Assembly (NCBI GenBank): GCA_023957275.1
Contig: JAMLHF010000021.1
Span: 1 to 63,197 of the forward strand
DNA: 63,197 bases
From: Lentimicrobium sp.
GTDB lineage: Bacteria > Bacteroidota > Bacteroidia > Bacteroidales > Lentimicrobiaceae
Reading direction: 5' to 3'
Part shown: one piece after another, positions 1 through 63,197 of the stretch
Layout of the letters: each line of letters opens with the position of its first letter
Position numbering within the stretch: the first letter of the stretch is position 1
Position numbers and translations under genes: made by a program
The notes under the pieces: model-generated
What the model was told of the DNA's origin: nothing
What the model saw: only the letters and a program-made list of their open reading frames with translations
The model's database searches: none

Positions 1-2
1 AT

Positions 3-612
3 GCTGATGTAAAACGTCTGAGTTTTTCAGCAGACCCTAGATAAGAAAAAAGTTATTGTTAAAGAGTATTATGCCGACCTCAGAATGAATGTAAGATCTG
101 GCTGGACAATTTATAAACCCGCTGATCATCAGATTGTTGACAGAAATGCTTTCAATGATGAAATGCGCTGGAGTGAACATGGCGATACCCCTGAACAGGT
201 GATGGCTAAACTGCCTTCCAAAAGAAGGGCGATCAATGAGTCAGGTTTCTTTTCGGGTAATGAATACGCCAGAAGGATTTCACCGACCTGGGTGGCCGAG
301 CATCGTTCCTACTTCAGAAAAGCGAATGATGACTTTAAAATTGCTGCCAGATATGTAAAAAGGGACAGGTGGAGCGATGCCATCCCGATCTGGCAGAAAT
401 ATGCAGTGAGCTCAGATGAGAAAGTGGCCGGCCGGGCATGCTATAATATGGCCCTTGCCAGCGAAGTTGAGGGTAACCTGCCCCTCGCGCTGGAATGGGC
501 AAACCGGGCATGGAAACAACACGGATTGAAAAAGGCACGGCAATATATTCTGCTTCTTGAACAGCGTATGGCTCAGCAGAGCCGGCTGGATGAACAGATG
601 AAGGATATGTAA
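3..612 (+). CDS. DUF6340 family protein, C-terminal part, apparent frameshift
   Basis: The 5' part lies outside the window. Frame 3 reads ADVKRLSFSAD from base 3 and stops at 42-44. The frame used from about base 37 onward reads LDKKKVIVKEYY, then RSGWTIYKP (from about base 94) and continues to 612. The two pieces join into the usual DUF6340 order (an acidic and serine-rich strand, then a GWxIY motif), so one extra base, most simply in the CCC run at 35-37, breaks the frame. The first ATG in the open frame (85) is therefore probably not the true start. The C-terminal 90 residues are TPR-like helices (ARYVKRDRWSDAIPIWQKYA, then ACYNMALASEVEGNLPLALEWA). The family is common in Bacteroidota, usually secreted or lipoprotein, with no known function. 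The indel could be a sequencing error or a real pseudogene. Confidence 0.6.
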
Positions 613-643
613 TTACAGAAACAAGCTGCTTGCATGAATGATA

Positions 644-668
644 AACCACCTTCAGCGGTGGTTTTTTT
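644..668 (+). terminator. Intrinsic terminator after the DUF6340 gene
   Basis: AACCACC at 644-650 pairs with GGTGGTT at 657-663 across a TTCAGC loop and runs into a T tract to 668. It separates the DUF6340 gene from the aconitase-family gene. Confidence 0.7.
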
Positions 669-793
669 GTGATTTCTTTCACAGGAAAATATTTTTGGCC
701 TGAAGGGAGAAGGTGCCGGAAAACCTGTAAATTCGTTGCATAATTTATAAGACAGAAATTCCTCTTATCCATAAACAAATCAAAAGCAACGCC

Positions 794-2572
794 ATGAAAG
801 GTAAAACTTTTGCAGAAAAAATCATGGGAGCCGAAGCCGGCGCCATCGTATTCCGTAAACCGGATATTATTCTTACCCACGACAATACATCCAGTATTGC
901 AGGAACATTTTCGAAGATGGGAGGGGTGAAAGTGTCCGATCCCGGTCAGCTACTGATCGTACTTGACCACAATGCCCCGCCTACCAATGCCAAACTGGCA
1001 AACGACTACCAGAAGATCAGGGATATTGTCAAACAACAGGGGATTGAAAAATTTCACGATGTAGGTAAAGGAATCTGCCACCAGATTGTTTCGAAATATG
1101 CAAGGCCAAAGATGATTGTGGTCGGAAGCGACAGTCATACCTGCACTGCAGGTGCTTTTAACGCTTTTGCTGCAGGTATCGACCGCACCGAGACGGCTGG
1201 TCTGTGGAAGCAGGGTGAAACCTGGTTCCGCGTACCGGAAAGCATCAGAATTACGCTTAACGGAAAACTTCCTCAGGGAGTATATGCAAAGGATCTCTCT
1301 TTATGGATTATCGGAATGATAGGTTCCAGCGGAGCAGATTATATGTCCATTGAATATCATGGCGAAGGGGTGAAGACCCTGAATATTTCTGACCGCATGA
1401 CCATTGCCAACCTTGCTTCGGAGATGGGAGCCAAAAATGCCGTTTTCCCGGCCGATGAAGTGCTTTCTGAATGGCTTGGATATAAAGCGGAAGGTGAATG
1501 GGCTGATCCGGATGCCGGCTATGCCCGTGAGATCGAAATTAACCTGAATGAGCTGTTCCCGGTGGTTGCAGCCCCTCATCACGTCGACAATGTGAAAGCC
1601 CTGGCCGAAGTTAAAGGGGTCAGACTGAACCAGGCGTTGATAGGTACCTGTACTAACGGACGCATCGAGGACCTGCGCGAAGCGGCCGGGATACTGAAAG
1701 GAAATAAATTGCCGGATGGATTCCAGTTACTGATCATTCCGGCATCTCAGGAAATTTATCTGCAGGCCATGGAAGAAGGACTGATCCGTTTGTTTATGGA
1801 AGCGGGCGCCAATGTGCTTGCCCCCAGTTGCGGACCCTGCCTGGGAACAGGGCAGGGGATACCCGCTGATGGTTACAACGTAATTTCTACAGCAAACCGT
1901 AACTTTAAGGGACGGATGGGCAACAAGGAATCTTCCATTTACCTCGCTTCTCCTGCGGTAGTGGCATATTCGGCGCTGAAGGGCGAGATCGCCGACCCGC
2001 GCGGTGACCACTTTACCGACAAATTTCCTTACGAAATCGAGCAAAGCAAAACGGTTGATATAGCAAAGGACGAGGATCGCTATGCCAGCGGGACCTGGAA
2101 CTATGCCGATGTGGACAACCTGAATACCGACCAGATGTTTGCGGGAAAATTTACCTACGAGATCAACAGCTCGGAAGCTGAGAAAATTATGCCGTATCTG
2201 TTCAAGGGATTTGACGATAGTTTCTCCGAAAGGGTAAAAGAAGGCGATATCCTGATGGCCGGCGCCAATTTCGGTTGCGGCAGTTCGCGGGAGCACCCCT
2301 GTGTAGGACTTGCTTATGCCGGCGTTAAAGCCGTTATCTGCAAATCAGTAAACCGGATTTTCTACCGTTCCTCTGTTAATCAGGGATTGCCGATCATATT
2401 ATTGCCAGAAGCAGTAGATGCTTATAAGCAGGGTGATAAGGTAGAAATTGATTTTGCGGGAGGCTTTGTTACCATTGCAGGAAAAGAATTCAGATTTTCT
2501 CCGCTTCCTGCAAAACTAATGGGGATTTTCGAGGCCAAAGGATTGGTAAATTATGTCAGGTCAATGTCGTAA
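794..2572 (+). CDS. Aconitase-family hydro-lyase, fused large and small domains
   Basis: A 592-residue enzyme with both aconitase-superfamily halves on one chain. The [4Fe-4S] ligands are visible as GTCTNG (Cys286) and CGPC (Cys346 and Cys349), and GSDSHT is at 111-116. The swivel domain carries FGCGSSREHP near 493-502, the substrate-binding loop. The length is shorter than canonical aconitase A (about 750 to 900) and close to LeuC plus LeuD joined together. The small-domain motif is nearer to the LeuD/homoaconitase type than to canonical aconitase. The reaction is thus a reversible hydration/dehydration of a tricarboxylate or alkylmalate; the exact substrate (citrate/isocitrate, isopropylmalate, homocitrate) cannot be settled from sequence alone. 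It is monocistronic, with terminators on both sides. Confidence 0.85.
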   Translation: MKGKTFAEKIMGAEAGAIVFRKPDIILTHDNTSSIAGTFSKMGGVKVSDPGQLLIVLDHNAPPTNAKLANDYQKIRDIVKQQGIEKFHDVGKGICHQIVSKYARPKMIVVGSDSHTCTAGAFNAFAAGIDRTETAGLWKQGETWFRVPESIRITLNGKLPQGVYAKDLSLWIIGMIGSSGADYMSIEYHGEGVKTLNISDRMTIANLASEMGAKNAVFPADEVLSEWLGYKAEGEWADPDAGYAREIEINLNELFPVVAAPHHVDNVKALAEVKGVRLNQALIGTCTNGRIEDLREAAGILKGNKLPDGFQLLIIPASQEIYLQAMEEGLIRLFMEAGANVLAPSCGPCLGTGQGIPADGYNVISTANRNFKGRMGNKESSIYLASPAVVAYSALKGEIADPRGDHFTDKFPYEIEQSKTVDIAKDEDRYASGTWNYADVDNLNTDQMFAGKFTYEINSSEAEKIMPYLFKGFDDSFSERVKEGDILMAGANFGCGSSREHPCVGLAYAGVKAVICKSVNRIFYRSSVNQGLPIILLPEAVDAYKQGDKVEIDFAGGFVTIAGKEFRFSPLPAKLMGIFEAKGLVNYVRSMS

Positions 2573-2593
2573 ATAAATTATTCGTATTTTTGC

Positions 2594-2630
2594 ACCGGCC
2601 GGAGATAAATTCACCGGCCGGTTTTTCTTT
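2594..2630 (+). terminator. Intrinsic terminator after the aconitase-family gene
   Basis: A nine-base-pair stem, ACCGGCCGG (2594-2602) with CCGGCCGGT (2614-2622), is followed by TTTTCTTT. Confidence 0.75.
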
Positions 2631-2654
2631 ACGACATCCGCATTTATTCAGATT

Positions 2655-4010
2655 TTGAAGGGTATTTTTCAGCAAGGGATTTTTAAGTGGTTGATACCGG
2701 CTATTGCCGGCTTTGTTTTAATTACAGCCCTTTACCTGCTGATGCAGAATACCATGCCCAAATATGCCGGGAGGGTGCCTTTTCTGTTACTGCTCTTTAT
2801 ATTCGACTGGCTGATTCTGAAGAATATTGTTGTCTTGCTGAAGAAGTGCGGAAGTATTACAAGGCGACTCTTTATTGTTTTATGGTGGTCACCCCTGGCT
2901 GTGCTATTACTTTTCCTGCTGGGCACTTCGGTTTTTCCGCTGCAGTCGATGGATAAATTCTGGCGGATCTATCTGCCGGGTATTGCATTGATGGCATATC
3001 TGGCAAAGATCATCATGCTGATTCCGCTACTGCCTGTCTTTTTATTGCAAATCAAAGCCCGTGTTACAGGATTTTTCTTCGGAAAAACTCCCGCAACATC
3101 AGGTAAATCAATTCTTTTTTTCAGACGAATGGGAATATTTATTGGAAGCCTGGCTTTTGCCGGTTTATTGATTGGAAGCACCATCTGGGTGTACAAATTT
3201 AAAATTCATTCCGTTTCACTACAAATAGAGGAACTGCCGGATGCCCTGGAGGGGCTGAGAATTGTTCAGCTTTCCGATCTTCACCTGGGTAGCTGGATGT
3301 CGGCTGCACCCTTGCAGCGGGCCATCGACAAAGTCAATGCGTTGAATCCGGATATCGTTGTTTTTACCGGCGATATGGTGAATTATTCATCCGCTGAGGT
3401 GAAAGGTTTCGGGAACATTCTTGCACAGGTCAGGGCTCCGCTGGGTGTATATGCAGTACTCGGTAACCACGACTACGGGGATTATACATCATGGAAAACC
3501 CCTGAGGATAAAGAAGAGAACATGAATGATCTCATTGATTTCTATAAATCAATAGGTTGGAAGCTTCTGCGTAATTCCACAGAAGTAATCAGTATTGACA
3601 GTGCCCGTTTATTAATGGCAGGCGTTGAAAACTGGAGCGCAACAGCACGGTTTAAACGATACGGAGATATGGCGAAGACCATGGAGGGTGTGACGTATGG
3701 CGATTTTAACATCCTGCTTTCACATGATCCGACCCACTGGGATGCTGAGGTCCTGGAAAACTACCGCGGGTTTGATCTTACCCTCTCGGGGCATACGCAT
3801 GGCATGCAGCTTGGCATCGAAGCGCTCGGGATGAAGTGGAGTCCCGCCCGTTATATGTATAAGCACTGGGCCGGCCTTACCATACAGGGCAACCGCAATG
3901 GCAGGGATAATTATCTTTATGTAAACCGGGGATTGGGTCATATCGCCTACCCCGGCCGCGTCGGCATTCTTCCGGAAATTACCCTGATTACGCTTGCCCG
4001 TAAAGATTAG
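2655..4010 (+). CDS. Membrane-anchored calcineurin-like metallophosphoesterase
   Basis: The first 180 residues hold about five hydrophobic segments (around 11-30, 41-60, 71-90, 105-130 and 158-178). The rest is a metallophosphoesterase domain with the full metal-binding set: SDLHLG (207-212), TGDMVN (238-243), GNHD (270-273), SHDP (356-359) and SGHTHG (378-383). It resembles YaeI/YkuE-type enzymes, which act on phosphoester bonds in lipids or nucleotides; the substrate here is unknown. The start used is TTG at 2655 because it keeps the first membrane segment whole; no in-frame ATG precedes that segment. The catalytic domain should sit on one face of the inner membrane. It converges on the minus-strand PLP enzyme 40 bp downstream. 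Confidence 0.85.
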   Translation: MKGIFQQGIFKWLIPAIAGFVLITALYLLMQNTMPKYAGRVPFLLLLFIFDWLILKNIVVLLKKCGSITRRLFIVLWWSPLAVLLLFLLGTSVFPLQSMDKFWRIYLPGIALMAYLAKIIMLIPLLPVFLLQIKARVTGFFFGKTPATSGKSILFFRRMGIFIGSLAFAGLLIGSTIWVYKFKIHSVSLQIEELPDALEGLRIVQLSDLHLGSWMSAAPLQRAIDKVNALNPDIVVFTGDMVNYSSAEVKGFGNILAQVRAPLGVYAVLGNHDYGDYTSWKTPEDKEENMNDLIDFYKSIGWKLLRNSTEVISIDSARLLMAGVENWSATARFKRYGDMAKTMEGVTYGDFNILLSHDPTHWDAEVLENYRGFDLTLSGHTHGMQLGIEALGMKWSPARYMYKHWAGLTIQGNRNGRDNYLYVNRGLGHIAYPGRVGILPEITLITLARKD

Positions 4011-4050
4011 CTGGTAATCCCGGATATCCTAATTCCCCTTTTGCCAGGAG

Positions 4051-5511
4051 TTATAACGTAAACCAGCCGTTTACCCTTTCGGTGATCTGGCAGTTGTCTC
4101 TGATATGCCTGAACTCATTCGTGTGCTTGTTGTACATGTATTCTTTCATCCATGTCTGATGGTGCAGGCTGATTTCTTCCAGTGCGTTCAGAATATGATC
4201 CAGTTCGTTGTTTGTCATCGTCGGATGCAGGGAAAGCCTGACCCAACCAGGCTTTTGTGAAAGGTCACCATGATTGATCAGTTCGGTGATTCTTTTAGAA
4301 TGCTCATAACTTACATCCAGAAGGTAATGCCCGTAAGTCCCGGCGCAGGCGCATCCGCCCCTCACCTGTATGCCATACCTGTCGGAGAGGAGTTTCACTA
4401 CAAGATTGTAGTGTATATTCTCGAAATAGAATGAAATAACTCCAAGTCGTTTCCGCTGATTGTTGGCAAGGATATGCAGTCCCGGAATTTTATCCATACC
4501 ATGGAAAGCGCGTTCCAGTAACTCCTCTTCTCTCTTTGCAATATTTACCGTGCCCATTCGCTCCTTGAGTTCAATACACAAAGCTGTGCGGATGGCCTGC
4601 ATAAAGCCGGGGGTGCCGCCGTCTTCACGCAGTTCTATATCATCAACATATTTGTATTCACCCCACGGATTGGTCCAGTCAACGGTCCCGCCGCCGGGCT
4701 GGTCCGGTGTCCTGCTTTTGTAAATTGACCGGTCAAAAATCAGAACGCCTGAAGACCCCGGCCCTCCTAAAAACTTGTGCGGCGAAAATAGAACGGCATC
4801 CAGCTTTTCGAGTGGATCCTCCGGATGCATGTTGATATCGGCATATGGGGCTGATGCGGCAAAATCGATAAAGCAGAAGCCACCGTTCTCATGCATAATC
4901 TTTGCCAGCTGATGATAAGGAGTGCCAACGCCCGTAACATTTGAACAAGCCGTAAACGCCCCGATCTTCAGCGGCCTGTCTTTATAATTCTCCAGTTGTC
5001 TGCGCAATTCATCAGGGTCAACCAGCAGATCTTTATCCGGAGCCAAAACAACCACATCACTCATGGTCTCAAACCATGAAGTGTGATTGCTGTGGTGTTC
5101 CATATGCGTGACAAATACGACCGGACGCTCTTTTTCCTTAAAGCATTTACTGTCGGTGAGCTGTCCGCACATCTTCAGTCCCATCATCCGCTGAAACTTC
5201 ACTATTACCCCGGTCATACCGAATCCGGCCGTGATAATAACATCCTCGGGCCCTGCATTTACATGTTTCTTGATCCGTTTATGCGCTTCGTGATACGCTC
5301 TGGTCATGGAGGTGCCTGTTTCGCTGGTCTCGGTGTGCGTATTGCCGATAAAAGGACCTATTTCGTATGAAAGCCTTTCTTCAATGGGCTTATATAGTCT
5401 TCCGCTGGCGATCCAATCGGCATAAATCAGCTTTTGCCTTCCAAAAGGAGTATCATATTCTGCATCATGTCCGATGGTGTTCCGGCGAAAAGTTTCAAAA
5501 TAGTTTTCCAT
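4051..5511 (-). CDS. PLP-dependent enzyme, class V aminotransferase / cysteine-desulfurase fold
   Basis: The 486-residue protein has the SufS/NifS-type fold. Lys246 in SPHKFLGGPGSS is the expected Schiff-base lysine, Asp216 in FIDFAA should contact the pyridine nitrogen, and THMEHHSNHTSW near 135-146 supplies the ring-stacking histidine region. RGGCACAG near residue 380 gives a Cys in roughly the position of the desulfurase active-site loop. It is longer than typical SufS (about 410) because of an N-terminal extension and a C-terminal tail. It stands alone, with no suf or isc partners nearby, so a role in cysteine or selenocysteine metabolism is plausible but a different amino-acid substrate is equally possible. 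Confidence 0.8.
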   Translation of the reverse strand: MENYFETFRRNTIGHDAEYDTPFGRQKLIYADWIASGRLYKPIEERLSYEIGPFIGNTHTETSETGTSMTRAYHEAHKRIKKHVNAGPEDVIITAGFGMTGVIVKFQRMMGLKMCGQLTDSKCFKEKERPVVFVTHMEHHSNHTSWFETMSDVVVLAPDKDLLVDPDELRRQLENYKDRPLKIGAFTACSNVTGVGTPYHQLAKIMHENGGFCFIDFAASAPYADINMHPEDPLEKLDAVLFSPHKFLGGPGSSGVLIFDRSIYKSRTPDQPGGGTVDWTNPWGEYKYVDDIELREDGGTPGFMQAIRTALCIELKERMGTVNIAKREEELLERAFHGMDKIPGLHILANNQRKRLGVISFYFENIHYNLVVKLLSDRYGIQVRGGCACAGTYGHYLLDVSYEHSKRITELINHGDLSQKPGWVRLSLHPTMTNNELDHILNALEEISLHHQTWMKEYMYNKHTNEFRHIRDNCQITERVNGWFTL

Positions 5512-5699
5512 AATTGCAGTAGTTTGCAGATTGCTGCAAATGTCATAAAAAATTGATCTTCTCCGAAGGTTTAACCGAAATATGGAAAAATTTTAAAAAG
5601 CAGGAAGCGCAGCGCTGTATTGCATTGATAATAAATGCAAAAGCCGGTAGTATCCGGTATGTGCATGTCAGGATATTTATGACATACCCTTACGAACAC

Positions 5700-8600
5700 T
5701 TAATCTCCCTGGGCGATCTGCATTTTCGAAATTTCAATGCTTCCTCCTTCCGCGTATATAGCTATCCAGTTATTGTCCTCGCGGTACCATTTGTCCTGAA
5801 TGCTCACCCGAACCAGGTAATCTCCGTTTTCTTCCGTGGTTATACTCCTTATTACAATGCCTCCGTTCTTTTGGTTGCCTTTCCCGTAATTCACGTATAC
5901 TTTAGGATCGGCTTCGCTGGTTTTGCGGCCTTTAATGGATACATAGTTGTTTTTCCGCAGACGCATTTCAATCGGGTTGAAGCTGAATTTTTTTTCGGTG
6001 TCTGCATCTATTACCGTTGGATCACTGATCAGGTCAACCATGGCATGATCTTCCAGATATTTCCTGATCTTTCCGATCATTTCTCCGGGATAGGATTCAT
6101 CCGGTCTGGCGATGGATGCCGCGAGATATGCGTCGATTGCCTGGTCAAATATTTTATCCTGGTACAATCTGTCGGCATTCATGATGTGTTTATTGTATGT
6201 GGCAAGTTGATTCAGGGTGCGCTCCTGCAAGATGGTCCGGATAGCAAGGATTCTGTCCTGTGGATGCTTTTCACCTGGTTTGAGTGCGGAAGCATTTTCA
6301 TAAAATTTTACTGCCGAGGTATAATCTTCTTCACTGAAAAGCTGATCAGCCTGCCGGATTGCTTCATAATACTCCCTGTCAGCCAGCATTTTCTGCTCTT
6401 CCTGTATGCCGTTGATCTCCCTGATTTTTGCTGATGGATATTCGTTGCCGGGCTTGAGTTCAAGCGCCTTCCTGTATGATGTCAGGGCTTGTGAATAATC
6501 TTTTGATTCAAATGCTGCATCGGCGGTGATTATGGCATTGGCATAATTTTCATTCAGTGCTTTTTCCGCTTCCCGCCTCCCTTCAATGAGCTCTAGCTGA
6601 CTTCCGGGGTATGTTTCGGAAGGCTTGAGTTGTCCGGCCTGCAGGTAAGCCGACGCTGCTTCATCAAGCTTATTCTGTGACAACATATTGTCTCCAAGTT
6701 GTATGGCATCCGCATACTGTTTGTCGGTCGCTTCCTGCTCTCCCAGTATTTTTGCAATTTCCGCAATCCTGCCTGCCGGGTGGGCGGCATCCTGTTTGAT
6801 CATTAAGGCAGCATTGTAATGGGTCTGAGCCTGGCGATATTCTCCGGCACTAAATAAACGGTCGCCATCTTCAATGGCTTTGCTGAATTTTTGTTCATTG
6901 GCCAGCTGCTCTGCCTGCATTTGCGCGATCCGTTCAATCTGGCTGGCAGGATAGGTTTCTCCGGGCTGCAGGTCAAGTGCTTCGCCATATTTATCCCTGG
7001 CTTCCCTGAGCGATCCTGAATTGAAAAGAACATCTCCTTCAGCGATGGCTTTCTGATACCCTGCTGAAAGTTGATTGGCCGCTTCAAGTTCTTTACCGGC
7101 CAATGCAATGCGCTCAGTCGGATATTTTTCGCCGGGCTTAAGCTTCAGTGCCTGCTGGTATGCAGTGGTTGCTGCCTGGTAATTTTTATTCGCGAAAGCG
7201 GCATCCCCCTCCGAAATATATGCTGCATAACTCTCTTCCAGCGACTCCTGCTCCCTGATTATTTTTTCGATTTTTGCGATCTGCGCTGCAGGATAATTCT
7301 CACCCGGCAAAATGCCTCCCGCCCGGGTATAGGTTGTCCGGGCTTCATCGTACTTTCCGTCGCTGAACAACTGATCGGCTGCTGCTATCTCTGCAGCGTA
7401 GTTTTCACGCTGAATGCGCTGATTCTCCATTTCCTGTCCGATCCGGGCTATGCGCTCTGAAGGATATTTTTCCCCTGGTCTGATCGACAGTGCATTGTTG
7501 TATGCATTGGCTGCGCTTTCAAGATTGTCGCCTTCAAAATACCTGTCGCCTTCAGCAATGAAATTGTTGTATTTTTCTTCTGCTGATCTCAGGTTATTAA
7601 GTTCAGTCTGCAACTTTGCAATTTGTTCCTTAGGATAACCTTCATCGGGTTTAAGCTGAGCTGCCTTGTTATATTCATCAAGGGCGTTATCAATGTTCTT
7701 TTCAGCATAAAACCGGTCAGCCTCATTCACTGTTTTCAGGTAGAGGTCGTCCTTCTCTTTTTGGAGCGCCAGTTGCTGATCTGCCTTTGAAATTTGTGAT
7801 GCCGGATAAGCTTCCCCGGGTTTAATATTCAGCGCCTGATTGTACTTCTCTTTTGCCCCGGTATAATTCCCGGCGTTGAATAACTGATCACCTTCTGCAA
7901 TGACATTGTTGTATGCTTGTTGATCCGCCTTTTCTTTGGCCAGTATATCATTGATCCTGGAAATCTGCTGGTCAGGATAATTTTCGGCAGGTTTAATTCT
8001 TTTGGCTTGCCCGTATGCATCAAGGGCTGATGGGTAATCGGGAATCGTGAAAAAATTATCAGCTTTTGAAATTGCCTCCTGATATGATTGGTTTATTTCA
8101 GCTTCTTTCAGGGCAGCGGTCAGCCCGGCTATCTCTTCAATCTTTTGCTTTGGATAAACTTCGGAAGGTTTCAGGGAAGCAGCCTGTTGATAAAATGTCC
8201 GCGCTTCTTCATATTTTTTTTCCAGTATAAGGGCATCGCCGCGGGTTATGGCTTCGTTGTAATTCTCTTCAAGTTCCTTTTGCTGCTGCAGTCTGCCATT
8301 TATTTCAGCAATCCGTGTTTTCGGATATTCTTCTGCTGACATAATGCCTGAAGCCTGCTGGTAAGCTGTCAGGGCAGTTTCGTAATCCCCGGCCTGAAAT
8401 AAGCGGTCGGCTGATGCAATCAAGGTCTGATATTTTGCCAGCGCATCCTTTTGCTGGGTCATTCCTTCAGCAACTCTTGAGAGCATGCTTTTGGGGTAAT
8501 TCTCTGCCGGTTTGATTCTGAGGGCTTGCTCATACTTCAGTTTAGCTGTAGTGAAATCCCTGTTCATGTATGCTTCATCAGCCTCGGTAAGCAGCTTGTC

Positions 8601-9233
8601 ATACGACTCCTGCTTAGCTTTTTCTGCCGAAAGTTTGCCGTCAATGTCCCTGATGCGTTGTTTCGGATGATTTTCTTCCGGATTAAGCACAGTAGCTTCG
8701 GTATATTTGTCTCTGGCAGAAGATAAATCACCTGATGCGTAAATCTGATCTGCTTCCGATACAGTCTTTTCATACTGCTTTAGCATCTCCTGCCTTTCCA
8801 GGGCAAGTTTACCGGCTTCCGCAAGTTTATCGCGGGTTACTTTGTCTTCAGGTTTGATGTTTATCGCGATTGAAAACTGTTCCCGGGCTGCTTCATAATC
8901 CTTTGTCACCATGAGCCGGTTGCCGTTTTCAACTGCAGCAGCATAGCGTGCTTCATCTTCAGGATCGGTGTAAAACTTCCTGATCTGTGCCAGTTTGTCT
9001 TTTGGAAACTGGGCAGAGGGATCAATGCTCAAAGCCTTTTCATATTCGGCTTTGGCTTTTGCATATTCCTTCGCTTGTAAATAATCCTCTCCCCGGAGAA
9101 TAGCTTCCTCGAATTGTTGTAATCTGGCAGGGTCAGGACTCTGGGCCAAAGCGCTATAAGAGGATCCAAAAAGTATTAAGAAGAATGTCAGTATCAGGCC
9201 GGAAGCAGGCCGGGTTAAAAAAACTTTATTCAT
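5700..9233 (-). CDS. Secreted giant TPR-like protein, 18 tandem 57-residue repeats
   Basis: A signal peptide of about 30 residues (hydrophobic LILTFFLILFGSS, cleavage near ALAQ) is followed by about 18 copies of a 57-residue unit between residues 38 and 1060. Each unit reads roughly AxxxxDxxFxxxxYxxAxxxYxxAxxLKPxExYPxxxI followed by a charged coiled linker; this is one TPR hairpin pair plus a linker helix. The last 110 residues are different and look like beta strands (YVSIKGRKT, YLVRVSIQDKWYR). The expected location is the periplasm or cell surface. Proteins of this sort act as scaffolds; no specific partner can be named. Its downstream neighbour is the PLP enzyme, 188 bp away; the upstream gene is the LolD-like ATPase. 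Confidence 0.85.
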   Translation of the reverse strand: MNKVFLTRPASGLILTFFLILFGSSYSALAQSPDPARLQQFEEAILRGEDYLQAKEYAKAKAEYEKALSIDPSAQFPKDKLAQIRKFYTDPEDEARYAAAVENGNRLMVTKDYEAAREQFSIAINIKPEDKVTRDKLAEAGKLALERQEMLKQYEKTVSEADQIYASGDLSSARDKYTEATVLNPEENHPKQRIRDIDGKLSAEKAKQESYDKLLTEADEAYMNRDFTTAKLKYEQALRIKPAENYPKSMLSRVAEGMTQQKDALAKYQTLIASADRLFQAGDYETALTAYQQASGIMSAEEYPKTRIAEINGRLQQQKELEENYNEAITRGDALILEKKYEEARTFYQQAASLKPSEVYPKQKIEEIAGLTAALKEAEINQSYQEAISKADNFFTIPDYPSALDAYGQAKRIKPAENYPDQQISRINDILAKEKADQQAYNNVIAEGDQLFNAGNYTGAKEKYNQALNIKPGEAYPASQISKADQQLALQKEKDDLYLKTVNEADRFYAEKNIDNALDEYNKAAQLKPDEGYPKEQIAKLQTELNNLRSAEEKYNNFIAEGDRYFEGDNLESAANAYNNALSIRPGEKYPSERIARIGQEMENQRIQRENYAAEIAAADQLFSDGKYDEARTTYTRAGGILPGENYPAAQIAKIEKIIREQESLEESYAAYISEGDAAFANKNYQAATTAYQQALKLKPGEKYPTERIALAGKELEAANQLSAGYQKAIAEGDVLFNSGSLREARDKYGEALDLQPGETYPASQIERIAQMQAEQLANEQKFSKAIEDGDRLFSAGEYRQAQTHYNAALMIKQDAAHPAGRIAEIAKILGEQEATDKQYADAIQLGDNMLSQNKLDEAASAYLQAGQLKPSETYPGSQLELIEGRREAEKALNENYANAIITADAAFESKDYSQALTSYRKALELKPGNEYPSAKIREINGIQEEQKMLADREYYEAIRQADQLFSEEDYTSAVKFYENASALKPGEKHPQDRILAIRTILQERTLNQLATYNKHIMNADRLYQDKIFDQAIDAYLAASIARPDESYPGEMIGKIRKYLEDHAMVDLISDPTVIDADTEKKFSFNPIEMRLRKNNYVSIKGRKTSEADPKVYVNYGKGNQKNGGIVIRSITTEENGDYLVRVSIQDKWYREDNNWIAIYAEGGSIEISKMQIAQGD

Positions 9234-9327
9234 TTTAAGTCAGATAAATGGCAACCACGCATTGTTTTTTACTGTAAGCGTAATAACAAAACGAAAATCC
9301 GGAAAGTTTATTGGGTATTGAACGAGA

Positions 9328-9990
9328 TCAGGCTTTCTGGTTATAAATAAGCCCGTCACGCATATAAAGCCTCCGGTCAGACATTCCGGCAAGTTCTTCG
9401 TTATGGGTGACGATGAGGATGGTTTGATTGAATTTTTCCCTTAAATCGAAAAAGAGTTGATGTAGTTGCCTGGCGTTTACTGAATCAAGGTTCCCCGAAG
9501 GCTCGTCAGCCATAATAACCGAAGGGTTGTTAACCAAAGCCCTGGCGACGGCGATGCGTTGTTGTTCGCCTCCGGATAATTCAGCAGGTTTGTGGGCAGC
9601 CCGCTCCTGCAGATTCAGGAACTCAAGCAGTTCCATTGCCTTTTTCTCCGCTTGTTTCCTGCCGGTCCCGGCGATAAATGCCGGGATACAAACATTCTCA
9701 AGCGCTGTAAATTCGGGTAGTAAATGGTGAAACTGGAAAACAAAACCGACTTTCCGGTTTCGGAATTCTGCCAGTTTACGGTCATTAAGCTTACCTGTAT
9801 CAATGCCGTCAACTGCCACATATCCGTTGTCGGCCCGGTCGATGGTACTCAGAATATGGAGAAGGGTTGATTTGCCGGCTCCGGAAGCGCCGGTCACCGA
9901 AACGATCTCTCCCTTATTGATCTGAACAGATACACCTTTCAGTACCTTTAGGCTTCCATACGATTTGACTATTTCTTTCGCCTGAATCAT
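9328..9990 (-). CDS. lolD: ABC transporter ATPase, LolD/MacB type
   Basis: A 220-residue ATPase with all motifs: Walker [11 protein letters not shown]-loop [10 protein letters not shown], signature LSGGEQQ, Walker [13 protein letters not shown] and switch histidine VTHNEE. The sequence [14 protein letters not shown] is typical of LolD, which energises release of lipoproteins from the inner membrane to LolA. The start is taken at [12 protein letters not shown] rather than three codons upstream because family members begin like this. No LolC/LolE-type permease is adjacent, so the membrane partner must be encoded elsewhere; MacB- or FtsE-like roles are the main alternatives. Confidence 0.85.
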
Positions 9991-10220
9991 AAAATACAAT
10001 TAACCTGCTGCAAAGTTAACAGTTTAAGTGAAAGTCACCCTGATACGGTGAGAAGTCATGTAAGAAGTGCCGGATGGAATAAAACTGCCGGATTCAGGCT
10101 GTTTCCTAAAGCCTGTTTGGACGGGATAAAAATTTTCAATACTTGCCAAACGGAATCAGGGAAGTGTAAAGACTACCTTCCTGAGTCTGGACAAAAGGCA
10201 GGTGAAGCACCCTGATTTGC

Positions 10221-10361
10221 CTAATCGAGGACAAAATCATCCTCTGTAACTTCAATTTCAAGTTCTGCGCCGATCAGTTCAGCCAGCCACTTGTAACCTT
10301 TTTTTACAATGAGTCTGATTTTGACATACCCCATTATGGGGAATTTCAATGTTGCAAGCAT
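10221..10361 (-). CDS. Putative small protein (46 residues) in a 583-bp gap
   Basis: ATG at 10361 opens a 46-codon frame ending in TAG at 10221. The product starts MLATLKFPIMGYVKIRLIVK, has a basic Lys-rich first half, then KWLAELIGAELEIEVTEDDF with an acidic tail. The composition looks protein-like rather than random, but there is no recognised family and no clear promoter. The rest of the gap (9991-10573) shows nothing else that I can support. Confidence 0.35.
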   Translation of the reverse strand: MLATLKFPIMGYVKIRLIVKKGYKWLAELIGAELEIEVTEDDFVLD

Positions 10362-10573
10362 AACGATGGTTTTTTCCGGTTTAAACCCGGCTGGATAAGC
10401 CGGCCAGGCTATAGGAATATATCGCTTTATTGTATAAAAGTAACCTGATCAGGAGCAGAATATCTTATTGATCTGATCAGTTGAATCTATAAATGATAAA
10501 TGAAAGTTACCTGAATTATTTTAAGCGGCCCGGGGCAGCTCAGGCTGAAGTTTAGTGCATTCGGGAAAGGAAA

Positions 10574-13018
10574 TTAAGGCTTCCTCCTTTTCAGCATCAG
10601 ATAGTCGAGATGGTAGAGTGCCTTGATGCTGAACATATTCAACTGTGAAGCATTGAATAACTGATCGAGATTATCAAGGTATTTAATATTGTAAGCTTTG
10701 TCTTCGCTTTCAATATTGTTTTTCCAAACCAGACTCAGCATGCTGCCCGGTGCGAATTCCCATCCGATGGCAAGGTCAATGCTGAAAAAGTTATAGTTAA
10801 AGTTAGCATCATAAACCAGGTCGGGATCAGGTGTCAGGGTGCCATCTGTATTTAATGTGTAATATCCCTTGTAATCAGCTGTTTGCCAGAAATGTCTGAA
10901 CCAGAGAGAGGTTGAAATCAAACGGCTGATCATATATTTGCCGGAGAAAGAATTTTCAAGGGTGTTCACATCTCTTTTGCCAAACCAGACTGTATTGTTG
11001 TATGCGCCAATAAAACCCAGGTCTCCCGGGTTATTGCCCAAGCCTGTTGTTTGCCTGAATGACAACCGGTCGTTAAGCCTGACAACAGGCCCGATTTCAA
11101 ACCATGTATAGTGCTTTTTATCATACTCCCGGGTATAATAAAACTGCCCGTCTATGGCCAGTTTCTTCCTGTAATCGCTCGAAAAGCCGATCCAACCCTG
11201 GTTATAGCCGGGTTTCAGGAAGTACCTTCCCGGAATTCTTGGTTCATAATAGTCATACCTGTCGGTTGGTGAAACAGAAATTCCCCACCAGAAAGTGAAG
11301 TAGTTTCTGAGGGTGGTGTTGCCTTTGTAAGTGAGCAAGGTATTGATGTTGGTTTTATTGTTCAGCGCCCTGGTCTGATCGAGACCCAGGCTTTGGGCGA
11401 AATTCAGAAAAATGCCAAAAGGTTCATAAAGCCTGTAGCTGACGTAAACCCCTCTGTTTTGCTGATTTCTGTAGCGGTTGATGCCCAGGTCGTTGATGTT
11501 GTAATTGGAGTCCAGCGCGCTCTGGTAAACAGAAAACTGAAACTTACCCCGGCTTTTCATGAGAAATAGTCCATAATTGTAGCCAACGCCGGTTTCGCCA
11601 AACGAATACTCCGGATTTGCCCCTCCTTTATTCCATTTGGATGCCGAGAAATTCATCCCGACAAAATATGTTTTGGATTTATCCCCGATGGTGGTTCCGG
11701 CTCCGGTTACATTGGAGTCGTCCCAGCCTCCGGGTCTTGTGACATTGGTATTGATAAAATAGACGGATGAATTATTTGGCAGTGCCTGATCGAGCACTAC
11801 AATGTTGTAGTTGGTCGCCGGATCTGTGAGGATTTCCCTTTCATTGCCACTGGCCGTATCTTTGGCTGTCGCCCACGTATTGCCCGTTACTGCATTGAAA
11901 ACACCTATCCCCAATCCGGAACCTGTTCTGCCGCTGAATTTCATTGCATTCAACAGCCTTGCACTTACCGGATTGTGGGTCAGGACTTCTGTTTCGTCAA
12001 GCATATTGCTGACCATATAGTGACGCAGCGGTGTGCGGCCGATGCGTCGCGAGTAAAAGAGCTCTCCCTTATTGAAGAGGTCAGTGCCTTCATTGAAAAA
12101 TGTCCGGTTCTCGTCATAAATCAACTCAAGCGCGGTTAGGTTTTTCTGAATTTTATCTGATTGCACCTGACTGAAATCCGGCAGTAAAATCATATCAAGG
12201 GTGAAGCTTTCATTGATACCGTATTTCAGGTCCATACCACCGTTGTATGCGAACGACCACGGGTCACCGCGGAATGCCGGATCGCTGTTGTGTTGCATGT
12301 TGGCAGAAATATATGGCGTAAATGACAAGCGCAGGGGAGGCCTGATGTTCTCAAAGCCTGTAAGCTTGCCCCAGTGTACCTGAACGTTTCCGGCTCCTTT
12401 TTCTTCCAGGGCCCAATGGATTTGTTCGCGGTATCTTCTTATTGTTCTTGAGGCCTGGAATCCCCAGTCCTGTGTGGGCAGACCCGGGAATCTGATCGCT
12501 GAGTAAGGGATGCGGACTTCTGCAATCCACCCGGAATCGGTTACGCCAACCTCACTGTACCAGACGGCACTGTAGGTTTCGTCAAGCATACGGCCATCCA
12601 CCTGTATTCCTGATGCGGAAACGGCAAAATAGTATGCATCCTGCTGATTATTATAGGTGTCAAAAGCAAAACCGAAGTAATCGGCATTCAGATCATCGTT
12701 GTCCCGCTCACCAAGTTGCCGGGCGATGCTGTCGGGAGCCGGGTCATACATGATGGCAGCAACATATACCGCTTCGTCATCATACATCAGCATAACCTTT
12801 GTTTCGAAAGATGGTTCGGCATCCGATACAGGCTCAAATTGTCTGAATCCACTGAGCAGGGTGGCATTTATCCACTCTCCCTCTGAAATTCTGCCATCAA
12901 TATGCGGAATTGCGACAGTCCGCTTTATCGCTGCTGAAGGAGGGATGCCACCCAATACGTTTGACGTAAAGCTAAAAAAGCTTGTCAGATATATTGCCAG
13001 AAGAACTAAGGTTCTCAT
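10574..13018 (-). CDS. DUF5916 outer-membrane protein with N-terminal CBM9-like domain
   Basis: The chosen start, Met at 13018, gives a clean signal peptide (MRTLVLLAIYLTSFFSF, cleavage near VLG). An upstream in-frame start at 13102 would put 28 polar residues before it and is unlikely. Residues 30-220 match the carbohydrate-binding family 9-like fold seen in these proteins (IDGRISEGEW, YDDEAVYVAAIMYD, WIAEVRIPYSAIRF). The remaining 600 residues alternate short strands with aromatic girdles and end with a strand-like segment, as expected for a DUF5916 beta-barrel. The function is unknown; the family is often near peptidase or polysaccharide genes, which is not the case here. Confidence 0.8.
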   Translation of the reverse strand: MRTLVLLAIYLTSFFSFTSNVLGGIPPSAAIKRTVAIPHIDGRISEGEWINATLLSGFRQFEPVSDAEPSFETKVMLMYDDEAVYVAAIMYDPAPDSIARQLGERDNDDLNADYFGFAFDTYNNQQDAYYFAVSASGIQVDGRMLDETYSAVWYSEVGVTDSGWIAEVRIPYSAIRFPGLPTQDWGFQASRTIRRYREQIHWALEEKGAGNVQVHWGKLTGFENIRPPLRLSFTPYISANMQHNSDPAFRGDPWSFAYNGGMDLKYGINESFTLDMILLPDFSQVQSDKIQKNLTALELIYDENRTFFNEGTDLFNKGELFYSRRIGRTPLRHYMVSNMLDETEVLTHNPVSARLLNAMKFSGRTGSGLGIGVFNAVTGNTWATAKDTASGNEREILTDPATNYNIVVLDQALPNNSSVYFINTNVTRPGGWDDSNVTGAGTTIGDKSKTYFVGMNFSASKWNKGGANPEYSFGETGVGYNYGLFLMKSRGKFQFSVYQSALDSNYNINDLGINRYRNQQNRGVYVSYRLYEPFGIFLNFAQSLGLDQTRALNNKTNINTLLTYKGNTTLRNYFTFWWGISVSPTDRYDYYEPRIPGRYFLKPGYNQGWIGFSSDYRKKLAIDGQFYYTREYDKKHYTWFEIGPVVRLNDRLSFRQTTGLGNNPGDLGFIGAYNNTVWFGKRDVNTLENSFSGKYMISRLISTSLWFRHFWQTADYKGYYTLNTDGTLTPDPDLVYDANFNYNFFSIDLAIGWEFAPGSMLSLVWKNNIESEDKAYNIKYLDNLDQLFNASQLNMFSIKALYHLDYLMLKRRKP

Positions 13019-13253
13019 AAAGGGTGATGGTAGTTGAGCTAAAATAAAAATGGTAATGTTTTTTTTCAACTTATGATACTCCGGGTTGGCTTTTAATTTC
13101 AACTAGGATTAAAAACTTTTTATATTTGTTTGAACTGTCAGCCGGCTAAATTGTTTAAGCCAGTGATTGAGGACAAATATACCGGATTTTCTTAAAGTTC
13201 CGGGATTTTGATAACAATTATACTTACCTAATTTTCAGTTTAACTTTATTTCC

Positions 13254-14447
13254 ATGAACCTCCACGAATTTCAGGCAAAACAAGTACTTCGTTCTTATGG
13301 TGTTCCTGTGCCGGTGGGCATTGTAGCGGAAACTCCGGAACTGGCAGTGAAAGCTGCCGGGGAAATCCAGCAGATAACCAACTCGGACCGATGGGCGGTA
13401 AAAGCTCAGATACATGCCGGGGGCAGAGGTAAGGGCGGAGGCGTTAAGATTGCCCAGTCGCTGCATGAGGTCTGGGAGAAGTCGTCACAGATTATCGGGA
13501 TGACCCTGGTAACACCACAGACGGGACCCGGCGGAAAGCTGGTGAGCAAAGTACTTGTTGAACAGAATATTTTCTATCCGGGCGAAAGTGAGCCCATGGA
13601 ATTTTATATGAGTATGTTGCTTAACCGTGCCAGCGGAAGAGTCATGATCATGTACTCAACCGAAGGGGGAATGGATATCGAAGAGGTTGCCGAGAAGACT
13701 CCTCACCTGATTTTTACCGAAGAGGTTGATCCCAAAGTCGGGCTGCAGGATTTCCAGTGCCGCAAGATTGCCTATAACTTCAAACTTGAAGGAGCTGCTC
13801 ATAAAAATATGCAGAAATTTGTAAAAAGCTTATATGATGCCTATATGGGTAGTGATGCGGCTTTGCTTGAAATAAATCCGGTATTTAAAACATCCGACAA
13901 CCTGATCATGGCCGCCGATTGTAAAATGCGCCTTGACCAGAACGCCCTGTTTCGCCACCCCGATCTGCTGGCCATGCGTGACCTGGCTGAAGAAGACCCT
14001 GCCGAAGTTGAAGCCGGGGCTCATCATCTGAATTATGTCAAGCTCAGCGGAAATGTTGGTTGTATGGTGAATGGCGCTGGTCTGGCCATGGCAACCATGG
14101 ATATTATTAAACTTTCGGGCGGGGAACCCGCCAATTTTCTGGATGTTGGTGGTACTGCCAATGCCGAAAGGGTAGAGCAGGCTTTCAGGATTATTATGAA
14201 AGACCCCAATGTAAAGGTTATCCTGGTAAATATTTTTGGCGGCATTGTTCGCTGCGACCGGGTGGCACAGGGCATCGTGGATGCATACCGAAACATTGGC
14301 ATCATTGATATTCCGATCATTGTCAGGCTGCAGGGCACCAATGCCGAGGAGGCCAAAGACCTCATAGAGCACTCGGGCCTCAAGGTTTTCTCCGCTGTAT
14401 TATTGCAGGAAGCTGCCGAATTGGTGACAAAAGTTCTTGAAAATTAG
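13254..14447 (+). CDS. sucC: Succinyl-CoA synthetase beta subunit (ADP/GDP-forming)
   Basis: The 397-residue chain starts MNLHEFQAKQVLRSYGVPVP and has the ATP-grasp domain (AVKAQIHAGGRGKGGGVK) and the C-terminal CoA-ligase domain with GGTANAERVEQAF and NIFGGIVRCDRVAQGI. SucC pairs with SucD to interconvert succinyl-CoA and succinate with substrate-level phosphorylation. Unusually, sucD is not next to it: a terminator follows at once. TATATTTG at 13121-13128 fits the Bacteroidota -7 box but has no TTG at the right distance. Confidence 0.93.
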   Translation: MNLHEFQAKQVLRSYGVPVPVGIVAETPELAVKAAGEIQQITNSDRWAVKAQIHAGGRGKGGGVKIAQSLHEVWEKSSQIIGMTLVTPQTGPGGKLVSKVLVEQNIFYPGESEPMEFYMSMLLNRASGRVMIMYSTEGGMDIEEVAEKTPHLIFTEEVDPKVGLQDFQCRKIAYNFKLEGAAHKNMQKFVKSLYDAYMGSDAALLEINPVFKTSDNLIMAADCKMRLDQNALFRHPDLLAMRDLAEEDPAEVEAGAHHLNYVKLSGNVGCMVNGAGLAMATMDIIKLSGGEPANFLDVGGTANAERVEQAFRIIMKDPNVKVILVNIFGGIVRCDRVAQGIVDAYRNIGIIDIPIIVRLQGTNAEEAKDLIEHSGLKVFSAVLLQEAAELVTKVLEN

Positions 14448-14470
14448 TTTTTGTTTAGTGAGTGTGGTTG

Positions 14471-14502
14471 AGAAGGGTTGTCAGACGACAGCCCTTCTTT
14501 CA
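14471..14502 (+). terminator. Intrinsic terminator after sucC
   Basis: AGAAGGGTTGTC (14471-14482) pairs with GACAGCCCTTCT (14487-14498) across AGAC, with a short T-rich tail. Confidence 0.75.
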
Positions 14503-14621
14503 TTATAACTGATTTCGCAGCATGTCCGTTCCCCCTGGTAATTTCAGATCAGTCACTTAAAAAAGTGAGAGATCATTGCTGAACAACTTAACTGCTGAAT
14601 GTAGTCACAGTTGTTCCGGAT

Positions 14622-14649
14622 AAAAAAACGGCCGGAGATAATCCGGCCG
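14622..14649 (-). terminator. Intrinsic terminator of the hydrogenase operon
   Basis: Read on the minus strand, CGGCCGGA (14649-14642) pairs with TCCGGCCG (14636-14629) and is followed by a seven-T tract (14628-14622), 27 bp after the last hydrogenase gene. Confidence 0.8.
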
Positions 14650-14675
14650 CTTCTACCAAACACTAATGAAAACAA

Positions 14676-15155
14676 CTACTTAGCGTATTCTGCAACGATA
14701 TCCTTAACGCCCTCGGGAGCCACCCGTCCGTAAACTTTTTCACCAACGAGTACAACAGGAGCAAGCCCGCAGGCTCCTACACAACGCAGGCAGGCCAGTG
14801 AAAACTTTCCGTCGGGGGTTGTTTCTCCTACATTGATGTTAAGCAGACGCTTGAACTCATCGATAACTTTCTCAGCGCCGCGTACGTAACAGGCTGTGCC
14901 AAGGCAGATTGAAACCGGATGCTCGCCTTTTGGCAACATGGTAAAGAAGGAGTAGAAGGAAACTACTCCGTAAACATGCGCGACAGAGATGTTGAGTTCT
15001 TTGGCAATCACCTCCTGAACTTCAGCAGGAAGATAACCAAAAATTCCCTGTGCCTTGTGGAGCACATTGATCAGTTCACCTTTATCGTTGTTGAACGATT
15101 TGCAGACAGCTTTCAATTCATCAAGCTTTTCTGCGGATAATTTTATATTTGCCAT
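14676..15155 (-). CDS. hndA: NuoE-like [2Fe-2S] subunit of Hnd-type hydrogenase
   Basis: A thioredoxin-fold [2Fe-2S] protein of 159 residues. The four ligands are Cys84 and Cys89 (CLGTAC) and Cys125 and Cys129 (CVGAC); Cys122 is an extra cysteine. Homologues (NuoE, HydC, HndA) carry electrons between the flavin subunit and the catalytic subunit of NAD(P)-linked, often electron-bifurcating, [FeFe] hydrogenases. It is the last gene of the downstream transcription unit, 68 bp after the catalytic subunit. A second NuoE-like gene is found at 26395-26865. Confidence 0.88.
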   Translation of the reverse strand: MANIKLSAEKLDELKAVCKSFNNDKGELINVLHKAQGIFGYLPAEVQEVIAKELNISVAHVYGVVSFYSFFTMLPKGEHPVSICLGTACYVRGAEKVIDEFKRLLNINVGETTPDGKFSLACLRCVGACGLAPVVLVGEKVYGRVAPEGVKDIVAEYAK

Positions 15156-15223
15156 GATCTGAATTCTTTTGATTTGTGTTGTTTGTTCCGCCGGTACATG
15201 GTTTTCCGCCCGGCAATCTTCCC

Positions 15224-16996
15224 TTATTCTACAACCTTGATATCCTTGCTTTTGTCGAAATAGTGCGTATGAAGCAGGTGATGAGATTTTTCACTCAGCG
15301 GTTTGCCGAGGAATTCTTCATAAAGCTGAATGATATAAGGGTTTTCATGCGATTTACGGATGGTCTTATTGGCATCTTCCTGATAAATCGCCTTCTGACG
15401 GGCCTTGATGATGGAAGAATCTCCATGATGCAGCGGTTGTCCGCCACCCCCGATGCAACCGCCCGGGCAGGCCATAATTTCAATCGCATGGAATTCAGAT
15501 TTTCCGTCCTTGATATCCTGCAGCAGTTTACGCGCATTTCCAAGTCCGTGCGCAATGCCTATCCTGATCGGGAGTCCGTTGAAGTCAATGGTAGCTTCGC
15601 GGATATATTCCATTCCCCTCAACTCTTCAAAATCAACTTTTTCAAGCTTTTTACCCGTGTGCACCTCATAGGCGGTACGGACTGCAGCTTCAATCACCCC
15701 TCCGGTAGTACCGAAGATAACCGCAGCTCCGGTTGATTCGCCAAGCGGATTGTCGAAATCTTCATCCGGCAGTGCATTGAATTCAATGTTCGACTGCTTG
15801 ATCAGGTGTGCCAGCTCGCGGGTCGAAATGGAGTAGTCAACATCCGGATTGCCGTTGGTGGCGAATTCATCACGCTGGCATTCGAATTTCTTGGCAAGAC
15901 AGGGCATAATGGAAACAACCACCAGGTCCTCGCGTTTCACATTGATTTTATCAGCGAAATAAGTTTTGGCGATAGCTCCGAACATCTGCTGCGGACTGCG
16001 CGCTGTTGAAGGAATATCCCTCATTTCAGGGAACTGGTGTTCGAAAAAGTTCACCCAGCCCGGGCAGCAGGAGGTAAGGATCGGCAACGGAACATCTTTA
16101 TCTCCGTTCAGATGACGGGTAAGACGGTCAAGCAGCTCGGTTCCTTCTTCCATAATAGTGAGGTCGGCGGCAAAGTCTGTATCAAAAACGTAGTTGAAGC
16201 CCAGCCTGCGCAATGCGGCGGCAAGTTTCCCGGTTACCAGGGTGCCCGGCTCCATGCCAAATTCTTCGCCAAGCGCAGCCCTTACAGCCGGAGCAGTCTG
16301 CACAACAACGGTTTTGGTCGGATCAGCCAAAGCGCGGATTACTGAATTTGTATGGTCAACCTCGGTGAGGGCGCCGGTCGGACAAACAGCCACACATTGT
16401 CCGCAATAGGTACAAACACTGTGATCAAGATTCATCTCAAAAGCGGGAGCCACCACCGACATAAATCCGCGGTTTACAGCTGAGAGAACGCCAACTGTCT
16501 GCACCTCATTACACATCATTTCGCACCTGCGGCACATAATGCATTTATCCACATCACGGATAATGGCAGGGGAAGTGTCTTCACGGTAAGTTGACTGCTC
16601 TCCCTCATAATGCAGCTTGCGTATGCCAAACTCCTGGGCCATGGTCTGCAATTCGCAGTTTCCATTCTTTGCACAGATAAGACAGTCGGTCGGATGGTCA
16701 GAAAGAATCAACTCCAGAACCGTTTTTCTCGAATTTAATACCCTGATATTGTGGGTATTTACAACCATGCCTTCGGTGCATTCCGTAACGCAGGCAGGGG
16801 CCAGGTTGCGGCGGCCGGCGACTTCAACAACGCAAACACGGCATCCGGCGGGTTTATTTTCAATATTCAGGTCGTGGAGATGAAGGTAACAAAGGGTAGG
16901 GATGTGAATTCCGGCCTTCTTTGCAGCTTTGAGTATTGTGGTGCCTTTGGCTACCTCAAGTACTTTATTGTCTATCGTTAATTTGATTGTTTCCAT
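15224..16996 (-). CDS. hndD: [FeFe] hydrogenase catalytic subunit, Hnd type (copy 1)
   Basis: Domains in order: plant-type [2Fe-2S] (Cys36, 52, 55, 69), His-Cys3 [4Fe-4S] (HPTDCLICAKNGNC near 101-114), two-cluster ferredoxin (CIMCRRCEMMC and CTYCGQCVAVC), the H-cluster domain and the small-subunit domain (QKAIYQED to the C-terminus). All H-cluster motifs are canonical: TSCCPGW (308-314), MPCLAKKFE (Cys366) and MACPGGCIGGGGQP (Cys510, Cys514). It should make or oxidise H2 using electrons from ferredoxin and/or NAD(P)H through the NuoEF-like partners. The start is Met at 16996, 13 bp after the previous stop; an upstream in-frame start at 17083 would overlap the preceding gene and adds a non-homologous leader. 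Confidence 0.93.
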   Translation of the reverse strand: METIKLTIDNKVLEVAKGTTILKAAKKAGIHIPTLCYLHLHDLNIENKPAGCRVCVVEVAGRRNLAPACVTECTEGMVVNTHNIRVLNSRKTVLELILSDHPTDCLICAKNGNCELQTMAQEFGIRKLHYEGEQSTYREDTSPAIIRDVDKCIMCRRCEMMCNEVQTVGVLSAVNRGFMSVVAPAFEMNLDHSVCTYCGQCVAVCPTGALTEVDHTNSVIRALADPTKTVVVQTAPAVRAALGEEFGMEPGTLVTGKLAAALRRLGFNYVFDTDFAADLTIMEEGTELLDRLTRHLNGDKDVPLPILTSCCPGWVNFFEHQFPEMRDIPSTARSPQQMFGAIAKTYFADKINVKREDLVVVSIMPCLAKKFECQRDEFATNGNPDVDYSISTRELAHLIKQSNIEFNALPDEDFDNPLGESTGAAVIFGTTGGVIEAAVRTAYEVHTGKKLEKVDFEELRGMEYIREATIDFNGLPIRIGIAHGLGNARKLLQDIKDGKSEFHAIEIMACPGGCIGGGGQPLHHGDSSIIKARQKAIYQEDANKTIRKSHENPYIIQLYEEFLGKPLSEKSHHLLHTHYFDKSKDIKVVE

Positions 16997-17009
16997 TTCT
17001 TTCCGGGTA

Positions 17010-18803
17010 TTATTTGATAAACACAGCATTGAATTTGCACTTCTCAAGACAAGCGCCGCATTTGATACAGGTAGCCTGGTCAATCACATGGATGCCTTTA
17101 CGCTCACCTGAAATTGCATTGACAGGGCAATTGCGGGCACAGGCTGTACAACCGACACAGTTCTCGGGGTCAATAAAGTATTGCAGCAATGCTTTACATT
17201 GGCCGGAACGGCATTTCTTGTCAGTAACGTGTTCAATATATTCATCCCAGAAATTGTCAATGGTGGAAAGAACCGGGTTGGGCGAGGTCTGTCCCAGTCC
17301 GCAGAGCGCAGTGTCTTTGATCACATAGCTGAGATTCCTGAGGCTGTCGATGTCGTCGCGTGTTCCTTTCCCCTGAGTGATTTTGTCAAGAATTTCATAA
17401 AGCCTCTTGTTGCCAATCCGGCAGGGTGAACATTTTCCGCACGATTCTTCAACGGTGAAGTCGAGATAGAACTTTGCCATAGATACCATGCAGTCATCCT
17501 CATCCATGACAATCATTCCGCCGGAGCCCATCATCGAACCGCTGGCCAGCAGGTTGTCATAATCAATGGGGGTGTCGAGATGCTTTTCAGTAAGGCATCC
17601 GCCTGAGGGGCCGCCGGTCTGAACAGCCTTGAATTTTTTACCGTCCTTGATACCTCCGCCAATCTCATAGATTACTTCGCGAAGGGTGGTGCCCATGGGA
17701 ACTTCGATCAGTCCCACATTGTTGATCTTTCCGGCAAGGGCGAATACCTTGGTGCCCTTTGATTTCTCGGTTCCGATGCCTGCAAACCAGTCTGCACCTT
17801 TGTTGATGATAACAGGCACGTTGGCGAATGTTTCAACGTTGTTGACGTTGGTCGGCTTTTCATAATATCCCGAAACGGATGGGAAGGGAGGTTTAACGGT
17901 AGGCTCGCCCCTCAGCCCTTCCATTGAATGGATCAGGGCGGTTTCTTCGCCGCAGACAAAAGCGCCGGCGCCATAGCGAAGTTCAATATCAAAGGCAAAG
18001 CCTGTGCCGAGGATATCCTGTCCGAGAAGTCCATACTCCCTGGCCTGGTTAATGGCTGTTTTCAGACGGTCAATGGCCAGCGGATATTCAGCCCGGATGT
18101 ATACCAGTCCGTATGATGCCCCGATACAATAGCCGCAAATGGCCATTGCTTCGATAACGGAATGGGGGTCGCCTTCAAGAATGGAACGGTCCATAAATGC
18201 GCCCGGGTCCCCTTCATCGGCATTACATACGACGTATTTTACATCTGATACTGATTTGCTGGTGATTTCCCATTTCAGGCCGGTGGAGAAACCTCCGCCG
18301 CCACGTCCGCGCAGGCCTGATTTCTTCATTTCCTCAATTACCTGCTGGGGAGTCATTTCCGTCAGACATTTGGCCAATGCTTCATAACCGTCGCGCGAAA
18401 TATATTCGTCAATGTTTTCCGGATCAATAAACCCACAGTTGCGCAAAGCGATCCTGAGCTGTTTTTTATAGAAGCCCATGTGCTTGGAATCGGAAATATG
18501 TTCCTTATTTTCAGGGTCAACGTATAAAAGCCGGTTTACTTTACGACCCTTGATCAGATGCTCTTCTACAATCTCCCGTGCATCCGCAGGACTCACCTGT
18601 GTATAAAAGGTATTGTCGGGCATGATCTTTACGATGGGTCCCTTCTCGCAAAAGCCGAAACATCCGGTTGCAATTACCTGAACCTCATTGTCTAACCCTT
18701 TATCGGCTACAATGGTTTTAAGGTTCTCGAGCAGGGTGTCACTTTCTGAAGCATGACAACCGGTGCCACCGCAAACCAATACATGCATTTTATATTTTGC
18801 CAT
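17010..18803 (-). CDS. hndC: NuoF-like flavin subunit with extra Fe-S domains (copy 1)
   Basis: Three parts: an N-terminal thioredoxin-like [2Fe-2S] domain (Cys11, 16, 48, 52), the NuoF core with NADH/FMN sites (GLRGRGGGGFSTGLKW and CNADEGDPGAFMDRS) and its [4Fe-4S] site (ESCGKCSPCRIG with CGLGQ), and a C-terminal two-cluster ferredoxin (CVGCTACARNC and CIKCGACLEKC). This is the diaphorase subunit that exchanges electrons with NAD(P)H and is the likely bifurcation site. GGAGGAG sits nine bases before the ATG, a Shine-Dalgarno-like sequence that is rare in Bacteroidota. Copy 2 (25195-26388) lacks both terminal Fe-S domains. Confidence 0.93.
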   Translation of the reverse strand: MAKYKMHVLVCGGTGCHASESDTLLENLKTIVADKGLDNEVQVIATGCFGFCEKGPIVKIMPDNTFYTQVSPADAREIVEEHLIKGRKVNRLLYVDPENKEHISDSKHMGFYKKQLRIALRNCGFIDPENIDEYISRDGYEALAKCLTEMTPQQVIEEMKKSGLRGRGGGGFSTGLKWEITSKSVSDVKYVVCNADEGDPGAFMDRSILEGDPHSVIEAMAICGYCIGASYGLVYIRAEYPLAIDRLKTAINQAREYGLLGQDILGTGFAFDIELRYGAGAFVCGEETALIHSMEGLRGEPTVKPPFPSVSGYYEKPTNVNNVETFANVPVIINKGADWFAGIGTEKSKGTKVFALAGKINNVGLIEVPMGTTLREVIYEIGGGIKDGKKFKAVQTGGPSGGCLTEKHLDTPIDYDNLLASGSMMGSGGMIVMDEDDCMVSMAKFYLDFTVEESCGKCSPCRIGNKRLYEILDKITQGKGTRDDIDSLRNLSYVIKDTALCGLGQTSPNPVLSTIDNFWDEYIEHVTDKKCRSGQCKALLQYFIDPENCVGCTACARNCPVNAISGERKGIHVIDQATCIKCGACLEKCKFNAVFIK

Positions 18804-18815
18804 TACCGCTCCTCC

Positions 18816-19214
18816 TTATTTCTTTTCAATGGTTTCATAATTAACCGGAATGATCCCTTCAACGAGTTCGCCGTTCTTTACATATTTTTCAATGATGTCA
18901 TCGGCCTTTTTAGTATCCACATAGCCGAAAACAACGGGTTCCTTACCCGGGAGGGTGATTTCAACGGTAGGTTCAGCAAAACAGTATCCCATACAACCGG
19001 TTTGAGTAACTATAGCCTGGATGTTTCTTTTGTCAAATTCTTCAATAAAGAAATCCATAACCTGTTTGGCGCCGGAGGCAATTCCGCAGGTTGCCATGGC
19101 AACTTTTACCTGTACCAGGCTTTCAGGGTTGTTGCTCTTCTCCCTGAGGCTCATTTTACCCTGCAGCTCTTCTTTAATCTTGCGCAGGTCAGCCAGTGAT
19201 TTTACTTGTCCCAT
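18816..19214 (-). CDS. hndB: HndB-like thioredoxin-fold ferredoxin
   Basis: A 132-residue protein of the HndB class. It shows GCMGYC (Cys74 and Cys78) for the second half of a [2Fe-2S] site, but the first half reads ATCGIASGA with a single Cys43, so only three of the usual four cysteines are present; this may be typical of HndB. The N-terminal 30 residues are charged and helical. It lies 12 bp before the flavin subunit and is the fourth subunit of the tetrameric hydrogenase, probably an extra electron carrier or assembly partner. Confidence 0.8.
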   Translation of the reverse strand: MGQVKSLADLRKIKEELQGKMSLREKSNNPESLVQVKVAMATCGIASGAKQVMDFFIEEFDKRNIQAIVTQTGCMGYCFAEPTVEITLPGKEPVVFGYVDTKKADDIIEKYVKNGELVEGIIPVNYETIEKK

Positions 19215-19241
19215 GTTTAAAATTTGTTTGTGTGTTGATTA

Positions 19242-19793
19242 TTATCCTGAAATCTTTATTTCCTTCAGATTTTCATTGATCATTTCTTTCAGAAACCGGA
19301 TAACCGGTGCTTCTGATATTGACATTCCTTCCAGCATTTCATTGACCTCAGCCGTGTCGAAACGATATGTGCCCACTGGCGTTGTATGCCTGTAGATGAA
19401 CCTTAATGCAGGGTTGGCGGCGGCAAGCAGCACAACAGTCCCGGCAATGTCACCCAGTGGCTGACGGTCAAGATGGCTTAGCCCGAATACCGCTGTAACC
19501 GTTGTGCCTTTCCCGCTGGCAGATTCTACAGACAGGTAGCCGCCGGTCGAATCTGCATGTTGTTTCAGCAGGGGCAACCCCAACCCAACCTTGCGGGTAG
19601 TCCTGCTGGTTACATAAGGGTCGGTTACCTTCCCGATCATGTCGGCAGGAATCCCTTTCCCGTTGTCCCTGATGCGCATCATAAGCCTGTCGGTTGAAAC
19701 GGATTCCCCGATCAGCAATTCTATCTCAGTGGCGCCGGCAGAGATGGAATTCTGCGCAATGTCCATGATGTGCATCGCAAAGTCCTTCATCAT
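19242..19793 (-). CDS. Stand-alone GHKL ATPase domain protein (kinase-like)
   Basis: The 183 residues comprise a histidine-kinase ATPase domain with N box (HIMDIAQNSISAGATEIEL, 7-25), G1 box (RDNGKGI) and G2 box (GLGLPLLKQHADSTGG). There is no dimerisation/phosphoacceptor domain and no sensor. The C-terminal 70 residues (from about residue 110) are a separate small domain. The first four bases overlap the end of the PHP gene (ATGA overlap), showing translational coupling. Such proteins occur in clostridial hydrogenase operons; the target of phosphorylation or binding is unknown. Confidence 0.8.
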   Translation of the reverse strand: MMKDFAMHIMDIAQNSISAGATEIELLIGESVSTDRLMMRIRDNGKGIPADMIGKVTDPYVTSRTTRKVGLGLPLLKQHADSTGGYLSVESASGKGTTVTAVFGLSHLDRQPLGDIAGTVVLLAAANPALRFIYRHTTPVGTYRFDTAEVNEMLEGMSISEAPVIRFLKEMINENLKEIKISG

Positions 19794-20527
19794 AACACTA
19801 CCTCTCTTCCTTCTTTTCCCAGCAGCACTTTGCGGAATTCGTCGAAACCGGTGTTTTCCATCCGGAAAAGGTTGAAAATACTTCCGATCGCTTCCGGCTG
19901 ATGGGCATCAGAGTTCCGGAGAATGGTTTTTCCGCGCATATAGGGGTGCTGTTTCACGAAATCCTCAGTAGATATGTGTTTCGTCAGCTCGAAGGCATCG
20001 GCCTTCATGTCAGGCGGTACAAAACCCAGTTGGCTGACAAGGCTGTATTTGGCCCTGTTGATATGGGCAGGGATAAAAATCCCGCCCAGCCGGTGCACCT
20101 CAGCTTCAACCTGGTCAATGCTCTGAGATATCGCGGTGATCAGCAGTCTGGGTTCTTCATAGCAGATGTTTTCTTCTTCATCCACTACTACCTGGTAGCC
20201 AAACAAGTCAGGCTTATTCGTGATATCAGGCAGATGCCGGTCAAGATATTGCTGAAATTCGTCCAGAATGTCAAAAGTTTCAAAGAACGCCAGGCAGTGA
20301 ACTTCTTCTTTTGTTGTTACCTCAACCCCTGTATAAACAGTGATACCTGCCTTTAGCGCTTCACTGCATACTACCCTGCATTGCCGGGTGGAATTGTGGT
20401 CGGTTATGCCTATGATGTCAAGCTTTTCTTCCAGGGCCTTCCGTACAATGTTCCGCGGGCTCATTTCAAGACTGCCGCAAGGCGAAAGTACAGTATGAAT
20501 GTGAAGGTCGGCGCTGAATTCCTTCAT
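19790..20527 (-). CDS. PHP-domain phosphoesterase
   Basis: A 245-residue PHP protein with metal ligands in DLHIHTVLSPCGS (7-19), GITDHN (41-46) and RNSDAHQ near the C-terminus. The fold performs metal-dependent phosphoester hydrolysis, for example histidinol phosphate, oligoribonucleotides or phosphotyrosine. Its position between a DRTGG gene and a GHKL ATPase gene suggests a regulatory role, perhaps removing a phosphate from a signal protein or cleaving a nucleotide signal, but that is inference. Confidence 0.85.
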   Translation of the reverse strand: MKEFSADLHIHTVLSPCGSLEMSPRNIVRKALEEKLDIIGITDHNSTRQCRVVCSEALKAGITVYTGVEVTTKEEVHCLAFFETFDILDEFQQYLDRHLPDITNKPDLFGYQVVVDEEENICYEEPRLLITAISQSIDQVEAEVHRLGGIFIPAHINRAKYSLVSQLGFVPPDMKADAFELTKHISTEDFVKQHPYMRGKTILRNSDAHQPEAIGSIFNLFRMENTGFDEFRKVLLGKEGREVVL

Positions 20528-20543
20528 CTTGTAAGCAGTTTCA

Positions 20544-20876
20544 TTATTTCAGCAGATTATACAATCTGCCATTGATTGTAAAGGTGTCTTCGCTGGTGCC
20601 TAGCACCGGAATGCTTTCTTCGTTACTTTGTTCTGCCATGTCGGGATCAGGGGAAAATCCCTTCACCAGTATTACGGCTGCTAAATCTTTCAGTGATGCA
20701 ATTGCCATCACGTTTTTATGGGTCTGCAGTGTGATCCAGATATCGCCCGAACCGGCATTGCCCATGACATCGCTCAAAAGATCGGATGAATATCCGTATT
20801 TGATTTCATTGTCGAGACCGGCAGCTCCGCTGATTACCGTAAGCCCTAATTTTTCAGCAACTTCTCTGACTTTCAT
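20544..20876 (-). CDS. DRTGG-domain protein (copy 1)
   Basis: A 110-residue single DRTGG-like domain: MKVREVAEKLGLTVISG, then YGYSSDLLSDVMGNAGSGDI, WITLQTHKNVMAIASLKDLAAVIL. DRTGG domains occur beside CBS domains and in phosphotransacetylase as probable nucleotide- or ligand-binding modules. It starts two bases after the H-cluster-like gene ends and is related to the gene at 22696-23040, so the operon holds two copies. Confidence 0.8.
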   Translation of the reverse strand: MKVREVAEKLGLTVISGAAGLDNEIKYGYSSDLLSDVMGNAGSGDIWITLQTHKNVMAIASLKDLAAVILVKGFSPDPDMAEQSNEESIPVLGTSEDTFTINGRLYNLLK

Positions 20877-20878
20877 GA

Positions 20879-22255
20879 TTAAATTCCTTTCAAGTCCCGG
20901 TACTTGTTGGTTTTCCCGAATCCCCAGATATCCTGCATGATTTTAATGCTTTCTTCCAGGCTGAGTTCACCTTTTTGTTCCAGTATTTTCTGAATAAATA
21001 TACAATTATTTATCGTTGCATCTCCCTGGGCAATGTCCTGGGCAAGCGCCTGACAGCTGGGAGCTCCGCATATGCCGCAGTCTACCATCGGCAGCAATTG
21101 CATGATGCGGTTAACTTTTTCCATTTTCCGCATGGCCTCGGCCATATTCTCATCCAGCTTCATCATCGACCGGGGCTTTATTTCTCCTATGCCAATGTTA
21201 TCAAGGAGGAATTCCCTGTTGGATGAAATTGGCCGTGCTGCGTCAGGGTGTTTGTTTTCGGTCCCGGGATGAGAGTCCTCAGGATGGTTTCTCAGGCGTT
21301 CTGCCGTGAGAAAACGGTTTGCGATTGTTAAGACGCCTCCTGCGCAACTTTCGTCGCAAGCCCTGAGTTCAAGAAAGTCGATGTCGGAAATCTCTTCGTT
21401 TTCAAGCCGTTCAAGGAATTCAATCACATTATGAATTTCATCAATGGCCAGGGATCTTCCTTTCACAAAAGGCGCTTCGCCATTGGTCAGCGACCAGCAG
21501 GTGGCTTTTTTCGAAAGCCTGTTGCCTACAGGCAGTGCACAACTCTGCATATTACGCTGCTTAACCTGCCGGTAAACTTTACTGAAGAGGATATCCATGT
21601 TGATAACACCGGTAATCGGTGAATCTTTTTCCCCGACCGGATCTTTAATCGCAGCAATTTTAGCGGCACAGGGCGTCACGTAAAATATGCCGGTTTCTTC
21701 AGCGGGAATTCCCTGTTCCAGCAGTTCATGCCTGATGTGTAAGGCCGATACGTCCAGCGGGGGCTTTAGCAGCATGATGTGGTCAACCAGGGCGGGGAAT
21801 TTCACCTGTATAAGCCTTACAATCGCAGGACAGAAAGATGAGATCAAAGGTTTTTTATCTTTCACCCTGCCTGCGTAAGCATTGATGGCTTCCGCGACGA
21901 TGTCAACCCCGTTTTCTACTTCGTAAACATGGGTAAATCCAAGCTCAAGCAATACACTGTGAATCTGACGCAGTGAGATGTCTTCAGGGAATTGACCTGT
22001 AAATACCGAAGGAACGAGTGCTACGCGGTATTTATAGTCAAAGATGTAGTTGAAGTCATCATGATCAATGATTATGGCACTTACAGGGCAAACCCTGAAG
22101 CATTCACCGCAATCAACACAACGGTTTTCGATCAGTACTGATTTTCCGTTTTTTACCCTGATTGCCTCAGTTGGACAAACGTTCATACAATGGGAACAGC
22201 CGATACACAGATCTTCCCTGATCTTGAGTGCATGGTGGAAAGTTGCTGATTCCAT
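20879..22255 (-). CDS. Degenerate [FeFe]-hydrogenase H-cluster protein with ferredoxin and FeS domains (putative sensor)
   Basis: Domain order: two [4Fe-4S] ferredoxin motifs (Cys17-20-23-27 and Cys46-49-52-56), an Fe_hyd_lg_C-type H-cluster domain (about 75-310), a linker, and a C-terminal FeS domain (Cys393, 396, 401, 418; CGICGAPSC) of the kind found in Acs/CO-dehydrogenase-associated proteins. The H-cluster motifs are reduced: SSFCP (Cys142) replaces TSCCP, TPCAAK (Cys196, Lys199) replaces MPCxxK, and RACDESCAGG (Cys300, Cys304) lacks the GGGGQP extension. The four cubane ligands and the conserved lysine remain, but the proton-relay cysteine is Phe141. It is therefore unlikely to turn over H2 fast and may be a redox or H2 sensor for the neighbouring signal proteins. 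Confidence 0.85.
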   Translation of the reverse strand: MESATFHHALKIREDLCIGCSHCMNVCPTEAIRVKNGKSVLIENRCVDCGECFRVCPVSAIIIDHDDFNYIFDYKYRVALVPSVFTGQFPEDISLRQIHSVLLELGFTHVYEVENGVDIVAEAINAYAGRVKDKKPLISSFCPAIVRLIQVKFPALVDHIMLLKPPLDVSALHIRHELLEQGIPAEETGIFYVTPCAAKIAAIKDPVGEKDSPITGVINMDILFSKVYRQVKQRNMQSCALPVGNRLSKKATCWSLTNGEAPFVKGRSLAIDEIHNVIEFLERLENEEISDIDFLELRACDESCAGGVLTIANRFLTAERLRNHPEDSHPGTENKHPDAARPISSNREFLLDNIGIGEIKPRSMMKLDENMAEAMRKMEKVNRIMQLLPMVDCGICGAPSCQALAQDIAQGDATINNCIFIQKILEQKGELSLEESIKIMQDIWGFGKTNKYRDLKGI

Positions 22256-22267
22256 TGCTATGAGTGA

Positions 22268-22693
22268 TTAGTTGTTTAAAAATGTAATAATTTCAACAGT
22301 AGTGCCTTTTCCGACCTGTGAGGTAACGGATAGACGGTCGCTGTTGTTTTTAATGTTGGGCAGGCCCATTCCGGCTCCAAATCCCATTTCGCGTACTTCC
22401 GGCGATGCAGTTGAATACCCTTGCTGCATGGCAAGTTCAATGTCTTCAATGCCCGGACCTTCGTCAACCAGCCTGATTTCGATTTTCTCCGTGTCGATGT
22501 CGATGTAGATGATTCCCTGGTAAGCATGGGCAACAACGTTGACTTCAGCTTCGTAAAGGGCAACAACAACCCTTTTAACTATCCTGGGGTCAACATTCAG
22601 CTGTTTAAGAATTTTCTTTAACTGACTGGATGCTGACCCTGCTTTGGAAAAATTACCTCCTTCAACATGAAATTCGAAATGCATCACAAACAA
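22268..22693 (-). CDS. RsbW-type GHKL ATPase (anti-sigma-like)
   Basis: The 141 residues are one small GHKL domain: N box ALYEAEVNVVAHAYQG, G1 DEGPGI, G2 GFGAGMGLPNIK. This is the RsbW/SpoIIAB class, serine kinases that bind a partner switch or sigma factor. No anti-anti-sigma (STAS) protein or PP2C phosphatase is nearby, so the partner is unclear; the adjacent DRTGG and H-cluster proteins are candidates. The stop is two bases from the start side of the upstream DRTGG gene. Confidence 0.82.
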   Translation of the reverse strand: MFVMHFEFHVEGGNFSKAGSASSQLKKILKQLNVDPRIVKRVVVALYEAEVNVVAHAYQGIIYIDIDTEKIEIRLVDEGPGIEDIELAMQQGYSTASPEVREMGFGAGMGLPNIKNNSDRLSVTSQVGKGTTVEIITFLNN

Positions 22694-22695
22694 TT

Positions 22696-23040
22696 TTAAT
22701 ATACCGGCTTAACACCGGAATTGAACAGGATTCCGCTGGATTTGAACATGGAGTAGTCACACTCAATCAGTATCATATCGTTCTCAGCGGCCAGTCGGAT
22801 CATCTCGGAAGTTGCCTTTTTCTTCCTGACAAAGATTATTTTGTTGATATCGGACATTTCAGCGGTGCGTATGGTCTGCAGATTTGCAAGCCCTGTGAGC
22901 AGAAGCAGGTTATCTGTTTCTATGGTGAGAACATCGCTCATCAGGTCGGATGCAAATGCAAATTCTACCTCGGCATCAAGCTGATCGTGGCCTGAAACAA
23001 CTTTGGCATTCAGTAATTCGACAACCTCTTTGATTTTCAT
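22696..23040 (-). CDS. DRTGG-domain protein (copy 2), first gene of the downstream unit
   Basis: A 114-residue DRTGG-like domain: MKIKEVVELLNAKVVSG, then FAFASDLMSDVLTIETDNLL, LLTGLANLQTIRTAEMSDI, NKIIFVRKKKATSEMI. It shares the SDLxSDV core with the copy at 20544-20876. It is the first gene after the promoter and Rex-like sites at 23101-23172, so it heads the ten-gene unit that ends with the tetrameric hydrogenase. Confidence 0.8.
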   Translation of the reverse strand: MKIKEVVELLNAKVVSGHDQLDAEVEFAFASDLMSDVLTIETDNLLLLTGLANLQTIRTAEMSDINKIIFVRKKKATSEMIRLAAENDMILIECDYSMFKSSGILFNSGVKPVY

Positions 23041-23100
23041 TCGGTTTAAAATTAAGCACCTTGCAGTGCGGGAGTCACAAACTTCTTACAAATGGTGGTG

Positions 23101-23132
23101 CAAAATTAAATAGTTATTTCGTGCCAACCAAA
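23101..23132 (-). promoter_or_regulatory. Bacteroidota-type promoter of the regulatory/hydrogenase unit
   Basis: On the minus strand TTTG (23132-23129), 20 nt, TAATTTTG (23108-23101): an exact match to the -33/-7 consensus. Transcription would start near 23095, about 55 nt before the DRTGG start codon. Confidence 0.7.
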
Positions 23133-23137
23133 TATTA

Positions 23138-23172
23138 TTGTTAATAAATTCACATTGTTATAAAAATAACAA
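23138..23172. promoter_or_regulatory. Two abutting Rex-like operators
   Basis: TTGTTAATAAATTCACAT (23138-23155) and TTGTTATAAAAATAACAA (23155-23172) fit the 18-bp Rex pattern TTGTKAA-N4-TTMACAA with one and two deviations; the second is a perfect palindrome. They lie just upstream of the -33 box of the downstream hydrogenase unit. Rex senses NADH/NAD+ and is known to control fermentation and hydrogenase genes in Clostridia and Thermotogae. Confidence 0.55.
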
Positions 23173-23249
23173 TAAATTTATTTTCATTCTAAACAAGTGG
23201 TCTTAATATGCGCTGAAATAAGTACTTAAATGGTCGCAGGTTTAAGCTT

Positions 23250-23284
23250 AAAATGCCAGGAGGATGGCTATAAGCCATCCTCCT
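23250..23284 (-). terminator. Intrinsic terminator after the upstream hydrogenase unit
   Basis: A perfect 12-bp stem (AGGAGGATGGCT with AGCCATCCTCCT, 23284-23273 and 23269-23258, three-base loop) is followed on the minus strand by GGCATTTT. It splits the cluster into two transcription units. Confidence 0.75.
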
Positions 23285-23304
23285 CAGCACCGAATTATCA
23301 GGTT

Positions 23305-25098
23305 TTAGTATCGCTTCCTGGGCTTGTAATGTGTGTGCAGCAGGTCATGAGATTTATGACTCAGCGGTTCGCCAAGGAATTCCTTGTAGATCTCCACAAT
23401 TTCAGGATTCTCATGCGACTTGCGGATAGGCATATCCTCATCTTCCTGGTAAATTGCTTCGGAGCGCTTTTTGCGGATTTCCGGTGAAGTGGGTATAGGC
23501 TGGCCTCCGCCACCCAGACAGCCGCCCGGGCAGCCCATTACTTCAATGAAGTGATAAGCGGCTTCCCCTTTTCTTACCTTTTCCATCAGTTGTCTTGCAT
23601 TGGCAAGTCCGTGCGCGATTGCTACATGGAGGTCAACACCTTCGAGGAAACTCCATTCGGGTTTTACATTCTTGATTTTGATGGTCGCATCCTTGATGCC
23701 TTCCATACCGCGAACCGGTTGAATGTTAAGGTTCGTGAAAGGAACTTCACGCCCGGTAACAATTTCGTAGGCAGTCCGGAGGGCGGCTTCCATTACTCCG
23801 CCTGAAGCGCCAAAGATTACCGCTGCTCCGGATGATTCTCCCAGGATACTGTCGTAATGCTCGTCTGACAGCTTGTTGAAATCAATACCTGCCTGTTTGA
23901 TCATCATGGCAAGTTCCCTGGTAGTCAATACATAATCAACATCCTGATATCCGCTGTCGCGCATTTCCGGCCTTTCGCATTCAAACTTTTTGGCTACGCA
24001 GGGCATGATCGAGACAACGACCATATCCTGAGCCTTGATGTTGATTTTATCGGCATAATAGGTTTTTGCTACGGCGCCGAACATTTGTTGCGGTGATTTG
24101 CAGGTAGAAAGGTTGTCGAGCATGTCTGAATACATGTGCTCCTGAAATTTGATCCATCCGGGTGAGCATGAAGTCATCATCGGGAGGACCACTTTCTCGT
24201 CTTTATCTACCAGTGCGCGTTTCAGGCGGGTAAGCAGTTCGGTGCCTTCTTCCATAATGGTAAGGTCGGCGGTAAAATCGGTATCCAGCACTTTATTGAA
24301 ACCGAGTTTCTTGAGCGATGCCACCATCTTGCCGGTTACCCTTTCGCCTACCGGAATTCCAAGATCTTCTCCCAGGGCGATGCGGGTAGCGGGAGCTGTC
24401 TGCACCACTACAAATTTTGAGGGATCGTATATGGCATTCCACACTTCCTCAATGTAATTGCGTTCTGTGAGCGCGCCGGTCGGACATCTGTTGATACATT
24501 GACCGCAGTTGGTGCATACCACTTCATGCATCGGTTTGTTCAGGAAAGTAGAGATCTTCTGGTGATCTCCCTTATTCACCACGGCAAGTGCACTTACTCC
24601 CTGAAGTTCAGCGCAGGTTCTGACGCAGCGCTGGCAGCGGATACATTTGCTGTCATCTTTTACGATGGAAGGGGATGAAATATCCTGGATCAGACTCTCA
24701 GGTTTCACAAGGTCGAGAAAAACGTGATCACCTATGCGGTATTCACTGGCCAGGTCCTGCAGTTCGCAATGCCCGTTTTTAAAACATTTGGTACAATCTG
24801 CATTGTGCTCTGAAAGGAGGAGTTCAACGATGTGTTTCCGTGAAACCCTCACTTTTTCGCTGTTGGTAAATACTTCCATGCCTTCTGAAACCGGTGTGGC
24901 ACAGGCAGCGGCCAGCAATCTGGCGCCTTTGACTTCCACCACACAAACGCGGCAGTTGCCTGCAACAGTAAGGTCAGGATGATTGCATAATGTGGGGATT
25001 CTGAAATTCAGCTTTTTAGCTGCCTCAAGAATGGTTGTGCCCTCTTCCACCGCGATGGGCATATTGTTTATCTTAAGGTTAACGAGATATTTGCTCAT
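23305..25098 (-). CDS. hydA: [FeFe] hydrogenase catalytic subunit (copy 2), H-cluster motif variant
   Basis: The same domain order as copy 1: [2Fe-2S], His-Cys3 cluster (HNADCTKCFKNGHC near 98-111), two-cluster ferredoxin (CIRCQRCVRTC, CTNCGQCINRC), H-cluster domain, and small-subunit domain to residue 597. Motif L1 reads TSCSPGW (309-315), so the second cysteine of the usual TSCC pair, a cubane ligand in CpI, is Ser312. About 20 residues on, STCKSPQQ has Cys333 where copy 1 has Ala332. L2 (MPCVAKKFE, Cys367) and L3 (MGCPGGCLGGGGQP, Cys523 and Cys527) are intact. It should be the catalytic subunit of a trimeric NAD-linked hydrogenase with the two genes upstream. Confidence 0.92.
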   Translation of the reverse strand: MSKYLVNLKINNMPIAVEEGTTILEAAKKLNFRIPTLCNHPDLTVAGNCRVCVVEVKGARLLAAACATPVSEGMEVFTNSEKVRVSRKHIVELLLSEHNADCTKCFKNGHCELQDLASEYRIGDHVFLDLVKPESLIQDISSPSIVKDDSKCIRCQRCVRTCAELQGVSALAVVNKGDHQKISTFLNKPMHEVVCTNCGQCINRCPTGALTERNYIEEVWNAIYDPSKFVVVQTAPATRIALGEDLGIPVGERVTGKMVASLKKLGFNKVLDTDFTADLTIMEEGTELLTRLKRALVDKDEKVVLPMMTSCSPGWIKFQEHMYSDMLDNLSTCKSPQQMFGAVAKTYYADKINIKAQDMVVVSIMPCVAKKFECERPEMRDSGYQDVDYVLTTRELAMMIKQAGIDFNKLSDEHYDSILGESSGAAVIFGASGGVMEAALRTAYEIVTGREVPFTNLNIQPVRGMEGIKDATIKIKNVKPEWSFLEGVDLHVAIAHGLANARQLMEKVRKGEAAYHFIEVMGCPGGCLGGGGQPIPTSPEIRKKRSEAIYQEDEDMPIRKSHENPEIVEIYKEFLGEPLSHKSHDLLHTHYKPRKRY

Positions 25099-25194
25099 GG
25101 TTTCGCTTGCTTTTTGGTTCTTTGGGCTTCATAACCTCCGGAAGAAATTGCCTGAAGGTATTCTTGCCCTTTACTTTGTATGTTTTCCTTTTAC

Positions 25195-26388
25195 TTAGTA
25201 AATAATCTCTTCCCTGAAATTATCAATTATTGAATTGAAGGGATTGCCGACTGATTGACCAAGGCCGCATTTCGCGGCAATTTTCATGGTTCCGGTCAGC
25301 TTTTTCAGATCGTCGAGGTAAGCAGGCGGACGTTCTCCACGTTTAACCGCTTCAATTCCCTTGAGCAGTTGCTGGCATCCAACCCGGCAGGGTGTACATT
25401 GCCCGCATGACTCTTCGGTGAAGAACTCCAGGTAATCGTGAAGAACATTATACATTGAACGTGAACTGTTGAAAATCATCATCGAGCCTCCGGTTGGTAT
25501 CCCTTCGAATCCGATAATGGTATCGTTGAACTTCTTTCTGGGTACACAATGGCCGGATGCCCCGCCAACCTGAACAGCTTTGGTGTCACCATCACCAAAT
25601 TCATTGACAAACTCATGCAGTGGCATGCCAAGTTCGAGTTCATAAATTCCCGGGATCGGCGTATCGCCTGAAACGGAGAATACTTTTGATCCTCTGGAGT
25701 CGCTGGTGCCCAATGCCTTGAATTTTTCAGGGCCCATATGACAGATCATGGTGGTATAAACCAGGGTTTCAACGTTGTTGATCACCGTAGGTTTGCTGTT
25801 GTAGCCGGCAACAGTCGGGTAGGGGGGCTTGTTGCGGGGCTCTCCGCGTTTCCCTTCCATAGATTCGAAGAGTGCGCTCTCTTCTCCGCAAACATAAGCG
25901 CCTGAACCGGATTTGAAATAAATCCTGAAATCTATGTTGCGTTTTTTCAGTGCATTGTTGAAATCCTCCAGTTTTTTCATCAGGTTCTTCAAAAGGAAGT
26001 TATACTCCCCCCTGAGGTATATGTAACCTTCTTTGGCACCGACAACATAACCACAGATGGTCATGCCGGCGAATATTTTTTCCGGTACGCGGTCGAGAAT
26101 CTCACGGTCTTTGAATGTTCCCGGTTCTCCTTCGTCAGCATTACAAATAACATATTTTACATCCCCTGTCTCATTTCTGGTGAATTTCCATTTGAGTCCG
26201 GTAGGGAACCCGGCGCCACCACGGCCTTTCAGACCACTGTCAATCAGGTCGAGGATAATGTCATCTGCTGATCTCTTAAGCGTTTTATCCAGTACTTCGA
26301 GCGGAGTGCATTTGTCGTCAACCTCGAAAATAATATCAACTTTTTTAAGATTGTTTTCCATTTGGATAGTTTTTTTGTTTGTGACCAT
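25195..26388 (-). CDS. hydB: NuoF-like flavin subunit, minimal form (copy 2)
   Basis: The 397-residue NuoF core alone: GLKGRGGAGFPTGLKW and CNADEGEPGTFKDRE for FMN/NADH, ESCGQCTPCRVG and CGLGQ for [4Fe-4S]. It lacks the N-terminal [2Fe-2S] domain and the C-terminal ferredoxin of copy 1, so this complex has a shorter electron relay. The ATG at 26388 is six bases after the NuoE gene; an internal Met at 26361 is an equally possible start. It should exchange electrons with NADH, with NuoE-like and catalytic subunits encoded on either side. Confidence 0.9.
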   Translation of the reverse strand: MVTNKKTIQMENNLKKVDIIFEVDDKCTPLEVLDKTLKRSADDIILDLIDSGLKGRGGAGFPTGLKWKFTRNETGDVKYVICNADEGEPGTFKDREILDRVPEKIFAGMTICGYVVGAKEGYIYLRGEYNFLLKNLMKKLEDFNNALKKRNIDFRIYFKSGSGAYVCGEESALFESMEGKRGEPRNKPPYPTVAGYNSKPTVINNVETLVYTTMICHMGPEKFKALGTSDSRGSKVFSVSGDTPIPGIYELELGMPLHEFVNEFGDGDTKAVQVGGASGHCVPRKKFNDTIIGFEGIPTGGSMMIFNSSRSMYNVLHDYLEFFTEESCGQCTPCRVGCQQLLKGIEAVKRGERPPAYLDDLKKLTGTMKIAAKCGLGQSVGNPFNSIIDNFREEIIY

Positions 26389-26394
26389 TTGGGT

Positions 26395-26865
26395 TTAGTG
26401 AGTGCTTTTAGCGTACTCTTCAACAATTTCAAGAGCTTTCTGAGGCGTTAGTTCAGGATAAACCTCATCGTTAATCAGCATAACAGGTCCCTTGTGACAC
26501 CATCCCAGGCAATTGGCTGTCAGCAGTGTGAATTTCTTGTCATGGGTTGTTTCACCTACCTTGATTTTCAGGGCATTGCTCAGTGTATTAATAATTTCAT
26601 CCTTGCCTTTCATGTGGCAGGTGATGGTCTTGCAGACCCTGATAATGTTTTTTCCCCTCGGCACAGTGTCGAGAAACGTGTAAAAAGAGGCTGTTCCATA
26701 TACATCTGCTGCGGCAAGATCGAGCTCTTTAGCTACGCAGAGTAATGCTTCTTCCGAAAGGTAATGCTCCTGCTGCACAATGCCCTGTAAAACAGGCATC
26801 AGGCTGTTTCGGTTTCTGCCGTTTTTTTCAACCAGCTCTTTTACGAGTGCTTCTGTTGTTAACAT
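26395..26865 (-). CDS. hydC: NuoE-like [2Fe-2S] subunit (copy 2)
   Basis: The 156-residue thioredoxin-fold protein has ligands Cys78 and Cys83 (CKTITC) and Cys119 and Cys123 (CLGWC). It is the first gene of the upstream hydrogenase unit. GGAGG lies eight bases before the ATG, a Shine-Dalgarno-like sequence. The gene pair order NuoE-NuoF-HydA is that of trimeric bifurcating hydrogenases such as Thermotoga HydABC. Confidence 0.88.
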   Translation of the reverse strand: MLTTEALVKELVEKNGRNRNSLMPVLQGIVQQEHYLSEEALLCVAKELDLAAADVYGTASFYTFLDTVPRGKNIIRVCKTITCHMKGKDEIINTLSNALKIKVGETTHDKKFTLLTANCLGWCHKGPVMLINDEVYPELTPQKALEIVEEYAKSTH

Positions 26866-26923
26866 TTAATCCTCCGACTTTAGTTAGATAAAATACTTTG
26901 TTGATTAGTGAATTGAGTGTGAC

Positions 26924-26941
26924 TTGTGAATTGATTAACAA
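26924..26941. promoter_or_regulatory. Rex-like operator A of the upstream hydrogenase unit
   Basis: TTGTGAATTGATTAACAA matches the 18-bp Rex pattern exactly (TTGTGAA, four bases, TTAACAA). It is about 60 bp before the NuoE start codon and shares this gap with the divergent truA gene. Confidence 0.65.
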
Positions 26942-26965
26942 TTCGCAGTAAAAATAGAAATTCTT

Positions 26966-26983
26966 TTGTGAATCAATTAACAA
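26966..26983. promoter_or_regulatory. Rex-like operator B of the upstream hydrogenase unit
   Basis: TTGTGAATCAATTAACAA is also an exact fit and lies 42 bp (four helical turns) from operator A, on the same DNA face. TATTTTTA (minus strand, 26956-26949) lies between the two and is a weak -7 candidate; repression by steric block would then be expected. Confidence 0.65.
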
Positions 26984-27102
26984 CAGACCTCTTTTTTTCA
27001 ACGGGTTTCCCTAATTTATAACTATTCTAAATTCAGATTATCCGGTTTTTTCAATCATTAAATCGATCGCTGAATTCTGAAGGTATTTTGTACTTTTATC
27101 CG

Positions 27103-27873
27103 ATGGAGCAATTCAGGTATTTTATACATTTAGCGTATAACGGCAAAGACTTCAGCGGTTGGCAGATACAGCCTGTATCTCCCTCGGTGCAGCAAGCTCT
27201 TGAGTCAGCGCTGTCGATGCTTCTCCGGGAAAAAATATCAGTTACCGGTGCCGGTCGCACCGACTCCGGGGTGCACGCGCGGAATTATTACGCCCATTTC
27301 GGCGTAAAGCAAAGCTTCAATGCGGAAGAATTAAAGGAGTTGGTTTACCGGATGAACAGAGTGCTGCCTCCCTCGGTTGCGGTTTTTGATATTTTTCCCG
27401 TAGACCCGGGAATTCATGCCCGTTTCTCGGCCGTTTCCAGAACATACAGGTATTATCTCACAAGAAAAAAGAACCCGTTTCTGACGGAGTTTGCCTGGAG
27501 ATATGAGGGAAAACTTGATATTGAGGCGATGAAATACATTGCTTCACTATTGCCTGAATATACTGATTTTTCGTGTTTTTCAAAAAAAGGCTCCCAGACC
27601 GGATCCACGATTTGTTACATTACCGAGTCATATTTTATTGAAGAGCCAGGTTTGCTGATTTACCATGTAAAAGCCAACAGGTTCCTCAGGAATATGGTCA
27701 GGGCCATTGCCGGAACAATGATTGATGTTGGTAAAGGCTTTATGGATGAAGCCGGATTCCGCAGACTAATAACGAGTGGTAGCCGCTCTGATGCGGGCGA
27801 ATCGGTACCTGCCCATGGATTGTTTCTCGAAGACATTGAATATCCGGAAAACTTCAGGATGAAAGTTGGGTAG
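27103..27873 (+). CDS. truA: tRNA pseudouridine(38-40) synthase TruA
   Basis: A 256-residue TruA with the catalytic aspartate motif GAGRTDSGVHARN and the family motifs FRYFIHLAYNGKDFSGWQ, FLRNMVRAIAGT. It modifies U38-U40 in the tRNA anticodon arm. The ATG at 27103 is preferred over a TTG at 27088, which would add five residues and lies over a promoter-like TATTTTG (27084-27090). Its last 20 bp overlap the 3' end of the convergent transketolase gene. Confidence 0.93.
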   Translation: MEQFRYFIHLAYNGKDFSGWQIQPVSPSVQQALESALSMLLREKISVTGAGRTDSGVHARNYYAHFGVKQSFNAEELKELVYRMNRVLPPSVAVFDIFPVDPGIHARFSAVSRTYRYYLTRKKNPFLTEFAWRYEGKLDIEAMKYIASLLPEYTDFSCFSKKGSQTGSTICYITESYFIEEPGLLIYHVKANRFLRNMVRAIAGTMIDVGKGFMDEAGFRRLITSGSRSDAGESVPAHGLFLEDIEYPENFRMKVG

Positions 27874-28819
27874 CCCGGTAAATGGTTTCTGCTTTCAGGG
27901 CGATTTTTCCGGAGGTAAGCCCGTATTTATCCAATAGTTCTTCAGGCTTGCCTGATTCTCCGAAGCTGTCGGGGATACCGATTCTTTCCATTCTTACAGG
28001 AAAGTTTTCAACCAGGACCTCGGCGATTGCACCGCCCAGACCACCGGTTATCTGATGTTCTTCAATACTGAAGATCAGACGGGTTTCTTTAGCTGCTTTT
28101 AGGATGATATCTTTGTCAACCGGTTTGATTGTGTGCATATTGATGACCCTGGCATTGATACCCCTTAGTGAAAGCAATTCTGCTGCTTTCAGCGCTTCCC
28201 ATACCATGTGCCCAGTCGCGATCAGGGTGAGGTGGTTGCCGTTCCGAAGCAACTGCGCTTTACCAATCTGAATTTCAGGTTCCGCTAGTGTGAAATCGGC
28301 CACTGCTTCACGGCCAAAACGGAGATATACAGGTCCTTTTTCTTCAAGAATTGCTTTGCGGGTGAGGATTGCAGCCTGAGTAGCATCGCAAGGGGATAAC
28401 ACCGTCATTCCGGGAAGGCTGCGCATAACGGCTATATCCTCAAGTGCCTGATGCGTCGCTCCGTCGGGTCCTACCGAGATTCCAGCATGCGCTCCGCCGA
28501 TAATCACATGAAGTTTGTTGTAACAAATGGAAACCCTGATCTGATCTGTAGCCCGCATGGCTGAAAAAACGGCATAAGTTGTGAAAACCGGAATTTTACC
28601 CATCAAAGCCATACCTGCAGCAACCCCCGCACAATTTTGTTCTGCAATGCCCAGGGAGATGAAGTTTTCAGGAAATGCCCCGGCAAAGAGATTGACACCT
28701 GTCGAAACGGTGATGTCTGCACCCAGGGCAAAAACGTCAGGATTCATCCGGCCGGCTTCGAGCAGTCCTTCTCCGAATCCATCTCTGGTCGAACGATTTC
28801 CCCTGTTGTTAAATATCAT
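27854..28819 (-). CDS. Transketolase, C-terminal half (pyrimidine-binding subunit)
   Basis: The 321-residue chain covers the transketolase pyrimidine-binding and C-terminal domains: GADITVSTGVNLFAGAFPENF, GIAEQNCAGVAAGMAL (catalytic glutamate), HAGISVGPDGATHQALEDIA. It works with the N-terminal half encoded just upstream as one enzyme of the non-oxidative pentose-phosphate pathway. The genes overlap by 11 bp, which implies coupled translation. Two-chain transketolases are common in anaerobes and archaea. Confidence 0.92.
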   Translation of the reverse strand: MIFNNRGNRSTRDGFGEGLLEAGRMNPDVFALGADITVSTGVNLFAGAFPENFISLGIAEQNCAGVAAGMALMGKIPVFTTYAVFSAMRATDQIRVSICYNKLHVIIGGAHAGISVGPDGATHQALEDIAVMRSLPGMTVLSPCDATQAAILTRKAILEEKGPVYLRFGREAVADFTLAEPEIQIGKAQLLRNGNHLTLIATGHMVWEALKAAELLSLRGINARVINMHTIKPVDKDIILKAAKETRLIFSIEEHQITGGLGGAIAEVLVENFPVRMERIGIPDSFGESGKPEELLDKYGLTSGKIALKAETIYRATQLSS

Positions 28820-29681
28820 TGACTGTTTTGATTTTGGCTAATTCAATACGGTAAATTTCATCTATCTGGCAAAGGAACTCAATGGCTTCGGCGGATGAGG
28901 GAGCCCGTCCATGCCAGCGGTGGTCGTTTTCTATGGTTTTCACACCTTTCCCCATAATTGTTTCGGCAAGGATAACCGAGGGCTTGCCTGAACACAACCG
29001 TGCCTTTCTGAATGCAGCCAGGATTCCGGGAATGTCATGACCATCGCAATTGATAACATTCCAGCCAAATGCCCGCCATTTTTCTGACAGTGGGTTCAAT
29101 TGCATTACTGCCGATGTAGGGCCGTCAATCTGAACACCATTCAGGTCAACGATTGCAGTGATATTGTCTAGTCCATGGTGTGCGGCAGCCATTGCAGCTT
29201 CCCATATCTGACCTTCCTGTAATTCTCCGTCACCGTGAATACTGAAAATTCTGATTTGAGAAGCATTTTTTTTTGCAATGATTGCCATGCCGGTGGCGAT
29301 GGATAACCCTTGCCCCAGCGATCCTGAAGATGTTTCAATCCCGGGGAGGCCTGCATCCATTCCGGGATGTCCCTGCAACCTTGATCCGAATTTTCGCAGG
29401 GTGAATAATTCTGATTTGTTAAAGTAACCTGACTGTGCAAGGGTTGCATAAAAAACGGGTGCTACATGACCGATTGAAAGGATTACCCGGTCACGATCCG
29501 GCCAGGAAGGGTTTTCAGGCCGGTGATGAAGTTCGTTGAAATACAGACAGGTGAAAATATCTGCCAGGCCGAGCGATCCCCCGGTGTGACCTGAGCCTGC
29601 CACTGAAAGCATTTTAATGACAAGGGCCCTGGTCTGATAACTGATATTCAGCAGTAACCGTGGATCATTGATTTTATTCAT
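28809..29681 (-). CDS. Transketolase, N-terminal half (TPP-binding subunit)
   Basis: The 290-residue chain has the thiamine-diphosphate domain: SVAGSGHTGGSLGLADI, GHVAPVFYA, ETSSGSLGQGLSIATGMAI, and the metal/diphosphate motif GDGELQEGQIWEA with IVDLNGVQIDG. It completes the split transketolase with the downstream gene. A DUF456 gene precedes it by four bases, so the three genes probably form one operon. Confidence 0.92.
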   Translation of the reverse strand: MNKINDPRLLLNISYQTRALVIKMLSVAGSGHTGGSLGLADIFTCLYFNELHHRPENPSWPDRDRVILSIGHVAPVFYATLAQSGYFNKSELFTLRKFGSRLQGHPGMDAGLPGIETSSGSLGQGLSIATGMAIIAKKNASQIRIFSIHGDGELQEGQIWEAAMAAAHHGLDNITAIVDLNGVQIDGPTSAVMQLNPLSEKWRAFGWNVINCDGHDIPGILAAFRKARLCSGKPSVILAETIMGKGVKTIENDHRWHGRAPSSAEAIEFLCQIDEIYRIELAKIKTVNDI

Positions 29682-29685
29682 TCTG

Positions 29686-30162
29686 TCAGATGATCGCTTT
29701 GAAGAAGTAGAATGCCATAATAAATGATACGGCCAGCTTCATGACGGTTCCGGCGATAAAGCCTATAAACGAGCCGAATCCTGAGCGGATGGCAGTTGAA
29801 GAGTCTTTGCCTGCGATCAGTTCACCGACAACGGCCCCGATAAATGGCCCGGCAATCATGCCGAAAGGAGGGAAGAAGAATATGCCGATCAATAACCCAA
29901 ATGTAGCTCCCCACACTCCGGTACGGCTCCCGCCGAATTTCTTTGTTCCCCAGATTGGAACGTAATAATCAAGCAAAGTAACGCCGATTGTTATCAGCAG
30001 CCAGATAGCCATAAAACGGTAAGTAAAAGGCTCATTGAGCGCGAACTGGATGACGACGAGGCCTGCGTAGCTGAGCGGCGGACCCGGTATCAGCGGAATG
30101 ATGCAACCTGCGAGGCCTGCAACGGTTAATACTACGCCAAGGGTGATCCATAACCAATCCAT
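29686..30162 (-). CDS. DUF456 family membrane protein
   Basis: A 158-residue, strongly hydrophobic protein with three to four membrane segments. Glycine-rich motifs typical of DUF456 are visible: LAGCIIPLIPGPPLSYAGL and FFPPFGMIAGPFIGAVVGEL. No biochemical function is known. It is followed after four bases by the split transketolase. Confidence 0.8.
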   Translation of the reverse strand: MDWLWITLGVVLTVAGLAGCIIPLIPGPPLSYAGLVVIQFALNEPFTYRFMAIWLLITIGVTLLDYYVPIWGTKKFGGSRTGVWGATFGLLIGIFFFPPFGMIAGPFIGAVVGELIAGKDSSTAIRSGFGSFIGFIAGTVMKLAVSFIMAFYFFKAII

Positions 30163-30610
30163 ATCTCAGATTTTTACAGGGTGAAAATTAAATATTATTT
30201 CCTTTCAAGGTAAACAGTTCCCTTTTTTAAAACCGGAATATTATTCCTGATTCTTTACTTCGATAATTTTACTGAAAAGAAATTTATACGATTCCCGGGA
30301 ATTTTACTTTCTCCGGTATAACGCATGATTCTGAGGGCCATTTGCTGTTTCCCGGGACTATGGTTATTCCGGCCATAATGTGAGAAACATCCTGAAAATT
30401 TTCCAGGGACCGGTTGCCGAAACCGGAATTATTCTGGATGACAGCCTCCAGGTTTCTTTTCAATGTAAATTTAATCATTCATGCTGAATTCCCGCGAGAA
30501 TGTGATGAATATTTGTTGCAGGCGCCCTTATTCGGGAGAATTTATTCTATCACAGCAAACAAAGCCTGATTCTGATTTGTTTTTATAGTGAAACCTGATA
30601 TTTTCTGATA
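30163..30610. other. 448-bp intergenic gap, no gene seen
   Basis: The gap between the DUF456 gene and msrB (divergent starts) is AT-rich. It should contain both promoters, but no exact TAnnTTTG box with a spaced TTG was found, and no RNA gene is recognisable. One 64-codon minus-strand frame (30284-30478) does not look protein-like. Confidence 0.5.
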
Positions 30611-31165
30611 ATGAGAAGAATTATATTTTTAATTAATCTGGTCATTTTATTGATGGTGGGTTTCAATGCATGTAAACATGAAACACAAAAATCTGCTAAA
30701 ATGGATGAGGGGAAAATTCAGCTTCCGGAAAAAGTTGTCAGGACAGATGAGGAATGGAAGGAAGTTTTAACACCGGAGCAATATTACATACTCCGTAAAA
30801 AGGGGACGGAGCGTCCCGGAACAGGTTTGTATGACCAGTTCTTTGTAGAAGGAAAGTATTTCTGCGCCGGTTGCGGCAATGAGCTGTTTGACTCAGGAAC
30901 TAAGTTTGACGCGGGTTGCGGGTGGCCTAGTTTCAGTGAGCCCGCAGCAGAGCACCATGTTGAAGAGCATAAGGACCTGAGTTTTGGAATGGTAAGAACG
31001 GAAGTCGTTTGTTCAAAATGCGGTGGGCATCTTGGACATGTGTTTAATGATGGTCCTCCTCCTACCGGTTTAAGATACTGTATTAATTCGGATGCCCTTG
31101 TTTTTAAAAGTGCGGCTCAGTTGCGCAGTGAAGCGGATTCAGCAGCTGATCAGAGAGACATGTAA
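30611..31165 (+). CDS. msrB: Peptide-methionine (R)-S-oxide reductase, secreted or lipoprotein
   Basis: After a hydrophobic N-terminus with a cysteine ([13 protein letters not shown]) that may be a relaxed lipobox, residues 45-170 form an MsrB domain. Zinc cysteines are in [10 protein letters not shown] and [14 protein letters not shown], the conserved GCGWPSF is present, and the catalytic cysteine is in RYCINSDAL. It repairs methionine-R-sulfoxide in proteins, here probably in the periplasm, which suits an anaerobe with occasional oxygen exposure. Confidence 0.92.
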
Positions 31166-31170
31166 TCCGG

Positions 31171-32721
31171 CTATTTCCGGATAAATTCAAGTTCCGTGAA
31201 ATCAAAATCAGGATTGGGAACATCGATCAGCATTCTCTCCACCTCGTGATCCTTGTTCAGAATAAAAGCGGCTTTGCCTTCCGGCAAGGAGGGTACATCA
31301 GGAAATTTCAGTGAAAACGTATTGTAGTGCCAGTGTAAGAGAGGACTGTGAAATATCGGGGTATGCTTAAAGATAAGATATAGTTGGTCATTCCTCAGTT
31401 GAATCTCAGCTTCACCATATATCTCGCTGGTATAGGTTCCGCAATATTGCGATAAAGACAGGGTAGGGGATGTTCCTGCTATTCTGCCGGCAATATCCTC
31501 TTCATTTTGTTTTTTGTCTGCAGCATTACCCTGTTCAATCAGGTCATAGAATTTTTCACTCCAGTCGGTTTGCTCATCCGACAAGAAATAATCAAGAATA
31601 CGGTAGGAGAGAGGTAAATAGAGACTTGAATTTTTGTTTGTTAAGATCACATAACCCAGGTTTGCTTCAGGAACAAAAGCTGAAAACGAAATAAATCCAT
31701 CATACCCTCCTGAGTGTGATATGATCTTCTTTCCATGATAATCCATTAATGACCAGCCCATTCCGTAACTTTTAAAATGTGTGGAGGGCCAGATTTTCTG
31801 AGAAAACGGTGAAACCTTCTGAACAATCTGGGGTGACCACAGCTCGCGCAGTGTTTTTTCGCTGATCAGTGTTTTATCATTCACTTTGCCACTTTCGAGC
31901 TGAAATCTGAGCCACCTGAGCATATCTGACGCCGTTGAATTGATGGATCCGGCCGGCCCGATATTATCCCAGTTAAGATATTTGATCGGAATTACCTGAT
32001 CATCTGAATCATTATGAGGAAAAGCAGTATTGCCATTGAGGTCAAGCCCGGTAATACTGGTGTTTGAGCTGGTCATTCCGAGAGGCTCAAAAATTCTTTG
32101 GCTTACAAAATCGTCCCAACTAATCCCGCTTACTTTCTCAATGATAAGTCCAGCTGCGAGGTACATAATATTTGAATAGCCGTATTCAGTCCTGAAACCG
32201 TGGGCAGGCTTCAGATTGGCTGCCCGTTTTACTACTTCCTCGCGGGAATGGCTACTTCCATACCAGATCAGGTCACCGCTGAAGGTCTTTAGCCCTGAAC
32301 GATGGGTGAGCAGATCCCTGATGGTTGTATTCATGGTAACGTATGGGTCATACATGCGGAACCAGGGGAGATGGTCAATCACCTTGTCATCCCAGCTGAT
32401 TTTTCCCTCATCAACCAGCATGCCCAGGGCAGTTGCAGTAAATGATTTGGTGTTTGAAGCCACTGCAAACATGGTATTTTCATCAACTAATCCCATTTTG
32501 CCTGATTCGCGGACACCATATCCTTTAAGGAGGAACACCTTATTGTCCTTGATAATGCCGACAGACATACCGGGAACTTTCCATTTTTCAAGCGCTTTCG
32601 CAAAGTATTTATCCAGTTCGCCGGCTTTCGTGTTTTGGCAAAACGCTGATATGTTTGATAATAGAAGGAAAGTTAATAGGAAAGCAGCGAAAGATTTTGT
32701 GATAAATCTCATGGAATTCAA
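31171..32721 (-). CDS. Secreted serine hydrolase, class C beta-lactamase/penicillin-binding family
   Basis: Signal peptide (ITKSFAAFLLTFLLLSNISAFCQ), then a beta-lactamase family domain with the SxxK motif SNTK (in AVASNTKSFTA), the YxN motif YSN (EYGYSNIMYLAAG) and HSGGYDGF in place of KTG. The C-terminal 120 residues are a beta-rich domain (QYCGTYTSEIYGEAEIQLRN) of the DUF3471 type. Such enzymes are esterases or D-amino peptidases; resistance to beta-lactams is not implied. The gene ends five bases from msrB, in convergent orientation. Confidence 0.85.
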   Translation of the reverse strand: MNSMRFITKSFAAFLLTFLLLSNISAFCQNTKAGELDKYFAKALEKWKVPGMSVGIIKDNKVFLLKGYGVRESGKMGLVDENTMFAVASNTKSFTATALGMLVDEGKISWDDKVIDHLPWFRMYDPYVTMNTTIRDLLTHRSGLKTFSGDLIWYGSSHSREEVVKRAANLKPAHGFRTEYGYSNIMYLAAGLIIEKVSGISWDDFVSQRIFEPLGMTSSNTSITGLDLNGNTAFPHNDSDDQVIPIKYLNWDNIGPAGSINSTASDMLRWLRFQLESGKVNDKTLISEKTLRELWSPQIVQKVSPFSQKIWPSTHFKSYGMGWSLMDYHGKKIISHSGGYDGFISFSAFVPEANLGYVILTNKNSSLYLPLSYRILDYFLSDEQTDWSEKFYDLIEQGNAADKKQNEEDIAGRIAGTSPTLSLSQYCGTYTSEIYGEAEIQLRNDQLYLIFKHTPIFHSPLLHWHYNTFSLKFPDVPSLPEGKAAFILNKDHEVERMLIDVPNPDFDFTELEFIRK

Positions 32722-32725
32722 TGAT

Positions 32726-33571
32726 TTACATTTCAGGAATATGATATGAGCTCAAGCCGTCAATAGCGGATCGGCTGATGTTACCGATTCTGATCCCGAA
32801 TTTTTCTGCAGACTGATGGAGCAGGTCACTGAAAAAAAATGCGATTGAACCGAGGAAATTTACATCCACAGAGTTATATTTATCATATCTGCATACGCTG
32901 ATGCTGAAGAATTCATCGAAACTTTTAATGATAAGTTCCCTGAAATAAGGATGCTCTTTATGCTTGAAAATAAACGGGCTGAAGGACGCCAGGAAGCGGT
33001 TGGGCCTGGGCTGGTTATAAATGGCGTCGAGGGTGGATTCCAGACTAATTCTGAATTCAGCATTAATCAGGGTTTTCAGTTCATCGGGTAGTTTGTTGTG
33101 AAAATAATCCACAATCAATTGCTTTCCCAGATGGGCACCACTGCCTTCATCTCCAAGAACAAAACCAAGGGATACAGCATTTTGTGTGATCTCTTTTCCA
33201 TCGAAGAAGCAGGAGTTGGAACCTGTGCCGAGGATACAGGCAATACCGGGCTTGTGATCGCATAAAGCGCGGGCTGCGCCAAGCAGGTCGTGGTTTACTT
33301 CAACAGAAGCCCTTTTGAAAAAGTCTCTCAGGACATTGTCCACCGTTCTGCACTTCTGATCGGTTGAACATCCGGATCCATAGAAAAATACCTCTTCAAT
33401 TTTATCAGGGTTCATAAACGGATAGAGCTCCTTATCCAGTACTTCCCTGATGGCTGTGGAATTCATATGATAGGGATTAATACCGATGGTCTGTACGACT
33501 TTTTTATCCCCGTATTTGTCTATAATACACCAATCTGTTTTAGTGGATCCACTGTCTGCAATCAGCATCAT
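32726..33571 (-). CDS. BadF/BadG/BcrA-type ATPase, N-acetylglucosamine-kinase-like
   Basis: A 281-residue ASKHA-fold protein: phosphate-1 loop ADSGSTKTDWCII, phosphate-2 region CILGTGSNSCFFDG, GFVLGDEGSGAHLG. This set fits the GlcNAc-kinase-like branch rather than the benzoyl-CoA reductase activators, which carry a [4Fe-4S] site that is absent here. A role in amino-sugar or cell-wall recycling is plausible. It is four bases from the downstream serine hydrolase gene, which could share that role. Confidence 0.8.
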   Translation of the reverse strand: MMLIADSGSTKTDWCIIDKYGDKKVVQTIGINPYHMNSTAIREVLDKELYPFMNPDKIEEVFFYGSGCSTDQKCRTVDNVLRDFFKRASVEVNHDLLGAARALCDHKPGIACILGTGSNSCFFDGKEITQNAVSLGFVLGDEGSGAHLGKQLIVDYFHNKLPDELKTLINAEFRISLESTLDAIYNQPRPNRFLASFSPFIFKHKEHPYFRELIIKSFDEFFSISVCRYDKYNSVDVNFLGSIAFFFSDLLHQSAEKFGIRIGNISRSAIDGLSSYHIPEM

Positions 33572-33585
33572 GTAATTGAACGAAG

Positions 33586-33978
33586 TTAAATAAAATGATC
33601 AGCCTGTTTCAGGATGATCAGGAGTTTAGGTGCAAAAATAATGATTCCGGCGATTACGGCAATAACCGAAGCCCACAAAACTGCACCGGCGGCAATATCT
33701 TTGATTAGCCGCACAGAATTGTTGTATTCCGGTTCAATTACATCGCATAGTTTCTCGAAAGATGTGTTGATTAATTCCAGGGAAATAATCAGCGCAAAAA
33801 GAAGGAGGATGGTGATCCATTCCTGCTGGCTGAGTCCGAGCGCAAGTCCGGCAGCTGTAACCAGGATAACCGCTGCAAAATGGATTCTGAGGTTTATTTC
33901 GGTTTTGGTTGCCTGAATAATCCCCGATGTGGCGCATCGGAATGATTTAACACTCTTTGTCAGAAATGAAAGATTCAT
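33586..33978 (-). CDS. dgkA: Diacylglycerol/undecaprenol kinase family membrane protein
   Basis: The 130 residues have three membrane helices (about 33-52, 55-70 and 96-120) and the family signature ELINTSFEKLCD with KDIAAGAVL. Gram-positive and Bacteroidota members usually phosphorylate undecaprenol rather than diacylglycerol, which would serve lipid-carrier recycling. It is 14 bp upstream of the kinase-like gene. Confidence 0.88.
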   Translation of the reverse strand: MNLSFLTKSVKSFRCATSGIIQATKTEINLRIHFAAVILVTAAGLALGLSQQEWITILLLFALIISLELINTSFEKLCDVIEPEYNNSVRLIKDIAAGAVLWASVIAVIAGIIIFAPKLLIILKQADHFI

Positions 33979-34265
33979 GTTGGTTGGTTTTGTATGCCTA
34001 AAGTAGTTTTTATTTTTCGAAAGGGCAGGAGGGAGATTATAAATTTTGTTGATTTTAGCGCGACCGACAATCGAGGAGAATATACGGCATGATAATTCCC
34101 GGCCGGTTTGATACGGTTTGCGGGTGGAATGCTGAAGACATTCGCTTCCTCCGGAGTCATAAAATTGCCGTTTTGTTGGTGCGCCGCTGTTAACAATAAC
34201 CGAATGATCAAGAAATTTATACGGGAATCAAATGAATTCATGCGTGAAGAACAACAAATATCTTC

Positions 34266-34607
34266 CGGCTCCAGCGGAGTCGTTTGTCTATAGAAAACGC
34301 AGATATTTTTTTGATTTTCGACTCCAGAGTAGTCGTATGTTTATAGAAACCGTGAACCATTTGTACATCTTCCGACTCCGGAGGAGTTGCATGCATATAG
34401 AAACCTCTCGGTTCTTCTCTGGATTTCCCGACTCCGGAGGAGTCGCATATTTACAGAAACCGTGAATCATTTGTTCATCTTCCGACTCCAGCGGAGTCGT
34501 ATGCTTACAGAAACCCAGAATCATTTGTATATCTTCCGACTCCGGAGGAGGGGTTTGTTTATAGAGACCGTGGCTCGTCTCAGGATTTCCCGACTCCGGA
34601 GGAGTCG
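34266..34607. repeat. Seven 54-bp repeats with a 17-bp palindrome
   Basis: Copies of CGACTCCGGAGGAGTCG (or close variants) start at 34266, 34319, 34373, 34429, 34483, 34537 and 34591, so spacing is 53-56. After each comes a conserved stretch near CATGTTTATAGAAACCGTG, then a linker of two kinds (AATCATTTGTTCATCTTC or a CTCGxxTCTxxGGATTTCC type). The arms GACTCC/GGAGTC give a stem in each unit. The linkers repeat, so this is not a CRISPR array. The region from the dgkA start to 34265 shows no gene. Confidence 0.85.
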
Positions 34608-34672
34608 CATGTCTATTTATTTCATGGATCAATGCATTAATCTGGCAGGTCGCATATTTTCCGAATAGAGCC

Positions 34673-35401
34673 ACCACAAAAGGCTACCCTTTCGGATAGC
34701 CTTTGTGTTATAAGGTTGGCGACGACCGGATTATATCTCGTCGGTTTATCGCGTTTTTCAGCGATAAGCTGACGAGACTCCCACCTGATTGGCAGTATCT
34801 CGTCATCTCGTCAGACGAAGGTGAAGCAATTTGAAGATAATTTTCAATGTCTGACGGGACGACGAGACGCCGGCGGGCTTAACTTCTCTGTGATTCCCTC
34901 CCCCTCAGACCGATATGTTTAAAACCACAAAAGGCTACCCTTTCGGATAGCCTTTGTGTTATAAGGTTGGCGACGACCGGATTATATCTCGTCGGTTTAT
35001 CGCGTTTTTCAGCGATAAGCTGACGAGACTCCCACCTGGTTTGGCAGTATCTCGTCATCTCGTCAGACGAAGGTGAGGCAATCTGAAGATAATTTTCAAT
35101 GTCTGACGGGACGACGAGACGCCGGTGGGCTTAACTTCTCTGTGATTCCTTTCCCCTCAGACCGATATGTTTAAAACCACAAAAGGCTACCCTTTCGGAT
35201 AGCCTTTGTGTTATAAGGTTGGCGACGACCGGATTATATCTCGTCGGTTTATCGCGTTTTTCAGCGATAAGCTGACGAGACTCCCACCTGGTTTGGCAGT
35301 ATCTCGTCATCTCGTCAGACGAAGGTGAGGCAATTTGAAGATAATTTTCAATGTCTGACGGGACGACGAGACGCCGGCGGGCTTAACTTCTCTGTGATTC
35401 C
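34673..35401. repeat. Three tandem 251/252-bp units, last one truncated by an IS
   Basis: Units start at 34673, 34924 and 35176 (each ACCACAAAAGGCTACC) and are nearly identical; unit 3 stops at 35401 where the IS begins, missing about 26 bp. Each unit holds three hairpins: AAAGGCTA/TAGCCTTT (terminator-like), a 42-nt hairpin (34736-34777 in unit 1) and a 70-nt hairpin (34798-34867). The hairpins begin TCTCGTC and end GACGAGA. Confidence 0.9.
34714..35395 (-). pseudogene. 5S rRNA 3'-half segments with two hairpin inserts, three copies
   Basis: Read on the minus strand, each unit contains ACAGAGAAGTTAAGCCCGCC (loop B-helix II of 5S rRNA), then TACTGCC-GGTGGGAG (helix IV region) and GGTCGTCGCCAACC (3' helix I), in the order and polarity of a Bacteroidota 5S rRNA. 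Insert A (70 nt) replaces the CCGATGG region and insert B (42 nt) sits after GGGAG. The terminator-like hairpin follows as it would a real 5S gene. The 5' half of 5S rRNA is not recognisable in any unit. Copies: 34714-34891, 34965-35143 and 35217-35395. A working 5S rRNA from these units is unlikely; they may be relics or a different RNA. Confidence 0.6.
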
Positions 35402-35434
35402 GGATCAAGATCAAAACCTGTGGATTAAATCAAA

Positions 35435-36370
35435 TTAGGCATAGAGTTTAGATAACCGAAAGAGGAAAAAATTAACATCACTGACACCTCTATATTGTTG
35501 TCTGAAAGCTTTAATCTTAGCATTAAAAGATTCAGCACTTGCATTGGTGCTTCGGTTATCGAAGTAGTTGAGGATTTTCCTATAATGATTCATTATTGTC
35601 TTGGAGATCGTGTTAAAGGCTTTAAATCCTGCTTTTTCGACCTTTTCATGCCATTTAGCGAGTCTGGTATATGCATAGATTTTCTCAGTTGTGGAAGTGT
35701 ATATTCTTGATAAGCTTTGGGTTAATTCATAGGCCAATTTGATATCAGGGAAGCGTTCAAATAGTATTGCCGCTCTATCAGCCTGTTGTTGGGTCCAGTT
35801 CTGCTCACTTTTATAAAGCAAGTATCTGCTTCTGGCAAGAAGTTGCTTAAGGGTATCTCCGTTGGGTAACACTTCTGGAATAAATATCTGTTTGTACATT
35901 TTTGCTTTCTCAATAGCGTCATTCTCCTGATCCAATGCTTCCCACCGGTGTTTAATGCGTATTTCCTGAAGGGCTTCTGTTGCTAATTGCTGGACATGGA
36001 ATCTGTCAATAACAATAGTCGCTTTGGGGAAACACTTTCGCACGATAAGATTCATGTTCCCGGCCAAATCCAAGGTAACCTCAATCACCTTATTGCGTTC
36101 TTTTGCCGGAAGTTGAGACAGCAACGGAATGATTGTTTCGGAGTTGGTGCCTTCCAGAATAGCTACCAGTGCACCTTTCTTGCCTTTGGCTGATTTATTG
36201 GTGATGATGGTATAAAGTTCACCCTGAGATAAGGAGGTTTCGTCAATCGAAAGATATGGCCCCAGATTCTCTGGAAATATCAAACCCTTACTTGCATCTT
36301 TGCAGTGTTCCCATTGACTGAAATCGCTCAATTTGTTGCGATAATAACGTTGCAACTTCTTGCCTGGCAC
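35435..36370 (-). CDS. IS transposase, catalytic part (ISL3-like DDE)
   Basis: The 311 residues contain the catalytic signature regions LSIDETSLSQGELYTII, TIVIDRFHVQQLATEAL and NASAESFNAKIKAFRQQY (DDE). The listed start is a GTG (36370), but the same frame is open further upstream, back to a stop near 36430, reading SADTQAHSIQTIGSFYGV, so the natural protein is probably a fusion with the N-terminal ORF by a +1 frameshift. The enzyme would move the surrounding element. Confidence 0.88.
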   Translation of the reverse strand: MPGKKLQRYYRNKLSDFSQWEHCKDASKGLIFPENLGPYLSIDETSLSQGELYTIITNKSAKGKKGALVAILEGTNSETIIPLLSQLPAKERNKVIEVTLDLAGNMNLIVRKCFPKATIVIDRFHVQQLATEALQEIRIKHRWEALDQENDAIEKAKMYKQIFIPEVLPNGDTLKQLLARSRYLLYKSEQNWTQQQADRAAILFERFPDIKLAYELTQSLSRIYTSTTEKIYAYTRLAKWHEKVEKAGFKAFNTISKTIMNHYRKILNYFDNRSTNASAESFNAKIKAFRQQYRGVSDVNFFLFRLSKLYA

Positions 36371-36398
36371 TCCATAAAACGACCCTATGGTTTGAATG

Positions 36399-36764
36399 CT
36401 ATGAGCCTGGGTATCGGCCGATTTCTTTTAAAAAAGCAGCAAAATCCTTTGTGATTCGCGTCCCCTTAGCTACAAGATCCCAGTCTCTGAAAACTACTTT
36501 GCCCGTATCTTCATTGAGCCAGCGTCGTCGTGTTATATGAAGAAATACATTATATCCCCTGATAGGAAAATCCTGGATAGTCACTTCATCGAAAAAACCT
36601 TTGGAAATAAGCTTATTGCCTCGATACTCATCGGGTTTGGTGTTCAACTCTTTGAGATAAATATGAAGGTTCTCACCTTCTTTTTTATGATGGGTTAATT
36701 CAAAATAATCTTCTACAGAATCTGGTAAGATAAGTTTTAAAAGCACCTTGAAAGAGTCGTCCAT
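36399..36764 (-). CDS. IS transposase N-terminal region (frame 1)
   Basis: The 121-residue product resembles the separately annotated N-terminal part of ISAon1-family transposases: FPIRGYNVFLHITRRRWL, DWDLVAKGTRITKDFAAFL. It ends EIGRYPGS. The frame used by the catalytic part opens only about 40 nt before this stop, over TTTTTTAAAAG (36434-36424, minus strand), which is a good place for ribosome slippage. It probably makes the DNA-binding part of the full transposase. Confidence 0.8.
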   Translation of the reverse strand: MDDSFKVLLKLILPDSVEDYFELTHHKKEGENLHIYLKELNTKPDEYRGNKLISKGFFDEVTIQDFPIRGYNVFLHITRRRWLNEDTGKVVFRDWDLVAKGTRITKDFAAFLKEIGRYPGS

Positions 36765-36884
36765 GGCAAAAAATTAGTTTCTGCAAAGATCTCTATTAAC
36801 TCTTTACTCCACAACTTTTGTGCATGATCCTCATATTCTGATGCTGCAGTGTGCTGCTGCAAAAATAACACCTGAGGATTCATT

Positions 36885-37210
36885 AACAAAAAACAGAAGG
36901 GGAAACTATCCTTTCGGAATGGTTTCCCCTTCGTCGGTGCAAAAGCCGTAGCTTCCGCATGACCTCAGGTTACTGTTCCGGCGCCTTGTCTTTGTAATCC
37001 CCGTGAGGTTTACTCCAACTTACCTGTTCAGGGCTTCGCTGCTTGCGCAGGATCTTCTGAACCGGACTTCGGTTTTTGTACTTTCCGGCTTACCCGGCAT
37101 CCCTTGCGGTTTGCTGTTTAAGACCTGAGAGCCTTTGGTAGCGGAAGTCAGTTTCCTTTCGGACTTTTCAACCGTACCTCCCGGAGTTTTTCGCCGTATC
37201 GCTGGCCTGA
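36885..37210 (-). ncRNA. Orphan structured RNA gene, about 320 nt
   Basis: A promoter (37246-37216), a GC-rich region without an ORF and a strong terminator (36932-36888) define a minus-strand RNA gene. It folds by nested long-range pairs: CTTCCGC (37147-37141) with GCGGAAG (36958-36952), and CTCAGGT (37129-37123) with ACCTGAG (36970-36964). Inside are CCGG-GTAAG-CCGG (37097-37085), AACCG-AAGTC-CGGTT (37074-37060) and CTGC-GCAA-GCAG (37050-37039, GNRA loop). I do not recognise RNase P, tmRNA, SRP or 6S consensus motifs in it. A Bacteroidales-specific RNA such as the Bacteroidales-1 motif is a possible identity. Confidence 0.7.
36888..36932 (-). terminator. Intrinsic terminator of the orphan RNA
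   Basis: AAGGGGAAAC and GTTTCCCCTT arms (36931-36897) with a GC-rich inner stem and a CGAAAGG loop, followed on the minus strand by CTG and six T (36893-36888). Confidence 0.8.
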
Positions 37211-37215
37211 TGTTA

Positions 37216-37246
37216 CAAAGATACGAAATCCGGCTCCCCTTGTCAA
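37216..37246 (-). promoter_or_regulatory. Bacteroidota-type promoter of the orphan RNA
   Basis: On the minus strand TTG (37246-37244), 20 nt, TATCTTTG (37223-37216): an exact fit to the -33/-7 consensus. The predicted start is near 37210. It is within the 130 bp downstream of the preceding gene's stop, so the RNA has its own promoter. Confidence 0.8.
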
Positions 37247-37342
37247 GTGATTTTGAGTATTTTATATCAACACAAAATGAACGGGGTTTATCAACAATTG
37301 TTAATAACTATGTATCCTGGCATCGATCTGTTTTTTCTTCAT

Positions 37343-37819
37343 TTACGGATTTAATGATAAAACAGGCCGGCCTTTTCTGATGAGTGTAACCGTGCATTCC
37401 ACCCTGGCTCCTGCCATTATGTTATCCCTGTATTCCGGCGGTATTACTACCTCTATTTCGTTATCGAAAATATCCTTTACCAGTATCACCCTGTTCACGG
37501 AATACTCAGCGCTGCGAAATCCGGCCCGGATCACCGGAAATACTGCAGAGGTGCCTGGTTTGTAAAACGGGTGTTCCGGTTCAAGAAAAACCCTTCCCGT
37601 ACAATTTATTCTGTCAACCCTGCAACGCACCGCAGTGTCAGGCTGAAGATCGTATTGCTTATAATACCTGTACAACAACATGTGTCTGATCCCGAAAGGA
37701 TCCTCCATTACCATATAAGCTTCTCCATCGGCAAGGGTTACCAGTTTCAGAAAACTGAAAATATAGGTTTTCCCTTCTTCAAGCTTGTGCTTCAGGTCGT
37801 AATATCCCGGGATGATCAT
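37343..37819 (-). CDS. Hypothetical protein, possibly OB-fold like
   Basis: The 158 residues are mostly short beta strands (YIFSFLKLVTLADGEAYMVM, IRHMLLYRYYKQY, RVILVKDIFDNEIEVVIPPEY), with no signal peptide or membrane segment. Basic and aromatic residues suggest nucleic-acid or nucleotide binding, but no family is recognised. The gene starts immediately (1 bp) after relA ends, so it is probably in the relA operon. Confidence 0.65.
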   Translation of the reverse strand: MIIPGYYDLKHKLEEGKTYIFSFLKLVTLADGEAYMVMEDPFGIRHMLLYRYYKQYDLQPDTAVRCRVDRINCTGRVFLEPEHPFYKPGTSAVFPVIRAGFRSAEYSVNRVILVKDIFDNEIEVVIPPEYRDNIMAGARVECTVTLIRKGRPVLSLNP

Positions 37820-37820
37820 A

Positions 37821-40031
37821 TCAGCTGGATGTACTTAAGCGGCTTGCTTTAATAATGCCTTTAATGGTAAGCAGTTTCTTCAGCAGAAACTCCAGGTGTT
37901 TTTTATCCCGGATACTGACCTTAATGATCCCGTCGAAACGCCCCCCCTTGCTATCCAGCGAAATGGTACGTACATCCATTTTGAGTTCATTGGAAATCAT
38001 GGTCGTGATTGTATTCAGTATCCCCAGCTGATCAAATCCACTGATTTTAATGGTCGCCAGAAAATAGGTACCTTCTGCCGGGGTTGACCACTGGGCTTCC
38101 ATTGTACGATAAGGATACCTGGATTTCATTCTGGCCGCGTTCGGACAGTTTGCACGGTGAATTTTTATTCCATCGCCAACGGTAATAAAGCCGAAGATTT
38201 CATCCCCCATCACAGGATTGCAGCAACGTGCCAGCTTATAACCCTCAATTTCGGAAGTTTCGTTGACGATGATAACATTTTCAGACGTCCTGTTTTGCGA
38301 ACGCGATTCAGCTTTTGCCGGTAGTCTGGATTCGCTCTTTTCTTCGGCATCCTTTGACTCTTTGGGATTAACAATCAGAACATCCTTAAGTTGAGATGGC
38401 TCAATCCGGTCCTCGGCCAGCTGCTGATACAGATCCAGCGGGCCTGAAAGCCTGAAATGGGCCACCAGCTTGTTGATGGCTTCATCCGCATTACTGATCT
38501 TCAGTTGTGTAAGTTTCCGTCTGAAGATCTCCTTGCCTGCTTCAGCCTGTTTGAATTCGGCTTCTTTCAGATATCTTTTGATCTTGTTTTTCGCCCTTGA
38601 AGTTGCTACCCAGCCAAGCCAGTCAATATTGGGGTTCTGATTCTTGGATGTAATGATTTCGACCATGTCGCCGCTCTTCAACTGATGACGGATGGGGACA
38701 ATTTTTCGATTGACCTTTCCACCCGAGCATTTTGAACCTATATTGGTATGAACTTCAAATGCGAAATCGAGCACGGTGCTTCCGGCCTTGAGCTTTTTCA
38801 GGTCCCCTTCAGGCGTGAACACGTAGATCATGTCACTGCTGGATGCAGGTTTTTGGCCCTTCGCAAGGGCTACTTCCGCTTCCCGGGGATTTTCGAGTAT
38901 CTTACGGATAGAATTCAGCCATTCGCTGGTCTCCACCGCGCCACGTTGCCCCTTATACCTCCAGTGAGCGGCGTTTCCCAGCTCTGCTTCCTCATCCATT
39001 CTCCGGGTACGGATCTGAACCTCAACCCATCGTTTTGCAGGCCCCAACACAGTAATATGAAGGGATTCATATCCATTTGGCCTGGGAATGGTAATCCAAT
39101 CACGCAGCCGTTTGGGTTCAGGAGTATAAATATTGGTGACTGCTGAATAAGCTTTCCAGCAGTCAGCCTTTTCATTATCGGGAAGGCTATTCAGTATGAT
39201 CCTGATGGCAAAGAGATCATACACTTCTTCAAAGCTTACTTCCTGCTTAATAATTTTAGCATAAACCGAGGAAACTGCTTTCGTTCGCTTTTTAATGGTA
39301 AAATCCAGACCCATACGAATTAATTCTGCAGAAACCGGTTCAAGAAAAGAATTCAAAAAGTCGCGGTTTTCAGTTTCCGCTTTCCTTATTTTGGTTGCAA
39401 TATCTTCGTAAACAGCAGGATTGCTGTACTGAAGTGAGAGTTCGTCCAGCTCTGATTTTATTCGGTAAAGCCCGAGCCTATGAGCCAACGGGGCATACAA
39501 ATCAGATGTTTCGGCCGAAACAAGTTTCTGCAATGGTTCTGAAAGAGAACTGATTGTGCGCATATATTGCAGGCGATCGGCCAATTGAAGCAGCACGACC
39601 CTGACATCTGACGAAAGGGATAACAGCAGGCTGATAAAGTTTTCAGCGTTGCCCGGAAGTCTTTCGGTGGGCAGTTCTCTGATCCTGTTAAGGCTTTCGT
39701 TTATAATGCGGGCCTCGTCCAGTTTATTTTTTTTGTAAAACTCCTGCACACCGGCTTCTGTAAAGGAAATGCCATTAAGCAATGAAGCTATCACGGAAAC
39801 AAACCCAAGACCCATTTCTCCTGCAACAATGCAGGCAACATCCACTGCATGGCAAAAATAGGGTTCCTTATTATCGAGTAATTTCCTGCCATGCAAGGTA
39901 AGCATCATATTGAATGCCTGTCTTAATGTGGCAGTATTCTCCTTATTAAGAAAAGCCCGGCATTCAGTGACCAGTTTACGGTACTTTTGCCGGATAAGTT
40001 CTTTTTCGGTGCTGTCTACAGGCAGATTCAT
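37821..40031 (-). CDS. relA: RelA/SpoT-type (p)ppGpp synthetase with degenerate hydrolase site
   Basis: A 736-residue protein with the full long-RSH layout: HD region (45-190), synthetase (about 240-370; YDLFAIRI, IPRPNGYESLH, VEVQIRT), TGS (YVFTPEGDLKKLKAGSTVLDF), helical and zinc-finger-like regions, C-terminal ACT. In the hydrolase domain His61 is kept but the essential HD pair of LLHD is Asn86-Gly87 (SLLNGIS), so ppGpp breakdown is unlikely and the protein is RelA-like. The start is the Met at 40031; a start 17 codons earlier would add an odd hydrophobic leader. Confidence 0.9.
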   Translation of the reverse strand: MNLPVDSTEKELIRQKYRKLVTECRAFLNKENTATLRQAFNMMLTLHGRKLLDNKEPYFCHAVDVACIVAGEMGLGFVSVIASLLNGISFTEAGVQEFYKKNKLDEARIINESLNRIRELPTERLPGNAENFISLLLSLSSDVRVVLLQLADRLQYMRTISSLSEPLQKLVSAETSDLYAPLAHRLGLYRIKSELDELSLQYSNPAVYEDIATKIRKAETENRDFLNSFLEPVSAELIRMGLDFTIKKRTKAVSSVYAKIIKQEVSFEEVYDLFAIRIILNSLPDNEKADCWKAYSAVTNIYTPEPKRLRDWITIPRPNGYESLHITVLGPAKRWVEVQIRTRRMDEEAELGNAAHWRYKGQRGAVETSEWLNSIRKILENPREAEVALAKGQKPASSSDMIYVFTPEGDLKKLKAGSTVLDFAFEVHTNIGSKCSGGKVNRKIVPIRHQLKSGDMVEIITSKNQNPNIDWLGWVATSRAKNKIKRYLKEAEFKQAEAGKEIFRRKLTQLKISNADEAINKLVAHFRLSGPLDLYQQLAEDRIEPSQLKDVLIVNPKESKDAEEKSESRLPAKAESRSQNRTSENVIIVNETSEIEGYKLARCCNPVMGDEIFGFITVGDGIKIHRANCPNAARMKSRYPYRTMEAQWSTPAEGTYFLATIKISGFDQLGILNTITTMISNELKMDVRTISLDSKGGRFDGIIKVSIRDKKHLEFLLKKLLTIKGIIKASRLSTSS

Positions 40032-40087
40032 GATCGGGAATTGAGGATACAAAAATAAGTCTAATGATTGTAGGTAAACCAATATCC

Positions 40088-40117
40088 AAAAAAAACGCCC
40101 TGGATACCCGGGGCGCT
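40088..40117 (-). terminator. Intrinsic terminator after floA
   Basis: On the minus strand CGCCC (40115-40111) pairs with GGGCG (40100-40096) over a C/G-rich loop, and an eight-T tract follows (40095-40088). Confidence 0.7.
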
Positions 40118-40137
40118 TTTACCTTAAACCTTTAACT

Positions 40138-41148
40138 CTATTTTAAAAGTGAGTCATTTCCTTTAGGCCCCTGTTTAGGTTTTTGCTGAGGATCTGCAAT
40201 AGAATCGCGCATCCTTGTGTCAGCCTGAATATTCTGAAACTTATAATAATCCATGATTCCGAGATTACCGGAACGGAAAGAATCAGCGATGGCCTTGGGA
40301 ATTTCGGCTTCCGCTTCAATTACCTTTGCGCGTGCTTCCTGGGCTTTAGCCTTCATTTCCTGCTCATTGGCCACAGCCATGGCACGGCGCTCCTCGGCTT
40401 TGGCCTGGGCAATATTCTTATCCGCGTTGGCCTGATCCATCTGAAGCTGTGCTCCGATATTCTTACCTACATCAATATCAGCAATATCAATAGAGAGAAT
40501 TTCAAATGCAGTTCCTGAATCAAGTCCTTTCGATAATACCACTTTTGAGATGGAATCGGGATTCTCCAGCACAGATTTGTGCGAATCTGCGGAACCGATT
40601 GAGGAAACCACACCCTCTCCAACACGCGCCAGGATGGTCTCTTCACCTGCGCCACCGACCAGTTGTCTGATATTGGCCCTCACAGTGACCCTTGCTTTGG
40701 CAATCAACTGAATACCATCCTTGGCCACGGCTGCAACCGGCGGCGTATTGATCACTTTCGGGTTAACTGACATCTGAACGGCCTCAAACACATCGCGGCC
40801 GGCAAGATCGATGGCTGTAGCCGCTTTAAAGGGCAGCGGAATATTGGCTTTATCTGCCGAAATCAGCGCATTGACAACAAGTTTGACCCTTCCTCCGGCC
40901 AGGTAATGTGCTTCAAGTTCATCACGGGTAATGGTCAATCCCGCTTTGGTGGCATTGATCATAGCCGTTACAATTACTGATGGCGGAACTTTTCTCCAGC
41001 GCATAAATACCAGTTGTATCAGCGAAATCCTAACACCTGAAAGCAAGGCTGAAAACCACAACCCGACCGGGATAAAGTACAATATGATCCATAGCCCGAA
41101 CAGCGAAGCAATTCCAATGGCTACAATTACTACAAATGATGATTCCAT
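40138..41148 (-). CDS. floA: Flotillin-like protein FloA
   Basis: A 336-residue FloA/YqfA: an N-terminal hairpin membrane anchor ([20 protein letters not shown] and [13 protein letters not shown]), an SPFH core ([21 protein letters not shown]) and an Ala/Glu/Lys-rich coiled coil ([20 protein letters not shown]). FloA organises membrane microdomains. The start is the Met at 41148; an upstream Met at 41193 would overlap the nfeD gene. NfeD-like protein is encoded 10 bp upstream, the usual partner. Confidence 0.92.
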
Positions 41149-41158
41149 GTTTGTTGGT

Positions 41159-41623
41159 TTATTTACGTTTAACAAATATTTTGTTGTCAGCAAGATGCGT
41201 CACAATAATTTCAGATTCCTGGTCAATAAATTCACCATTGGTATGCACCTCGTAATACTCATTGTTGATCAGGGCTTTTCCCCCGGGTGTAAGGCGTGAA
41301 ACAGTAACGCCCGGATCGCCTGCCTGAACTTTAGTGCTGTCAATTTCGTTCACCTTGCCGCTGATCTCGGTTTTCAGCATGATTTTGTTCCATGTCTTTG
41401 ATTTTAGTGCAAGATAAATCGTCAGTATTGTAAAAAAAATGGTCCCGATCAGCACAAAATGCCCTGTGGGAGAACCGAATACATGATACGACTCCCAGAC
41501 AGAAAAAACAATCAGCGCAAAGCCTGCAATGCCAACAACGGTTGTTCCCGGTATAACCAGTACTTCAAGCAACAGGAACAACAGTCCTGCAATTATCAGA
41601 ATAATAATAAGGGTGAGTGACAT
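41159..41623 (-). CDS. NfeD-like membrane protein
   Basis: A 154-residue short-type NfeD. Three membrane helices (1-25, 30-45, 55-75) precede an OB-fold domain ([39 protein letters not shown]). NfeD proteins are found beside SPFH proteins and are thought to assist microdomain function; the gene is directly upstream of floA, in the same operon. Confidence 0.88.
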
Positions 41624-41676
41624 TACAGGTCAGTTTGGGTAAAGAATATACAAATATAAATAAGATCCCGGACTAA

Positions 41677-42474
41677 TCACAGTGGTTTGAAATATTTGTT
41701 TGCTTCAGGAATGTATTCCTGGATTGCTTTGATTCTTTTTTGGTTCGAAGGGTGAGTGCTGAGAAACTCGGGAGGTGCCTGACCCGGGATTGCAGCCATA
41801 TCCTGCCAGAATGACAACGTGCGTGCGGGATCATACCCGGCCATGGCCATAAAGACCATGCCCAGCTTGTCAGCTTCGTACTCATGGGTTCTGGAATAGG
41901 CCAATACCCCAAGTTGTGAACCGACGCCATAAACAGAATTGAAAATATCGCGGGTGAGGGCAGGTTGCTGCTGTAAGGCAATATCGAGAGAAATTCCTCC
42001 AAGCATTACGGCCAGTTGCTGACTCATACGCTCGCCACCGTGATTCGCAATGGCATGGGCAATTTCGTGGCCCATCACTACAGCAATCCCGGCCTCATCC
42101 TTCACATAGGGAAGTATTCCGGTATAAAAAACCACTTTACCCCCGGGCATGCACCAGGCGTTGACATCGGGACTCTCTACAAGCTTAAACTCCCATGCGA
42201 AATTGCTGATTTTACCGGCCATTCCGTTTTCACGAAGATAGGTTTCAACGGCAGCGGAAATCCTCTGGCCGACTGTGACAATCTGCCGGGCCTGATTATT
42301 GCCGGCAGGTAATGGAGGGTTTTGTGTGAGAAACTCCTGATAACTGGTCAGACTCATTTGCACCAGCATGTTGTCGGGTACAACATTGAATTGCTTCCGC
42401 CCGGTAATCGGAACTTTAGAACAAGACCCGAGCACCAGAATCAGGGTTATAAAAAGAATTTTTGCCGCATTCAT
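41677..42474 (-). CDS. M48-family metalloprotease, probable lipoprotein
   Basis: The 265-residue protein has a lipobox-like LVLGSCSK (Cys18) after a hydrophobic stretch, so it is probably an outer-membrane or periplasmic lipoprotein. The active site HEIAHA (about 133-138) and the downstream glutamate EYEADKLG are both present. It resembles LoiP/BepA-type peptidases that handle damaged envelope proteins. It overlaps none of its neighbours; clpS lies 11 bp upstream. Confidence 0.88.
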   Translation of the reverse strand: MNAAKILFITLILVLGSCSKVPITGRKQFNVVPDNMLVQMSLTSYQEFLTQNPPLPAGNNQARQIVTVGQRISAAVETYLRENGMAGKISNFAWEFKLVESPDVNAWCMPGGKVVFYTGILPYVKDEAGIAVVMGHEIAHAIANHGGERMSQQLAVMLGGISLDIALQQQPALTRDIFNSVYGVGSQLGVLAYSRTHEYEADKLGMVFMAMAGYDPARTLSFWQDMAAIPGQAPPEFLSTHPSNQKRIKAIQEYIPEANKYFKPL

Positions 42475-42485
42475 TGTAGCTGCCC

Positions 42486-42758
42486 TTATTCAATAGAAAC
42501 TGTTAAACCTCTGTTTATCATTTCATTATACAAAGGCTTCAATTCGTTGAATGTACCTGTTATCACCCCGCATTTGCCTTTGTAATGTACAATAAGTGTA
42601 ATTTGCTCGGCCTGAACAGTTTCAAGTGCACAAACTTCAATCAGGGTTTCAATGACGAAATCAAATGTGTTGAAATCATCATTGAAAAGGACAAGTTCAT
42701 ACGTGTCGGTGGTTTGTGATTGATCCTGCTGACGGAGGCTGGTTTTCTCCTTTACCAT
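42486..42758 (-). CDS. clpS: ATP-dependent Clp protease adaptor ClpS
   Basis: The 90-residue protein has the ClpS core: YELVLFNDDFNTFDFVIETL, with Asn26-Asp27-Asp28 matching the substrate pocket, and a late glutamine/histidine region (EQITLIVHYKGKCGV). It delivers N-degron substrates to ClpAP or a ClpC equivalent. It lies 11 bp upstream of the M48 protease gene. Confidence 0.9.
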   Translation of the reverse strand: MVKEKTSLRQQDQSQTTDTYELVLFNDDFNTFDFVIETLIEVCALETVQAEQITLIVHYKGKCGVITGTFNELKPLYNEMINRGLTVSIE

Positions 42759-42866
42759 AAAAGACTCCCCTGTTTGTTGGTATTTCGGTTATAAAATTAC
42801 ATAAAAAACCGGTATACTGATCCGATTTTTCAAATTATCCAGGGTTTCACCAGTTTCCTTTTATTG

Positions 42867-42874
42867 TAATTTTG
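42867..42874 (+). promoter_or_regulatory. -7 promoter box upstream of the Nudix gene
   Basis: TAATTTTG is an exact TAnnTTTG match. No TTG was found at the -33 distance. It implies a start site near 42880, inside the longest reading frame, so the Nudix protein probably starts at the ATG at 42910. Confidence 0.45.
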
Positions 42875-42909
42875 TTGTGATAACAGATCAGATTTTCAAA
42901 GCCCTGTTT

Positions 42910-43584
42910 ATGGCCATTCCTGACTTTCACCTGCTGACCGAAGAACTCAAAAAACGGGTTTCAGGGCAACTGCCCGGAGCGGATGCCCATGAGGTGATGT
43001 CGCCGGCCCACAGGAAGGACCTGCTCAGGATGAATCCATTTAAGCTGAATGCCAGGCTCAGCGGGGTGCTGTTGTTGCTTTCGCCGGGTCCGGAAAATGA
43101 AGCGCTGATTACTTTTATTAAAAGGAATGAATACGAAGGTGTACATAGCGGACAGATTGCATTCCCCGGCGGCAAATTTGAGGCGGGCGACTTAACTCTG
43201 GCTGATACAGCACTCCGTGAAGCAGAAGAGGAGATTGGCATTAAACCATCCACAGTTGATTTGATGGGCCCGTTGAGCGAGTTATTTGTCCCCCCCAGTA
43301 ATTTCATCATTCAGCCTTTTCTTGCCAGAACCGGTTATATCAACTGTTTCATTCCCTCTCCCGCCGAAGTTGCCAGTGTTTTTTCCGTGCCATTGTCACA
43401 CTTCCTGACTCCTGGAATAAGAGGGAATTATGAAATCAAATACAGGAATGGCAGTTATCTGCAGGTGCCGGGATACAAATTTCAGGATCATCTTATTTGG
43501 GGAGCTACTGCAATGATCCTGAATGAATTGCTTGAACTGGTACAGGGTTCCGGCTTTTTCCGGAATCAGGAAATAAACCGCTGA
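42910..43584 (+). CDS. Nudix hydrolase, CoA-pyrophosphatase type
   Basis: The 224 residues contain the CoA-pyrophosphatase (NudL-like) extension HSGQIAFPGG followed by the Nudix box (GGKFEAGDLTLADTALREA, EEEIG), with Asp in place of the first Glu as is common in this branch. It should hydrolyse coenzyme A or acyl-CoA to phosphopantetheine and 3',5'-ADP. The start is the ATG at 42910; a GTG at 42877 would give 11 more residues, but that codon lies within or just before the predicted transcription start. Confidence 0.85.
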   Translation: MAIPDFHLLTEELKKRVSGQLPGADAHEVMSPAHRKDLLRMNPFKLNARLSGVLLLLSPGPENEALITFIKRNEYEGVHSGQIAFPGGKFEAGDLTLADTALREAEEEIGIKPSTVDLMGPLSELFVPPSNFIIQPFLARTGYINCFIPSPAEVASVFSVPLSHFLTPGIRGNYEIKYRNGSYLQVPGYKFQDHLIWGATAMILNELLELVQGSGFFRNQEINR

Positions 43585-43872
43585 CGGAATCATCGTTTTA
43601 ACCAGGAATAAACCGGATATTCTTTGGTTCTTAATTTCAATAAATGTTGTCTAGATAACTGTATATAGAATTATATATGTAGTATTAAATATTATAATAT
43701 ATATTATTATGTTGATATTAAAATTCTTACAACCCATTGCCTTCAGCGCTCTGAAAATAGTCTCTTTTTAATATTTTTTGTATCTTAGCACTTTCGAATG
43801 ATTCATTCACCCGGCACTAACTTTTTGAGAATTCATTGCGTTTGCACTCACCTGCCGGAAAAAATATAGAAT

Positions 43873-45222
43873 ATGTCAGAATTATATGATTACAAGGCTT
43901 ATACGGCCAGAAATTTCCGGTCGATACCCCAGATCAGGGAACTGCCGGAATTCCTGAAGAAGGAAATGGAGATTGTTGCCATGGTTTTACCCTTTAAATC
44001 TAACAGCTATGTTGTAAACGAATTGATTAACTGGGGAAACGCGCCTGATGACCCTATCTTCCGCTTAACGTTTCCTGACCGGGCAATGCTGTCGGAGCAT
44101 CATTTTGACCGGCTGAAGAATGCATTAGCCTCTCATACTGAAAAAAATCAGCTGGAAGCAATTGTACATGAGATCAGGATGGAGCTTAACCCGCATCCCG
44201 CAGGGCAGCTTGCGTTGAATATCCCCGTCTCAAACGGCCAAAGGCTCGAAGGAATTCAGCATAAATATCGTGAAACCGTATTGTTCTTCCCTTCCCAGGG
44301 CCAAACGTGTCATGCTTACTGTACTTTCTGTTTCAGATGGCCTCAGTTTACCGGTATGGAAGGGATGAAGATGGCTTCGGCCGAGAGCAGACAACTCGCT
44401 GATTATCTGCGAAATCACACGGAGGTAACCAATGTGTTGTTTACCGGCGGAGACCCGCTGGTGATGAAGACTTCCGTTCTTGAAAAGTATATTTCGCCGA
44501 TACTGGGTCCGGGATTTGAACACATTCACACCATCAGGATCGGCTCGAAAGCCCTGGCATACTGGCCTTACCGGTTCACGGCCGGTCAGGATGCGGACGA
44601 CTTGCTGCGTTTGTTCGAGAAAGTGGCCAGATCAGGGAAGCAACTGGCTCTGATGGCCCACTTTAATCATCCTGTAGAGCTGGGCACCAAAGCTGTTAAG
44701 CAAGCCATTAAACGGATCAGGTCAGCGGGCGTCGAAATCAGGACTCAATCTCCCATCCTCAGACACATCAACGATTCAGCTAAAATATGGGCCAGAATGT
44801 GGCGTCATCAGGCCCGCCTGGGGTGTATTCCCTATTATATGTTTATGGCCAGAGATACAGGGGCCAAGGCGTATTTTAACGTCACCATCGAAAATGCCTA
44901 TGAAATATACAGGGAAGCCTACAGTAAAGTAAGCGGAATGTCAAAAACAGTGAGGGGACCGGTGATGTCAGCCTCTCCGGGGAAGGTCCATATCCTGGGA
45001 ATCAGTGAAATTGCCGGTGAAAAGATTTTTATCCTGCAATTTATTCAGGGGCGCAACCCTGAATGGGTAAGAAGGCCTTTTTTTGCAAAATTTGACACCA
45101 AAGCCTCCTGGCTGACTGACCTGTATCCGGCATTCGGGGAAGAAAAGTTTTTCTGGCAGGATAATTATGAGCAACTGACCAGGATAAAAATGCATGAAGC
45201 ATTAAAACAGGAAGATGATTGA
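43873..45222 (+). CDS. KamA-family radical SAM protein (lysine 2,3-aminomutase-like)
   Basis: The 449-residue protein has the radical SAM triad CHAYCTFC (residues 142-149), then TGGDPL and the KamA-type core (RIGSKALAYWPYRF, LMAHFNHP). No PLP-binding lysine motif can be confirmed by eye. Canonical relatives interconvert alpha- and beta-lysine or modify EF-P; the large N-terminal domain (1-140) is KamA-like. The gene is not in an operon with epmA or lysine genes, so its substrate is open. A 288-bp AT-rich gap precedes it; TATCTTAG at about 43786-43793 is a one-mismatch -7 candidate. Confidence 0.85.
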   Translation: MSELYDYKAYTARNFRSIPQIRELPEFLKKEMEIVAMVLPFKSNSYVVNELINWGNAPDDPIFRLTFPDRAMLSEHHFDRLKNALASHTEKNQLEAIVHEIRMELNPHPAGQLALNIPVSNGQRLEGIQHKYRETVLFFPSQGQTCHAYCTFCFRWPQFTGMEGMKMASAESRQLADYLRNHTEVTNVLFTGGDPLVMKTSVLEKYISPILGPGFEHIHTIRIGSKALAYWPYRFTAGQDADDLLRLFEKVARSGKQLALMAHFNHPVELGTKAVKQAIKRIRSAGVEIRTQSPILRHINDSAKIWARMWRHQARLGCIPYYMFMARDTGAKAYFNVTIENAYEIYREAYSKVSGMSKTVRGPVMSASPGKVHILGISEIAGEKIFILQFIQGRNPEWVRRPFFAKFDTKASWLTDLYPAFGEEKFFWQDNYEQLTRIKMHEALKQEDD

Positions 45223-45265
45223 ACGGATGCTGTTTGAATGAGCCATTCATCCCGGAAAGTTTTAC

Positions 45266-45754
45266 TCAGGGTTCTGCCTTATTTTCAAAGAATGCATCCC
45301 CTCCCGGATACCACAGTTTTTCCTGCGCAACTTCTACAGGGAATGTATAATAATGCATCACTGCCGTGGTGCAAAGTTCTCCTTTTTGATCATACAGGAG
45401 CGTTTCGATCACTGCAATATTCCGGTTCATTGCTGATAAACGCGCTTTCAGGGTCAGTTCACCTTTATCGGTATAAACGGGTTTACTCAGTTTAACTTCC
45501 ATCCGGGAAGTAACCCCTGAGGTTTTCAGTTTTACAAAAACCAGCCAGCTGGCGATTTCGTCCAGAAGGGTGGCCTGAATTCCCCCGTGAAGTACGTTTT
45601 TCCAACCCTGAAATTGCGGTTTCGGCATCCAGCGGGCAACAATATAGTCCCCCTCCTCGGCAAACTTCAGTTGCAGTCCGGCAGGATTATCCGGGGAACA
45701 ACCAAAACAATTGTACCCTTCGAGCTTAACGAAAGGATTCAGTATTTTCTTCAT
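45266..45754 (-). CDS. PaaI-like hotdog-fold thioesterase
   Basis: The 162-residue hotdog-fold protein shows the PaaI pattern: YNCFGCSPDNPAGLQLKF at the N-terminus, LHGGIQATLLDEIASW with the catalytic glutamate/aspartate region, and later strands (SRMEVKLSKPVYTDKGELTL). It should hydrolyse an acyl-CoA thioester. It is 15 bp before the MORN-repeat gene. Confidence 0.8.
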   Translation of the reverse strand: MKKILNPFVKLEGYNCFGCSPDNPAGLQLKFAEEGDYIVARWMPKPQFQGWKNVLHGGIQATLLDEIASWLVFVKLKTSGVTSRMEVKLSKPVYTDKGELTLKARLSAMNRNIAVIETLLYDQKGELCTTAVMHYYTFPVEVAQEKLWYPGGDAFFENKAEP

Positions 45755-45769
45755 TACCGGGCCTTCTGC

Positions 45770-46531
45770 TTATTTAATTTTTCCTTTTGAATATGAAACC
45801 GTGTTAATTACTTTTCCACCTTCATCATACTCCAGCCATTTTCCATCCTTTTCCCCTTCCACATACTGGCCGGTGAGCTTCACATTCCCATTTTCGAAAT
45901 ACTCAACAGCGTTTCCATGATTTCTGTTATTTACAAAAGCATCTATACTTCTGATCTTTCCACCCGGATAGAATGTTTTCTGGTCTCCTTCAAGCGCGCC
46001 TTTTATGTAATTATATTCTGCGATCAGGTTCCCCTGCATATCATACCATTTGGAAGGTCCATCCTTCGCTCCGTCCTTATACATGGCTTCCTCTGATTGC
46101 TTATTCATTGTATTTTCATAATAAGTGATCTGGATGCCATCCAGCTTGCCCAGGCGATAGTTATTTTCGGATATGGGAAGCCCTGATGTACTGAACGTCC
46201 GGTGAGTGCCGTCGGCAAGTCCGTTGACAAAATACTGCTCAGAAACCAGGGTTGAGCGTTTCGACAATTCAAGGAAAATTCCGTCCTTCATGCCGCGTTT
46301 GTAACTCTCAACTTTGAAAAGCATCTTATTTTCAGCAAAATAGATGATCCATGTTCCATCCTTCTGGTTGTCAATATACCTGCCTTTGGAGGTATATGCC
46401 CCTTCTGTTTCTATCCACAAGCCCTGTTTTAGCCCTTTCATGTCAGTGACATTCTGGGCAAACATTGAAAGATGCATTGTTCCGGAAAGGATGGAAAGGA
46501 GAATCCAGCGGTAAAGATTGTGTGATTTCAT
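45770..46531 (-). CDS. Secreted MORN-repeat protein, YwqK-like
   Basis: The start at 46531 (MKSHNLYRWILLSILSG) gives a signal peptide cleaved near FAQ. About ten MORN-like repeats follow (DGTWIIYFAENKMLFKVESY, KDGIFLELS, DGIQITYYENTMNKQSEEA, DGPSKWYDMQGNLIAEYNYI and others). YwqK-type proteins are annotated as antitoxin components in Firmicutes, but no toxin gene is next to it here; a scaffold or adhesion role in the periplasm is equally likely. Confidence 0.8.
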   Translation of the reverse strand: MKSHNLYRWILLSILSGTMHLSMFAQNVTDMKGLKQGLWIETEGAYTSKGRYIDNQKDGTWIIYFAENKMLFKVESYKRGMKDGIFLELSKRSTLVSEQYFVNGLADGTHRTFSTSGLPISENNYRLGKLDGIQITYYENTMNKQSEEAMYKDGAKDGPSKWYDMQGNLIAEYNYIKGALEGDQKTFYPGGKIRSIDAFVNNRNHGNAVEYFENGNVKLTGQYVEGEKDGKWLEYDEGGKVINTVSYSKGKIK

Positions 46532-46580
46532 AACTCTATTTTTGAACAAAGTTATAAAACCTCACATAAAATCATGAATT

Positions 46581-47888
46581 TTATAAGGTGATTGCTTTAA
46601 GATCGTAGAGATCGGCCCCGGTAATTCTGACTTTTGTAATCATTCCGGGGGAAAGCTTTCCTTCAGGGTCATCAATCATCACTTCGTTATCCACTTCAGG
46701 TGAATCAAATTCCGACCGGCCTGACCAGTAGTTATTTTCCTTACGGTCAACGATAACATCCATGATACTGCCGACAAGTTCCGCATTTCGTCTGGCGGAA
46801 ATGTCCTGTTGTAACAGCATGATTTGTTCGGAACGCCTGGCTTTCAATGCGGGACGTACATCATCATTTAACCGGAAAGCAGGTGTATTTTCTTCATGGG
46901 AATAAGTAAAAACGCCCACCCGTTCAAATTCACTCTCTCTGATAAAATTTTTCAGTTCATTGAATTCTTCGTTGGTTTCGCCCGGATATCCGACAATAAA
47001 ACTGCTGCGTATGGCAATACCCGGCACTCTATGCCTGATGGTACGGATCAAATCGCGGGTTCCTTCACCGTTCAGACCTCTTTTCATGGATTTGAGAATC
47101 CGGTTGCTGATATGTTGGAGGGGAATATCCAGGTAACGGCATACTTTCGGGTTTTCGCGCATGATGTCAAGCACCCTGAGCGGAAATCCGGCCGGGAAGG
47201 CATAATGAAGCCTGATCCATTCAACGCCTTCTACTTCTGACAGCGCTTCGAGCAATCCGGCCAATTGCCGTTTTCTGTTGAGATCTATTCCGTAATAGGT
47301 AAGGTCCTGAGCGATCAGGATTAACTCTTTGACCCCTGATCCGGCAAGAAAACGGGCCTCATCAACAAGCTGATCAATGGATTTTGAAATATTTCCGCCT
47401 CTGATTTGCGGTATAGCGCAGAAGGAACATCTCCTGTCACAGCCTTCTGATATTTTGAGATATGCATAATGTGCCGGCGTTGTCAGTATTCTTTCGCCAA
47501 GCAGTTCATTGCGCAGGGGGGTATTCAGGGCGGCCAGGATTGCATTGAGGTCATTCACTCCAAAGATTCCATCAACTTCCGGCAGCTCTCTGATCAACTC
47601 ATCCTTATACCTTTGCGAAAGGCAACCCATCACAAACAACCTGCTGATATTTCCTTTCTTCCGCTCGAGTGCCCATTGAAGGATGGTATCTACAGACTCT
47701 TCTTTCGCGTCATTGATAAAGCCACAGGTGTTAATGATTACCAGATCGGCTGGATTGTTACTGTCATGTCCGGGTTCAATTCCGGCGGCCCTGAGCTGGC
47801 GCATCATCACTTCGGAATCAACCAGGTTTTTTGAGCAGCCCAGCGTGATGATGTTGGCAGTTTTTATTCCGGGAACGGAGGATTTCAA
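46581..47888 (-). CDS. rimO: Ribosomal protein S12 methylthiotransferase RimO
   Basis: A 435-residue methylthiotransferase: N-terminal UPF0004 domain with three cysteines (TLGCSKNLVDSEVM, TCGFINDAKEES, GCLSQRY), radical SAM motif CDRRCSFCAIP, and a TRAM domain at the C-terminus (VGSIMDVIVDRKENN). RimO adds a methylthio group to Asp88 of ribosomal protein S12. Its neighbour upstream is ftsY, the usual Bacteroidota order (rpmG, DUF4295, ftsY, rimO). Confidence 0.93.
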   Translation of the reverse strand: MKSSVPGIKTANIITLGCSKNLVDSEVMMRQLRAAGIEPGHDSNNPADLVIINTCGFINDAKEESVDTILQWALERKKGNISRLFVMGCLSQRYKDELIRELPEVDGIFGVNDLNAILAALNTPLRNELLGERILTTPAHYAYLKISEGCDRRCSFCAIPQIRGGNISKSIDQLVDEARFLAGSGVKELILIAQDLTYYGIDLNRKRQLAGLLEALSEVEGVEWIRLHYAFPAGFPLRVLDIMRENPKVCRYLDIPLQHISNRILKSMKRGLNGEGTRDLIRTIRHRVPGIAIRSSFIVGYPGETNEEFNELKNFIRESEFERVGVFTYSHEENTPAFRLNDDVRPALKARRSEQIMLLQQDISARRNAELVGSIMDVIVDRKENNYWSGRSEFDSPEVDNEVMIDDPEGKLSPGMITKVRITGADLYDLKAITL

Positions 47889-47972
47889 TTTAATGTCATT
47901 TTAGAAAGAAAAGGTTATTACAAACCCGGGGAAAGTCGTTTTCCGGCTTCAGAAAGGCGAAGTCAGCGCCTG

Positions 47973-48926
47973 TCAGCTGAAGAGGGAATCAACAAATTCC
48001 TCTTTAATAAAAGGCTGGAGGTCGGTCATTTTTTCACCGATTCCGATGTATTTCACGGGTATTTTGAATTGATCAGAAATTCCGATCACCACTCCTCCTT
48101 TAGCTGTGCCATCGAGTTTGGTAAGCGCAAGCGCGTTTACCTCGGTGGCCGCGGTAAACTGACGGGCCTGCTCAATGGCATTCTGCCCGGTAGAAGCATC
48201 CAGCACAAGCAATACTTCATGCGGGGCGTCCGGCAGGAGTTTTTGCATCACCTTCCTGATTTTCGACAATTCATTCATCAGGTTGACTTTGTTGTGAAGC
48301 CTACCGGCAGTGTCGATGATTACCACATCTGCCTGCCTGGCAATGGCTGATTTAAGGGTGTCGTAAGCTACGGAGGCCGGATCGGCTCCCATGCCCTGGG
48401 TAATACAGGGCACTCCTACCCTTTCGGCCCAGATCTCAAGCTGCGAAACGGCAGCGGCCCTGAATGTATCTGCAGCACCAAGCACCACGTTTTTTCCGGC
48501 TTCCTTAAACTGATAAGCCAGTTTACCGATGGTGGTGGTTTTACCAACGCCGTTAACCCCGACAACCATGATCACATAGGGGGTTTCCCTTTTAGGGAAA
48601 TCAAATCCTTCGATCAGTTTTCCGGTGGATGTTTCATCCAGCAGGGCAGAAATCTCTTCACGGAGAATCCTGTTCAGTTCAGATGTGCCAAGGTACTTAT
48701 CACCTGAAACCCTTTTTTGAATGCGCTCAATGATTCTGAGTGTCGTTTCAACGCCAACATCGGATGTAACCAGGATCTCTTCAAGGTTGTCGAGTACTTC
48801 ATCGTCTACGGTGGATTTTCCTAGAATGGCTTTTGATAACCGGCCAAAGAACGTGGACTTCGTTTTCTCAAGACCACGATCCAGATCCTGTTTTTTCTCT
48901 TTTGAGAAGAATGAAAATATCCCCAT
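47973..48926 (-). CDS. ftsY: Signal recognition particle receptor FtsY
   Basis: A 317-residue FtsY without the long acidic N-terminal domain: NG domain with GVNGVGKTTTIGKLA (P-loop), DTFRAAAVSQLEIWA, DTAGRLHN and LTKLDGTAKGG. It binds the SRP-ribosome complex and brings membrane proteins to the translocon. It has its own start; the terminator at 49011-49049 separates it from DUF4295. Confidence 0.95.
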   Translation of the reverse strand: MGIFSFFSKEKKQDLDRGLEKTKSTFFGRLSKAILGKSTVDDEVLDNLEEILVTSDVGVETTLRIIERIQKRVSGDKYLGTSELNRILREEISALLDETSTGKLIEGFDFPKRETPYVIMVVGVNGVGKTTTIGKLAYQFKEAGKNVVLGAADTFRAAAVSQLEIWAERVGVPCITQGMGADPASVAYDTLKSAIARQADVVIIDTAGRLHNKVNLMNELSKIRKVMQKLLPDAPHEVLLVLDASTGQNAIEQARQFTAATEVNALALTKLDGTAKGGVVIGISDQFKIPVKYIGIGEKMTDLQPFIKEEFVDSLFS

Positions 48927-49010
48927 GGAAATAAGAATTAACGCGTAAACTTGTATTTGGCTATTGAGACCACAAAATTATAAATTATCGCTGCATGGCG
49001 GCACAAGCAA

Positions 49011-49049
49011 ATAAAAACAGGGTCTTTCCTGCAAGAGAAAAGGCCCTGT
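49011..49049 (-). terminator. Intrinsic terminator after rpmG-DUF4295
   Basis: On the minus strand ACAGGGCCT (49049-49041) pairs with AGACCCTGT (49025-49017), imperfect near the loop, and TTTTTAT follows (49016-49010). Confidence 0.65.
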
Positions 49050-49069
49050 GGAAAAAGTTAGGGTCGGGA

Positions 49070-49225
49070 TTATTTCTTCGCCAGAAAATCTTTCACCTGA
49101 TCGTTGGCAACGATGTTTTCCCTGAAGGTATATGCGCCGGTTTTTTCAGACCTGACCATACGGATTACTTTTGCATAATCCTTACCTGAAGATGTCCTCA
49201 GTGTAGCAACTACTTTCTTTGCCAT
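49070..49225 (-). CDS. DUF4295 family small protein
   Basis: A 51-residue basic protein, MAKKVVATLRTSSGKDYAKV, then IRMVRSEKTGAYTFRENIVA. It matches the Bacteroidota DUF4295 family, nearly always encoded next to rpmG and ftsY, so a ribosome-associated role is likely. It starts 10 bp after rpmG ends. Confidence 0.9.
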   Translation of the reverse strand: MAKKVVATLRTSSGKDYAKVIRMVRSEKTGAYTFRENIVANDQVKDFLAKK

Positions 49226-49235
49226 GGTATCTTAT

Positions 49236-49424
49236 TTATTTAATTTCTTTATGAACAGTCATTTTCTTGAGGATAGGATTGTATTTTTTAATCTCAAGCC
49301 TCTCGGGTGTGTTCTTTTTATTCTTGGTGGTAATGTACCGTGAAGTACCCGGCATGCCACTGGCTTTGTGCTCAGTACATTCCAGAATCACCTGAATCCT
49401 TGCTTCTTTGCTCTTCTTAGCCAT
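49236..49424 (-). CDS. rpmG: 50S ribosomal protein L33
   Basis: The 62-residue L33 reads [55 protein letters not shown]; the zinc-finger cysteines are missing, so this is the zinc-independent form. Usually rpmB (L28) precedes it in Bacteroidota; here the next gene upstream is xerD on the other strand. Confidence 0.95.
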
Positions 49425-49452
49425 TGATGTAAGCCTTTAAAATTTCGGACTG

Positions 49453-49483
49453 CAAAAATACAATAATTTTTTATCCTGCCAAA
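49453..49483 (-). promoter_or_regulatory. Bacteroidota-type promoter of rpmG-DUF4295
   Basis: On the minus strand TTTG (49483-49480), 19 nt, TATTTTTG (49460-49453), an exact fit to the consensus. It gives a short 5' leader of about 25 nt. Confidence 0.75.
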
Positions 49484-49687
49484 GGCTGACAGCGAAAATT
49501 TAACTAATTGTGGCATTTTTAGGGCCATACCTAATAACCAATTGCGTATATTCTTGTTTATCAACCATATAAAATACCCATTCTTTTATAAACAACCTGA
49601 TGTTGATAATTTTATATGTCAGAACCCTTGAAATCAGAGAAACTGGAATTATTTTACGTTTGTAATATATTTTCAGAAATATCATTG

Positions 49688-50596
49688 ATGGGGTGGGAAA
49701 TATTTATAAAAGGGTACAGGGCATATCTGCAGGTTGAGCGTTCGATGCCTGCAAATACTGTCAGTGCTTACCTGAGGGATGTGGAGAAACTGGCAGGATT
49801 CCTGAATACCGGGGAAAGGGCTGTTGAACCCGCTTCCGTGCGTCCCCTTCATCTTCAGGAGTTCATCAATACTATTGCCGGCATCGGGGTCGCAGCAAGC
49901 AGTCAGGCCCGCATTATTTCGGGCATACGGTCGTTTTTCAAATACCTGCTGCTTGAGAACGAAATAAAGAGCGATCCTACTGAATTGGTTGAGATGCCGC
50001 GCATAGGAAGAAAATTACCCGAAGTGCTCACAACAGACGAAGTTGAAAGGCTATTGGCTGTTATCGACCTCAGTACCTCCACGGGAGAACGCAACAAAGC
50101 CATCGTTGAGGTTTTGTATGGCTGCGGCCTGCGGGTTTCAGAACTGATAAACCTGAAAATCACTGATCTTCACTATGACGAGTATTACCTTACTGTGACC
50201 GGAAAGGGTGACAAACAGAGAATTGTGCCGCTGGGAAATGCTGCGTCATCGCAACTCAGGCGGTACATCGGGGAAGTAAGAACTCACCAGAACATTAAAA
50301 AAGGGCAGGAACAATATATTTTTCTGAATAAATCAGGTTCGCGGCTAACCAGGGCCATGGTTTTCCATATTATTAAAACATTGGCCGGCATTGCAGGTAT
50401 CAGCAAAAATATCAGTCCGCACACCTTCCGTCACTCATTTGCCACCCACCTGGTGGAGAACGGAGCCGACCTGCGTGCAGTGCAGGAAATGCTGGGTCAT
50501 GCTTCCATTACCACAACCGAGATTTATACACACATCGACAGGGAATACCTCAGACAAAATATCCTGAAGTATCACCCAAGAAAAGACCTGAACTGA
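49688..50596 (+). CDS. xerD: Tyrosine recombinase XerD
   Basis: A 302-residue recombinase with core-binding domain (YLQVERSMPANTVSAYLRDV) and the catalytic residues: Arg in CGLRVSELI, His-Arg in HTFRHSFATHL, His in LGHASI and Tyr in EIYTHI. It resolves chromosome dimers at dif with XerC. The start Met at 49688 (MGWEIFIKGY) is preferred; 24 upstream in-frame codons from 49616 look unrelated to the family. Confidence 0.92.
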   Translation: MGWEIFIKGYRAYLQVERSMPANTVSAYLRDVEKLAGFLNTGERAVEPASVRPLHLQEFINTIAGIGVAASSQARIISGIRSFFKYLLLENEIKSDPTELVEMPRIGRKLPEVLTTDEVERLLAVIDLSTSTGERNKAIVEVLYGCGLRVSELINLKITDLHYDEYYLTVTGKGDKQRIVPLGNAASSQLRRYIGEVRTHQNIKKGQEQYIFLNKSGSRLTRAMVFHIIKTLAGIAGISKNISPHTFRHSFATHLVENGADLRAVQEMLGHASITTTEIYTHIDREYLRQNILKYHPRKDLN

Positions 50597-50605
50597 AGCT
50601 CAATA

Positions 50606-51082
50606 TTATTCGTCGTCTTCCAGATCGTCGAACTCCTCAATTTCGCCATCTTCATTGACAAAGACGCCCCAGTTGACGGTTACCAGCTTACCATCCTGAA
50701 AATAAAAATCTATCAGTCCTTCGTCAAATGAAACCCTTCTTTCGCCCCACTCCTCTTCATCGGAATCGATCTGTGACATGCCGTTTTCCTTCATGAGTGC
50801 GGTAATTTCCTGCTCATTCAGGCCGAAAATTTTCTTACCGAAAAGTGTAACCTCTTCGTTATCGGTTTCGAAACAGGAAAGTACGTGGTTGTTTTTACCT
50901 TCAAAAAATACGGTCAGGCCTTCCTTGTCATAATTCCAGAGGATGGTATCCAGATCTTCATCGGCCTCATCTCCGAGATTTTCTATTTCAAGTGGTTTAC
51001 CCAGAGTGTTTTCAACTGTCTGGGGTGTATCCCCGAATTTCAGTTCGTTTAAGCCTTCAAGCAGGAGGATTTCCATTTTCAT
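50606..51082 (-). CDS. Hypothetical acidic protein
   Basis: A 158-residue, strongly acidic protein (C-terminus GEIEEFDDLEDDE, and DEADEDLDTILW near 40). Strands such as GLTVFFEGKNNHVLSCF and GLIDFYFQDGKLVTVNW suggest a compact beta-rich fold. No recognised family. It lies 9 bp from the xerD stop and 30 bp from the SDR gene. Confidence 0.7.
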   Translation of the reverse strand: MKMEILLLEGLNELKFGDTPQTVENTLGKPLEIENLGDEADEDLDTILWNYDKEGLTVFFEGKNNHVLSCFETDNEEVTLFGKKIFGLNEQEITALMKENGMSQIDSDEEEWGERRVSFDEGLIDFYFQDGKLVTVNWGVFVNEDGEIEEFDDLEDDE

Positions 51083-51112
51083 ATTGTTTACTTTTATTGT
51101 GGTTATTCTGTT

Positions 51113-51925
51113 TTATTTCTTCAGTGGTGCAGCAGGTTCTTTTGCCATGTGGTTGTAGGTAAGATGGCTGACAAGTCCCGGAAAAAAGCGGTTAAGCAAT
51201 ACAGCCAGCTTCCCCTCTACGAGGGTCAGAACCAGTTCATTCTTTCTTTTAAGGGTTGCTTTGACAATTTTTTTTGCGGCTTTTCCTGCCGACATCATTT
51301 TGCCCTCATCGCGGGGGGTGGTGCCTTGCGGATGACCATTCCCGAGCAGGGCAGCCTGCCGTATATTGGTGGCCGTAAAACCCGGAGCGGCAACCAGGAC
51401 ATGCAGGCCTGTTTTTAAATTTTCACATCTCAGGGTGTCAAGAAATCCGCGGATCGCAAACTTGGAGGCAGAATAGCCTGTCCTTCCCGGAAGTCCAATG
51501 TATCCGGCCACGGAAATAATTCCGACGACAGAGCCTTTGGTTTCAAGCAGCCAGGGAAGGGCATATTTGGTACAATACACAGTGCCCCAGAAATTTACAT
51601 CCATGAGGGTTTTAATCACGCTCAGGTCCGTGTCTTTGAATGCCGCCCGCATCGAGATTCCGGCATTATTTACCAGCACATCTATCCTTCCCTTTTCAGC
51701 TATGGTCTTTTCAATCAGATTTTTACAATCTTCTTCCCGGCTAACATCAGCCTGAATGGCCAGCACCTCAATACCTTCCCACCTGAGATCAGCAGTCGCC
51801 TGATCCAGCCTTTCCCTGTTGCGGGCCGAAATCACAACAAAAGCGCCCAAACGTCCGAACTCTTGCGCCAACGCCAATCCGATACCGGATGATCCTCCGG
51901 TGATTATCACGACTTTACCTTTCAC
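51113..51925 (-). CDS. Short-chain dehydrogenase/reductase (SDR)
   Basis: A 270-residue classical SDR: TGGSSGIG cofactor loop, NNAGIS, active-site serine in GIISVAGYIGLPG and YSASK with catalytic Tyr and Lys. It is membrane-near because of a hydrophobic C-terminal third (LVEGKLAVLLNRFFPGLVSHL), as in acylglycerone- or sphinganine-type reductases. The substrate is unknown; NADP(H) preference is suggested by an Arg (SARNRERL) after the second strand. Confidence 0.85.
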   Translation of the reverse strand: MKGKVVIITGGSSGIGLALAQEFGRLGAFVVISARNRERLDQATADLRWEGIEVLAIQADVSREEDCKNLIEKTIAEKGRIDVLVNNAGISMRAAFKDTDLSVIKTLMDVNFWGTVYCTKYALPWLLETKGSVVGIISVAGYIGLPGRTGYSASKFAIRGFLDTLRCENLKTGLHVLVAAPGFTATNIRQAALLGNGHPQGTTPRDEGKMMSAGKAAKKIVKATLKRKNELVLTLVEGKLAVLLNRFFPGLVSHLTYNHMAKEPAAPLKK

Positions 51926-52122
51926 TCCGGGTGACTTTTTAATCTGTACAATAATAGCGCTTTTTTAGCATCGGCACAATGCAATTTTCAGCAAATTGAT
52001 ACCTTGTAATCATATCTTATTTTATTACCCTGACAATTCACCGTAAGACCAGTCTGTTTGGCTTATTGATTATATTTACAGCCCGGGATCAAAACTCATG
52101 ACAGAACAATCACATTTAACCG

Positions 52123-52872
52123 ATGAAGATAAAAATAGAAATTTGCACCGGATCTGTTGAATCTGTGCTGGCGGCAAAGAAAGGCGGTGCGGACAGGATT
52201 GAACTTTGTTCTGCATTGGTTTTAGGCGGGCTGACTCCCTCCCAATCATTGATGGAATACGCCATCACCAAAGCAGGGATTGAAACATTTGTCCTGATAA
52301 GACCGCGCAACGGCGATTTCCATTACACAAGGGCGGAATATGAAATCATGAAATCCGATATTTTTACAGCCAGGGCTGCTGGAGCTGCCGGCATTGTTAC
52401 AGGGATGCTGAACACCGATGGCACTGTTGATACCTGCCGGATGAAAGACCTGATAGAGTTGGCCCGCCCCATGAAAATTACTTTTCACAGGGCGTTTGAT
52501 TTAAGCAATGACCCATTTAAAGCGCTTGAAGATATTATTGGTCTCGGATGTGAAAGAATCCTGACATCCGGGCAAGCACAGAATGCTCCCGCCGGTTCGC
52601 ATTTGATTGCGGAACTTGTTGAACTTGCAGGCAGCCGCATCATCATTATGCCGGGCAGCGGAATTAATGCCTTCAATCTGAAACAGCTTCATCAGCAAAC
52701 AAAAGCATTGGAATATCACCTTTCGGCTTCAAGACTGAAGCCCGGACGCATGCATTTTCGCAATAATACTGTAAATATGGGATTCCCCGGGGAAGATGAA
52801 TACAGCATCCGGGAAACCGACCCTGACCTTGTTGCAGAAATCTGCAGGATAGCCGGCAGCCTGAACGATTAA
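52123..52872 (+). CDS. cutC: CutC family protein (copper homeostasis)
   Basis: A 249-residue TIM barrel: KIEICTGSVESVLAAKKGGA, DRIELCSALVLGGLTPS, ITFHRAFD. The family was named for copper tolerance, but the enzyme activity is not settled. It precedes the endonuclease/phosphatase gene by 26 bp. Confidence 0.9.
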   Translation: MKIKIEICTGSVESVLAAKKGGADRIELCSALVLGGLTPSQSLMEYAITKAGIETFVLIRPRNGDFHYTRAEYEIMKSDIFTARAAGAAGIVTGMLNTDGTVDTCRMKDLIELARPMKITFHRAFDLSNDPFKALEDIIGLGCERILTSGQAQNAPAGSHLIAELVELAGSRIIIMPGSGINAFNLKQLHQQTKALEYHLSASRLKPGRMHFRNNTVNMGFPGEDEYSIRETDPDLVAEICRIAGSLND

Positions 52873-52898
52873 ATACTTTTTTAAGTAAACCACCCGCC

Positions 52899-53795
52899 AT
52901 GAAAACTCATAAGAAGTCCCCCCTTGCAGCATTGGATATTATCCGGATTATGCTCCTTCTGGGAATCCTGCTTCCATACCAACTGCCGGCCCAGCAAAAG
53001 AAACAAATAAAAGTCATGAGCTGGAATATCCGTCTGGATACACCGGCTGACGGACAAAACCAGTGGAAATTCAGAAAAAAAGGGGTTTGTGAACTGATAA
53101 TGCAGGAAAGTCCCGACGTATTGGGAGTTCAGGAAGCAATGCTTAATCAGATGAAGGACCTGAGAAAAGGACTGCGAGGCTATAAAGCCCTTGGCGTTGC
53201 CAGGGATGATGGCAAAAAAGCTGGAGAATTCAGTGCTGTTTTCTATAAAAAATCACGACTCAGGACTGTGCGCTCAGGCACTTTCTGGCTTTCGGAAACT
53301 CCTCTACAGCCCGGGAGCAGAGGATGGGATGCTGCGTGTAACCGGGTTGTTACCTGGTCAGTATTCAGGGACAGGGAAACCGGCAGAAAATTTCTTGTAA
53401 TGAATACACATTTTGATCATATGGGCGAAACGGCAAGGGTTGAAAGTGCAGCCCTGATCGTCAGGGAATCGGCCAGCCTGGCTGGAAAACTGCCCGTAAT
53501 CCTTACCGGCGATTTTAATGTAACTGACAAACACAGGGCATACAGAATCCTGACCTGGGCAGATAATGAAACCGTATTTACGGATACGCGGAAAAAAGCA
53601 GGGGAAGAGATCAGCGGGCCGGATTATACTTTTGTCGGCTTTTCAGATCAGTTTGAAGCAAAAGATCAGATCGATTTTATTTTTACCACGCACGAATTCA
53701 GCGTACTCAGCCACAAGATACAGGATTTCAGAAAGGGTACGCTTTATCTCTCTGATCATCTGCCTGTATCAGCCATTCTGGAACTTACTGAATAA
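52899..53795 (+). CDS. Secreted endonuclease/exonuclease/phosphatase family protein
   Basis: Signal peptide (ALDIIRIMLLLGILLPYQLPA), then an EEP-fold domain with the metal/catalytic motifs SWNIRLD, DVLGVQEA (Glu), NTHFDHMG, LTGDFNVT and YLSDHLPV (Asp-His). Bacterial secreted members hydrolyse phosphodiesters or phosphoinositides. It is followed by a strong terminator and probably shares a transcript with cutC. Confidence 0.88.
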   Translation: MKTHKKSPLAALDIIRIMLLLGILLPYQLPAQQKKQIKVMSWNIRLDTPADGQNQWKFRKKGVCELIMQESPDVLGVQEAMLNQMKDLRKGLRGYKALGVARDDGKKAGEFSAVFYKKSRLRTVRSGTFWLSETPLQPGSRGWDAACNRVVTWSVFRDRETGRKFLVMNTHFDHMGETARVESAALIVRESASLAGKLPVILTGDFNVTDKHRAYRILTWADNETVFTDTRKKAGEEISGPDYTFVGFSDQFEAKDQIDFIFTTHEFSVLSHKIQDFRKGTLYLSDHLPVSAILELTE

Positions 53796-53829
53796 GAGCT
53801 ACCTGATCACTACTGCCATAAAAAAGATG

Positions 53830-53866
53830 CCGCCGGATCTGTTACAGAACCGGCGGAACTTTTTTC
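53830..53866. terminator. Bidirectional intrinsic terminator
   Basis: CCGCCGG (53830-53836) pairs with CCGGCGG (53850-53856). A T tract follows on the plus strand (53861-53866) and a T tract is also present on the minus strand (plus-strand A run at 53820-53825), serving both the EEP gene and the barrel-protein gene. Confidence 0.7.
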
Positions 53867-53880
53867 AGTGAGTCACCTTA

Positions 53881-54609
53881 TCAGAAGACAAAGAGTTTCT
53901 TTCGTTCGCCGCAGGTAGGGCTTACGAGATACCCGAAGTCAAAATTCATTTCCATCACAAACATAATACCTATATTATTGGTAATGTTTGTTTTTCCGGT
54001 AGGTTGAAGGATAGGGAAATTTGCATCCCGCCCTTCGGCGCTCGCAAGGTCGTTGAACATGTAATTAAACCTGAGACCGGTGGTGATACCAAAGTTGTCG
54101 GTTCCAAGGATGTAACCTCCAAAACCCAGCGCGAGGCCGAAATTGCTCTTTGCCACCAGTTGGTCGGGTGTAAGCGGAGATATATAATCGCCCCCGTTAT
54201 CGCTGTATTTTACTTTCGAGTAGGTTGACCACTGAGGTCCGATTTCAAAATAGGTTCCGTTCCGGTTACCCCTGTACATAAGCAAAAGGTCAAGTCCACC
54301 AACAGTGATTTCCCGGAGGGCATCGGCACTCCCCTGCCATCCTTCAGGCCTGTAAGTAAATCCCTGTTTGAACGATGACTTCATCACATCAAAGGTAAGC
54401 TGGTGTTCCTGGATAAAATTAAATCCCAGTTTCGCACCAAAAGCATAGCCCGGCTTGAATTTGTGAACAATAAGCTGATCATCAAAAATCTGGGAGTTAT
54501 ACATAAAAGAGGTGCCTATACCTCCTTTCACTCCCACATCAAACCAGGGTTGAGCCTGAATTAAAACCGGCGCAAGGATCAAAATAGGAAACAACAGAAG
54601 TTTTCTCAT
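53881..54609 (-). CDS. Outer-membrane beta-barrel protein, PorT-like
   Basis: Start Met at 54609 gives a clean signal peptide (MRKLLLFPILILAPVLIQAQ). The mature part is made of amphipathic strands (FDVGVKGGIGTSFMYNSQIF, YAFGAKLGFNFIQEHQLTFD) and ends with an aromatic strand. It resembles PorT-family barrel proteins; transport function is unproven. A Met 38 codons earlier would only add an unrelated leader. Confidence 0.75.
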   Translation of the reverse strand: MRKLLLFPILILAPVLIQAQPWFDVGVKGGIGTSFMYNSQIFDDQLIVHKFKPGYAFGAKLGFNFIQEHQLTFDVMKSSFKQGFTYRPEGWQGSADALREITVGGLDLLLMYRGNRNGTYFEIGPQWSTYSKVKYSDNGGDYISPLTPDQLVAKSNFGLALGFGGYILGTDNFGITTGLRFNYMFNDLASAEGRDANFPILQPTGKTNITNNIGIMFVMEMNFDFGYLVSPTCGERKKLFVF

Positions 54610-54860
54610 CGGGGATATTTTTTCAATTCCAAAGGTAAAGAAATTTCTTACAAACCGGATATCAGATTTTCGGTGGTTTTTGAAAGAAAGCAAGTTTCTG
54701 ATTATGATTGTCAGTGCCATCATTTATTCCGGATATATGATGATAATATTAATAGCGGGCTATTCCTGCAACAGGAATTATTTATTTGTTTTTGATGTTT
54801 GCTGACGCTATTTTTTTGCAACTTTACACAGTTTAAACTTCTCAATAACCTGAAATACCT

Positions 54861-55502
54861 ATGATTGTTCATCCTTTTCCCGAAGAAGAGATAAAAAGCT
54901 TCATCCACTGGGCGCATGAGGCAGAGCGGTTGGGGCTGGTTACATGCAGCAGCGGAAACTTATCGCATAGGGTTGGTGATGGATGTATGCTTATTTCAAC
55001 TACCGGGTCATGGCTTGGCCAACTGGAGGAAAGCCAGATTGCTCTTCTCAGTACCGGAAGTGGTGAAATCCTCAATGGAAGAAAAGCGTCGGGGGAGTCG
55101 GCCATGCACAGAGCCATCATGGGCTGCAGACCGGATATTGACACCGTTCTGCATTTTCAAAGCCCCGCTGCCACAACCCTGGCCTGTATGGATCTGGTGC
55201 CGGATTACAATGTTATCATAGAAGTCCCGGTTTACATTGGAAAGATCAGTTGCGTACCCTTCGTTATGCCGGGCTCGCAAATGCTGGCTGAGGCGGTTGC
55301 TGCTGAAATGATGGACAGCAGTATTGTGCAGATGAGGAATCACGGGCAGGTGGTATGCGGGAGCGGTTATGCCGGAACCATTCAGAAAGCTGTTTTTTTT
55401 GAACTCGCCTGCACGATAATCCTGCAAAGCAATATGAAGGCTCTGCCGCTTCCGGAGGTTAGCATACAGCAACTCAAACATTACATTCAAGTCAATAATT
55501 AA
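54861..55502 (+). CDS. Class II aldolase/adducin family protein, altered metal site
   Basis: The 213 residues have the fold of fuculose-phosphate aldolases: SSGNLSHRV, GSWLGQLEESQI, GESAMHRAIM with the catalytic Glu, LHFQSP and RNHGQVV. In typical members the zinc site needs HxH (HTHS) plus a third His; here it reads LHFQSP, so the second His is missing. Activity may be lost or changed. The gene is the first of a cluster leading to the serA-like gene. Confidence 0.8.
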   Translation: MIVHPFPEEEIKSFIHWAHEAERLGLVTCSSGNLSHRVGDGCMLISTTGSWLGQLEESQIALLSTGSGEILNGRKASGESAMHRAIMGCRPDIDTVLHFQSPAATTLACMDLVPDYNVIIEVPVYIGKISCVPFVMPGSQMLAEAVAAEMMDSSIVQMRNHGQVVCGSGYAGTIQKAVFFELACTIILQSNMKALPLPEVSIQQLKHYIQVNN

Positions 55503-55650
55503 ATAAAGATTGTCATTTTTTTACGTCAATATGTTCATTTCCGGACGTTATTTTATTATTTTGACCGGATACGAACATTATTTTTATCAGAAATTTGTTT
55601 AGGACAATATTACTTTCTATTTTTATACACTATTTTAAAACTACACTGTT

Positions 55651-56574
55651 ATGAAAAAAGTTCTTGTTGCTACTGACAAGCCATTTGCAAAAGTTGCTGT
55701 GGATGGGATCAGAAAGATTGTTGAAGATGCAGGCTGTGAGTTGGTTCTGCTTGAGAAGTATGCTGATCATTCAGATTTGGTAAGGGCCGTTGAGGATGTT
55801 GATGCAGTAATTATCCGCAGCGATGTGGCTGACCGGAGGGTGATTGAGGCAGGCAAAAAGCTGAAGATTATAGTTAGGGCTGGTGCCGGATACGATAACA
55901 TTGACCTGAATGCTGCCACAGAGCATAAGGTTGTAGCCATGAACACACCCGGACAGAATTCGAATGCAGTAGCAGAGTTGGCGCTTGGCATGATGGTTTA
56001 TATGGCAAGGAACAGTTTCAACGGATCATCGGGAACTGAACTCAGGGGCAAAACCCTGGGTATTCATGCTTATGGAAATGTCGGTAAATATGTTGCTTTA
56101 ATCGCAAAAGGCTTTGGCATGAATGTATATGCCTTTGATCCCTATGTTGACAATGAAGTCATGCTGGCTGAAGGTATTCAACCGCTTGCTACAGCCGAAG
56201 AACTTTACAGCAAATGTCAGTATGTATCTCTGCATATTCCTGCCAATGCGCAGACAAAGAAATCCATTGGCTACGATTTGCTGATGAAAATGCCCAAAGG
56301 TGCAACGCTGGTGAATACCGCCCGGAAAGAAGTAATTGATGAAGAGGGAATACTCAGGGTATTTGCAGAAAGACCCGATTTCAAGTATCTTAGTGATATT
56401 GAACCGGATGTTAAAGCACAGTTTGAATCATTGTATGCCGGCCGGTATTTCTTTACTCCCAAAAAGATGGGGGCTCAGACTTCAGAAGCAAACGTGAATG
56501 CAGGATTGGCAGCTGCCCGTCAGATCATTGATTTCTTCGAAAACGGAAATACCACTTTCCAGGTAAACAAATAA
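55651..56574 (+). CDS. serA: D-2-hydroxyacid dehydrogenase, SerA-like
   Basis: A 307-residue short PGDH-type dehydrogenase. Catalytic Arg is in NTARKEVIDE and Glu in SDIEPDVKA; the third position, normally His in TPHxGAxT, reads TPKKMGAQTSEAN. The GIHAYGNVGKYVAL loop is a Rossmann nucleotide-binding site. Bacteroidota PGDH often has this KKMGAQ variant, with DUF1015 and serC nearby; here DUF1015 is present and serC is absent. Role: likely serine biosynthesis. Confidence 0.83.
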   Translation: MKKVLVATDKPFAKVAVDGIRKIVEDAGCELVLLEKYADHSDLVRAVEDVDAVIIRSDVADRRVIEAGKKLKIIVRAGAGYDNIDLNAATEHKVVAMNTPGQNSNAVAELALGMMVYMARNSFNGSSGTELRGKTLGIHAYGNVGKYVALIAKGFGMNVYAFDPYVDNEVMLAEGIQPLATAEELYSKCQYVSLHIPANAQTKKSIGYDLLMKMPKGATLVNTARKEVIDEEGILRVFAERPDFKYLSDIEPDVKAQFESLYAGRYFFTPKKMGAQTSEANVNAGLAAARQIIDFFENGNTTFQVNK

Positions 56575-56587
56575 TTACATGACCTGT

Positions 56588-56623
56588 TTACGGGAATAGT
56601 TCTGGTCAGGATTATTCCCGTAA
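56588..56623 (+). terminator. Hairpin after serA
   Basis: TTACGGGAATA (56588-56598) pairs perfectly with TATTCCCGTAA (56613-56623). The T tract is short (TTTT at 56631-56634), so it may be an attenuator or RNA-stability element rather than a strong terminator. Confidence 0.5.
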
Positions 56624-56706
56624 TTAGGGATTTTACCTGATATCGGCTTTTTATTCTATCAAAATTCAACTAAATACACTCATTATTAACAAACAAACTT
56701 TCGCCA

Positions 56707-57117
56707 ATGGATCCCGAACTCGAAAAAGCGGTAACGTTCTTTAGATTTGAAGATTTAAGAATATACCATAAAGCATTGGATTACATTGAATGGCTGATTA
56801 TTAAAAGTAAAGAATTCCCTGACGAAGGTTCCGCGGGCGTAGGAACCAGGTTTATCTTATCAGCCCAGGCAATTGCCCTGAATATTTCGGAAGGTTCAGC
56901 CAGAAATAAAAGTCAGTTCATCTATTATCTGAAGATGGCCAAAAGTGCGGTAAGGGAATGTGTGGTATTTACCACCCTCGCGGGCAAGCTAAAGTATTTA
57001 AGTGAGAAAGATGTTGAAGAATCACGTGGGCAACTGATGGAAATGACAAAGATGATCGGCGCCCTGATCGGATCGCTGCAGCGGGCTGCGGATCTCAACA
57101 TGGAAGATACGGATTAG
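56707..57117 (+). CDS. Four helix bundle protein (S23/IVP family)
   Basis: A 136-residue helical protein: FEDLRIYHKALDYIEWLI, ALNISEGSARNKSQFIYYLK, AVRECVVFTTLAGKLKYL. This family includes the S23-like proteins of 23S rRNA intervening sequences, but most chromosomal copies stand alone with no known role. It sits between serA and DUF1015. Confidence 0.85.
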   Translation: MDPELEKAVTFFRFEDLRIYHKALDYIEWLIIKSKEFPDEGSAGVGTRFILSAQAIALNISEGSARNKSQFIYYLKMAKSAVRECVVFTTLAGKLKYLSEKDVEESRGQLMEMTKMIGALIGSLQRAADLNMEDTD

Positions 57118-57299
57118 TCATTGTCTCTTTTTTTCCTTTATCCTCCCTTTCAGGGGGATGTTTTTTCTTTTGAATTAAATTATAATTTTGCCGTCAGCAA
57201 GGCAAACTGACCTTGTCTTATGATGAGGCAGATATGCGTGTGTCATGTGTACGCCAATTCATTGCGGAATTGCAAACCAACAAAATAAATCATTGAGTT

Positions 57300-58547
57300 A
57301 TGGCAGTATTAAAACCATTCCGGGGGCTGAGACCTCCAAAAGAAATTGCTTCGAAACTGGCTTCAAGGCCCTATGATGTGCTGAACTCGCAGGAAGCAAG
57401 GATTGAAGCCAATGACAATCCCTATTCGCTCCTGCACATCATTAAGCCGGAGATTGACCTTCCTGTTGAGATTGATGAACATGACGAACAGGTTTATAAT
57501 AAAGCTTCCGGGAATTTCAGGAAGTTCAGGGAACAGGGCTGGCTGGTGCAGGATAAGGAGGCATATCTTTATATTTATGCACAGACCATGAATGGTAAAA
57601 CGCAATACGGTCTTGTCGGCTGTGCCGGAGTTGAAGATTATATGAACGGCATCATCAAAAAGCACGAACTTACCCGCAAGGATAAGGAAGAAGACCGGAT
57701 GAAACATGTGAGGGTCACCAATGCCAACATGGAGCCGGTATTTTTTACCTACCCGGCTGTTCAGGAAATTGACACCATCGTTGCTTCCATCGTTAATTCA
57801 TCAGCACCGGAATATGATTTCACGGCAGATGATGGTTTCGGCCATCACTTCTGGGTGATCCGCGATAAAGCCACCATCAGCAGGCTGGTTGACCTTTTCA
57901 GCAAGGTTCCCTACACCTATGTGGCCGACGGTCACCACCGCACAGCTGCCGCCGCGCTGGTAGGCAATGAGAAAAAGCAGGCAAATCCCAACCACCGGGG
58001 TGATGAAGAATACAATTTCTTTCTGGCTGTTCATTTCCCTTCTGACCAACTTACCATTATCGATTATAACCGCGTTGTAAAAGATCTTAACGGCCTCAGT
58101 GAAAGCGAACTGATGGATAAGCTGCATGAAGTATTTGTAATTGAAGAAAAAGGAAGTGAAATCTATAAGCCCGCTTTTCTGCATAACTTCAGTATGTATC
58201 TGGGCGGAAAATGGTATTCGCTTACGGCCAGGGAAGGTACATACAACGATGCGGACCCTATAGGCGTGCTGGATGTTACCGTGCTTTCCGATCTGGTACT
58301 TGATAAGGTTCTTGGCATTACCGACCTCCGAACCTCCAGGCGCATTGACTTTGTCGGAGGTATCCGTGGATTGGGAGAACTGAAAAAGCGTGTCGACAGC
58401 GGAGAAATGGCAGTTGCTTTCGCCCTCTACCCTGTTTCGCTTCAGCAACTGATTGATATCGCTGATACAGGCAATATCATGCCCCCGAAAACAACCTGGT
58501 TTGAACCCAAGCTGCGCAGTGGCCTGGTGGTGCATTCACTTGAATAA
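57300..58547 (+). CDS. DUF1015 family protein
   Basis: A 415-residue DUF1015 protein: PFRGLRPPKEIASKLASRPY, YVADGHHRTAAAALVG (a conserved nucleotide-kinase-like motif) and GGIRGLGELKKRVDSGEMAV. In Bacteroidota it follows serA/serC, so it is associated with serine metabolism; some archaeal homologues are free-serine kinases. It starts 182 bp after the four helix bundle gene. Confidence 0.9.
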   Translation: MAVLKPFRGLRPPKEIASKLASRPYDVLNSQEARIEANDNPYSLLHIIKPEIDLPVEIDEHDEQVYNKASGNFRKFREQGWLVQDKEAYLYIYAQTMNGKTQYGLVGCAGVEDYMNGIIKKHELTRKDKEEDRMKHVRVTNANMEPVFFTYPAVQEIDTIVASIVNSSAPEYDFTADDGFGHHFWVIRDKATISRLVDLFSKVPYTYVADGHHRTAAAALVGNEKKQANPNHRGDEEYNFFLAVHFPSDQLTIIDYNRVVKDLNGLSESELMDKLHEVFVIEEKGSEIYKPAFLHNFSMYLGGKWYSLTAREGTYNDADPIGVLDVTVLSDLVLDKVLGITDLRTSRRIDFVGGIRGLGELKKRVDSGEMAVAFALYPVSLQQLIDIADTGNIMPPKTTWFEPKLRSGLVVHSLE

Positions 58548-58566
58548 TCATCTAAATCTGAAAACG

Positions 58567-58746
58567 ATGGATACCGCTGAAAAAATCCTGAAAGCTATGG
58601 CAGATGCCGGCAAACCGTTGAAAGGCGGAGAGATTGCCGAGATTACAGGTATCGACAAGAAAGAAGTCGACAAAGCCATTAAAAAACTCAAAACGGAAGA
58701 AAAAATCGTTTCTCCCAAAGTTTGTTACTACGAACCCAAAAAATAA
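58567..58746 (+). CDS. Small winged-helix protein
   Basis: The 59-residue protein, MDTAEKILKAMADAGKPLKG, GEIAEITGIDKKEVDKAIKK, LKTEEKIVSPKVCYYEPKK, looks like one winged helix: three helices plus a wing. The role could be transcriptional regulation or a dissociable DNA-binding subunit. It begins 19 bp after DUF1015; the ATG at 58567 is the first inside the frame that fits the fold. Confidence 0.75.
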   Translation: MDTAEKILKAMADAGKPLKGGEIAEITGIDKKEVDKAIKKLKTEEKIVSPKVCYYEPKK

Positions 58747-58750
58747 CGAT

Positions 58751-58772
58751 CGGGGCCCTGGCCCCGTTTTTT
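58751..58772 (+). terminator. Intrinsic terminator after the winged-helix gene
   Basis: CGGGGC (58751-58756) pairs with GCCCCG (58761-58766) across CCTG and runs into six T. Confidence 0.75.
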
Positions 58773-61611
58773 ATGTCTGGTTGTCAAGGAAACCGGCCAA
58801 TGCGTCCAGTAACTCTTTCAGTTTAACGGGCTTGGAGATATAGGCATCACATCCCGCTTTCCGGCTTCTCTCCTCTTCGCCGGGCTGATTGTAGGCGGTT
58901 TGGGCAATCACGGGTATTTCGGGCTTGTGTGCCTTTATTTTCCCGGTTGCGGTATACCCGTCCATATCCGGCAGATTCACATCCATCAGTACGATATCTA
59001 TCTGATGATCATTCAAGCAAATATCAACACTTTCCTGGCCGCTTGTCACCCTGAGCATATTGATCCCGGTTCTCATCAGGGCCGACCTGATATAATTATA
59101 ATGCGACTCCACATCTTCAACCACCAGAATGGTTTTCGCACTCCAATCCATGTTAAATGTTGAATCCCGCCCCTTTCTTTTATCTTTAACCGTTTCATGA
59201 TAAGCATTATATGGAATTATAAAACTGAAGAGGGCGCCTTCTCCGGGGGATGAAGTCACGGTGATATCCCCGCCGAGCAGTTGCACGATATGGCGCGAGA
59301 TGGCCAGTCCCAACCCTGTTCCTCCCTGATGTTTTATACCATAACGGTTATCCTGCCTGAACCGTTCAAAAATCACCTTTAAGCCCTCAGGGCTGATTCC
59401 TATACCGGTGTCTTTGACATAAAAGTTAAGAAAGTCACCTGTAACCTTGTAACCATATGTAATGCTCCCCTTCTCGGTGAATTTCACCGCATTGACAAGC
59501 AGATTGGTCATTACCTGTTTAAGCCGGAAAGGATCCGTAAGAACAACGTCGCTTCCGGGTAGTTGATCCTTTTCCAGGATAAGCTTTACATGATCCTTAC
59601 CCTTCCTTTTCAGAAGCTCAGCATGGGTGACATACAGCTCATCCATCATCTCCCTGAGATTATAAGGCTCAAATGTAACCATCAATTGACCCGCTTCAAT
59701 TTTGGCTATATCAATGATATCGTCTATCAGGCTGAGCAGGGTTTCACTGCCATGATTAATATGCCGGATAAATTCAGCCTTGTCCTCAGGTGTAAGATCC
59801 TCTTCTGTTAAAAGGTTGGAAAATCCGATAATGGAATTCATCGGGGTCCTGATTTCATGGCTCATGTTGGCCAGAAAAGCCGTTTTAAGCCTGTCGGCTT
59901 CTTCGGCTTTTTCCTTCGCTTCTATATACTTCTGCTGAATCTCTTCCTTATCAGAGATATCGCGACTGATGGCCACTATACCGATCGGATTCCCGGCACT
60001 GTCAAAATTTAATACCTTGAGGGTGTCCATCAGGCGCCGTGAACCATCTGCCATTGTTATCCACTCTTCTGATCGAACAGGTATATGATCTGCAATAATC
60101 TGACGGTCGAACTGATGATATTTATCCGCAGCTTCCTTCTGGAAGAAGTCATAATCATTCCGGCCAATCAGCTCACTTTCCTCAATCCCGACATAATCCG
60201 CAAAAGCTTTATTACAGCCTACAAAATTGCTGTTAAGATCTTTGAAGAAAATAAAGTCAGGACTGGAATCGATCAACGACCTGAGCAAAGAGCGTTCTTT
60301 TACCAATGATTTCCTTGCATTATTCAACTCTTCCGTCATAGCATTCACCGATTCAGCCAGTTCCCTGAATTCTGAAAAAACGAGGTTTTTCTGATTTATT
60401 TCAATGGATTCAAGGCCGGCCTTTCTGAAATGCAGGTTAAATATGGCAAAACCCTGTGCGAATTTCCTTGAAATCCAGCGTGAGACCAGCCAGATAAAAA
60501 TCAAAACCACCGACAATGAAAGCACTATATGAGCAATGGTGCTTCTTATCTGCGCTTCCATCAATTTCCGGTTTTCCCTGATGAAACTTTCTACTTCGTT
60601 TTCATAAAATCCGGTTCCTACAATCCATCCCCACTCTTTTACCGTGCCGAGATAGGATATTTTTGTCTCAAAATCTTCTGACATGAGTCTTCTGAACTGA
60701 TATTCAATAAATCCGCTTCCGGAGGTATTATAAATATCAACCTGTTTCTGATATACCTGAATCCAGTTGGAATCTTTACTGTTGCGGATATCCTGCGGCC
60801 ACAGATGCTTCACGCCATTGGTAATCAATGCTTCTCCGCCAATGGTATTGACAAAGAGGTATCCATCATTTCCGTACCTGATTTTCGAGAGGTATTCCAG
60901 GATTCTTTCCTTCATAACTGCCTCAAAATCTTCGAGGTAATCCTTGGAGCCAAGGTACCAGTTGAATGGGGCAAACCTTCTGATATAGGAGCTTTTAAGC
61001 AATGTTGAATCTCCCGGATTATCTTTCCCGGGGACATAATAATGGATAAAGCCCTGATCAACCTGCCTGAGCAGTTCAACTTCTTTACGCACAACAAAGT
61101 TGCCATGCTGATCCTGATGATCCAGGCTCGGGATATTTTCAAGGTGTTTGCTGCGCGGCAGCAGTACAGAAACTCCACTTGTGGTATAAATAAAAATATC
61201 ACCCCGGTCGTTTGAAAAGCGGATGGGACGAAGGGCATCCCTGATCATTTTTTCTATTTCGGATCGGGATTTGGTTGCCTTGTTCTCTTCATAAATATTG
61301 GAAGCGATCGCCCAGGCTTCATCAACCCGTTGCTTAAGCCCCAACCTCATTCTTTCCTCGGAAAGCGACCGGTTGTAATTGATGAATCCAATGGCACGGG
61401 TAACTTCATCTCTTGCCAGATCCATCCTGCTGTTAACAAAACGGTCCCTGATTTCATCCGATTGCTTCTTAAATCTCCGGGTCTCAAGCGAAGTCCAGTA
61501 ATGCCCGATAAACAATAAGGAAATTACGGTAGCAGCCATAATTCCATAAAGCAGTTGATCTGCAATACTCTTACGCTGAAGGTGTTTTTTAAAAGTTCTG
61601 AATAAATTCAA
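58771..61611 (-). CDS. Hybrid sensor histidine kinase with Cache, PAS and receiver domains
   Basis: A 946-residue protein: TM1 (about 19-36), extracellular Cache region to about residue 355 (YFVN-like strands, DGYLFVNTIGGEALI, GFIEYQFRRL), TM2 (about 367-387), a coiled/HAMP-like stretch, PAS (SSPDFIFFKDLNSNFVGCN, about 445-560), HisKA (FLANMSHEIRTPMNS), HATPase (VKDTGIGI, GTGLGLAIS) and a receiver (LMDVNLPDMDGY). The Cache ligand is unknown (often organic acids or amino acids). No response regulator is adjacent. Confidence 0.9.
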   Translation of the reverse strand: MNLFRTFKKHLQRKSIADQLLYGIMAATVISLLFIGHYWTSLETRRFKKQSDEIRDRFVNSRMDLARDEVTRAIGFINYNRSLSEERMRLGLKQRVDEAWAIASNIYEENKATKSRSEIEKMIRDALRPIRFSNDRGDIFIYTTSGVSVLLPRSKHLENIPSLDHQDQHGNFVVRKEVELLRQVDQGFIHYYVPGKDNPGDSTLLKSSYIRRFAPFNWYLGSKDYLEDFEAVMKERILEYLSKIRYGNDGYLFVNTIGGEALITNGVKHLWPQDIRNSKDSNWIQVYQKQVDIYNTSGSGFIEYQFRRLMSEDFETKISYLGTVKEWGWIVGTGFYENEVESFIRENRKLMEAQIRSTIAHIVLSLSVVLIFIWLVSRWISRKFAQGFAIFNLHFRKAGLESIEINQKNLVFSEFRELAESVNAMTEELNNARKSLVKERSLLRSLIDSSPDFIFFKDLNSNFVGCNKAFADYVGIEESELIGRNDYDFFQKEAADKYHQFDRQIIADHIPVRSEEWITMADGSRRLMDTLKVLNFDSAGNPIGIVAISRDISDKEEIQQKYIEAKEKAEEADRLKTAFLANMSHEIRTPMNSIIGFSNLLTEEDLTPEDKAEFIRHINHGSETLLSLIDDIIDIAKIEAGQLMVTFEPYNLREMMDELYVTHAELLKRKGKDHVKLILEKDQLPGSDVVLTDPFRLKQVMTNLLVNAVKFTEKGSITYGYKVTGDFLNFYVKDTGIGISPEGLKVIFERFRQDNRYGIKHQGGTGLGLAISRHIVQLLGGDITVTSSPGEGALFSFIIPYNAYHETVKDKRKGRDSTFNMDWSAKTILVVEDVESHYNYIRSALMRTGINMLRVTSGQESVDICLNDHQIDIVLMDVNLPDMDGYTATGKIKAHKPEIPVIAQTAYNQPGEEERSRKAGCDAYISKPVKLKELLDALAGFLDNQT

Positions 61612-61872
61612 GTTCCCTGTCCGCTTTACAATGATTTATTTTCATTTCACTGATTTGTAACCCCGGAAACGGTTAAAAAATCAAGGCCTAAACCTAACAT
61701 CAGGCATCCCTGAAAGTTCATTGTCCCGATGGAAAATAAACTTACCTTGCGCAATACAAGCATTTGTTAAATAATTTATTATCAACTACTTATTCTGTAT
61801 TCGCTGAGTCAGCAAACATAAACATTTTTTTACAATAGTAAAATAATTTTTTTAATGTAATACAGCGGGATG

Positions 61873-63197
61873 CTAATAGTACATATACTCTCCGAAAAGG
61901 GTCTGCAGGTATGATTTTCCTTCCTTAATAATTGAATCGGCATAAACTTCGGGAATGGCATTCTCGTGGAAGTGTCCGATTCGTGCATCCATCACAAAAT
62001 GCCCGGCCGGCCTGATCCATCCCAGACCTTCCTCAAATGAGTAATAGGCAAACTCAGGTGCATAAGGATTAAACAGATTACGACTCCAGTGGAAAGCGCC
62101 CGCATCGATATCAAGCTGATGCAGCAGGGTTGAAGCAAGGTCAGACTGATTCGAAAGCCGGCTGACCTTTGTCCCTCTGAACTCATCCTTTATCACATCA
62201 CCAACCAGCAGCATGGGTATTTTATGATAGTTTGGGGTGGTGAAAGCCCAGTTCCGGTATGAATTGTGGCTATGGTCCGCCACAATCACAAAGAGCGTGT
62301 TTTTGTACCAGGGCTGCTTCCTGGCTTCTTCAAAATATCTGCCCAGGCTGTGATCGGTATAGTAAGCCGAATTTATGTAAGGTTTTTCGTTATCGCCCCA
62401 GTCGAGCACCTGTTCCATTGGCTGATCGTAGGGCGAATGGGAACTCAGGGTGAACAGCGCAGAGAAAAAGGGCTCTTTTTCTCCGGAGAGGTCCGCCAGT
62501 TGCCGCGAAAGCACAAACTCATCATGGGCGCCGAGTTTGCCCTTGATGGCCTCTTTCCCGAAATCGGCCCCTTCAACCACGCGTTTAAAACCGTTGTAAA
62601 GAATAAATCCCTTGATGTTTCCGTAAATAAGTTGCCCCCCGAAGTAAAATGAGGTATGATACCCTTCCTCTATCAACTTTTGCGTGAGGGTGGGAAGGTT
62701 GGCAAACTTATCAGGCTGCACGGTAATGGAAGAGATCGGATGTGCAGGAAAGCCCCCGAAGATACTGCCCATGGCCTGCTCGCTGCGGGGACCGGTCGCC
62801 CATAACTTTGTAAAAAGAATACCTTCTTTCTCCAGTTTTCTGAACTCAGGTGTTATGCCCGGCTCTCCGCCCAGGGATTCGATCAGATCGGCCGACCAAC
62901 TTTCAAGAATCAGCAGCACCACGTTAGGCCGATCGGTAGTGAGTACTTTCGTGGTTGAGTCTTTTTCAGTGGCGAAAATCTGCTTCCGGGTCTGCGCAGC
63001 CTCCTCATCGCTGTAAAAGGCATAGGGGTTTTCACCGAAATTTCTGTAATTTTCGATGACATTAATCATCAGGTTAAACCCTGAATTTACGGCCGCGATG
63101 TTCAGTATATTCTTGTTGGAATAGTAGGAAGCGCTCTGATTTATCGGAATGGGTTGCACCCCTCCCCTGGCCCCGATAAAAAGCAAGACCGGAGCAG
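61873..63197 (-). CDS. LTA-synthase-type sulfatase family protein, C-terminal part (runs out of the window)
   Basis: The frame continues past the window edge, so only the C-terminal 441 residues are seen. The sulfatase-fold domain shows the metal-site motif VVLLILESWSADLIESLGG, the nucleophile region GPRSEQAMGSIFGGFPAHP, YGNIKGFILYNGF and VIVADHSHN. In LtaS the nucleophile is Thr; here the Ser of RSEQ or a nearby residue would have to serve. A phosphoglycerol or phosphoethanolamine transfer at the outer face of the inner membrane is likely. Confidence 0.85.
   Translation of the reverse strand, partial: APVLLFIGARGGVQPIPINQSASYYSNKNILNIAAVNSGFNLMINVIENYRNFGENPYAFYSDEEAAQTRKQIFATEKDSTTKVLTTDRPNVVLLILESWSADLIESLGGEPGITPEFRKLEKEGILFTKLWATGPRSEQAMGSIFGGFPAHPISSITVQPDKFANLPTLTQKLIEEGYHTSFYFGGQLIYGNIKGFILYNGFKRVVEGADFGKEAIKGKLGAHDEFVLSRQLADLSGEKEPFFSALFTLSSHSPYDQPMEQVLDWGDNEKPYINSAYYTDHSLGRYFEEARKQPWYKNTLFVIVADHSHNSYRNWAFTTPNYHKIPMLLVGDVIKDEFRGTKVSRLSNQSDLASTLLHQLDIDAGAFHWSRNLFNPYAPEFAYYSFEEGLGWIRPAGHFVMDARIGHFHENAIPEVYADSIIKEGKSYLQTLFGEYMYY

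What the first reader, a model, noticed from the sequence alone, without database searches (positions are those of the whole stretch)
34673..35401. Tandem array built from the 3' half of 5S rRNA interrupted by two hairpins
On the minus strand each 251/252-bp unit shows ACAGAGAAGTTAAGCCCGCC, TACTGCC, GGTGGGAG and GGTCGTCGCCAACC, in 5S rRNA order, followed by a terminator-like hairpin. Two inserts (70 and 42 nt) break helix IV/V regions, and the 5' half is not recognisable. Insertions in 5S rRNA are rare (Halococcus morrhuae has a 108-nt insertion). Three nearly identical copies suggest recent amplification or selection.
Basis: partly seen in the sequence, partly recalled or inferred. Interest (0 to 1): 0.8.

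Follow-up and report, generated by a model that had tools for sequence, protein, structure and literature searches.

The report
Broken 5S rRNA copies with hairpins
Three repeated pieces of a 5S ribosomal RNA gene, each missing its front half and with two internal strands swapped for hairpins, match pieces that sit at the end of a ribosomal RNA operon in a related genome; such remnants have been described in other bacteria, but here the same hairpin also marks broken transfer RNA gene copies.

Summary
The array is real: three 252-bp units (34673-35401, minus strand). Each carries 5S rRNA positions of about 43-62, 74-94 and 99-112, two hairpins where the strands of helix V/loop E would be, and a copy of the 5S terminator. 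No 5S covariance hit is obtained, but descent from 5S is plain: in a same-genus, two-contig genome (G001) a 98% identical unit follows 16S-tRNA-23S-5S-terminator, before an orthologue of the window's diacylglycerol kinase gene. These are 5'-truncated remnants of 5S, not an expanded working 5S; Stepanov & Fox 2021 describe the same kind in Peptococcaceae and Pseudoalteromonas. New here: the TCTCGTC...GACGAGA hairpin is not 5S-specific. In G000 and G001 all 32 of 32 exact sites lie in partial RNA-gene copies (5S, tRNA-Gly, -Asp, -Thr). In other genomes it occurs in tRNA-Asp and -Arg copies, RNase P RNA and 23S rRNA, but also at 11 of 66 distinct sites without visible RNA-gene context. Some tRNA cases adjoin small GIY-YIG genes. 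Likeliest reading: inert, homogenised remnants carrying a hairpin that recurs in RNA genes. The window's IS-array join is probably an assembly chimera or IS-mediated.

The parts
34673..35401 (-). tandem array of three 252-bp 5S-remnant units
35120..35143 (-). unit 2, 5S-derived block 1; the same block at 35372-35395 in unit 1 and 34868-34891 in unit 3
35302..35371 (-). unit 1, insert 1: 70-nt hairpin (19-position stem) in place of the helix V 5' strand; copies at 35050-35119 and 34798-34867
35281..35301 (-). unit 1, 5S-derived block 2 (helix IV hairpin), identical to the congener's 5S; copies at 35029-35049 and, one base shorter, 34778-34797
35239..35280 (-). unit 1, insert 2: 42-nt hairpin in place of the helix V 3' strand; copies at 34987-35028 and 34736-34777
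35217..35230 (-). unit 1, 5S-derived block 3 (end of 5S); copies at 34965-34978 and 34714-34727
35182..35207 (-). unit 1, terminator-like hairpin with the same sequence as that after the congener's 5S; unit 2 copy at 34930-34955; a third copy, read by eye, at 34679-34704
35402..36833 (-). ISAon1-family (ISL3-type) insertion sequence abutting the array; the contig join here is doubtful
33586..33978 (-). diacylglycerol kinase gene downstream of the array; orthologues follow rrn operons of congeners

Best explanation
The array is a set of non-functional 5S rRNA gene remnants of the kind found at the distal end of an rRNA operon. A segment running from inside 5S (about position 43) past its terminator was tandemly duplicated, which leaves the upstream 5S whole and puts 5'-truncated copies, each with a terminator, behind it (inferred from the layout in G001). 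In the remnants both strands of helix V/loop E were replaced by palindromic hairpins. The copies were then kept alike, and like the resident 5S, by unequal exchange or gene conversion. Behind a terminator they are probably little transcribed; any transcript would be a rigid multi-hairpin RNA without the 5S three-way junction or loop E. The hairpin belongs to a short palindrome class (core TCTCGTCA-N4-TGACGAGA) that in this lineage recurs in RNA-gene copies and in variable helices of RNA genes. Shown: descent from 5S, position behind rrn in G001, occurrence in several species of the genus, shared hairpin class. Inferred: duplication route, lack of function, conversion.
For: Congener G001 has 16S, tRNA, 23S, an intact 5S (73.7 bits), its terminator and then a 98% identical unit, before orthologues of the window's downstream genes. 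A second array lies at the end of another contig. Unit-like remnants also occur in G005, G013, G012, G006 and, degenerate, G018. All share ATCCGGTC (G001 variant ATCTGGTC) where 5S has AGTAGGTC, while tail and terminator tend to resemble the same genome's 5S. The same architecture is described as 5S pseudogenes by Stepanov & Fox. No sigma-70-like promoter was found at 34500-35600. Partial copies with the same hairpin flank tRNA genes.
Against: Unit-like sequence in seven genomes of the genus (the window's included), with a hairpin at site 2, read by eye, although its sequence is swapped (G001 units 4-5, G005, G012), could mean selection on structure. Stem differences in insert 1 are mostly G-U compatible, but 4 of 9 units carry a mismatch, of two kinds. 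One two-sided change in insert 2 between G000 and G013 (read by eye). No RNA data. The promoter scan does not cover Bacteroidota promoters (and shuffles gave 1.8 on average). The tail/terminator likeness is imperfect (G006, G013 loops differ). In the window itself no 5S or other rRNA gene precedes the array.
Confidence: 0.72

Rival explanations
1. Scars of a selfish GIY-YIG nuclease element: a small GIY-YIG gene inserts behind a stable RNA gene together with a partial copy of that gene's 3' end, and arrays without the nuclease, such as the 5S array, are decayed or non-autonomous forms.
For: Among the 30 loci that fetched, an ARAGORN tRNA lies in 10 of 20 with small GIY-YIG ORFs (two share one locus) against 0 of 10 with long ones. 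tRNA-Asp, tRNA-Val and tRNA-Met loci show tRNA, terminator or partial copies, GIY-YIG, then a partial tRNA copy with a hairpin. tRNA-Asp copies break at 38/51 in genomes of three families.
Against: No GIY-YIG gene lies on the window's contig, nor near the 5S arrays of G001, G005, G006 or G012, nor near the tRNA-Gly and tRNA-Thr arrays of G000 and G001 (positions; G013 and G018 were not in that search). 5'-side copies upstream of tRNAs are not expected from 3' insertion. No cleavage data.
Confidence: 0.15
2. A functional small RNA or decoy derived from 5S, for instance a regulator that binds a 5S-binding protein or an RNase.
For: Strong fold (z -6.2), an intact helix IV hairpin, hairpins kept at site 2 despite sequence swaps, occurrence in several species.
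Against: Loop E is replaced, no promoter-like site was found, the array lies behind a terminator in G001, the copy in G018 is degenerate, and 8 of 10 intact 5S genes read for 700 nt downstream in the genus have no unit motif there. Strong folding follows almost trivially from inserted palindromes.
Confidence: 0.1
3. A tandem terminator block that stops read-through from the rRNA operon, with the 5S parts as passengers.
For: Every unit ends in a terminator-like stem (one search lists units 1 and 2; the third is visible).
Against: It does not explain the 5S blocks or the hairpin replacements; 8 of 10 intact 5S genes of the genus lack such units within 700 nt; 5'-side copies of tRNA-Gly show no terminator by eye.
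Confidence: 0.08

Closest known systems
5S rRNA gene remnants (pseudogenes) at distal ends of rRNA operons, Stepanov & Fox 2021 (PMC7812874; RESULTS section read in two parts, plus passages)
   Same: Lack one or both 5S ends, carry large insertions in the 5S core, lie downstream of a normal 5S, sometimes in multiple copies each preceded by a terminator.
   Different: Reported there for Peptococcaceae and Pseudoalteromonadaceae; no word beginning 'Bacteroid' in the main text. Here two hairpins replace helix V strands, and the hairpin class is shared with tRNA-gene copies.
Expanded functional 5S rRNA (Halococcus morrhuae, Thermoanaerobacterium)
   Same: Structured insertion in a 5S core; Halococcus inserts next to loop E.
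   Different: The complete 5S core is kept there; here about a third of it is gone and a normal 5S exists in the congener.
E. coli tyrT 178-bp repeats and rtT RNA (recalled, not tested; the search found no paper)
   Same: Tandem units behind a stable RNA gene, each with the 3' end of that gene.
   Different: Different gene, much shorter RNA-gene part, no hairpin replacing an arm as far as I recall.
Short palindromic elements and intervening sequences inside RNA genes (Rickettsia palindromic elements, cyanobacterial RNase P repeats, 23S IVS; recalled, not tested)
   Same: Palindromes tolerated in variable helices of structural RNAs; here within RNase P RNA and 23S rRNA genes.
   Different: Here the palindrome also replaces essential arms in truncated gene copies.

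Membership tests
5S gene remnants at distal rRNA operon ends (Stepanov & Fox 2021) | lacks one or both terminal parts of 5S | tested here: met
   alignment to real 5S starts at about position 43
5S gene remnants at distal rRNA operon ends (Stepanov & Fox 2021) | large insertions in the 5S-like core | tested here: met
   70 and 42 nt
5S gene remnants at distal rRNA operon ends (Stepanov & Fox 2021) | located downstream of a normal 5S at the end of an rRNA operon | tested here: met
   met in G001; in the window itself the rRNA operon is absent and an IS abuts the array
5S gene remnants at distal rRNA operon ends (Stepanov & Fox 2021) | multiple copies, each preceded by a putative terminator | tested here: met
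   G001: terminator of 5S, then units each ending in one; in the window the first unit is cut by the IS edge
Functional 5S rRNA (RF00001) | covariance-model match | tested here: not met
   no RF00001 hit at gathering or, at 34500-35600, at E up to 10
Functional 5S rRNA (RF00001) | both strands of helix I | tested here: not met
   5' part absent
GIY-YIG-linked RNA-gene 3'-end elements | GIY-YIG gene next to the partial copy | tested here: not met
   PF01541 hits in G000 lie on contigs C68, C114, C64, C56, C93, none on C60
tyrT/rtT-type repeats | RNA released from the repeat unit | not testable with these tools
   no transcriptome

The most novel reading that the evidence does not exclude
A hairpin with constant ends (TCTCGTCA/TGACGAGA) and free loop is a mobile or templated helix cassette specific to structural RNA genes in Bacteroidales. 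It swaps in for an arm of tRNA, 5S, RNase P or 23S genes, is kept where it replaces a dispensable helix or disarms a surplus partial copy, and spreads between RNA genes, possibly with the help of tRNA-linked GIY-YIG nucleases.
Probability: 0.27. Interest if true: 0.75.

Novelty: new variant of a known kind. Interest (0 to 1): 0.52.

Why it matters
It extends 5S-remnant arrays to a Bacteroidales-type lineage and ties them to a wider pattern: partial copies of tRNA and 5S genes beside the intact gene, with an arm replaced by one recurring hairpin. That makes a testable question of how truncated RNA-gene copies are disarmed or tagged and whether a nuclease or a mobile palindrome makes them. It also warns annotators: ARAGORN called tRNA-Leu on two such fragments.

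Tried and rejected
Rfam on the array gave only chance matches below gathering, mostly microRNA families. Viral contigs hold the hairpin core in 17 stretches, in coding-like context by eye; strict RNA-gene matches beside the hairpin were 0 of 15 distinct viral sites, so phage origin was dropped. Integrase-type attachment repeats were set aside because partial tandem duplication explains both 5' and 3' copies; I did not search for integrases. A general intergenic mobile palindrome was set aside for G000 and G001, where all 32 sites (one nested in another) are in RNA-gene copies, but it is not excluded elsewhere: 11 of the 66 distinct non-viral sites have no RNA-gene context that I could see (L117, L122, L133, L141, L078, L079, L081, L272, L273, L274, L275; sorted by me; no gathering-level Rfam match in the 8 of them searched; L133 holds a group II intron). 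Literature searches with little or no use: (listings only). The GIY-YIG superfamily paper (PMC1564403, passages only) mentions tRNA only through a methyltransferase fusion in the passages shown. That I found no report of the shared hairpin rests on these listings and on the passages and RESULTS section of PMC7812874, nothing wider.

A loose flank test (12 nt or more, gap up to 8) gave 51 of 66 non-viral against 5 of 15 viral sites; I rely on the strict one (15 nt or more, gap up to 4): 46 of 66 against 0 of 15 (sites assigned by me from the order of the listing). Several sites belong to one array, and a few are nested, so they are not independent. The reference set held one ARAGORN call made on a fragment (tRNA-Leu of L085) and no RNase P RNA. 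The tRNA flank survey is modest: G001 4 of 35, G025 3 of 20, G032 0 of 31; antisense control 0, 1, 0; mismatched-locus control 20 of 1106, 0 of 352, 7 of 876. It covered only tRNAs that ARAGORN found in the stretches I chose (one search counts 43 tRNA matches for G001) and it missed the mutated tRNA-Asp copies.

The odds did not need changing.

Full report
OBSERVATION. The array is at the stated place: period 252, 2.9 copies, 98% matches. Read on the minus strand, a unit holds ACAGAGAAGTTAAGCCCGCC(GGCG), a 70-nt hairpin, TACTGCCAAACCAGGTGGGAG, a 42-nt hairpin, TATAATCC, GGTCGTCGCCAACC and a terminator-like stem, with a few substitutions and one missing base among the three. The unit folds far better than shuffles, z -6.2, though inserted palindromes make that almost inevitable.

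WHAT IT COMES FROM. Rfam finds no 5S in the window at gathering, nor at 34500-35600 at E up to 10, and none in the window's draft genome, so the covariance test alone would reject the idea. A same-genus genome in two contigs, G001, settles it. Its locus L064 reads 16S, tRNA, 23S, 5S (73.7 bits), terminator, then a unit 98% identical to the window's in the same orientation. The unit aligns to real 5S from about position 43 to its end, with exact blocks of 20, 21 and 14 nt. Insert 1 stands where 5S has the 5' strand of helix V and insert 2 where it has AGTAGG, so both strands of helix V/loop E are gone while the helix IV hairpin is intact (helix names from general knowledge of 5S).

PLACE AND SYNTENY. 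Downstream of the array both genomes have a diacylglycerol kinase and a BadF-type ATPase gene, and 5S genes of several congeners lie before the same genes. In the window no rRNA gene precedes the array. A 1432-bp ISAon1-family element ends exactly at it. The left flank of that element is orthologous to one locus of G001, and the orthologue of that locus's right flank sits on another contig of the window's genome that begins inside the IS. The contig is therefore chimeric across the IS or rearranged through it. That affects the neighbourhood upstream, not the array.

DISTRIBUTION. Besides G000 (3 units) and G001 (two loci, several units, gaps of N inside), the DNA search of 60 genomes, G000 included, returned unit-like sequence in G005 and G013 at contig starts. 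Reading around weaker hits showed remnants in G012, G006 and a degenerate one in G018. All share ATCCGGTC in place of AGTAGGTC, with ATCTGGTC in the G001 variant, which suggests one origin. Tail and terminator mostly resemble those of the same genome's own 5S, which suggests conversion; the likeness is imperfect in G006 and G013. Of 10 intact 5S genes found in the genus, 2 have a unit-like tail within 700 nt downstream (G001 C1, G018 C49) and 8 do not (G018 C99, two in G008, G013 C1, G016, G011, G009, G006 C187). A motif search of 295 genomes of the order found the exact unit tail only in G000; four one-mismatch hits lie in unrelated context. That sample held only four members of this genus (G000, G008, G009, G018).

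THE HAIRPIN CLASS. Insert 2 is swapped for another hairpin in two G001 units, in G005 and in G012, so at that site a hairpin rather than one sequence is kept. The constant-ended form, TCTCGTC...GACGAGA, was searched in 19 congeners: 31 forward sites against 6 for the backwards control (spacer 20-50) and 35 against 8 (spacer 2-19); sites can overlap and arrays count several times. In G000 all 11 sites, and in G001 all 21 (one nested), lie in partial RNA-gene copies: 5S, tRNA-Gly, tRNA-Asp, tRNA-Thr. Examples: four 71-72 bp copies of tRNA-Gly 1-22, hairpin, 36-47 upstream of the intact gene in the window's own genome; four 126-bp copies of the tRNA-Thr 3' part behind the intact gene in G001; tRNA-Asp copies broken at 38/51 in genomes of three families. 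The hairpin also lies within RNase P RNA genes of G006 and of G136, another family, and within a 23S rRNA gene of G006, where G001 has a similar but different stem. In 295 order genomes the 20-nt form occurs in 4, the backwards control in 1; outside the genus its six sites are five in tRNA-Asp copies and one in RNase P RNA. Over all distinct sites held, 46 of 66 non-viral and 0 of 15 viral sites abut an RNA-gene match under strict criteria. Of the other 20 non-viral sites, 9 are RNA-gene cases that the test missed (RNase P RNA absent from the reference set, nested sites, degenerate tRNA copies) and 11 have no RNA-gene context that I could see, among them a repeat family of G013 and coding-like places.

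GIY-YIG LINK. Small GIY-YIG ORFs in these and other genomes of the order often sit behind tRNA genes, with a partial tRNA copy behind them: among the 30 loci fetched, an ARAGORN tRNA lies in 10 of 20 small-ORF loci (two overlap) against 0 of 10 long-ORF loci (layouts). None is near the window's 5S array. The link is a lead for the tRNA cases and not shown for 5S.

MECHANISM (inferred). Tandem duplication of a segment that starts inside an RNA gene and ends beyond its terminator leaves the first gene whole and adds 5'-truncated copies behind it. Duplication of a segment that starts upstream and ends inside the gene adds 3'-truncated copies in front. Both layouts are seen beside intact genes. 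The hairpin then replaces an arm, which would stop the copy from competing as a tRNA or a 5S. How the hairpin gets there is unknown: templated spread, a mobile palindrome, or selection among chance palindromes. Stem evidence is weak: in nine units insert 1 varies mostly by G-U-compatible changes, with mismatches in four units.

KNOWN OR NEW. [quoted passage not shown] All four features are met, two of them through G001 rather than the window. The array is therefore a variant of a described kind. What I did not find described, within the searches listed in Tried and rejected, is the shared arm-replacing hairpin across 5S and tRNA copies.

Noticed in passing
window 34319-34550: A separate 54-bp-period repeat (4.3 copies) of palindromes like CGACTCCGGAGGAGTCG just downstream of the array; similar palindromes lie at the same place in G001 and G005.
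   Followed up: no
window 35402-36833: ISAon1-family IS; one G001 copy (C2:363k) and the copy in JALHHH010000022.1 (L031) lie beside terminator-like sequence. The contig join at this IS is doubtful.
   Followed up: partly
G000:C91:97875-98108 (L129, L134): Four tandem 5'-half copies of tRNA-Gly(ccc), each with the hairpin, upstream of the intact gene in the window's own genome.
   Followed up: partly
L085 (G018:C23): About ten tandem units of the tRNA-Thr(cgt) 3' part with the anticodon arm replaced by a hairpin; ARAGORN calls two of them tRNA-Leu.
   Followed up: partly
L094 (G020:C3): tRNA-Val with several degenerate copies and two near-identical GIY-YIG ORFs between them, in another family.
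   Followed up: partly
L140 (G006:C98) and L270 (G136:C43): The TCTCGTC hairpin occurs inside RNase P RNA in two different families.
   Followed up: partly
L133 (G018:C65): The hairpin lies downstream of a group II intron match, in what looks like its protein-coding part; described only.
   Followed up: no
L078, L272, L273, L274 (G013): Four copies of a 48-nt hairpin with the same TCTCGTC/GACGAGA ends in a repeat context without visible RNA gene.
   Followed up: no
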